Part shown: in pieces, positions 1 through 39,842 of the stretch
How the letters are laid out: the number at the start of each line of letters is the position of its first letter
Numbering within the stretch: the stretch's first letter is position 1
Assembly (NCBI GenBank): GCA_028711365.1
Contig: JAQTSI010000001.1
Span: 1 to 39,842, forward strand
DNA: 39,842 nucleotides
Source: Methylococcaceae bacterium
Lineage (GTDB): Bacteria > Pseudomonadota > Gammaproteobacteria > Methylococcales > Methylococcaceae
Direction: 5' to 3'
Made by a program: the position numbers and the translations under genes
The notes under the pieces: generated by a model
Told to the model about the DNA's origin: nothing
Seen by the model: only the letters and a program-made list of their open reading frames with translations
Databases searched by the model: none

Positions 1-57
1 CAAGCGCAGGGATGGCTGAACGGGGTCAAGCAGTTCTTCGACAAGATCGGGTTATGA
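1..57 (+). CDS. 3' end of a CDS truncated by window edge (…QAQGWLNGVKQFFDKIGL*), product unknown
   Basis: Open frame from base 1 to TGA at 55-57, followed immediately by a strong hairpin terminator. Confidence 0.6.
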   Translation, partial: QAQGWLNGVKQFFDKIGL

Positions 58-85
58 AAAAGGCGGCCATTGGGCCGCCTTTTTT
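57..85 (+). terminator. Rho-independent terminator
   Basis: AAAAAGGCGGCC-attg-GGCCGCCTTTTTT: perfect 8-bp GC stem (61-68/73-80), 4-nt loop, T tract. Confidence 0.9.
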
Positions 86-229
86 ACTAAAGGGGTAAGC
101 CTACTCGCCAGGCGCGATCTTCCAGGCGGTGAAGTCCTTTTCCAACGGCACCCGGGCCTGGTTGCCCGCTTGGGCGAGTTGCGCACCCATTCGATGGCTC
201 TGCGGTGGTTTCTAAGAACTTGCGGATTA

Positions 230-748
230 TCAGGCCTGCCGCTGATTGAGCAGGTCGACATAGGCGCCTTCGATCAACTGCGCCGAGGAAATGCCGAGCC
301 GATCGAGCAAGTCATGGGCGACGGCGATCCCCGACTCGGAGGTCTCGTCGTCGGCCAGCACCACTTCGAGTTCGAGGAAATGTCCCAAGTTCTCGACTCG
401 GTCGAGATGAATGCGGGTTCGGTCGACCCGATACAAGGTGCGATGCTTGCGAACGCGGCCGGTTTGCCCGTAGCCTAGAGACAACGCCTCGCGCAGGGAT
501 TCGGGCTCTGTGGTGGGGGAAATGATGTAAAAGGATTCCTTAGGTCCGGCTTGATCCGGCCGCCGGTAGAAGATCAGTTGGCCTTCGCGGGGCGAAAAAG
601 CCCTCAGCTTCATCCTGCCGTTTGCGCAGGAAAAGAAGGTATCGTCCTGATGAATCTCGATCGGGCCCTGGTCGGCCAGCGCCGCGGCCTTAGGCGCCAG
701 TGCCTCGACGCTCTCGATGCTTGCCTTGATTTCAATATTGCGCGCCAC
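230..748 (-). CDS. CYTH domain / class IV adenylate cyclase-like protein
   Basis: 172-aa ORF starting MARNIEIKASI, with RMKLR, LIFYRR, KHRTLYRVDRTRIHLDRVENLGHFLELEVVL: CYTH strand motifs. Confidence 0.85.
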   Translation of the reverse strand: MARNIEIKASIESVEALAPKAAALADQGPIEIHQDDTFFSCANGRMKLRAFSPREGQLIFYRRPDQAGPKESFYIISPTTEPESLREALSLGYGQTGRVRKHRTLYRVDRTRIHLDRVENLGHFLELEVVLADDETSESGIAVAHDLLDRLGISSAQLIEGAYVDLLNQRQA

Positions 749-763
749 GGGATTTCCTTTGGG

Positions 764-1555
764 TTAAGCCGGAAAACGGTCGATATGCTTCAGTTCGGGA
801 GATACCCGGCGCACGAAGGATGCCACCCGATTCGGGTCGCCGGAGGTGAAAAAACTCAGTGCCGGTGGCGGCACCGAGGATTGCGTCAGCAGACCCAGTT
901 CCAGCAAGCGCCGTTTCAATTGGCGGGCCACCGGCTCGCCGGTGTCGATGACGGCGACTGCCGGGCCGGCGATGCGTTCGATAGGTCCGCGCAGGAAAGG
1001 GTAATGGGTGCAGCCCAGCACCAGAGTATCGACGCCGCCTTCCAGCAACGGCCGCACATGGGATTCCACCAAGGCTTCGGTTTCAGGGCCTTCCAATTGC
1101 AAGCTCTCCACCGCTTCGACCCAGCCCGGGCAGGCTTCGGACAACACGGTCAGGGAGGGAGCATAGCGCTCCAGCAGCAGGGCATATCGTTGGCTGCGCA
1201 GTGTGCCCGCCGTGGCCAGGATGCCGATGATGCCGCTGCGGGTTGCCGCCGCCGCGGGTTTGACCGCCGGTTCCAACCCGAGTATGGGGATCGAGTGCCG
1301 TTCCCTCAACATCGAGACGGTGGCGGCGGTGGCCGTGTTGCAGGCCACCACCAGGGCCTTGCAGCCTTGCCGAAGCAGGAATTCGGCGATGACGCGGGCG
1401 CGTTCTTGCAGATACTCGACGGGCTTGTCGCCGTAGGGGCAGTGGCCCGAGTCGGCGACATAAAGCAGCGATTCCTCGGGCAGCAGTCGGTGGATGGCAT
1501 CCACCACCGACAGGCCGCCCAGGCCGGAATCGAAGATGCCGACAGGGGCATTCAT
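764..1555 (-). CDS. murI: Glutamate racemase
   Basis: PVGIFDSGLGGLSVVDAIHRLLP, VVACNTATAA, LVLGCTHYPFL motifs. Confidence 0.97.
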   Translation of the reverse strand: MNAPVGIFDSGLGGLSVVDAIHRLLPEESLLYVADSGHCPYGDKPVEYLQERARVIAEFLLRQGCKALVVACNTATAATVSMLRERHSIPILGLEPAVKPAAAATRSGIIGILATAGTLRSQRYALLLERYAPSLTVLSEACPGWVEAVESLQLEGPETEALVESHVRPLLEGGVDTLVLGCTHYPFLRGPIERIAGPAVAVIDTGEPVARQLKRRLLELGLLTQSSVPPPALSFFTSGDPNRVASFVRRVSPELKHIDRFPA

Positions 1556-1579
1556 GACTGCGGTCTTAGCGGACAGGAT

Positions 1580-2731
<1,152 letters not shown>

Positions 2732-3386
2732 TTATACCCGAATCGCGCCGGATCAGCGGGGCTTGAGGCGTTCGGCGCTCTCTGTCGGCTTCCCCTGGCA
2801 GCTTGTTTCGTGGCCTATGGGCATTTATCCCATGAGTTGGGGACATCCCGGGGATTTCACTATTCAGGCGTGGAAGGGTTGCACACTTCGTATCTAATCA
2901 ACGCCAACAGCGGGGAAATCATTTCCGCCTACGACCCGGCTGTGTACTGTTCAGCCGGGAGCTTGGGGTTCGTTCCTCATCCCAATCTTCCACCAGGTTC
3001 AGCGACGAATCTTGGGGGCAAGGATGATAGCGCCGACTCTTTGATATTCCTCATCATCCTGTCGACACATCTCGATCGATTCGGAAAAATGATAGGGCCG
3101 CTGGGGTGATGAACGAACCCCAACCTTGTCGACCGATCCAGGCGCGGTGATTTGGATTTCTGCATCGTCGCCTTCATGTTCTACGCGACGGCCATGATTT
3201 TGAACGGCATAGGGAGTATATCCATTGCAACTCGTCAAACAGGGGTTGGTCAACCCGGTATCGGAGGGGCCTTATTCGAGTTTTCATCGCCTCGTGAGCA
3301 TGGGTGTTGATCTATCGAATGGGGGCGGCTTGGCCGGATGCTCATAATGGGGCCCCGAAATAGTGGATGTTCTCGGGTCGCCATGT

Positions 3387-4301
3387 CTATGGCTTCGCCT
3401 GGGTATCCAGCGCAGTTTTGATGGACTTGGCCAGTTCACTGACGGGGCCCGCGCCCCAATAGTGAAGAAACATGATCTTGGGTGATTCGCCGATCATGTG
3501 ATTGTGGATGGTGGCGATGGAGATACCCGCACCCCGCAAAGCTTTCAAGACGCCTTGCAGCTCGGATTCCAGCATCGCGAAGTCGCCCGCGACGATGGCT
3601 TTCTCGTTGCTGCCGGCGAACACCGCCCAGGTATTGACGCCCATCGCCTTGCCAAGCTCGTGTCCATCCATTCGAGTGGTCCGGCCTAGGGTCACCTTGT
3701 AGACTTCGCCGACCTTCTCCACCGGAGCGCCGATGATAGCCTCGATGGGCTTGGGATCGAGCGAGGTTTTGCCGGCATCAAACGATGGGTGTGGTGTTTG
3801 ACCCTTGCCGCCGCTGGTTTCCTTGAGTTTGGCGAAAACCTTGCCCATACCCGTCGCCAGTTTTTCGGCATCCCCCAGACCGCCGATGTGCATGAACATC
3901 ACCTTGGGCGTGTCCCACAGGAAATGATTGTGCAGCGCGGTGACCTCGATACCATTGTCCAGCGCGGCACTCATGACCGGATCGATCTGATGTTCCTGCA
4001 ACACCAGATCGCCCATGACCGTGACCTTATCGCCCGCCGGTTTGAAGGCCGCCCAAGACGTGAGACCCATGGGCGGGACCATCTTGATTCCGGCCACGGT
4101 GACCTTGAGGTCCGAACGCGGCACGCCGACCTTGAAGACGTTTTCGGTGGCATCGAGTTTGCCTTTGATGCCGGTTAGTTGCTCGATCTTGGCCGTATCC
4201 AGGGCGGACGAGGGTTTGCTTGGCTCCTGTGCGGCGACCTGTCCACCGAACAGGGCACATGACAGCAGCATGGCGATCTTGGATTCACGAATCGTGTTCA
4301 T
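3387..4301 (-). CDS. DUF1259 domain protein with signal peptide, in chr locus
   Basis: N-terminal signal peptide; two repeats with HNHFLWDTPKVMFMH and HNHMIGESPKIMFLH; start ATGA overlaps the stop of the chrA remnant. Confidence 0.85.
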   Translation of the reverse strand: MNTIRESKIAMLLSCALFGGQVAAQEPSKPSSALDTAKIEQLTGIKGKLDATENVFKVGVPRSDLKVTVAGIKMVPPMGLTSWAAFKPAGDKVTVMGDLVLQEHQIDPVMSAALDNGIEVTALHNHFLWDTPKVMFMHIGGLGDAEKLATGMGKVFAKLKETSGGKGQTPHPSFDAGKTSLDPKPIEAIIGAPVEKVGEVYKVTLGRTTRMDGHELGKAMGVNTWAVFAGSNEKAIVAGDFAMLESELQGVLKALRGAGISIATIHNHMIGESPKIMFLHYWGAGPVSELAKSIKTALDTQAKP

Positions 4302-4560
4302 AGAAAAACTCCCGCCTGGACCAGCCAGGGTTTGACGACACCGAACAACAGCCCGGTCATGCCGCAGATGCCGATGACCGGAATGACGCCGATCTTGTAA
4401 CGGAAAAGGGCTACCGATTGCCGTGGGTGGACTCCAGCAGGGGGCCTCCTGCCAGGAAGAACAAAAAGCTGGGCAAAAAGCCGAGCCTGAGCCAATACCA
4501 GAAGGTCTGTCTCAGGGAAATCGGTTGAGGACGGCCCTGAGGAATGTCGAAGTGGTTCAT
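4298..4560 (-). pseudogene. chrA: chrA chromate transporter remnant with internal deletions
   Basis: From ATG at 4560: MNHFDIPQGRPQPISLRQTFWYWLRLGF (ChrA N-terminus) runs directly into LPSFLFFLAGGPLLESTHGNR* (ChrA mid-protein motif; stop at 4411). A different frame then gives ALFRYKIGVIPVIGICGMTGLLFG (ChrA C-terminus). Confidence 0.8.
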
Positions 4561-5510
4561 GCGTCGTTTCCCGAAAAGGCCAGATAGAACGAATCGAAGA
4601 CCTTTCCGGCTTCGGCCAGCAGTGTGTCATCATCGGTCCAAGCTTGGCGCATACCGCGGATGAGCGTTTCCAGCCCGGCCGCTTCCAGAACCGGAATTCC
4701 GCCGACATCCAGGTAGTGCACCAAACCTCCGAGCCGATTGAGCGCGGCATCATGGGTCAACCCGAAGCTGGTCAGCAGCATTTCGAAAGTGACTTTCGCC
4801 CCCACATGGGTGAACGGGGCGCCATCGAAATCGAAACCCAAGGCTTCGGTGGGACAGTCGGCGGAGGTGGCCAGCCAAAGAATCCGGGCGTCTGGATCGA
4901 TAAACCGTCGTATCAGCCAAGCGCTGGCGAGGCGATCGATCCAGGGCCGTTGGCGGGTCGCCCAGAGCCGGCCGCGATGGTCTTTGACCTGAAGTCGCTT
5001 GATCCGCCGATGGGCGGCATGGGGCTCGTCCGGCGTCAACCGGTCGATGACCGCATGCTCCAAGTCTTCCAACGCTGCTGCGGCTTGTTCCCTCGCCTCG
5101 CCAGGGAAGTAATCCACGGCCACTATCCCTTCAAACTCCCTTCGTAACCGATTCACCTGCCGCTGAAGCTTGTCGGGTTGTTCCGATGGAAGTTCCCGAA
5201 CATGGGTGTGCTGAATGGCTTCGACCAGTTTGGCGTAATCGGTCGACCGATCGAACAGGCCCTCGAAGAGTCCTTGCTGATCCCGGTTCTCGCTGTCCAG
5301 AACCAGCATATGGGCATTCCCTCCCCCCGCCATGACATCCTCGGCTTGCCTCTGAAATATTTGCCGAAATCCCGGCCGATTGGGCAACAGATACACGCCA
5401 TCCCTCAGTACCCCGCAACCCTGCGCCTTGAGCGCCCGCCACACGCGCATGCGCCCCGCCGTGTTATGGGTCGGCAAACTGATGATGAGAACAAGCCAAG
5501 GGGGCGCCAT
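4557..5510 (-). CDS. chrB: ChrB chromate resistance/regulatory protein
   Basis: MAPPWLVLIISLPTHNTAGRMRVWRALKAQGCGVLRDGVYLLP; C-terminal RQRPWIDRLASAWLIRRFIDPDARILWL...GFDFDGAPFTHVGAKVTFEMLL; 4-bp overlap with chrA start. Confidence 0.93.
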   Translation of the reverse strand: MAPPWLVLIISLPTHNTAGRMRVWRALKAQGCGVLRDGVYLLPNRPGFRQIFQRQAEDVMAGGGNAHMLVLDSENRDQQGLFEGLFDRSTDYAKLVEAIQHTHVRELPSEQPDKLQRQVNRLRREFEGIVAVDYFPGEAREQAAAALEDLEHAVIDRLTPDEPHAAHRRIKRLQVKDHRGRLWATRQRPWIDRLASAWLIRRFIDPDARILWLATSADCPTEALGFDFDGAPFTHVGAKVTFEMLLTSFGLTHDAALNRLGGLVHYLDVGGIPVLEAAGLETLIRGMRQAWTDDDTLLAEAGKVFDSFYLAFSGNDA

Positions 5511-5525
5511 AGTTTGAGATGGAAG

Positions 5526-5576
5526 GTCAACAAGTTGGTTGACTATCCTACAACATCGGTGTAGATAATTGTCAAC
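5526..5576. promoter_or_regulatory. Inverted-repeat operator candidate between chrB and PepSY-like gene
   Basis: GTCAAC(5526-5531)-aagttg-GTTGAC(5538-5543) and GTTGACTATCCTACA … TGTAGATAATTGTCAAC (5538-5576): three GTTGAC/GTCAAC half-sites and a TCTACA/TGTAGA-like inner arm. Confidence 0.55.
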
Positions 5577-5664
5577 GATTTTTTCGTTGCCAGCGATCCA
5601 GTCTCCAACATCCACGTCACCCTGGGTTCGCGTTCACGTTCACACGATTTATGCCGGAGGATTT

Positions 5665-6138
5665 ATGAAACCCCATAGTTTGATTCTCACTGTTGTCGTT
5701 GCCTGCATGGCAATGGTTGGCCAGGCGAATGCGGAAGAGAAAACCCAGAGCAAACACCAAGTCCCCAAAATGGTCATAGCGGCATTTGAAAAAGCCCATC
5801 CGAACGCCAAAGAGGTGAAGTTCGAGAAAGAAACCTTCGAAGGTAAGGAAGCCTACGAGGCGGAGTACCAGGAAAACGGCAAGGAGTATGAATTCCTCTA
5901 TGGCGCCGAGGGAGTGCTCTTGCAGAAGGAAGAAACCATCGATACCAAGACGCTGCCCGAATCGGTGGTTCAAGCCATTTCCAAGGCACACCCCAAGGCT
6001 GTCATCAAGGAAGCGGAGAAGATGATGAATCCCGATGGCACCGTGACCGGATACGAGGTAGAGGTCAAGGCAGGAGGAAAGGAACTCGAACTAGAATTGG
6101 ACACCGGTGGAAAGATCCTGAAAACCGAGCCGGAGTGA
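5665..6138 (+). CDS. Secreted PepSY-like domain protein
   Basis: Signal peptide MKPHSLILTVVVACMAMVGQANAEE; two repeats (VPKMVIAAFEKAHPNAK… and LPESVVQAISKAHPKAV…), each ending in a beta-rich segment; AGGATT RBS. Confidence 0.75.
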   Translation: MKPHSLILTVVVACMAMVGQANAEEKTQSKHQVPKMVIAAFEKAHPNAKEVKFEKETFEGKEAYEAEYQENGKEYEFLYGAEGVLLQKEETIDTKTLPESVVQAISKAHPKAVIKEAEKMMNPDGTVTGYEVEVKAGGKELELELDTGGKILKTEPE

Positions 6139-6262
6139 ATCCTACCCATTACGAGGTGATTCCCCTGGGTGAATGTGAGCGGAGCCAATGAGGGTGCAAG
6201 GTGCGTTGCACCCATTGCCATCCAATAACCCGACCTGAACGATACGAAAGGAGATAACGGCC

Positions 6263-7201
6263 ATGTCACTGTCTCGGCTCATTCCGGATCCCAATCAAAC
6301 CCCTGCGCCGTTCGACGTGCAGGAAACGACGATGAGCTATGATGTCTTCGGGCGCTATGTCTGCAATACTTGGGCAGAAGTGGACGCTGGCCAAAGAAAC
6401 GGCGGCTATCCCTTCGATGCCGTGGTGATAGGCGCGGGCATGTACGGCGCCCATTGTGCCGAGGAGTTGTATCGCTTGGGCGCGCCCTTGGGCCTGCGTA
6501 TCCTGGTCCTCGATGCGGGAGGGTTCCTGCTGCCTGCGCACATCCAGAATTTGCCCCAGCAATTGGGCGGGAGCATCGGCGGCTCGTCCCTACGGCAAAG
6601 GGACGATGGCACCCAGAATGTCATCTGGGGGATGCCCTGGATCAGCAATGCCGGTTTCCCCGGTTTGGCCTATTGCCTCGGCGGCCGATCGCTCTTTTGG
6701 GGAGGCTGGTCGCCCCGCCTTACCGCAGACGATTTGACCCAATGGCCCACAGAGGTCGCGAATTATCTGCAAAGTACCTCGAATGTCGCCTGCAACCCTG
6801 ACCCGAATGTCGCTGCGCCGGATGTCTATTGCGAAACGGAGCGGGAAATCGGCGTGGTTCCCAGCACCGATTACATCATCCAGACCGAGTTGTATCAGGC
6901 ATTGCTGAACGCCTTTTCCGCCGCACAGGCGAATGTCGCCACGATCACGGAAGTCCGGGAGGCGCCGCTGGCGGTGCAGGGTGCTGCTCCGAAATCCGGG
7001 ATTCTGCCTTTCGATAAGTTCAGCAGTTGCCCGTTTCTGATCGATTCGGTGAGGAACGATGTGGCGCTCAACACCCGCCAGGGGGAGGGGATTTGTGTAG
7101 ATACCTTTGCCCACAGGGGGTATGAAAGAGGAAAGAGACTGCCGGGATCTTGGAATGAATATTCAGCCAACCCAATAGATCAGCGGGTATTTAAGGAATG
7201 A
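6263..7201 (+). pseudogene. GMC-family oxidoreductase, 3'-truncated
   Basis: FDAVVIGAGMYGAHCAEELYRLG…ILVLDAG (FAD site), LGGRSLFWGGWSPR (GMC signature region); only 312 aa, lacking the C-terminal GMC catalytic domain; GGAG RBS upstream. Confidence 0.65.
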
Positions 7202-7246
7202 TCGAAACAAGACACCGGCCTGAATACCATGAAAAACATTTCTAGC

Positions 7247-8632
7247 TCAATATCCCAAGTGAAAATTGAGGGAGCCGACGAAGACGGTGGTTTGGTAGGT
7301 TCCATTGACCTTCGCATTCGTATTGCCCGAAATCTGGCGCGGATCGAAGAAAAACGCCTGGAAGGCGAGGTCCATGCCGATGTTTTTCGCCGTGAGCGGG
7401 CCAGAATCGGCATTGCCACAGGATATGAGCCCCAGAAACCGCCCTTGGTCTTTACAATTCAATCCCAGACCCAGCGCGATGCCATTCCAATCGGAATCCG
7501 TCAATTCCGGATTGAAGGTGTCGCTTGGGATGGGGCTATCGGAATGCTGAAATCCCGCCCGCAAGGCAATTTCCCATTGCGGTAATGCGCTCGGTTCCAG
7601 CCATTTGTACTCGGTACCGAAGCTGGCCGAATAGACCGAATGCCAGCGTTGGGGAGTCTTGGACTGTACTCCGTTGGAGAGTTTGACATCAAAGCTTTGA
7701 AAGCTGTCCCAGCCCACGAACTCCATGTCGTATTCCAGTTTCCACTCATGCAACCGATCCCGGATAGGCCAGAAGGCGATCGCGCCGACCACAACCTCGG
7801 GAAGTTCCAGCGCGCTCTTGGCTTTGGCCAAACGGGATCCGTTGGCCAGAATATCGCCATCGAGTCCGAGTCTCTCGCCGCTGCGGTAGACGAAGCCAAA
7901 ATTGAGCCTAGGCTTGCCTTCGGCCGTCCGTAACGGTGTCAACAACAGGCTGGCATTGAAGCCGACCGCGGTGCCTTCGCCGTTGAGTTCGGCCGTTCCG
8001 GCCGTAGGTGAGCGAGCTCTCCTTTGATATTTTCCGCCGCCGATGAAGCTGGCGAAGGTATAGATATCCAGGCCGAAACCGACCGACAGCATGTCATTGA
8101 TCTCATAAGCGAGCGTAGGCTTGACATCCAGCAACGGCAGTTTGGACCGGGTCACGACATTTGAAAAAGGCGTCTCGCCATTGTAGCGGACGGCCAGTCC
8201 GTAGGGGGAATTCACGCCTATCCCTAGGCTGAGAGGCCCTAAGGCCTGGAATCCCAAGTCTTTCAATCGGGCAGTGAGATAGAGATTGCTGGGTGCAGGA
8301 AAAGCGAAGTCGCCGGCGAAGTCGCTTTGGGATTTGAAACCCGTCGGGCTGGTATAGGTAGTTCCCCCACCGACCAGGTTGATTCCGGCTGAGACGCGAA
8401 CGCCTTGCAACTGGGTGATCCCGGCCGGATTGTAATGCAGAGCCGAAGCATCGTCGGCCTGGGCGGCGAAAGCTTCCCCCTGGCCAGCGGCGGCTGCGCC
8501 CTGATAGGGAATCCGATACGCATCGCCTAGTGCGGAAGTATGGGCGATGCAAAGAACGATACAGGTCAAAAATCTTGTATGGAAGGGCGGGTGCTCCGCC
8601 ATGGATGGCGCTATTAGGTCGGTATCTCGCAT
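7247..8632 (-). CDS. OmpP1/FadL-family outer membrane protein
   Basis: AAAAGQGEAFAAQADDASALHYNPAGITQLQGVRVSAGINLV is the FadL/OmpP1 N-terminal signature; beta-barrel-like sequence ending …GSLNFHLGY* (terminal aromatic). Start assigned at 8632 with GGAGGG upstream. Confidence 0.85.
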   Translation of the reverse strand: MRDTDLIAPSMAEHPPFHTRFLTCIVLCIAHTSALGDAYRIPYQGAAAAGQGEAFAAQADDASALHYNPAGITQLQGVRVSAGINLVGGGTTYTSPTGFKSQSDFAGDFAFPAPSNLYLTARLKDLGFQALGPLSLGIGVNSPYGLAVRYNGETPFSNVVTRSKLPLLDVKPTLAYEINDMLSVGFGLDIYTFASFIGGGKYQRRARSPTAGTAELNGEGTAVGFNASLLLTPLRTAEGKPRLNFGFVYRSGERLGLDGDILANGSRLAKAKSALELPEVVVGAIAFWPIRDRLHEWKLEYDMEFVGWDSFQSFDVKLSNGVQSKTPQRWHSVYSASFGTEYKWLEPSALPQWEIALRAGFQHSDSPIPSDTFNPELTDSDWNGIALGLGLNCKDQGRFLGLISCGNADSGPLTAKNIGMDLAFQAFFFDPRQISGNTNAKVNGTYQTTVFVGSLNFHLGY

Positions 8633-8773
8633 GGAGCCTGCGCCCTCCCCGGGCGGTTGGAAAAAAAGGTTATGAGGAAAGTCGATGTGACGGGATCGAT
8701 GGACTATGCAGTTAAATATTGTCACATGCCGGAAACCACAAAGGAATAAAAAGCCGATGCAAGGCGAAAAGTT

Positions 8774-8796
8774 TTGCAGACAAGAATTGCAGACAA
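8774..8796. repeat. Tandem 10-bp direct repeat TTGCAGACAA-gaa-TTGCAGACAA in divergent promoter region
   Basis: Exact copies at 8774-8783 and 8787-8796; partial third copy AGACAAT at 8828-8834. Confidence 0.7.
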
Positions 8797-8934
8797 TGGG
8801 GGAATCATATTAGAGTATTAGGGCGCTAGACAATCGAATAGGGACGAAATCGCCGCCAATCCGGGGAAAACGAAGGGGTGCGATTGAGATGTCTCTTAGA
8901 ATTTTTCCACTTTTCCGCCTACGAAAACAGGATT

Positions 8935-11112
8935 ATGAGCATCGACAGGCCCGTCAAAGTCGCCATCATCGGCAGTGGTTGCGCAGCGGTTGCCGCAGCA
9001 TTCGAACTCACCCGGCCCGAACATCGGGGCAAGTATCGAGTGACCCTCTATCAGATGGGGTGGCGAATGGGAGGGAAGGGTGCTTCCGGACGGGGGCCTG
9101 CGGATCGGATCGAGGAACATGGGCTGCACATCTGGCTCGGTTTCTATGAAAATGCATTCCGTCTGTTGCGCGAGTGCTATGCGGAACTCAAGCAGAACGA
9201 CCCGTCGCGCCGCTTGGCCGACTGGCAGGATGCTTTCATACGCGAGCCCCATGTCGGCATCGTGGATTCATCCCGTCAAGGCGGCTGGGTGGCATGGACG
9301 GCGCTCTTTCCGCCCGTGGATGGGTTGCCTGGCGATCCTCTCTCCACGCATAATCCCTTCTCTCTCGGCAATTATCTGGCGCGGGCCGTGGCGTTGTTGC
9401 GCTCGCTGTTCCTGGGACTTTATACCTGGAAGGAAACGGAGCCATCCGGTTCGATTCGGGCATTCTCTCCCGTCGGGGAAAAGCGCGAGTCTTCTCCCGA
9501 ATCGCTCATCGCCAGCATCAGCCGGCTGCTGCGGGTTGGGGCGCTGGCGACCCTGGCCGGCCTGATCGAGGCCCTGGCGATTTTGGAAATGCTGCTGAAA
9601 TCGACTCCGACCTATCCGGAAAATCTTCTCCTGCGCTTCATCGAGAATATCGCCGCAGCCATTCGGGCCCAACTCGAGGATTTCGTCATCGATGACGATG
9701 AAATCCGGCTCAAGTGGCAGATCATCGATCTCGTCATCGCCATTCTGGTCGGTGCGGCGCGTTTTCGCTTGCTTTTCGATCCCCGCGGGCTCGATGCGAT
9801 CAACGATTACGAATGCCGGCAGTGGCTGCGCATGAATGGCGCTTCGGAGCATAGCGTGGACTGCGCATTCGTGCGCGGGCTTTACGATTTGGCCCTGGCT
9901 TACGAGGATGGCGATCCCGCGCGGCCCGGGCTGGCGGCGGGGCAGGCTCTGCGGGGATCATTGCGGATGTTCTTCACCTATCGCGGCGCCTTGTTCTGGA
10001 AGATGCGGGCGGGGATGGGGGACATCATTTTCGCCCCGTTTTATGAAGTGCTCAAACAGCGGGGAGCCAGCGTCAAATTTTTCCATCGCCTGGAAAATGT
10101 GAAACTCGTAGACCCCGCCAAGCTCGCACCGGGCGAACGCCCTTATGTGGAAGCGCTGGAATTCGACGTTCAAGCCAAGATGCTCGGTGACGGTGAATAT
10201 AGCCCTTTGGTCGACGTGAAAGGCATTCCTTCCTGGCCATCACAACCGGATTACCGTCAATTGGAAGACGGTTCGAGAATGGAACGGGAGGGATGGGATT
10301 TCGAATCCCATTGGGATCGTCGCAAGATGGCCAGTGTCACTCTTCGCGTGGTGGAAGATTTCGATTTCGTCGTATTCGGGGCCAGCATCGGCGCCGTCCC
10401 CCACACCTGCAAGGAAATCCTGGCTAGGGACGAACGCTGGCGGGCCATGGTCCAACAGGTCAAGACGGTCGCCTCGCAAGCCATCCAACTATGGATGAAC
10501 GAGGACATGAAATCGGTGGGCTGGAATGCTCCCACGGTGACCTTGTCCGCTTTCGTCAAGCCCTTCGATACCTGGGCCGACATGGAGCATCTCATCGCGG
10601 AAGAGAACTGGCGCCCGCAGCCAAAGGCGATCGCCTATTTTTGCAATGTGCTGGCCGATCCGCCGGTCGAGCCGGATCGTTCGGATGCGGGCTACCCGCA
10701 ACGGCGGCGCGAGGAAGTCAGGCAAAACGCTATCCAATTTCTGAACCATCAGATACGCTATCTATGGCCCAAAGCGGCGACCGCGCAAGGATTTCGCTGG
10801 GAGATCCTGGCCGATCCGACGGGTCATCAGCCGACGCCGGCTTCCTGCGGCGAGAAGCGCTTCGACACCCAATACTGGCGAGCGAATGTCAATCCGACGG
10901 ACCGTTATGTGCTGGCCCTTCCCGGCTCGCTGAAATATCGCATCTCGCCTTTGGACAATACCTACGACAATCTGACCATCGCGGGAGACTGGACCGACTG
11001 CGGTTTCAACGAAGGCTGCGTGGAGGCCGCCATCATGTCTGGCAGGCTGGCGGCCCATGCCATCGCCCAATCCCCGCCCCTAGAGGACATCATTGGTTAT
11101 GATCATCCTTGA
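8935..11112 (+). CDS. FAD-dependent NAD(P)-binding oxidoreductase, phytoene/zeta-carotene desaturase-like
   Basis: VAIIGSGCAAVAAAFEL (Rossmann), RMGGKGASGR, EEHGLHIWLGFYENAFRLL (ZDS/PDS-type motif), C-terminal NLTIAGDWTDCGFNEGCVEAAIMSGRLAAHAI. Confidence 0.85.
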   Translation: MSIDRPVKVAIIGSGCAAVAAAFELTRPEHRGKYRVTLYQMGWRMGGKGASGRGPADRIEEHGLHIWLGFYENAFRLLRECYAELKQNDPSRRLADWQDAFIREPHVGIVDSSRQGGWVAWTALFPPVDGLPGDPLSTHNPFSLGNYLARAVALLRSLFLGLYTWKETEPSGSIRAFSPVGEKRESSPESLIASISRLLRVGALATLAGLIEALAILEMLLKSTPTYPENLLLRFIENIAAAIRAQLEDFVIDDDEIRLKWQIIDLVIAILVGAARFRLLFDPRGLDAINDYECRQWLRMNGASEHSVDCAFVRGLYDLALAYEDGDPARPGLAAGQALRGSLRMFFTYRGALFWKMRAGMGDIIFAPFYEVLKQRGASVKFFHRLENVKLVDPAKLAPGERPYVEALEFDVQAKMLGDGEYSPLVDVKGIPSWPSQPDYRQLEDGSRMEREGWDFESHWDRRKMASVTLRVVEDFDFVVFGASIGAVPHTCKEILARDERWRAMVQQVKTVASQAIQLWMNEDMKSVGWNAPTVTLSAFVKPFDTWADMEHLIAEENWRPQPKAIAYFCNVLADPPVEPDRSDAGYPQRRREEVRQNAIQFLNHQIRYLWPKAATAQGFRWEILADPTGHQPTPASCGEKRFDTQYWRANVNPTDRYVLALPGSLKYRISPLDNTYDNLTIAGDWTDCGFNEGCVEAAIMSGRLAAHAIAQSPPLEDIIGYDHP

Positions 11113-11157
11113 AAATCTGAACCCTTATCCGATTGGCAACAAAGAGGGAGCAATGCA

Positions 11158-11895
11158 ATGACACAGCAAGAACGGCTACACCGACAGGATCCGAAACGCA
11201 GTGAACCCATTCGAAATTTGACCGGCTTTTTGCGCAATTCTCACTCGTGGGGCGAAAACCCGCCGGGCGAGGAGCCGGGTAAAACCGAACCCCAGGGTTC
11301 GTCGGAGAAACTGGATGATGTGCTGACCCATGGAGTGCATCTCGGTTATAAGATCATCGAAGAACAAATCAGCCAAGGCCAGCGGGTGGCCCAGCGGCTG
11401 CGCAAGCGTTACCCGCCGATGGGGGATAGGGAGGGCGATGGCGGTGGCGAGATCGACGCGCTCATCTCGCGCCTGTTGGGATTGACCAAGGATATGGGCA
11501 CGCTCTGGTTCGATTCGATGGAAATGGTCCTGAAAACTCCCCGTTTGCTGCGCGGGCTCGCCGGTGGTGAAGAACAGGGCGAAGTCGGTATCGCCTCGAA
11601 CCTGGCCGAAACCCATATCAGCATCGAAATCGCCTCCTCGAAGCGGGCGCAGGTGAGCTTGAACCTGCCGTCGCGACCGCAGCGCTATATCCCGCTGGTT
11701 CATGCCCTATATGCGACGAATCCGGCATTTCCGCCGCTGACCGGCATCTCTTTCAGGCATTGCACCGGTTCGCCGCATCCGATCCTGCAGGTTGAAATTC
11801 CTGACCATCAGCCAGCTTCCACCTACACCGGGGTGGTGGCCGATGGCGAGACCAATGAACCGGTCGGCACCTTGGTCGTGCGCGTGCTGGCTTGA
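11158..11895 (+). CDS. Uncharacterized 245-aa protein
   Basis: Clean ORF with GAGGGAG RBS, in operon context; amphipathic helical N-half (LGYKIIEEQISQGQRVAQRLRKR) and beta-rich C-half (YTGVVADGETNEPVGTLVVRVLA). Confidence 0.8.
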   Translation: MTQQERLHRQDPKRSEPIRNLTGFLRNSHSWGENPPGEEPGKTEPQGSSEKLDDVLTHGVHLGYKIIEEQISQGQRVAQRLRKRYPPMGDREGDGGGEIDALISRLLGLTKDMGTLWFDSMEMVLKTPRLLRGLAGGEEQGEVGIASNLAETHISIEIASSKRAQVSLNLPSRPQRYIPLVHALYATNPAFPPLTGISFRHCTGSPHPILQVEIPDHQPASTYTGVVADGETNEPVGTLVVRVLA

Positions 11896-11904
11896 GATTC
11901 GACT

Positions 11905-12957
11905 ATGTCACATCCCTCTCGCGAGCAGGTGGTTCGCACTTCCCCGCTGATTCCGAAGCTTCTGGAAGAATACGGAACTCTCACCCGCAAGGCGATGATG
12001 CACTATTTGCCTTCCGGAGCGCCTCAACGCTATCTGTACGATTTGATTGCCGATTATCCTTTGCGGGGCGGCAAGATGATGCGCTCGAGCCTGTGCATCG
12101 CCACGGCGCGGATATTCGGCGCAAAGCTCGAGGATGCCATGGGTTCGGCGGTGGCCATCGAGTTGCTGCACAACGCATTGCTGATCCACGACGACATCGA
12201 GGATGACAGCGAGGAGAGGCGCGGACGGCCTACCTTGCACATGCTGCATGGCGTTCCGCTAGCCCTCAATGCCGGCGATTCGCTTTGCTTGCTCGCCCTG
12301 CGCCCGCTGATGGACAACATGAACAGGATCGGCCCGCGCTTGGCGGCGAAGATTTTCGAAGAAACCGAACGCATGGCCTGGGAATCGGCGGAAGGCCAGG
12401 CGATGGAACTGGGATGGTGCCGCGATAACTGCAATGGTTTGAGCGACGAGGATTATCTCACGATGGTCCTGAAGAAAACCTGTTGGCTGGCGATGATCTA
12501 TCCGAGCCGGGTGGGAGCCATGATCGGGGCGCGGGATGGGGTGGATCTGGATCAATTCATCCGCTTCGGTTTTTTTCTCGGCGCTTCCTTTCAGATCCAG
12601 GACGATCTGCTGAATTTCGTGGCCGACAGTCGGTATGGCAAGGAGTTGCATGGGGATATTTGGGAAGGCAAACGAACCCTCATGCTCAATCATGTCTACC
12701 GTGAATCCAGCGCGGAAGAGCAGGCGCGGCTAGCCGAAATCCTGGGATTGCCCCGCCAGCAACGTCACCCCGAACAGATCCACTGGGTCCGCCGGCTGAT
12801 GGATACCTACGGTTCGCTGGATTATGCCAGCAAGATCGCCCATGGGTTGGCGGGCGCGGCTTTGCATGAATTCCATGGCATCTACGCTGACTTGCCCGAT
12901 TCCCGGGACAAGCAATTCATCGAAGGGTTGGCGACCTGGGTATTCGAGCGAACCTGA
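11905..12957 (+). CDS. Polyprenyl (geranylgeranyl-type) diphosphate synthase family protein
   Basis: GGKMMRSSLCIATA, LLIHDDIEDDSEERRGRPTLH (first Asp-rich motif), FQIQDDLLNFVAD (second motif, DDxxN), GKRTLML. Confidence 0.93.
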   Translation: MSHPSREQVVRTSPLIPKLLEEYGTLTRKAMMHYLPSGAPQRYLYDLIADYPLRGGKMMRSSLCIATARIFGAKLEDAMGSAVAIELLHNALLIHDDIEDDSEERRGRPTLHMLHGVPLALNAGDSLCLLALRPLMDNMNRIGPRLAAKIFEETERMAWESAEGQAMELGWCRDNCNGLSDEDYLTMVLKKTCWLAMIYPSRVGAMIGARDGVDLDQFIRFGFFLGASFQIQDDLLNFVADSRYGKELHGDIWEGKRTLMLNHVYRESSAEEQARLAEILGLPRQQRHPEQIHWVRRLMDTYGSLDYASKIAHGLAGAALHEFHGIYADLPDSRDKQFIEGLATWVFERT

Positions 12958-13079
12958 CTTGGCCCTTATGAGCTTAGGAATAAAAAAACGCGACCTTGGG
13001 GAATGCGGCTAGCGTGCGGTAGTCCGACGAGTCGTCGCATAATCAATACATGAATATCGAACGGAGGAGATAGGCAATC

Positions 13080-16000
13080 ATGGCGACATTCAAAAAACCC
13101 AGTTACATCAATCCAACCGGCATCAGTGGACCTAGGGATCTGCCCTCCAGCCCTCCCTTTGCATTTCGCAATGTGACGGCCCGCGTTTTTCCCATCAAGG
13201 CCAACATGGCGCGGTTGACCGATTTTTGTGCCAGCTATGTCAATATGGATATTCCCGATGACATCGCCCAGTTCTTCCCTGCCTTGCCTTATGTTTATCT
13301 GGCGGTGGTCAACTACGGCAGCATGTCGCCTATTTCGGTTCAGGCCCAGAACATCGGTTGGGTTGCCCAGCATGAAGTCTTCTTCCTGATTCCCCTCGAG
13401 AAATGGCGCAAGGAAGGAGGGCGGTTGGTTTTCAAGGAATGGGCCTGTGTTTCGCCTTTTATTTATGTCGACGATGCGATGTCCATGACCACCGGGCGGG
13501 AGGTTTATGGCTGGGCCAAGGTCGCAGGCGAGATCGATCAGGAGACGCCCCTGTGGGTGGAAAATCCGACCGCGCCCACCCGATTGTTCAGCCTGCGTGT
13601 TCCTGTTTTCCCCAAGGAGTACGAGGGCAAACGCGAAGAGAACCGTCTGCTGTTGCAGATCGATCGCGACCCCCCGCCGAATCTTTCGATGTTTCCGCCG
13701 GATCTGAAAAGCCCGTTCGTCAATCTTTCCACCGCCACTTACGCCTGGTTCGGTCTCATGGGGGACGCCGCCGACATGTTGACGGCGTTGCCCGCCCGGG
13801 GCTATCGCTCGAGCAGGGATCTGCGTTCCCTGCTGAGCATGGCGGGCAAGGCCGGGGGGAGTTTGCTGCGCATGTTTCCTAGCTTGCTGAGGCGGCAGTT
13901 GCTCAGAAATGCGCAGCAGGATGATTTGGGTTTTGGCAGGGCGGCGGAGGCTTTCATCAATCAGATCACCCTGAAGCAGTTTCGTGATGCCGGTGATCCC
14001 AGCCAGGCCTGTTATCAGGCCCTGGTCAGTTCCCGCATGGGCCTGGACCGGTTCAATCGGTGCGGAATGCTAGGCGATTACAACGTGATGCGCGGTGATC
14101 CGTCCGGAGGTTTCACCCTTCGTCTTCACCAATATGAAGCCTATCCCATCGTGGAATCCTTGGGGCTGGAAGTCGACCGGTTTGAAGAGAACCCGGATGC
14201 TCCGGTTGCCATCATCAAGCCCACCTTCCCGATATGGAGCGACGTGGATCTCTACTATGACATCGGCCAGATCATTTGCGAGCGCCATGCCTGTTCCTAT
14301 GGCAATGGTTTCTGCGCCGAATGGCATGCCGAATCGGAGCACGCCCCGCAGGCGAGCAAGGAGAATCCCCCCAGCGGCGGCAGTTCCCATCCAGCGAAGG
14401 GGGCAGGCAAGCCGCATCGACATGACACTGCGGCCGATCCGGATCCCAGCCGGCGAGTTCTCTACAATACCGTGCGCGGCGGCTCGAGTCAGGCCATCGC
14501 AGGCCCCTTCGATTTCCCGGACATCACCTTGCAGGTCTATCCCCTGCTGGCCGATCGCGGCAAGCTCAAGGAATTTCTCGATAATTATCTGAATTCGCCG
14601 CTGAATCCCCACGCTCAAGAGACCGGTTTGAGTTTCGAGCCGTTCGGCGATTATGTTTATCTGATGGTCGATGTTTACGGTGACCAAGCGGGAGTCATGT
14701 GGTCCGAGTCCAATAACATCGGCTGGTGGGCCGACAAATCCGTGTCTTTCAGCGTCCCGGTCAAATGCTATCGGGATGGCAAATTGCAGAGTGTCGCCCT
14801 GGTTTCCCCCTATCAGTTCGCCAACAATGGCCGCGCCGTCATCAGCGATCGCGAGGTCAATGGTCGGCCCACGGCGAAAGCCAGCATCGAAACCCATCCC
14901 GATGCCTGGCTGGACGAATCGGGGCCTATCGCCGCCCGCAGGATGCTCAAGTTGAGTTGCGAGGTTTTTCCTGCGTTGAATGTGGGACAGCGATCCATTC
15001 AATCCACCTTGTTGGAAATCGATCAGCGCCTCCCCTTGCCCGAAAACGACGAGACCGGCTGGCGGTTGATTGCCGAGCGCTGGCGCGAACCGCTGGTTCG
15101 TGATTTGACACGCAAGACGCTGTTTCGGCGGGTCCACAAGACGGACGTAGACCATGTCAAGGCCTTGGGTTTGGAAATCCTGACCCAAGATGCGCCCGTC
15201 AATGGCTTGCACATCAAACAGTACCGGGATGCCTCCGATACCTCAAAGGCCTGTTATCAAGCTTTGGTGAGGACGAGGCGAAGCATCGAACGGATCTATG
15301 ATATTCGGGAAATCGAACCACGCGTGTATGTGCGAATTCATCAAATTCCGGATCATCCCATCGTCGAGACACTCGGCTTGAAAGTGATGCATGTGGATTC
15401 GAGCGGGTCCAGCGTGGAACAGGTATTGCAACCGATCCGTCCATTCTGGATGCGTTTTGGCGGCAAGGAAAACTTAGGCGAAGTGCTGTGTTGGCGCGTG
15501 GAGAACGGGCCATGGACCCTGACTGCTTCGATGCTCGAACATCAAGCCTATGCCCGCACCCGCGTGGGGGCTGGCATCCTGGAACAGCTTGGCCATTTGA
15601 AACAACGGCTGCGGGAAAAAGCCAACCAGTGGCTGTTCGAGGCGCTTTCCCGGGAAGTCAAAGATATTCAGCGCATCATATTGAATCTTGCAGAAGGTAA
15701 ACGCCAGGAATTGATCGAGGAACTCGACGCCTGCCCCGATGGGGAGGATAAGTCGACTGCCCGATACCTGGCGGCGGATGCCCTCAAGCTGTTGATCAAC
15801 CACTATGGCGATGCCGAGTTGGAACGGAGGATACGCCAGCTATTTCGCTCGATATCGACGGAAGATCTCTACGAGGTGGTGGAAGCGATTTCGAAAGTGG
15901 CAGGAAATCATGGTGAGATCACCTCGATTCGGCTTTCGTGGGAACAGGCTCGGATTTCGCTCGAAAATGTCGACGATGTGCAAGTGATCATCGACAGCAT

Positions 16001-16472
16001 ATTGAGCGAAAAGTGGGGAAATTGGGATGATTCCCGCCAGGAAGAGGAGCCCCAACCGGAATTTCGTCTTCCCGCCGATGCCTTTGCAAGAGAGGGTTTT
16101 GGCGTCAGCAGGACAATAGGGGAAAACCAATATATCATCGTCGAATCCGATAATAGGCAGCGCGTGCTGCTGGAAAAGCTCGGTCACTGGTATTTCGTTC
16201 CGGAAACCGCTTTGGTGAAAGATCTCCCGCTTCAATTATCCAAGAACATTCAGGCCGTTATTCTCGGCGAAATCAAGAAAAAGCTGATGAGCAGGGATAC
16301 GATTCTGGATGCGATCACCCATGAAGCCGATATCATCAAGGCGATCCACGAGTATTGCAAGGATAAAGTAGAGGGTTTGTCGGAAGCCGATAGGGAAGCG
16401 TTGATCAGCCAATTGAAGGAGGATTTGGCGGAGGAATTGAAAGGGGAAATGCTCAAGGAAATGGTGAGCTAG
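13080..16472 (+). CDS. Large protein with two tandem acetoacetate decarboxylase-like domains and an uncharacterized C-terminal region
   Basis: Domain 1 has …NIGWVAQHEVFFLIPLEKW…TGREVYGWAKVAGEI; domain 2 has …NNIGWWADKSVSFSVPVKCY…SDREVNGRPTAKASIE. Both end in KQ[FY]RDA.D.S.ACYQALV…PIVE[ST]LGL.V. GGAGGAG RBS. Confidence 0.85.
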   Translation: MATFKKPSYINPTGISGPRDLPSSPPFAFRNVTARVFPIKANMARLTDFCASYVNMDIPDDIAQFFPALPYVYLAVVNYGSMSPISVQAQNIGWVAQHEVFFLIPLEKWRKEGGRLVFKEWACVSPFIYVDDAMSMTTGREVYGWAKVAGEIDQETPLWVENPTAPTRLFSLRVPVFPKEYEGKREENRLLLQIDRDPPPNLSMFPPDLKSPFVNLSTATYAWFGLMGDAADMLTALPARGYRSSRDLRSLLSMAGKAGGSLLRMFPSLLRRQLLRNAQQDDLGFGRAAEAFINQITLKQFRDAGDPSQACYQALVSSRMGLDRFNRCGMLGDYNVMRGDPSGGFTLRLHQYEAYPIVESLGLEVDRFEENPDAPVAIIKPTFPIWSDVDLYYDIGQIICERHACSYGNGFCAEWHAESEHAPQASKENPPSGGSSHPAKGAGKPHRHDTAADPDPSRRVLYNTVRGGSSQAIAGPFDFPDITLQVYPLLADRGKLKEFLDNYLNSPLNPHAQETGLSFEPFGDYVYLMVDVYGDQAGVMWSESNNIGWWADKSVSFSVPVKCYRDGKLQSVALVSPYQFANNGRAVISDREVNGRPTAKASIETHPDAWLDESGPIAARRMLKLSCEVFPALNVGQRSIQSTLLEIDQRLPLPENDETGWRLIAERWREPLVRDLTRKTLFRRVHKTDVDHVKALGLEILTQDAPVNGLHIKQYRDASDTSKACYQALVRTRRSIERIYDIREIEPRVYVRIHQIPDHPIVETLGLKVMHVDSSGSSVEQVLQPIRPFWMRFGGKENLGEVLCWRVENGPWTLTASMLEHQAYARTRVGAGILEQLGHLKQRLREKANQWLFEALSREVKDIQRIILNLAEGKRQELIEELDACPDGEDKSTARYLAADALKLLINHYGDAELERRIRQLFRSISTEDLYEVVEAISKVAGNHGEITSIRLSWEQARISLENVDDVQVIIDSILSEKWGNWDDSRQEEEPQPEFRLPADAFAREGFGVSRTIGENQYIIVESDNRQRVLLEKLGHWYFVPETALVKDLPLQLSKNIQAVILGEIKKKLMSRDTILDAITHEADIIKAIHEYCKDKVEGLSEADREALISQLKEDLAEELKGEMLKEMVS

Positions 16473-19400
16473 AATTCTCCGGCTCGAACAAGGCTCTGGC
16501 TTCACGGAGTTCTTCCGGGGCGGCAGAGCCCTGTTCGGCAAATCTTTCCGCAATTTCCTTCAAAACCGCCCGCGCCGGTTCGCCTGAGCCGCGTTCGAGG
16601 CCGAGTTGGTAGAGGGCGATGGCGGCGCGCAGTTCGAACAGCTTGGCCCCCTGGCGCCGGGCGATGCCTAAAGCCGTCTGCAATTCCACTTGGCCTTCTT
16701 CCCCGCAAACCAGCAATTTGCCGCGGATGCGGTGTAGTTCGGCCGCGTAAAGGCGTTCGTGATGGCTGTCGGAGTGCGCGATGGCTTCCTCGACGCCGGC
16801 AAGCGCCTCTTCGGTCATGCCGATTTCCCGGTAGCTTTTCGCGAGCCAGGCCAGGAAATAGGAGCGCTGCAGTTCCGCGCCGCCGGCTCGCCATTTGGCC
16901 AGGGTGTCGGTCAACGGGGCTAGCGCCTGTTCGGGCGCCCCTAGCTTGCTGTTGGCGATGGCCGAATGCAAGGTGCCTGCGTCCAGCCAGACGGCATAGC
17001 CTTGCCGTTGCGAGATCGCGATGACTTCCTGCGCATGCAGCGCCGCCTCCTGGAACCGGCCCCGCAGGGTCTCGAATTGCGCCAGATAACAGTGGGCAAA
17101 AGCCAGGTCGAAGGGGCGATTCCTCTGCCCCAGGGTTTCGAGGATTTCCTGCCGACACTGTTGCGCCCGGTTGGCATCGCCGAGTATCCAGGCGATCAGC
17201 GCCAGCAGGGACAAGCAGGCCAGCAGTGGATCCTGGGGCGTCGGATAGCTGAATTGGTCGCCGCCGAAGGAACGGTAGAGATGGATGCCCTCATTCAAGC
17301 TTTGCGCGCCTTCCTGCAACTCTCCCAGGTAGGCCAAGGAGAATCCCAGCGCGGTGTGGCCTTCGATCAGCCAATCGGCCCGCTGTGTCTCCTTGCCCAG
17401 GCGCACGCAGTGCTCGGCGAGTTCCCTCGCCGTCTCCAGTTCGCTGCGCACATGATAAAAGCTCCACAATCCCCTCAGCACCGGAAATAGTTCCGCGCTG
17501 TCGCCCAACAAGCCGCACAATTCGCGGGCGCGCTGGTAAGCGCTTTCCACCGCGGTCGCCGCATAGCCCAGCGAAGCCGACAGGCTCATGCCTAGATGCA
17601 CCTGTAGCCCGAGTTCCAGCCCATGGCGGCTTTGATCCTCGGGCAGTTTGGCCACCAGTTCCAGCGCCGTCTCGAAATGCTTGCCGGCTTCGGCATAGGC
17701 CGCCAGGCTGCCGGCGCGCAAGCCGGCCTTTTCCCAGTAAGGGATGGCCTTGAGCGGCAAGTGGGCGGCGCTGAAATGTTGCGCCAGCCATTCGGGTTCG
17801 CTCGTGGCGATTTGCGGGAAATTGCGCTCCACCGCTTCGGCGATGCGGCGATGCAGGGCGGCCCGACTGCTCTTCAGCAGCGATTCGTAGGCGGCATCCT
17901 GCACCAGGGCATGGCGAAAGACATAATGCCGATGGCCGGACTCTCCATGGGGATAGACGACTTCCTCCTCGATCAGGCGCTGGATGCCAGTCCAGAGTGC
18001 TTCCCGGCTTCCGGCCCACACCGCCTCGAGCACCGCGCCGTCGAATTCGCGTCCGAGCAGGGCGGCCAACTGGGCGACCTGTTTCGCTTCGCCGAGACGA
18101 TCCAGTCGCGCCAGCAGCAGATCGTGCAGGGTGGAGGGAATGACGGCAAAGGTTTGGGGCCGACCGGCGGGAGATTGCCGCGACTCGACCATGGTCTTGG
18201 TGTATTCCTGAAGATACAGGGGGATGCCGTCGGTCTTCGTCACCACCGATTCGATGAGTTCGGGGGGAAGTTCCTGCGTCCCCATGGTCTGACGCACCAG
18301 AGTGATGGCGTCGCCATCCGGTAGCCGGCCCAAGGGGATCACCGTGACATGGGGCCTAAAAGCCCAGCGAGGATTGAATTCCGGGCGGGTGGTAAGCAAT
18401 ACCAGCAGGGGCAGGGAGGCACCCTGCTCGACGATGAAATCCACGAATTCCAAAGTCGACGGGTCGGCCCAGTGCAGGTCTTCCAGCAGCAGCAGGATCG
18501 GTTTGCCCTGGCCGCAGCGCACCAGCAGATCGAGCAAGTGTTGCAAGCTCAGCCGCCGCTGCCGTTCCGGAGTCAAAGGCGGCAATGGATAATCGGCGGG
18601 CGCCGGGATCGACAGCAGATTGGCGAACAGGAGCAGGGTCTCCTCCAGGGGTTCCAGATCGGTTTCGCCGAGAAATTTCCTGAGGGTTTGCCAGGCCATG
18701 GCATCGTCCGAAGGACGCTTGCCGGCAAAGATGATCTGTCCCAAGGTATTGATGACCGGAAACAGTGCGCTTTGGGTATGATAGGAAGAACATTGCATCT
18801 CGATCAGGCGGGCGCCATGTTCTTCGCACATCCATTCCGCCATGGCGCGGGCCAGGCGCGACTTGCCGATGCCGGCTTCGCCGCCGATCAACACGATCTG
18901 CCCCAGGCCGTGGAGCGCTTTGCCGCCCCGCTCCTTGAGCAAGGATTGTTCCGCCTTGCGGTCGACCAACTCGGACAGGATACTGGTGCGTACCGCCAGG
19001 AAACGGCTGTCCACGGTGCGTTCGGCCAACACCCGCCACAGTTGCTGCGCTTGGGCGAAACCCTTGAGCGGGTGCAGGCCGAGATCTTCGTAGTCGAACT
19101 GATTACCCAACAGGCGGCGTGTGCTGGAGCCGATGAGCACCGTGTCCGGCTGCGCCAGGCTCTGAATGCGAGCCGCCAGATTGGGGGTTTCGCCCACCAC
19201 GCCGACTTCCCATCCCTTGCCTCGGGCGATCATGTCGCCGACCACCACCAGGCCGGTGGCGATGCCGACCCGGGTTCGCAGACGCAGGCCGGATTCGAAT
19301 TGGAGGCCCGCCACGCTGGCCAAAATGTGGAGTCCGGCCAGGACCGCCCGTTCGGCATCGTCTTCGTGGGCCTGGGGATAGCCGAAGTAGGCCATGATGC

Positions 19401-19770
19401 CATCGCCCAGGAATTGGGCGATATAGCCGGCATATTCGGTGATCAGTTGGGAGCAGGTATTCTGATAGGTACGCAGAACCCCGTGCTGATCTTCCGGATC
19501 GAGGCGGGTGGATAGAGTGGTCGAGTCGACCAGGTCGCAGAACAACACGGTCAGTTGACGCCGTTCGGGAGCGGTCTCATCCGGGGGAAGGGACGCCGTG
19601 TAGACTATCGGCCCCGAATCGGCCAGGGCCTTGCCGCAGCCGCCACAAAAGTTGGCGGCGGGCGGGTTGGAGAAACCGCAGCCGGGGCAGCCGATCGCCA
19701 GCGATGTCCCGCAATGGGTGCAGAAACGCTCCCCTTCCCGGCTGTCCGTCAAGCATTTAGGGCAGTGCAT
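16453..19770 (-). CDS. Double zinc-ribbon class III adenylate/guanylate cyclase with AAA (STAND-type) ATPase and TPR-like region
   Basis: CPKC…CTHC…CPGC…CGGC; VLFCDLVDSTTLSTRLDPED and FLGDGIMAYFGYPQAHEDDAERA (cyclase); GGEAGIGKSRLAR (Walker A), LLLLEDLHWADPST (Walker B); alpha-helical repeats C-terminally. Confidence 0.93.
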   Translation of the reverse strand: MHCPKCLTDSREGERFCTHCGTSLAIGCPGCGFSNPPAANFCGGCGKALADSGPIVYTASLPPDETAPERRQLTVLFCDLVDSTTLSTRLDPEDQHGVLRTYQNTCSQLITEYAGYIAQFLGDGIMAYFGYPQAHEDDAERAVLAGLHILASVAGLQFESGLRLRTRVGIATGLVVVGDMIARGKGWEVGVVGETPNLAARIQSLAQPDTVLIGSSTRRLLGNQFDYEDLGLHPLKGFAQAQQLWRVLAERTVDSRFLAVRTSILSELVDRKAEQSLLKERGGKALHGLGQIVLIGGEAGIGKSRLARAMAEWMCEEHGARLIEMQCSSYHTQSALFPVINTLGQIIFAGKRPSDDAMAWQTLRKFLGETDLEPLEETLLLFANLLSIPAPADYPLPPLTPERQRRLSLQHLLDLLVRCGQGKPILLLLEDLHWADPSTLEFVDFIVEQGASLPLLVLLTTRPEFNPRWAFRPHVTVIPLGRLPDGDAITLVRQTMGTQELPPELIESVVTKTDGIPLYLQEYTKTMVESRQSPAGRPQTFAVIPSTLHDLLLARLDRLGEAKQVAQLAALLGREFDGAVLEAVWAGSREALWTGIQRLIEEEVVYPHGESGHRHYVFRHALVQDAAYESLLKSSRAALHRRIAEAVERNFPQIATSEPEWLAQHFSAAHLPLKAIPYWEKAGLRAGSLAAYAEAGKHFETALELVAKLPEDQSRHGLELGLQVHLGMSLSASLGYAATAVESAYQRARELCGLLGDSAELFPVLRGLWSFYHVRSELETARELAEHCVRLGKETQRADWLIEGHTALGFSLAYLGELQEGAQSLNEGIHLYRSFGGDQFSYPTPQDPLLACLSLLALIAWILGDANRAQQCRQEILETLGQRNRPFDLAFAHCYLAQFETLRGRFQEAALHAQEVIAISQRQGYAVWLDAGTLHSAIANSKLGAPEQALAPLTDTLAKWRAGGAELQRSYFLAWLAKSYREIGMTEEALAGVEEAIAHSDSHHERLYAAELHRIRGKLLVCGEEGQVELQTALGIARRQGAKLFELRAAIALYQLGLERGSGEPARAVLKEIAERFAEQGSAAPEELREARALFEPENSSSPFP

Positions 19771-19858
19771 CGAGAATCTCCGCCGGTGCCGATCGAATGA
19801 TTCGTTAGATATCCAAGTCATTGAAGATAGAAAGATTGGCGGGTGATCCCGAGTGTCT

Positions 19859-20173
19859 TCACGGGCAGGGCTTGAGACTGGCGAAATAGGCCGCCAGATT
19901 GGCGATGTCTTCGTCCTTGAGGCCGGCAGCCATACCGCCCATGATCGCCGAGGGACGGGTTTTGTCGCGGAAGGCTTTCATCTGGGCCGCCAGATAATCT
20001 TCCTTCTGTCCAGCCAGGTTGGGAAAGCCTCCGGAATTGCTGATCCCCTTGGCTCCGTGACAGCCGATGCAATTGCCCGAACTGGCCTTACCGGCTTCCA
20101 GGTTGGCGCCTAAGGCGAGATCACCGGCTAGAAAGCTTGCGAATACAAAGCAACGCGCGATAATACTTAGCAT
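19859..20173 (-). CDS. Periplasmic c-type cytochrome
   Basis: Signal peptide MLSIIARCFVFASFLAGDLALGA; CIGCH heme motif; MGGMAAGLKDEDIANLAAYFASLKP class I cytochrome c C-terminus. Confidence 0.93.
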   Translation of the reverse strand: MLSIIARCFVFASFLAGDLALGANLEAGKASSGNCIGCHGAKGISNSGGFPNLAGQKEDYLAAQMKAFRDKTRPSAIMGGMAAGLKDEDIANLAAYFASLKPCP

Positions 20174-20365
20174 GTCTTTTTGTCTCCCGTAAATCTCGTT
20201 GAGTGTCAAAAGAGCCATCTCACTAAACCCCTGCGCTTTCGATAGGCAGGGGAACCCCCTCGGCGGTTGAAGCCGCGGATAATGCCCATCTGTAACCCCA
20301 GAAAAAATCCCAACATAAGACAGTCGTCGAGTGTTCGCAAGGGTTATTGTCAATTATATATCGAG

Positions 20366-20378
20366 CCAATACCATTGG
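20366..20378. promoter_or_regulatory. Short palindrome CCAAT-acc-ATTGG just upstream of marR-like start
   Basis: Perfect 5-bp inverted repeat ending 4 nt before the ATG at 20383; divergent cyt c/MarR intergenic. Confidence 0.35.
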
Positions 20379-20382
20379 TGTC

Positions 20383-20967
20383 ATGAATACGGAAACGATC
20401 TACGAATATCTTGAACGCATCGCCAATCTGTTGAGAACGGACACGAGAAAAGCCGGTATCAGCAAAGGCCTGCAGCCGGTTCAACTGGAGGCGCTGCATT
20501 ATCTAAAAAACTGTAACCGCTACAGCAACACCCCCGCGGCGGTGGCCGATTTTCTGGGATTGACCAAAGGTACAGTGTCGCAAACCCTAGGCGTGCTGGA
20601 GACGGCGGGTTTGATTGAAAAACAACCGGATTCCCGGGATCGGCGAGTGGTTCACCTGCGGTTGACGGAATCGGGTGCGTCGGTGATCGCCGATTCGATG
20701 CCGCCGAAAGTGCTGCAAGAAGCCATGAATCTGACCTCCGCCACAGAACAAGACATCCTGTTGAATTCCCTGGCTCAGGTTTTGCGGGCTTTGCAGAAAG
20801 CCAATCGGCTACGGACTTTTGGCGTATGCAAAACCTGTCGGCATCACCGCGTGGAGGCGGATGATAGGCACCGCTGCGGCCTGACGGGTGAAATCCTTCT
20901 GGATCAGGATATCGACAAGATTTGTCGCGAACATGAACCTCCTCCCGAAACCGGTTCGACAAGTTGA
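20383..20967 (+). CDS. MarR-family transcriptional regulator with C-terminal Cys/His cluster
   Basis: wHTH: NTPAAVADFLGLTKGTVSQTLGVLETAGLIEKQPDSRDRRVVHLRLTESG; C-terminal CKTCRHHR…HRCGLTGEILLDQDIDKICREH. Confidence 0.9.
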   Translation: MNTETIYEYLERIANLLRTDTRKAGISKGLQPVQLEALHYLKNCNRYSNTPAAVADFLGLTKGTVSQTLGVLETAGLIEKQPDSRDRRVVHLRLTESGASVIADSMPPKVLQEAMNLTSATEQDILLNSLAQVLRALQKANRLRTFGVCKTCRHHRVEADDRHRCGLTGEILLDQDIDKICREHEPPPETGSTS

Positions 20968-21014
20968 AATCCGGGGCGGGCCTCGAGGTCGCGCCCGCCT
21001 GGATCGAAACCCGA

Positions 21015-21374
<360 letters not shown>

Positions 21375-23315
21375 TTAGTTTTTATTGGCCCTGTGCTCGA
21401 TGATTTCCTCGACGACGGAAGGGTCGGCCAAGGTGGATATATCGCCCAGATTGCCGAGGTCGTTGGCCGCGACTTTGCGCAGGATGCGGCGCATGATTTT
21501 GCCGGAACGGGTCTTGGGCAGGGAAGGAGCCCATTGGATGATGTCAGGAGTGGCGATGGGACCGATTTCCTTGCGCACCAATTGGACCAATTCCTTTTTC
21601 AAGGCTTCGCTGGGTTCCACGTTAAACACCAAGGTGACATAAGCATAGATACCTTGCCCCTTGACATCGTGGGGGTAACCCACCACGGCGGCTTCGGCGA
21701 CGCTGTCGTGCAACACCAAGGCGCTTTCGATTTCGGCGGTTCCCATGCGATGGCCGGATACGTTGAGCACGTCGTCGACACGGCCGGTGATCCAATAATA
21801 CCCGTCATGGTCTCGTTTCGCGCCGTCGCCGGTAAAATATTTTCCAGGATAGGTTGAAAAATAGGTTTCGAAAAAGCGCGAATGGTTGCCGTAAACCGTG
21901 CGCGCTTGACCCGGCCAGGAGGCTTTGATGGCTAGCACGCCTTCGCCTTCTCCTTCCAGCTCATTGCCTTGGGCATCCAAAATGGCCGGGATCACGCCGA
22001 AGAAGGGGAGGGTGGCGGAACCGGGCTTGAGGCGGGTGGCGCCGGGCAACGGGGTAATCAGAATCCCGCCGGTTTCGGTTTGCCACCAAGTGTCCACGAT
22101 CGGGCAACGACCGTCGCCGACGATGTGGTAATACCATTCCCAGGCTTCCGGGTTGATGGGTTCACCCACCGATCCCAATATACGCAAGCTCAGGCGGTCG
22201 GTATTTTGCACCAGTTCGTCGCCCAAGCCCATGAGCATGCGGATGGCCGTCGGCGCGGTGTAGAAAATGTTGACCTGATGTTTGTCGATGACGCGCCAGA
22301 AGCGGTCCGGGTTCGGATAGGTCGGGATGCCCTCGAACATCAAGGTGACCGCGCCATTGCACAGGGGACCGTAGACGATGTAGGAATGCCCGGTGACCCA
22401 GCCGACATCGGCGGTGCACCAGAAGATGTCGCCTTCGTGGTAATCGAAGACATACTTGTGGGTCATCGCCGCCTGCAGCAGGTAACCTCCGCTGGTGTGC
22501 AGCACGCCCTTGGGTTTGCCGGTGGAACCCGAGGTATACAGGATAAACAAGGGATCTTCCGCGTCCATGGGCTCGGCGGGGCATTCATCGGAGGAAGCGG
22601 CGATCGCCTCGTGATACCAGACGTCGCGTCCCTCCACCCAGTGGGTAGCGGCGCCGGTGGTTTTCACCACGAACAAGGTTCGCACCTTGGGACAGGAGGC
22701 CAGGGCCGAGTCCATATTGGCCTTGAGCGGCACTTTTTTGCCGCCGCGCCGGCCTTCGTCGGTGGTGATGGCAAAATGGCAATCGGCGTCGATGATGCGG
22801 TCCCTAAGGGCGTCGGCCGAGAATCCACCGAACACGATGGAATGGATGGCGCCGATGCGGGCGCAGGCCAGCATGGCGACCGCGGTTTCCGGAATCATGG
22901 GCAGGTAGATGCAGACCCGGTCCCCTTTTTTGACGCCATAGTGTTTCAGGACATTGGCGAAACGGCAGACCTCACGATGCAGTTCGCGATAGGTGATTTG
23001 CCGGTCGACACCGGGGTCATCGCCTTCCCAGATGATGGCGGTTTGATCGCCTTGGGTTTCCAGATGGCGGTCCAGGCAATTGTAGCTGACGTTCAACTGA
23101 GCGCCATCGAACCAGCGGATGTTTCCGGTGGAGAAGTCAAACTCGCTGACCGTTTGCCAGGGCCGGCTCCAGTCGATGAATCGACGGGCTTGTTCGGCCC
23201 AGAACCGATCAGGCTCCTCGATGGAGAGCGCATACATCTCCCGGTAGAGCGTTTCGTTGATATGCGCCTTCTCGGCAATCTCGGGTTTGATCTCGTATAT
23301 TTTTTCGGCTGGCAT
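21375..23315 (-). CDS. acs: Acetyl-CoA synthetase
   Basis: [86 protein letters not shown]. Confidence 0.98.
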
Positions 23316-23367
23316 ATTCTTGAATGTTCTCCTCAAGGCTGGAGCTAGGTGGCTTGGCGTTTATATG

Positions 23368-24372
23368 TCAATGGAAAATCGCTTCGATGTTGAAACCTTC
23401 GGTCTCGATGATGTCCCGCAGGTGTTTGAGGGCTTCCATCTGAATTTGTCGAACCCGTTCGCGGGTTACTCCCATTTCATTGGCGACCGCTTCCAGGGTG
23501 GATTTTGGGTAACCGCGCAGGCCATAGCGGCGGGATATCACCTCGCGCTGTTTCTCGTTCAGCTGATCCAGCCAAAGGGAAATATTGCTCGACATGTTTT
23601 CTTGTTGAAGTATTTCCAGCACCGAGGGCCTGCCATGGTCGGGGATGGTATCCAGCAGTGGTTTGTCGGAGTCTTTCTTGATGGGCTCGTCCACGGAGGC
23701 CACCCGTTCATTCAATTTCAGCATCTTTTCCACCGTTTTTAACGGTTTGTGCAGGTGGTTCGCCAGCTCGCCCGGGCTGGGTTCATGGTCCAGGCTTTGG
23801 GATAGCTGGCGGAATGCCTTGAGGTAGATGTTCATTTCCTTGACGACATGGATCGGCAAACGGATGGTGCGGGTTTGGTTCATGATGGCGCGCTCGATGG
23901 TTTGTCGGATCCACCAGGTCGCGTAAGTCGAGAAACGGAAACCTCGATCGGGATCGAATTTCTCGACGGCCCGGATCAGCCCGAGATTTCCCTCCTCGAT
24001 CAGGTCGAGCAAGGGCAACCCCCGATTGAAATAGCGCCGCGAAATTTTCACCACCAGGCGCAGATTACTCTCGATCATTTTGTTGCGGGCGGCTTCGTCT
24101 CCATTTTGGGAGAGTCGGCCCAAGTATTTTTCCTCGTCCGCGGTCAACAGCCTGGAATGGCTGAGTTCTTTCAGATATAGGCGGGTGGCGTCGAATTGCT
24201 GATCGTCGGTGGGTTCGATCTCGCCCCATTCCGGCTCGGACTCTTCTTTGACAGGGAGTTGCTCATCGAGGACTTCCTCATCCGCCTCCAACTCGGCGAT
24301 GAAAGGGGACATTTCGTCATAGATATCGGGGTTGGCAAAAACCTTGTTTTCTTCGCTGGACATATCCGACAT
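23368..24372 (-). CDS. rpoS: RNA polymerase sigma factor RpoS
   Basis: [27 protein letters not shown]…[75 protein letters not shown]; region 4 [31 protein letters not shown]. Confidence 0.95.
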
Positions 24373-24573
24373 AGGGTTTTCCTCGATAGCAGGGAAATGC
24401 TGGCTGGAAAGATGGTTACTCCGGGGCGCCGGCGGCGCTCAAAGATGTCGGTTTGCCTCGACTCGCTGGATACATCCTGGGAAATTGTCAGCGTCAGGCA
24501 GTGCCGGGCACAGTTTATCAGGACGTGGGAAGTTTGCCAGATGTAGTATCGAGAGGAGATGATTCGAAAACAT

Positions 24574-25038
24574 TCATGCGCCGATCAGGGTGTCACGGGC
24601 TTGATTGATTTTTCCCGCCAGATAATTCGTGCCTCCCCGGTCGGGATGCATCCTCTGCATCAGTCTGCGGTGGGCGGCGATGACTTCCTGACGGCTAGCC
24701 CCGTTGACAAGCCCAAGGATTTCGTAGGCTTCTTCCTTGCTCATGGGGCCGATCTTGCCAGGGGGGGCGGGAGCTTCCCCGGTTCTGTCCTTGGAATGGA
24801 CGTGAAAAATTTGCCTCCAAAGGGGAATACATCGAAACAAGAGGATGATCAGAATGCCGAGGAGTGGGAGGATTCCGGCCAGTCGAGGGCTGACGGCAAG
24901 CAGCAAGACTAGCAATAGTCCCATCCCGATCATGACATTGCGCGACGGATGGCTCCTCGGGGAAGACTTGCGCGGGATTGCGCCCATGCCGTAAAGGAAG
25001 ATCAGCAGCAAGGCGCCTAGCAGGAGTAGTTGAGTCAA
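24574..25038 (-). CDS. Membrane-anchored DnaJ-domain protein
   Basis: Two predicted hydrophobic segments, then YEILGLVNGASRQEVIAAHRRLMQRMHPDRGGTNYLAGKINQARDTLI (J domain with HPD). Confidence 0.85.
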   Translation of the reverse strand: MTQLLLLGALLLIFLYGMGAIPRKSSPRSHPSRNVMIGMGLLLVLLLAVSPRLAGILPLLGILIILLFRCIPLWRQIFHVHSKDRTGEAPAPPGKIGPMSKEEAYEILGLVNGASRQEVIAAHRRLMQRMHPDRGGTNYLAGKINQARDTLIGA

Positions 25039-25231
25039 GCCGGTGGTTCCGATGGCGGGTTGAAGGATTGGGCGTCAAGACCATTTTAACCCAGGCCGGG
25101 AGTTGAACAATGGGTGAGGCGTTGGTCCAAATTCCGGTTTGCATCAAATCGACAACGTGGTAACGTTCGCCTGCTCCAACATGTTCGATCGAGAACAGGG
25201 AGCGATCATCCCTGAGGAGGTAGAAGAACAA

Positions 25232-25672
25232 ATGTCCAATGAAAACAATCCAACGAATGCTGTGGCGAACGTCATCCAGACCTTGAAAACCAATCCCAAA
25301 GCCATGTATGCGGCGGTCGGCGCGGTCATCGTCGTGGTATTGGCGGTCTTGATGAGCGGTGGCGATGAAGGTGTCTCCCAAATGAAAACCGCTCCTTTGA
25401 CGCCGGGGCAGAAAGTGACGGTCAAGAACCCCAACATCGGCAACACCGTCCTGGTGGCTTCTCCGGGCCCGTTAGGCCTGGCCGACAGCGATAACGAAAA
25501 CGACAGCAAGAACAACGATTCGGTCATTTGCCGGCAGGTCGTCTCGGGAACCACGGCTACGGTCGAGGAAGAGACCACGGTCAACTATATCCCGTTCGTG
25601 AAGCTGACCCTCAACGACGGTGACTGTTCAGGGAAGACCGGCTGGATGCCCAAAGTCAATATCAATCCATGA
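25232..25672 (+). CDS. Single-pass membrane protein of unknown function
   Basis: MSNENNPTNAVANVIQTLKTNPKAMYAAVGAVIVVVLAVLMSGG (TM), extracytoplasmic domain with two Cys; GAGGAGG upstream. Confidence 0.65.
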   Translation: MSNENNPTNAVANVIQTLKTNPKAMYAAVGAVIVVVLAVLMSGGDEGVSQMKTAPLTPGQKVTVKNPNIGNTVLVASPGPLGLADSDNENDSKNNDSVICRQVVSGTTATVEEETTVNYIPFVKLTLNDGDCSGKTGWMPKVNINP

Positions 25673-25679
25673 TGCACTG

Positions 25680-25709
25680 ACGGCGATGGGTCGTGCTAGC
25701 CATCGCCGT
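25680..25709. terminator. Hairpin between convergent genes (possible bidirectional terminator)
   Basis: ACGGCGATGG-gtcgtgctag-CCATCGCCGT perfect 10-bp stem; no strong T tract. Confidence 0.5.
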
Positions 25710-25718
25710 TACTCGGCT

Positions 25719-28208
25719 CTACATCTCTCGCAACATCACGATGGGACTTACCCGGGTCACGGCGCGGGTGTGCAGATAACCCGATAAACCTACCGCCAGG
25801 GCGCCGAGCAGGGGCGCCGCAAGCCAAATCTCCCAATGGAAGCGAGGGATCAGTTCGAAAGCGTAGCTGAACAAGCCCCAAGCGATGGCCTCGCTGGCGG
25901 AAGCAGCCAGCAAGCCGGACAAGAGTCCCAAGGCGATGAACTCCACGGCCAGGCTCTTGCGCAGCAGGTTTCGGCTTGCTCCCAAGGCCCGCAACAAGGC
26001 GTCCTCGCGGATGCGTTCGTCCAAGGTGGCGCGCACCGCCGCGAACAACACGGCGAAACCCGCGGCCAAAGCAAATGCCAGCATGAATTCGATCGCCAGG
26101 CTGATCTCCTTCAGAATGGTCTGGAATTGCTTCAATAGCGGGTCCACCTCCAGGATCGTCACGGCGGGAAAGGATTTTACCAATCCCACCAATTCGGGCT
26201 TTTGGTCGGATGGCAGATGGAAACTGGTCAGCCAGGTGGCGGGAAATCCCTGCAGACTGCCCGGCGAGAAAATCATGTAAAAATTCGGCCGCAGGGTATC
26301 CCAGCGCACCGAGCGCAGGCTGTCCACCACCGCTGACTTTTCTTCCCCGGCTATGTTGAAGGTCAGCGTGTCGCCGAGACGAATGCGTAGGCTTTTCGCC
26401 AATTCCGCTTCCACCGAAACCCGGCCTAAAACCGGTTCGCTTCCCCACCATTCTCCCTTCACCAGCCGATTGTCCAAGAGCGGCTTGACACTCCAGGTCA
26501 GGCTCAGGTCGCGGTTGATGGCCCCCTCGCCTGGGGAATCCTTATGCGCGATGATATGGACATCCACGCCGTTGACGGCGGTGAGGCGGCCCCGGACGAT
26601 GGGGTAAAAATCGCTGACGACGATATGACGCTGCGCCAGAAAGTCCCGAAAAGCCGGCAGTTCGCTTTCGAACAGGTTCAAGGCGAAGTAATTCGGCGTG
26701 TTTGGTGGCAGTTGCCGCCGCCATTCCCCGATCAGCTCCGTGCGCGCCAGCAGACTCACCAGCATCGCGGTCAGGGTCAGGCCGAAAGCCAGGATCTGAC
26801 TCATGCCCAGCCTGGGGTTGCGGGTCAGATTTTGCAGTCCGAAGCGCCATGACAGCCCCAAGAAAGGCAGCAGGCGGCGTGCGGTTTTCAGCAGAGCCAG
26901 GACGCCGAGACCGGCGATGGCGAGTACGCCCAAACTGATGCCGAGTACGATGGCGGTCATCGCTCCGTCGCCGGTATAAAGCCATATCAGCACAGTCAAT
27001 GTGGCCAGAGCCAGTCCATAGACCAACCAGGCACTGGCAGGCAGCGGGGCGAGGTCGCGGCGCAGCACGCGCAGGGGAGGCAGCCGTTTGAGGCGCAATA
27101 CCGGCGGGAGGGCGAAGCCGAGCAAGATGAACAATCCCGCCGTCAAACCGAATAGCGGGGCATACCAGGCCGGAGCGGAAAGCGTATGGGGTAGAATGCC
27201 TTTCAGTTGCCAGACCACGGCTTCCTGGGCCAGGTATCCGAGCAAGCAACCTGCCAGACTGGCGGCCAATCCTAAAATCAGATATTGCGCCAGATGGATT
27301 TGCACCACTTCCCTTTCCCTTGCTCCCAGGCATTTGAGCATGGCGGTGAGATCGAAATGGCGCTCCGTATGGCGCCGCGCGCCCATGGCGATGGCCACCC
27401 CGGCGATCAGCACGATGACGGTGCTACTCAGGCCCAGATAACGCTCGGCGCGGGATAGGGCATTCCCCAGTTCGGGCCGGTCTTGATGGATGTCCACCAG
27501 CTTCTGGCCGGGGTTGAGTTGGGGTTTGAGCCAATGCCTGAACTCCCGGATGCGTTTTTCATCGCCGGCGAACAAGGCGTAATAGTGGGCGTTGCTGCCG
27601 GTGCGAATCAAGCCGGCAGCCTCCAGGTCGGCCAGATTGAACATCACCCGTGGCGACAGGCTATAGAGATCGCCTCGGCGATCCGGTTCATGAAGGATGA
27701 TGCGGGTGATTTTCAGCTTTTTTTCGCCCAGATGAATGAAATCCCCGAGGGACAGTTTCAGGGAGATCAACACTCGCCGGTCCACCCAGGCCGAATCCGG
27801 TTCGGGCGCTTCCTGCTTCTCCGTTTCGCCGCTTCCATCCGCCGTCCGCATCGTTCCGCGCAAGGGATAGGTCGCGCTCACCGCCTTGGCGCCGGTGAGC
27901 AGCATTTCGCCGTTTTCCACCAGAACGCTGGGAAACTCCACCGTGCGCGCCATGGTCAGTCCCAGTTCATCCGCTTTGCGGGTCCAGTCCTCGGCAGGGG
28001 GTTCATGAGCGCCGACCGACAGATCGGAGGCCAGAAATTCCGCCGCCTGGGTTTCCATGGTGCGCGTGAGCCGATGTCCGAACAGGCTGATCGCGGTGGT
28101 TCCGGCCACGGCGATGATCAGCGCCGCTACCAGAATGGTCAACTCACCGCTGCGCCAGTCGCGGCGGATGAGGTTGAGAGCGAGTTTTAACATGATGGAG
28201 GAATTCAT
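25719..28208 (-). CDS. ABC transporter permease, FtsX-like (YbbP-type, ~829 aa)
   Basis: LALNLIRRDWRSGELTILVAALIIAVAGTTAISLFGHRL, MGARRHTERHFDLTAMLKCLGARERE, C-terminal DALLRALGASRNLLRKSLAVEFIALGLLSG: FtsX/MacB-type permease. Confidence 0.92.
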   Translation of the reverse strand: MNSSIMLKLALNLIRRDWRSGELTILVAALIIAVAGTTAISLFGHRLTRTMETQAAEFLASDLSVGAHEPPAEDWTRKADELGLTMARTVEFPSVLVENGEMLLTGAKAVSATYPLRGTMRTADGSGETEKQEAPEPDSAWVDRRVLISLKLSLGDFIHLGEKKLKITRIILHEPDRRGDLYSLSPRVMFNLADLEAAGLIRTGSNAHYYALFAGDEKRIREFRHWLKPQLNPGQKLVDIHQDRPELGNALSRAERYLGLSSTVIVLIAGVAIAMGARRHTERHFDLTAMLKCLGAREREVVQIHLAQYLILGLAASLAGCLLGYLAQEAVVWQLKGILPHTLSAPAWYAPLFGLTAGLFILLGFALPPVLRLKRLPPLRVLRRDLAPLPASAWLVYGLALATLTVLIWLYTGDGAMTAIVLGISLGVLAIAGLGVLALLKTARRLLPFLGLSWRFGLQNLTRNPRLGMSQILAFGLTLTAMLVSLLARTELIGEWRRQLPPNTPNYFALNLFESELPAFRDFLAQRHIVVSDFYPIVRGRLTAVNGVDVHIIAHKDSPGEGAINRDLSLTWSVKPLLDNRLVKGEWWGSEPVLGRVSVEAELAKSLRIRLGDTLTFNIAGEEKSAVVDSLRSVRWDTLRPNFYMIFSPGSLQGFPATWLTSFHLPSDQKPELVGLVKSFPAVTILEVDPLLKQFQTILKEISLAIEFMLAFALAAGFAVLFAAVRATLDERIREDALLRALGASRNLLRKSLAVEFIALGLLSGLLAASASEAIAWGLFSYAFELIPRFHWEIWLAAPLLGALAVGLSGYLHTRAVTRVSPIVMLREM

Positions 28209-28370
28209 GGATGTCTCGAGTAGATAGCGGGAGGCTTCTCACCGGCTGGCTTGGGCCGGTCATAAAAGCTTAATCTCATTCCCGTACCCTGTCGCCGTTG
28301 ACAAGTTGCCTGTCGAATAAAGCCGACCGCCTTTGGCGCCCGGTATTTTCCTTTGAATCGGAGAGAATTC

Positions 28371-29693
28371 ATGTCGAGCATAATCAAACGGGCCGGTCGG
28401 GTTTCCGGTCGCGTAGCCGCCGCGTTGCCGCTGGGGGCCCTGATTTTCTGCACCACGGCGCAGGCCGTCGATCAGACCGTTCCGGGTGCGGGAAACGCTG
28501 CCGCAACCCAGCTTTCCAGCAAATCCCCCCTGGTTCAGTCCGCTTACAAGTGGCTGTTGAAAAATACCAAGGCGATCAAGGATGCAAATCTGCGCAACGC
28601 GACTTTGAATATCATCAGCAATCCCAAGGTCTGCATCCAGCATCGCGCCAATTTGGGAGAGGCCGAGAAAGAGGCGATTCTCACCCATCTGATGAATGCG
28701 GGTTTGTATTCGACGGTCGACGCCGGCAATTTCCCTGGCGGCGCCATGGCGGGCGTATTCCCGCCGGTTTTACAGGATGGCTCCGCCTGTCCGCAATTGC
28801 CGCAGCCTTTTACCGCGGCTCCCGGTAGCGCCTTCGGCGGGCATCATTCCCAACCCGGTGGCCTGGTGGTGCATGAAGTGCTCAACGACATGAGCGACAT
28901 GGATCTGGCCAAGAATTATAAACTGGTCTATGGGACCCTGGATAAGAACGGCTTGCCGGTGGTCGGTTCCACTGGCAAGGCGGATAATTCCAAACTGGGA
29001 ATCAGCAACGACATCATCGTGGCTGCTCCCATGTGGCATGACTTCACCAAGACCATGGTGTTCCAATGGAATGCCGACGGCAGCGAATTCAAGGAATTCA
29101 ACTTCGGTGGTGGCGGCCTGACCGACAACAACGGCAAGACGGGGGATTCCAGGACCGGCAGTCATCACATCCTCGCTCTGGCGGAAGCCATCAAGCGCGG
29201 ATTGGCGCCTGATTTCGTCATCACCCAGGCTTCCGCCCATTCCGTGCCATCCTTGGGCAACGAGTTCAAGGTCGTCAACTGGATACGCGCCGCTGCGATC
29301 ATTGCCAACGTCGACCCGGTGCAGAACCATTATCTGATCCTGGACAACAACAATAATTACCGTCTGCCGGCCGTGCGTACCCTAGGCGAGTTCGACCTGA
29401 TCGGCGCCTCACCCACCCGGACCAACCTGCTGGTGGAGTATGTGCTGCACAACATCTCGGATTCGGATTACTCATTCACCGGTCCGGCCCTGGACGAGAT
29501 AAGCTTGGTGTTGCAGAAGCTAGCGCCGGAATATGGCTATGATTTCAGCGATATCTCCAAATACAACAACAAATTCCGCAACCCGATCTTCAGCTATCTC
29601 AGTGCAGAACGCCTGTTCATCATCTACAGCAATGAAGGTTTGGATGGCGTGCGCAGGGAAATCGGCAAACTGGTCAAGATAAAGCTCATCTGA
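28371..29693 (+). CDS. Secreted protein with HD-domain-like His/Asp motifs
   Basis: Signal peptide MSSIIKRAGRVSGRVAAALPLGALIFCTTAQA; GGHHSQPGGLVVHEVLNDM, AAPMWHDFTKTMVFQ, TGSHHILALAEAIKRGLAPDFVITQASAH; GGAGAGAATTC RBS. Confidence 0.8.
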   Translation: MSSIIKRAGRVSGRVAAALPLGALIFCTTAQAVDQTVPGAGNAAATQLSSKSPLVQSAYKWLLKNTKAIKDANLRNATLNIISNPKVCIQHRANLGEAEKEAILTHLMNAGLYSTVDAGNFPGGAMAGVFPPVLQDGSACPQLPQPFTAAPGSAFGGHHSQPGGLVVHEVLNDMSDMDLAKNYKLVYGTLDKNGLPVVGSTGKADNSKLGISNDIIVAAPMWHDFTKTMVFQWNADGSEFKEFNFGGGGLTDNNGKTGDSRTGSHHILALAEAIKRGLAPDFVITQASAHSVPSLGNEFKVVNWIRAAAIIANVDPVQNHYLILDNNNNYRLPAVRTLGEFDLIGASPTRTNLLVEYVLHNISDSDYSFTGPALDEISLVLQKLAPEYGYDFSDISKYNNKFRNPIFSYLSAERLFIIYSNEGLDGVRREIGKLVKIKLI

Positions 29694-29743
29694 TCCGGAC
29701 ATGGCTTTAACCGGCCGGGTCGGATCTATCCATGGGGGAGGGT

Positions 29744-30178
29744 TCATTCCAGCTTGTGGGTCTCCAGTTCGTGTCCTTGCTGCTTGTAGGCCGCGTAGCG
29801 CCGGCGGCCTTCGGCGCGCACGGTTTCGTCCTCGTCCACCAGCTCCGCGACCCTTTGATATTCCTCGAACCTCGGCGGTTTATCCAGGGACAGGTTGATG
29901 AGCAGGCCACGGCAATCTTCCGGCGGCTCGCCCTGGCCGATGAGCACCGGGACGTCTTCCCGTTCCTGTTCATCCGCATTGGCAAGCGCGTGGGGGATGA
30001 AACTGCCCTGGCGGAAGGTCCATAGCAGTTTGTCCATGATGGCCGTCTCTACCTCGGAACCGGTGTGGATATAGACCTTCATGCCCTGCCGCCAGGCTTT
30101 TTCGGCGAGCTTGCAGCCCAGCACCCGCCGGGTGTGCGGGTCACTGCTGGGCAATATGTAAAAATCGATCCGCGTCAT
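29744..30178 (-). CDS. holC: DNA polymerase III chi subunit
   Basis: [73 protein letters not shown]; 4-bp overlap with pepA. Confidence 0.95.
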
Positions 30179-31668
30179 TGCGCCTGGTCAATGAGATATT
30201 GGGACAGCAGCGGCACGGGTCTGCCAGTGGCGCCCTTGTCGGTGCCGGTTTTCCAGGCGGTGCCGGCGATGTCGACATGGGCCCACTTGAAATCCTTGGC
30301 GAAACGGGAGAGGAAACAACCGGCGGTGATGGTTCCACCGTCCGGCCCACCGATATTGGCGATGTCGGCGAAGTTGGACTTGAGCTGTTCCTGGTATTCG
30401 TCCCACAGGGGTAGACGCCAGACCCGGTCGCGGGAGGTTTCGCCGGCACGGATCAGGCTTTCGCACAGGGCGTCGTCGTTACCCATGAGCCCGCTGGGGT
30501 GACGGCCCAACGCGACGATGCAGGCGCCGGTCAGGGTGGCGGTGTCGATGATGGCGACGGGTTCATAGCGTTTGGCATAGGTCAAGGTGTCGCAGAGAAT
30601 CAAACGGCCCTCGGCGTCGGTGTTGAGGATTTCGATGGTGAGGCCGGACAGGCTGGTGACGATGTCGCCCGGTTTGTTGGCGGAGCCGTCGGGCAGGTTC
30701 TCGGAGGCCGGCACCAGCCCGACCACATTGAGGGGAAGTTCAAGCTCGGCGGCGACACCGAGGGTGGCGATCACGCTGGCGCCGCCGCACATGTCGTATT
30801 TCATCTCGTCCATGTTGGCGGCGGGTTTGATGGAAATACCGCCGGCGTCGAAGGTGAGCCCCTTGCCCACCAGCACATGGGGCTTGGATTTGGCGGGCCC
30901 GCCAGGGTATTCGATGACGATGAGTTTGGCCGGTTGGCGGCTTCCCTTCGATACCGATAGCAAGGAACCCATGCCTAACTCCTCCAGTTCGGCCTCGTCG
31001 AGGATTTTCACCTTGAGCTTCTTGTGCGCCTTGCCCAGTTTTTCCGCCTGTTCCGCCAGATAGGAAGGAGTGCAGATATTGCCGGGCAGGTTGCCCAGGT
31101 CGCGGGCCAGGCTCATGCCACGGGCGATGGCTCGCCCTTGTTGGAGTCCGGTTTCCGCGTTGGTCTGCTCGGTTTCCGAATCCAGCAGGAACTGGAGTTT
31201 GGTCAAACGTGGCGGTTTGCCCTTTTCATCCGCGCTCTTGGTCTCGGTGTAGCGGTACAAGGCGCTCTCGAAAGTTTCCACGGTCTGGCGGATTTTCCAC
31301 TCCAGCGTTTCGCCCTTGATCTCGGCTTCGTGCAAGGTGCTCACCGCGTTTTTCGCCCCCGAATTCTTCAACGCGCCAATGGCGGCGCTCAGGGCCTTGC
31401 GGTAATTCGAGGCATTGAGTTCTTCCTTCTTGCCCAGTCCGACCAGCAGGAGGCGTTCGATCTTGCCGCGGGAGAGGTGATTGACCAACAGGGTGTCGCC
31501 GGCTTTGCCTTCGAGGTCGTCGCGCTTGAGCAGCCGGGTAATGAGCCCTTCCAGGGCTTCATCGAGGGCGGTAGCCGCCGGGCCCAGTTTCCGTTTCGAG
31601 TAAAAACCCAACAGCAGGCAGTCGGTGGTGAGCTTTTCCGGTGAATCGCATTTTATGGAGTAGTCCAT
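30175..31668 (-). CDS. pepA: Cytosol (leucyl) aminopeptidase
   Basis: [51 protein letters not shown]17 family motifs. Confidence 0.97.
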
Positions 31669-31716
31669 GATAATATCCGCGGTTTTGTATGAGAAGAGTT
31701 TTTCGTAAAGCTTATT

Positions 31717-32862
31717 ATGAATTCAACTGCTTTTGAACCGCCTTTTTCTCCCTTGAGGCGGCTGTTGCCGGTGCTGGATCGCATGGTGACCCTGGAATTG
31801 CTGCGAACGGTGATCGCCGTGCTGACCGTTTTGGTCACCATCATCGTCAGCAGAAAGTTTCTCAACATCCTGACCAAGGCCATCGATGGGGAGATCGCCG
31901 CCAATACCCTGCTGACCCTGTTGAGTCTGAAAATCCTGGGCGCTTTCATCATCCTGCTGCCCGCCGCCCTGTTTCTGTCCATTCTCATGGTGTTCGGGCG
32001 CATGTATCGGGATCAGGAGATGGCCATATTGGCCTCCGGCGGCGTAGGTTTGGGAAGACTCTATCGGGCGGTTGCCTGGTTCGTCCTGCCGACTTTCGTC
32101 TGCTCGATCTATCTGGCTTTGGATGTATTGCCATGGGCGGAGTTGAAAGTCCAGACTTTGATGAGAAATGACAAGAAAACCGCCGATCTGCGCGGCCTGA
32201 AGCCGGGGCGTTTCAACGAGTACAGCCGGGGGGACGTGGTGCTTTACGCCGAAAGCTTCTCGGAGGCCGACGGTAACCTGAAAAACCTGTTCGTGGAAAG
32301 CCATAACGGCGAGCAGAACGGGGTGACCGTCGCCGAAAGCGGCTATCTGAAGGAAACCGAGACCGGGTCGCATTTCCTCGTGCTCAACCATGGGGTGCGT
32401 TACCAGGGAACTCCCGGCAAGGCCGATTATATCATCAGCGAATTCGAGGAATACGCGGTCAAGATCGACCCCGATGGCGACCCGGCCTTCGACAAGGACA
32501 AGCGCGAACTGGTGACCCCCAGCGCCGAGTTGTGGCGCTCTGGGGCGCCCCGCGAGAGGGCCGAATTGCAGCGCCGTTTCGCCGTGCCCATGGGCGCTTT
32601 GCTGTTGGGCATCCTGGCCATTCCCCTGTCCAGGGTCAAGCCTCGCAGCGGGGTGTACGGCAACGTCGTTGCGGCTTTCCTGATCTACATGCTTTACGAA
32701 AATCTTCAGCGCGTTTCCCAGGGCTTGTTGATCAGCGGGAAAGTCTCCCTTTGGCTTGCCTACTCTGGAGTCTATCTATTCATGGTGGGCATCATCGTGT
32801 TCTTCCTGATTAGGTCGACAGGATTGCGCTGGTGCTGGCAGGTGATCCGGGGGAGGGCTTGA
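31717..32862 (+). CDS. lptF: LPS export system permease LptF
   Basis: YjgP/YjgQ family; [28 protein letters not shown]; divergent from pepA and followed by lptG (classic pepA/lptFG order). Confidence 0.95.
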
Positions 32863-32866
32863 GTTC

Positions 32867-33931
32867 GTGGATGTTCTGAATCGCTATATCGCCAAGGAAA
32901 TTCTGAAAGGTTCCGTGGTTGCCTCCCTGATATTGCTGTCCTTGTCGAATTTTTTCACCTTCACCGACGAACTGAGGGATATCGGCGATGGCACTTATAG
33001 CCTCAAGGACATCTTCGTCTACCTCGGGCTGACCTCGCCGCGGGATTTTTATGAACTTCTGCCTTCGGCCACGCTCTTGGGCAGCCTGGTGACCCTGGGC
33101 GGACTGGGCAACAACCGCGAACTGATTGCCATGCAATCGGCCGGCGCCTCCAAATTCCAGATCATCTGGGCGGTCATCAGGGGGGGATTGATATTGACGA
33201 TATTTTCCTCGATGATCGGGGAATATATCGCTCCGCCTTCTGAACGCGCGGCCAACGAGTACAAATCCATCGCCACCCAGCAGCAGGTCGCCTCCCGTAC
33301 CCGCTACGGTTTCTGGCTGAGGGATGGCAATGTTTTCATCAACATCCGCCAGATTCAGAAACAGGAGGAATTGGGCGATATCAGTATTTTTGAATTGGAC
33401 GAGAACCGTCACCTGAAGCTGGTCACTCACGCCAATAAAGCGATATACGAAGGGACGAAGTGGCGCTTGGACGACATCAAAATCACCCATGTCGGCCACG
33501 ACAATGCATCCGGGGAAGCCAAACCCAACAGCGATTGGGACACCATCCTTGCGCCCGAATTGCTCAATGTATTCGTGGTCAATCCGGAAAATCTGTCGGC
33601 GCAGGAACTGTGGAATTACATGGACTATTTGGAGCGAAATGGCCAAAAGAACCTGAATGTCGAGTTGGCCTTCTGGGGGCGCATCGTCAACCCTTTCGTC
33701 ACCTTGACCATGCTGCTGGTGGCCACCCCTTTCGTGATGACTCTTAGACGCGAAACCAGTTTGGGTCAACGCATCGTGGTCGGTGTGACCTTCGGCCTGG
33801 GATTCTATTTGTTTGACCGGGTTTTCGGCCATTTTTGCTTGATCTACGAGGCGAATCCCATTTTTTCGGCCAGCTTCCCCACCTTGCTGGTGCTCAGCGG
33901 CACCCTGGTTGCCATCGCCCGTATGCGCTAG
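32867..33931 (+). CDS. lptG: LPS export system permease LptG
   Basis: MDVLNRYIAKEILKGS, GNNRELIAMQSAGASKFQIIWAV; GTG start at 32867, 4 nt after lptF stop. Confidence 0.95.
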   Translation: MDVLNRYIAKEILKGSVVASLILLSLSNFFTFTDELRDIGDGTYSLKDIFVYLGLTSPRDFYELLPSATLLGSLVTLGGLGNNRELIAMQSAGASKFQIIWAVIRGGLILTIFSSMIGEYIAPPSERAANEYKSIATQQQVASRTRYGFWLRDGNVFINIRQIQKQEELGDISIFELDENRHLKLVTHANKAIYEGTKWRLDDIKITHVGHDNASGEAKPNSDWDTILAPELLNVFVVNPENLSAQELWNYMDYLERNGQKNLNVELAFWGRIVNPFVTLTMLLVATPFVMTLRRETSLGQRIVVGVTFGLGFYLFDRVFGHFCLIYEANPIFSASFPTLLVLSGTLVAIARMR

Positions 33932-33962
33932 CCGCAAGAACAGCAAGCCCGCCGGCTCGGGA

Positions 33963-34385
33963 TCACGCCAGCCGAACCATGCGGATGCGCGCAATGCGGT
34001 CATGCCAGCAGCGTTTGTCTCGATCCCACAGGCAGCAAAAAAATCCCAGTCCGAACGCCGTCAATGACAGCAGCGCGGCAAGGAAATAAAGCCCTGATTG
34101 TCGCCAAGTCGGCAGGCCACCTTCCTCGGTCACGAGCCTAAGCTTCCAGGCGCGCATCCCCAGGGTTTGTCCGCCATGGGTCCAGAACCAGCCGAAGAAA
34201 GCGAAGATCACGACTAGGAGATAAACACTGTAAGCCAGTTGATTGGGCTGAAAAGCTTCGCCGCCGCGAAACGGCAACAGCACGGCGGTGGCGAGAAATA
34301 GGACGCCGATCAACAGCAGGGTGTCATAAAACAAAGCCCCCAGACGTCGGAATAGACCTGGGGGCCGAGGTAAAAAGCCGGGCAT
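33963..34385 (-). CDS. RDD family membrane protein
   Basis: RLGALFYDTLLLIGVLFLATAVL…GWFWTHGGQTLGMRAWKLRLVTEEG. Confidence 0.92.
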   Translation of the reverse strand: MPGFLPRPPGLFRRLGALFYDTLLLIGVLFLATAVLLPFRGGEAFQPNQLAYSVYLLVVIFAFFGWFWTHGGQTLGMRAWKLRLVTEEGGLPTWRQSGLYFLAALLSLTAFGLGFFCCLWDRDKRCWHDRIARIRMVRLA

Positions 34386-34409
34386 CGCCTGCTCTCACCC
34401 GTCTTGCGA

Positions 34410-34604
34410 TTATTTTTTGTCTTCGGCGACGTAGATCTTGGCGCCGAAAAACATGGACAGGTAAACCAGTCCGCACACCAGCACCAAGCTGATCAAGAGG
34501 GGCGGGCGGATGAGGGGCGTGAACAACACAATGGCGAAATCCATCAGGAACAGACTGGTTTGCAGCGGATAAGCCATGAAGGTGTCTTTGTCGAATTTGA
34601 ACAT
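34410..34604 (-). CDS. Small hydrophobic membrane protein, unknown
   Basis: 64-aa ORF with two hydrophobic segments; GGAGGAG upstream of ATG (minus strand). Confidence 0.65.
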   Translation of the reverse strand: MFKFDKDTFMAYPLQTSLFLMDFAIVLFTPLIRPPLLISLVLVCGLVYLSMFFGAKIYVAEDKK

Positions 34605-34903
34605 GGTAGATGTCTCCTCCTATTTTTGTTGCCGGGAACTTTAAGGTCTGAAAACGCGGTGGATTGAATCCGGTTGCCCCGTCCCCTGTTGACTTTTTGA
34701 TTGCCTTTCAATCGACGGGTTGGCCGCGGGCCGTTTCCTTTTCCGGCAAGCGGCGATGACCACGTCCATTTCGGGGTTGAATGGTAGCATAAGCGCAGGC
34801 GGTTTCGTCCAACAAACAGGGTTCTAAAAAAAACGCTTATTATCCAATCTATTTCGCGGCGTAGGTACTTGTGATGTGCTCGCGGCAGCGCAAGTCCCGG
34901 CCG

Positions 34904-37057
34904 CTAGTGCACCGAATACCCCTTCGTCGCGCGCAAGGGATTTCTTGCGCTTCGGGAAGCGAAGTTCGTGTGCTCTTTCTCAAGGTCCACATGGTCGCCG
35001 AGGATGTAAGCCGCCTCATACAGCAAGGCATTTTTGGCCTTTTTCCCCTGTTTTTCGAATGCGTCATCGCTATTCGACTCCGCGTGTACCGTAGTCGAAC
35101 CGGCGGTATCCGGTTTGGGCAGGGTTTTTTCCGCCGTGGCGCTTTCGCGCGCTTTCAATTTGGCTTCCTGAGCATCACGCTCTTTGCGCCGTTCCGCCTC
35201 GTTGAGGGAAATCTGGTTTGCATTGCGACGCTGATTGTACTCGGCGATATCTTCGAGCAGATTCTGATAGTCGTTGTCTTTGGCAATACGCAGGTCATGG
35301 CGTTGTTGAAGGGCGGGCAAGACCTCGTGCACCGCTCCGAAGGCGTGGTAGTCGGCGGCTTTGATCTTCATCCAGGGTAGACCGTTGCCATAGCTGGACT
35401 CGCCGAAATGCTCGGGATCCGAGGTAGCGGGCAAGCCGATATCCGGCGTCACGCCCTGCAACTGCGTCGTACTGCCGTTGACGCGGAAGAACTGGGCAAT
35501 CGTCAGCTTCAGGTCGCCGAGCCGGGCTGTCGGTGCTTGGGCGAGTTGATCGAGGTTGACCAGCGTTTGCACGGTGCCTTTGCCAAAACTCGTCTCCCCG
35601 ATCACCAGCCCACGCCGGTAGTCCTGAATGGCGGCGGCGAATATTTCCGAAGCCGATGCCGAGCCTCGGTTGATCAGGATGCCGAGTGGCCCGCTCCAAA
35701 CCACGCCGGGCGCCACGCCCTTCTCAACGGAGATTTTCCCGTGGGCATCGCGCTGCTGCACCACGGGCCCCGAGCCAAGGAACAGGCTGGTCAGTTCGAT
35801 GGCTTCGGCCAGCGAGCCGCCACCATTATTGCGTAGGTCCATCAACACGGCATCGACCTTTTCATTTTTTAATTCGCCAAGCAAGCGTGATACGTCCCGC
35901 GTCGCGCTCTTGTAATCCGACTCGCCTTTTTGACGAGCCTGGAAATCTTCATAGAAAGTCGGCAGGGAGATCACGCCGATGCGATATGGGAGGCCCTTAT
36001 CGCTGAGGGAAAGTATCGATTTCTTGGCGGCCTGGTCTTCCAGGCTGATCTTTTTACGAACCAGCGAAACCAGCTTGTGTTCGGCGTCAGGGCTGGCAAC
36101 GGCCGGGATGACGTCGAGCACGACCACGGAGTCGGCGGCACCGCGGATGAGTGCAACGGTATCGTCAAGACGCCAGCCCACCACGTCGGTCATGGCGCCC
36201 TTGTCGCCCTGTGCAACGCCGACAATGCGGTCCCCCGCTTTCAGCTTTTCCGAAAGTGCCGCGGGACTGCCAGGTACCAATTCCTTAATGGTGGCGTAAT
36301 CCTCCTTTTCTTCGAGCACGGCTCCGATGCCCACCAGGGAGAGCCGCATCGATATGTCGAAATCTTCCGTCGTTCGAGGTCCCATATAATTGGTGTGAGG
36401 ATCCACCGACATGGTGTAGGCGTTCATGAAAATCTGAAAGGCGTCTTCGCTCTTCAGCTTGGCCATGCGTTTCAGGAAATTCTCGTACCGCTTGTCCAGG
36501 AGTTCGACAATATTCTTGTCATCCTTCCCGGCAAGCTTGAGTTGCAGCCAGTCGTTCTTGACCCGCTTTCGCCATAATTCCCGAATGTCGTCCTCCGACT
36601 TCGCCCAGGGTTCGTTTTCCCGGAAATAGGGGTAACTTTCGTTTTGCTGGAAGTCGAAACCCGTCTTGAGCAGGCTGCGGGCGAAAGTGAAGCGCTCGAC
36701 CGCTCGCCGGGCGTAAAGATTGAAGATGGCGAAAGGCAGATCCAGATTGTTCGTCTGTATGGCATCATCGAGCTTGGTGCGGGCGGCTTTCCATTGGTCG
36801 ATGTCGGCCTGAACAAAAAACATCTTCTCGGAATCGAGCGCTTTCAGATAACTGTCGAAGACCTTCTCCGACAGGCTATCGTCAAGGACAAGAGGCTTGT
36901 AGTGATGTTCCTCGATGAGTCTGGCCGTCAAGTGTGCCGCCACGGCCTGCTGTTGCGATGGCTTCAAGGACAAATATTGCTGTTGTTCGACTTCAGGCGT
37001 ATTGGCCTGGACGGCAGCCGCCAGTGCAAGCACCAGCCATATGAGTTTTTTGTACAT
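34904..37057 (-). CDS. prc: Carboxy-terminal processing (tail-specific) protease, S41 family
   Basis: Signal peptide at MYKKLIWLVLALAAAVQA; SVDPHTNYMGPRTTEDFDISMRLSLVGIGAVL (PDZ entry), DLRNNGGGSLAEAIELTSLFLG, ILINRGSASASEIFAAAIQDYRRGLVIGETSFGKGTVQT (Ser/Lys). Confidence 0.96.
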   Translation of the reverse strand: MYKKLIWLVLALAAAVQANTPEVEQQQYLSLKPSQQQAVAAHLTARLIEEHHYKPLVLDDSLSEKVFDSYLKALDSEKMFFVQADIDQWKAARTKLDDAIQTNNLDLPFAIFNLYARRAVERFTFARSLLKTGFDFQQNESYPYFRENEPWAKSEDDIRELWRKRVKNDWLQLKLAGKDDKNIVELLDKRYENFLKRMAKLKSEDAFQIFMNAYTMSVDPHTNYMGPRTTEDFDISMRLSLVGIGAVLEEKEDYATIKELVPGSPAALSEKLKAGDRIVGVAQGDKGAMTDVVGWRLDDTVALIRGAADSVVVLDVIPAVASPDAEHKLVSLVRKKISLEDQAAKKSILSLSDKGLPYRIGVISLPTFYEDFQARQKGESDYKSATRDVSRLLGELKNEKVDAVLMDLRNNGGGSLAEAIELTSLFLGSGPVVQQRDAHGKISVEKGVAPGVVWSGPLGILINRGSASASEIFAAAIQDYRRGLVIGETSFGKGTVQTLVNLDQLAQAPTARLGDLKLTIAQFFRVNGSTTQLQGVTPDIGLPATSDPEHFGESSYGNGLPWMKIKAADYHAFGAVHEVLPALQQRHDLRIAKDNDYQNLLEDIAEYNQRRNANQISLNEAERRKERDAQEAKLKARESATAEKTLPKPDTAGSTTVHAESNSDDAFEKQGKKAKNALLYEAAYILGDHVDLEKEHTNFASRSARNPLRATKGYSVH

Positions 37058-37720
37058 CTTTACTCCACAAAAGTTACCACGCTGTCGCATGCTTTGGGCG
37101 ATGGTCTGTGAGAATCTATCTTGATCGAGGCGGAAGGATCTGAAGCCGCGAGCTTCCTTGCCGGTGGCCAGGAATCGAGCAGGGATTTCAAGGCCTCCGC
37201 TTGCGGTACTGGCTGAAGCCTGCCGGGCAAGATGACCGAGCGGTTCCGAACGGGCCATGGGATCGGAATTACGATAGGCCCGCGATAGAGAGAGGAGTCT
37301 TCGTCGTCCTTCAAGGTTTTGCCGGGTGATTGCGAAAAGGATACGCCCAAGATCGACTATAATATGACCGGTCCATTTCGCGAGAGTTTCAATCAGTTTG
37401 ATTTTATTGGCTGATGTTACGCATAGAAGTTGCTGTAGGCAATGCCCCTCATGGACTGCGCATACCGAAGGAGACAGAGGGTGATAGGCGAGGAGGGTTG
37501 CCGGCCACGCGTCGGAGGTCATGCCAGCATCTGTGACCCGACTCGGGGATGGACGATGGCGGAACATCGGGCAGGCCTAGCCACTAGCCAAGGACACCCA
37601 GTCGCTAGGATGGCACTTGTCACCGGGATGCGGCAAGGCGCGGGGTTTAGCCGAGGCGAGGGCGCGCGCCCGATATTCTCATTTTGGCGGTTAGGCGCTA
37701 GAGTGGCCTAATCGATTTGA

Positions 37721-37746
37721 CCGGAAACATCTCTTTGGCTTTCCGG
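37721..37746. terminator. Stem-loop CCGGAAA-n12-TTTCCGG followed by CTTTTAT
   Basis: Perfect 7-bp inverted repeat with short T run in prc-proA intergenic region. Confidence 0.4.
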
Positions 37747-37899
37747 CTTTTATCCGGGACAAATATCACGAAGCAGGTGCGCAGTCCCTACGCGTATCGA
37801 TCCCCGATGGGCAAGAGTTCACGATATTCTCAAGGTGGCTTGGACCAGGGGCAATTTCTGACCGTCAACTCTCACCCATCAAAAACAGCATAGGAACCC

Positions 37900-39147
37900 A
37901 TGAAAGCTTACATGCTCGAAATCGGCGAACGAGCGCGGGAGGCCTCGCGTTCGATGAGCCGCGCCGAAACCGGCGCCAAGAACCGCGCCCTGCTCGCCAT
38001 TGCCCGCGTCTTGGAAACCGATGAGCAAAGGCTCATCGCCGAGAATGCCAAGGATTTGGAGGCGGGCCGCATCAAGGGCCTGGATGCCGCCATGCTGGAC
38101 CGGCTGGCCATCGGTACCAAGAACGTCAAGGCCATGGCCGACGGGCTGCGCGAAGTGGCGGCCCTAGGCGATCCGGTAGGCGAGATCACCGGTTTGGCCT
38201 ATCGTCCCTCGGGAATCCAGGTCGGGCGAATGCGCATGCCGCTGGGGGTCATCGGCATCATCTACGAATCCCGTCCCAATGTGACGGCGGACGCGGCGGC
38301 TCTGTGCCTGAAATCCGGCAATGCCTGCATCCTGCGCGGCGGTTCCGAGGCCATCCATTCCAATCAGTCCATCGCCGCCTGTGTCCGCCAGGGGCTTGCC
38401 GAAGCCGGTTTGCCCGAGGATGCGGTGCAACTGGTAGCCACCACCGACCGGGCGGCGGTGGGCGAGTTGCTGCGTCTGGAAAAGCATGTGGACGTGATCG
38501 TACCTCGCGGCGGCAAGAGCCTCATTGAGCGTATCATGGCCGAATCGCGCATCCCCGTCATCAAGCATCTGGACGGCATCTGTCACGTCTATATCGACGA
38601 TGGAGCCGACCGGGAAAAGGCCATTCGCATCGCCATGAACGCCAAGACCCAACGCTACGGCGTCTGCAATGCCATGGAAACCCTGCTGGTGGCCGATGGC
38701 ATTGCACCATCGATTCTGCCCGAACTGGCCGGATTGTTGCGGGAAAAAGGCGTGGAACTGCGGGCTTGCCCGAAGGCTCTGGAACTGATCCCGAACGCCG
38801 TCGCGGCTATTGAAGAGGATTGGGATACTGAATATCTCGCGCCGATTCTATCCATCCGCGTGGTCGCGGGTTTGGAAGAAGCCATGGAGCATATCCATCG
38901 CCACAGTTCCCAGCACACCGAATCCATCGTCACCGAGGATTATACCCGTGCCCGCAGGTTCCTGCGCGAAGTGGATTCCAGTTCGGTGATGGTCAATGCC
39001 TCCACCCGTTTCGCCGACGGTTTCGAATACGGCCTGGGGGCGGAAATCGGCATCAGTACCGACAAACTTCACGCCCGAGGCCCGGTCGGTCTGGAGGGAC
39101 TGACCACGCAGAAATTCATCGTGCTGGGGGATGGGCATATTCGCTAG
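37900..39147 (+). CDS. proA: Glutamate-5-semialdehyde dehydrogenase (gamma-glutamyl phosphate reductase)
   Basis: [96 protein letters not shown]. Confidence 0.98.
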
Positions 39148-39433
39148 CGCATTGAGATGCCCGGATGCCGAAATAATGTGCCAGATGCTAGTATCTGGCG
39201 CGGGCTATCGGATGATAAGCGATGACTACCAACTCGGTTTTTCGTGTCTCTGTGCCTTTTCGGCAGAGCGGAACCGAGACCAAAGGCATCTCGCCAGCCC
39301 TGCTCGAATTCAGAATCCGGGCTTCGGTAGGCTACCTGCGAGAGAGTGAGCACACACATCGATGGCATGAGTTCACGAATTGGAGCTATGGCCACTGCCG
39401 CGCAGAATGAATAGACCTGATACTTTCCTGGCC

Positions 39434-39842
39434 TTATTTGAGATCCTTCAATATTTCCATGGCTCGCCAGAGCAAGGGAATGGCCGGCTGCATGATTTGT
39501 CCCCGCCACATCTGTCTAAGTCCCAGCCCCAGAAACAACAGGAAAAAGATCGACTGTAAATCGAGATGGCCGCGGCTGCCGGTGGCAAGGGCCTGGTCCA
39601 GGTTGTTGATCTGCGCCGCGACCTGTTCGCCAAGGGTTTTGAGCGGCGGGGCTTGTTCGCTCCTTAAGTCGAATAAGCTCTGTTCGCGTGCGAAGTCGCC
39701 GATCGAATCGAGGCTTTCGTCAGTGGCGCAAATGATCAAAATGCTGGCGGCTCGCGCATTGACATGGACGGTTTGTACTTGGGGGCAATGTTTCAGGCCT
39801 GCTTCCAGTTTGGAGAAGTAGAGTCCGTCGCCACGTTTGGCG
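39434..39842 (-). CDS. HMA_2-like (heavy-metal-associated-like) domain membrane protein, N-terminus off window
   Basis: Frame stays open to the window edge: AKRGDGLYFSKLEAGLKHCPQVQTVHVNARAASILIICATDESLDSIGDFAREQSLF…FFLLFLGLGLRQMWRGQIMQPAIPLLWRAMEIL*. Confidence 0.6.
   Translation of the reverse strand, partial: AKRGDGLYFSKLEAGLKHCPQVQTVHVNARAASILIICATDESLDSIGDFAREQSLFDLRSEQAPPLKTLGEQVAAQINNLDQALATGSRGHLDLQSIFFLLFLGLGLRQMWRGQIMQPAIPLLWRAMEILKDLK

Follow-up and report, generated by a model that had tools for sequence, protein, structure and literature searches.

A conserved tandem acetoacetate decarboxylase-like protein with one lysine-bearing and one lysine-less half, encoded beside a prenyl diphosphate synthase

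The window, a stretch of 39,842 nucleotides from a Methylococcaceae bacterium (assembly GCA_028711365.1, contig JAQTSI010000001.1), encodes a tandem protein whose two homologous halves match the acetoacetate decarboxylase (ADC) family and of which only the first carries a lysine, K147, at the position of the Schiff-base-forming Lys115 of Clostridium acetobutylicum ADC (CaADC). As aligned with its relatives, half 1 probably acts as a catalyst by way of K147, and half 2 is probably a retained partner domain that lacks the lysine. With moderate confidence, we explain the protein as a whole as an enzyme that forms a Schiff base with the carbonyl of an isoprenoid, joined to a non-catalytic partner domain. 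The features on which the analysis draws are collected in Table 1.

Table 1 Coordinates of the features discussed; those of the fusions refer to their own loci.
Feature	Coordinates	Strand	Basis or remark
FadL/TodX-type outer-membrane hydrophobic transporter	7247..8725	-	Family match; divergent from operon
FAD-dependent oxidoreductase (amine-oxidase/HpnE-like, AmOx)	8935..11112	+	Start from orthologs; ORF opens at 8878
245-aa protein (P245), conserved in operon	11158..11895	+	Operon orthologs
Prenyl diphosphate synthase (PF00348), both Asp-rich motifs	11905..12957	+	Closest solved relative GGPP synthase 1wmw
Tandem ADC-like protein, 1130 aa	13080..16472	+	ORF; orthologs L006-L013; Foldseek
Half 1, ADC domain with putative catalytic Lys (~aa 18-404)	13131..14291	+	PF06314 match; alignments
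E99 codon, aligned to CaADC Glu76	13374..13376	+	Invariant in half-1 conservation comparison
GREVYGWAKVAG motif, residues 139-150 (K147, V148)	13494..13529	+	Alignment; K147 codon 13518-13520
Half 2, predicted ADC fold without Lys (~aa 462-815)	14463..15524	+	AF2 model; Foldseek
DREVNGRPTAKA, degenerate active-site loop, residues 590-601 (T598, A599)	14847..14882	+	T598 in Lys115 column
C-terminal extension (~residues 850-1130), mostly helical, low-confidence model	15627..16469	+	Most orthologs
Class III nucleotidyl cyclase + AAA_16 + TPR-like protein	16453..19821	-	Convergent; tail overlaps tandem gene by 20 bases
ADC-AmOx fusions	L015 3-1844; L020 12007-14913; L033 8556-11471

Fold and active-site residues of the two halves

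The open reading frame is preceded by a ribosome-binding site rated good (GGAGGAG), and its halves are homologous, as the initial annotation had proposed, with 26% identity over 391 columns (BLASTP, E = 6e-34). The C-terminal extension, which the initial annotation missed, is variable; it is present in most orthologs and missing from that of Methylotetracoccus oryzae (L009). The Pfam ADC profile PF06314 matched residues 125-156 with 24.1 bits, below its cut-off of 29.8, and the ADC assignment therefore required independent proof. The same profile scored above the cut-off with the Xenophilus ortholog (30.8 bits) and with a Pseudomonadales paralog (locus L035, 51.3 bits), the latter tying the family to ADC by sequence. 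A sequence search of the PDB with the tandem protein returned chance helical matches only, and a profile of half 1 and its single-domain relatives gave the C. violaceum ADC structure 3bgt as its best PDB match, a weak one at the active-site motif that puts K147 on the first lysine of PKK.

The full-length AlphaFold2 model was weak (mean pLDDT 53, pTM 0.46). In a Foldseek search with this model the top 18 chains all belonged to the ADC family (including 3bgt, 3bh2, 3c8w, 4jmd, 6eej, 4zbt and 5upb), with a best E value of 1.6e-8 and the next match at 0.011. Half 2 modelled alone gave a better model (pLDDT 72.5, pTM 0.75), for which the top 16 matches were again all ADC family (best E 1.8e-10, next match about 0.01). 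On these models both halves have the ADC beta-barrel/cone fold, in line with the earlier assignment, and no other fold matched significantly among solved structures.

A joint alignment with CaADC, whose sequence was checked against 3bh2, paired K147 with Lys115, V148 with Lys116, E99 with Glu76 and V32 with Arg29, and placed T598 and A599 of half 2 in the Lys115 and Lys116 columns. The equivalence of K147 and Lys115 is based on sequence and profile alignment together with the fold match. The motifs GREVYGWAKVAG and DREVNGRPTAKA lie exactly where the initial annotation had put them, and its reading that half 1 keeps only the first lysine and half 2 neither was borne out, the alignment placing a lysine pair in neither half. 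Within half 1, K147 and K299 are the only lysine columns with at least 80% conservation; R140, E141, G144 and, mostly, E99 are conserved alongside K147. The Glu76 column of half 2 drifts among E, S, Q, D and K. We also considered rescue by a lysine elsewhere in half 2 and rejected it: only K562 and K713 are conserved, and K713, whose counterpart in half 1 is K299, does not stand in for the lost lysine.

Comparison with the residues that surround Lys115 in true ADCs (Arg29, Glu61, Glu76 and Lys116) left half 1 with an equivalent of Glu76 only; valine replaces both Arg29 and Lys116, and the alignment of the Glu61 column is uncertain. Decarboxylation of acetoacetate by half 1 thus appears unlikely from its residues, since the Arg29 and Lys116 equivalents are gone, although those of Lys115 and Glu76 are kept. 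Tuning of the pKa by Lys116, which the initial annotation took as established, is reportedly the older view of the ADC mechanism, later crystal-structure work being said to attribute the shift mainly to a hydrophobic site. The second lysine is missing in all aligned relatives of the subfamily, single or tandem, whereas the aldolase-dehydratase of S. bingchenggensis (4zbt/6eej) retains PKK. The second lysine therefore does not reveal the reaction, and the proposal that half 1 is aldolase/dehydratase-like because the pair is lost does not hold.

Age and retention of the lysine asymmetry

We compared orthologs from Xenophilus, a Caulobacteraceae MAG, three Pseudomonadales MAGs, Methylotetracoccus and an unplaced MAG. 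Lysine occupies the K147 column in 10/10 half-1 sequences, as it does in all the single-domain relatives found, vs 0/8 half-2 sequences, which have T, S or A instead, or M in a paralog. This paralog is a second tandem protein in one Pseudomonadales genome (L035), 29% identical, in half 2 of which methionine replaces the lysine (GRELYGYPM). Mean identity is 51.5% in half 1 vs 48.4% in half 2; only M. oryzae departs from this pattern, its half 2 having drifted more (34-41%) than its half 1 (47-54%). In a tree, the half-1 sequences form one group and the half-2 sequences another, each with 100/100 support and each including the L035 paralog, which places the duplication and the asymmetry before the split of the tandem proteins.

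Since half 2 lacks the lysine in 8/8 sequences yet trails half 1 only slightly in conservation, the asymmetry, as read from these alignments, is old and has been kept, rather than the product of local decay. The gene is rare, being found in 3/101 related genomes and in 3/301 of the order, with the window's own genome included both times, and this rarity would fit a one-genome oddity in which a degenerate duplicate decayed recently. That account is extremely improbable: orthologs from several orders and the distant paralog share the same asymmetry, and we rejected recent decay of half 2 on this ground. The tandem protein was absent from the other searched members of the window's genus, and a plasmid and phage search for its close relatives found none. 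The patchy distribution suggests horizontal transfer; as the operon (55.6-59.5%) and the window (57.9%) have similar GC contents, any such transfer either happened some time ago or had a donor with a similar genome.

Conservation also bears on what half 2 does. It has 72 invariant positions, R591, E592 and G595 among them, and with a mean identity so close to that of half 1 it might house an active site of another kind that needs no lysine, making the protein bifunctional. We regard this as distinctly improbable, since no single residue has taken over in the Lys column (T, S, A or M), the Glu76 column drifts and half 2 of M. oryzae has diverged more than its half 1. The earlier description of half 2 as a structural pseudo-domain is plausible, but given how little its conservation falls short of that of half 1, a role in binding or regulation is just as plausible.

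Operon, fusions and the cyclase neighbour

The tandem gene is the last of an operon in the order AmOx, P245, prenyl diphosphate synthase, tandem ADC, with gaps of 45, 9 and 122 bases. The operon recurs in orthologs from Methylococcaceae, Comamonadaceae, Caulobacteraceae and Pseudomonadales. In ortholog loci whose flanks suffice, its genes, P245 included, are again clustered, in rearranged order in L007; the exception is L013, where no neighbour matches the window's genes. A Pfam search with P245 matched no family. Its N-terminal part looks helical, and its conserved C-terminal domain ends in Y-x-G-x(9)-P-x-G. AmOx shares its FAD-binding and C-terminal blocks with flavoproteins of the HpnE/carotenoid-desaturase type and is not a member of HpnE, scoring 62.4 bits against an NCBIfam cut-off of 283 and being about 300 residues longer. 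The genes scanned beside the operon included no recognisable terpene, squalene or phytoene synthase, and the single SQS_PSY match in the genome lies on another contig. The FadL gene is arranged in the same way in M. oryzae, and a FadL gene also lies beside the module of Azospirillum. In the window the FadL gene is also adjoined by an apparently truncated 312-aa fragment of an FAD-binding oxidoreductase (6263-7201, + strand) with a weak NAD_binding_8/DAO match.

A single ADC domain is fused to an AmOx homolog in three lineages, with the ADC first in L015 and last in L020 and L033. These fusions, which occur in both orders, are strong evidence that the ADC and the FAD oxidoreductase act together. 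In addition, a single ADC gene adjoins an AmOx homolog in Catenovulum and Azospirillum. In these fusions and pairs the ADC belongs to the same subfamily, with the second lysine missing, AmOx is homologous to that of the window, and a cyclase lies nearby in several; unlike the tandem protein, they have one ADC domain, which keeps its lysine, and no prenyl synthase was seen alongside.

These observations bear on whether either half is an enzyme. The tandem protein could instead be a carrier or scaffold for a hydrophobic ligand, with the ADC cone serving as a lipid pocket and K147 holding an aldehyde as a stable Schiff base. The hydrophobic context of FadL and prenyl synthase, and the loss of the Lys116 and Arg29 equivalents, would agree with this, as would the finding that cyanobacterial lipid droplets contain both an ADC-family protein and an FAD-dependent oxidoreductase (PMC12923008). 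Against it, R140, E141, G144, K147 and mostly E99 are conserved as in catalytic members, and a metabolic role is suggested by the fusion to an oxidoreductase; we therefore judge a carrier or scaffold role rather unlikely.

The prenyl synthase link itself could be incidental, the ADC, oxidoreductase and cyclase forming an older module that acts on another metabolite. Beside the ADC/AmOx sets of Catenovulum, Azospirillum, Qingshengfaniella and G882, a prenyl synthase was neither annotated nor matched. Tandem-ADC loci with enough flank, by contrast, nearly always include a prenyl synthase and P245, L013 being the exception, and both also occur in a diverged paralogous operon and in an unfused one, which leaves an incidental link unlikely, though less so than a carrier role. 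The diverged operon (L035, 6893-17472) encodes a P245-like protein, a prenyl synthase whose N-terminal part is in another frame or missing, the tandem ADC with Lys and Met, AmOx, a methyltransferase and a cyclase. The unfused operon (L019, same phylum, 3410-10984) has two adjacent ADC genes, both with the lysine, whose long branches in the tree assigned neither of them to half 1 or half 2, and a saccharopine-dehydrogenase-like reductase; similar reductases follow or adjoin the ADC gene in L007, L008 and L010.

The convergent cyclase has close homologs in five genomes (1, 2, 1, 2 and 4 copies). Seven of the ten map no more than about 10 kb from an ADC/oxidoreductase locus, the three exceptions all being from Xenophilus, and cyclase-type genes flank the plasmid modules of Qingshengfaniella, Rufibacter and, more weakly, Azospirillum. 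We take the linkage of cyclase and ADC locus to be real. On the Rufibacter plasmid (L022, 4382-12226), a cyclase and an FAD oxidoreductase occur with no recognisable ADC gene. The best NCBIfam match of the window's cyclase, the TOMM kinase/cyclase fusion, falls below the cut-off. A Pycsar (PycC) defence system, which would have a Pycsar effector beside the cyclase, was considered and rejected: the PADLOC matches are to the generic cyclase domain only, and the other four operon proteins scanned matched no defence model.

Proposed function and comparison with known ADC-fold proteins

Retention of the lopsided form in a rare cluster with a prenyl synthase, an FAD oxidoreductase and usually a cyclase indicates that the tandem ADC is probably part of an uncharacterised pathway, most likely an isoprenoid-related one. 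A literature search that excluded most subscription journals found no paper on the cluster or on a tandem ADC. Alongside the observed fold, lysine position, conservation, and operon and fusion linkage, we infer Schiff-base catalysis, an isoprenoid substrate, an order of steps and a regulatory role, as follows. The prenyl diphosphate synthase would make a C15/C20-type isoprenoid, in which the FAD oxidoreductase would introduce or expose a carbonyl, either directly or following dephosphorylation. The tandem ADC would act late in the pathway: K147, helped by E99, would condense with the ketone or aldehyde for a decarboxylation, aldol, dehydration or cyclisation step, and half 2 would be a duplicated partner kept for binding, assembly or regulation. 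The adjoining cyclase/AAA/TPR protein would probably sense or regulate the pathway, and FadL may transport a hydrophobic product. Should the prenyl synthase serve a modification rather than supply the substrate, the product might not be an isoprenoid. A more specific version is tentative and, on balance, doubtful: an undescribed isoprenoid-derived metabolite whose last steps depend on an obligate pair of catalytic and pseudo-catalytic ADC domains, and which is made for, or read by, the linked cyclase/AAA/TPR protein.

The protein offers a natural, conserved pair of lysine-bearing and lysine-less ADC domains in one chain, and its unfused and single-domain relatives provide comparisons that make the role of the dead half directly testable. 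The cluster of FAD oxidoreductase, prenyl synthase, ADC and cyclase, patchy across methanotrophs and other Proteobacteria, extends Schiff-base ADC chemistry toward probable isoprenoid substrates.

Half 1 has the GRE..G..K motif in common with the ADCs of Clostridium (3bh2) and C. violaceum (3bgt), from which the tandem protein differs by its duplication and by a long insert in each half. Further structural matches (E 1e-5 to 1e-10) are the ADC-like aldolase/dehydratases MppR (4jmd), that of S. bingchenggensis (4zbt, 6eej) and Swit_4259 (5upb), which show that the ADC fold supports other Schiff-base chemistry. Unlike the tandem protein, these are single domains of about 260 residues encoded outside any prenyl synthase operon.
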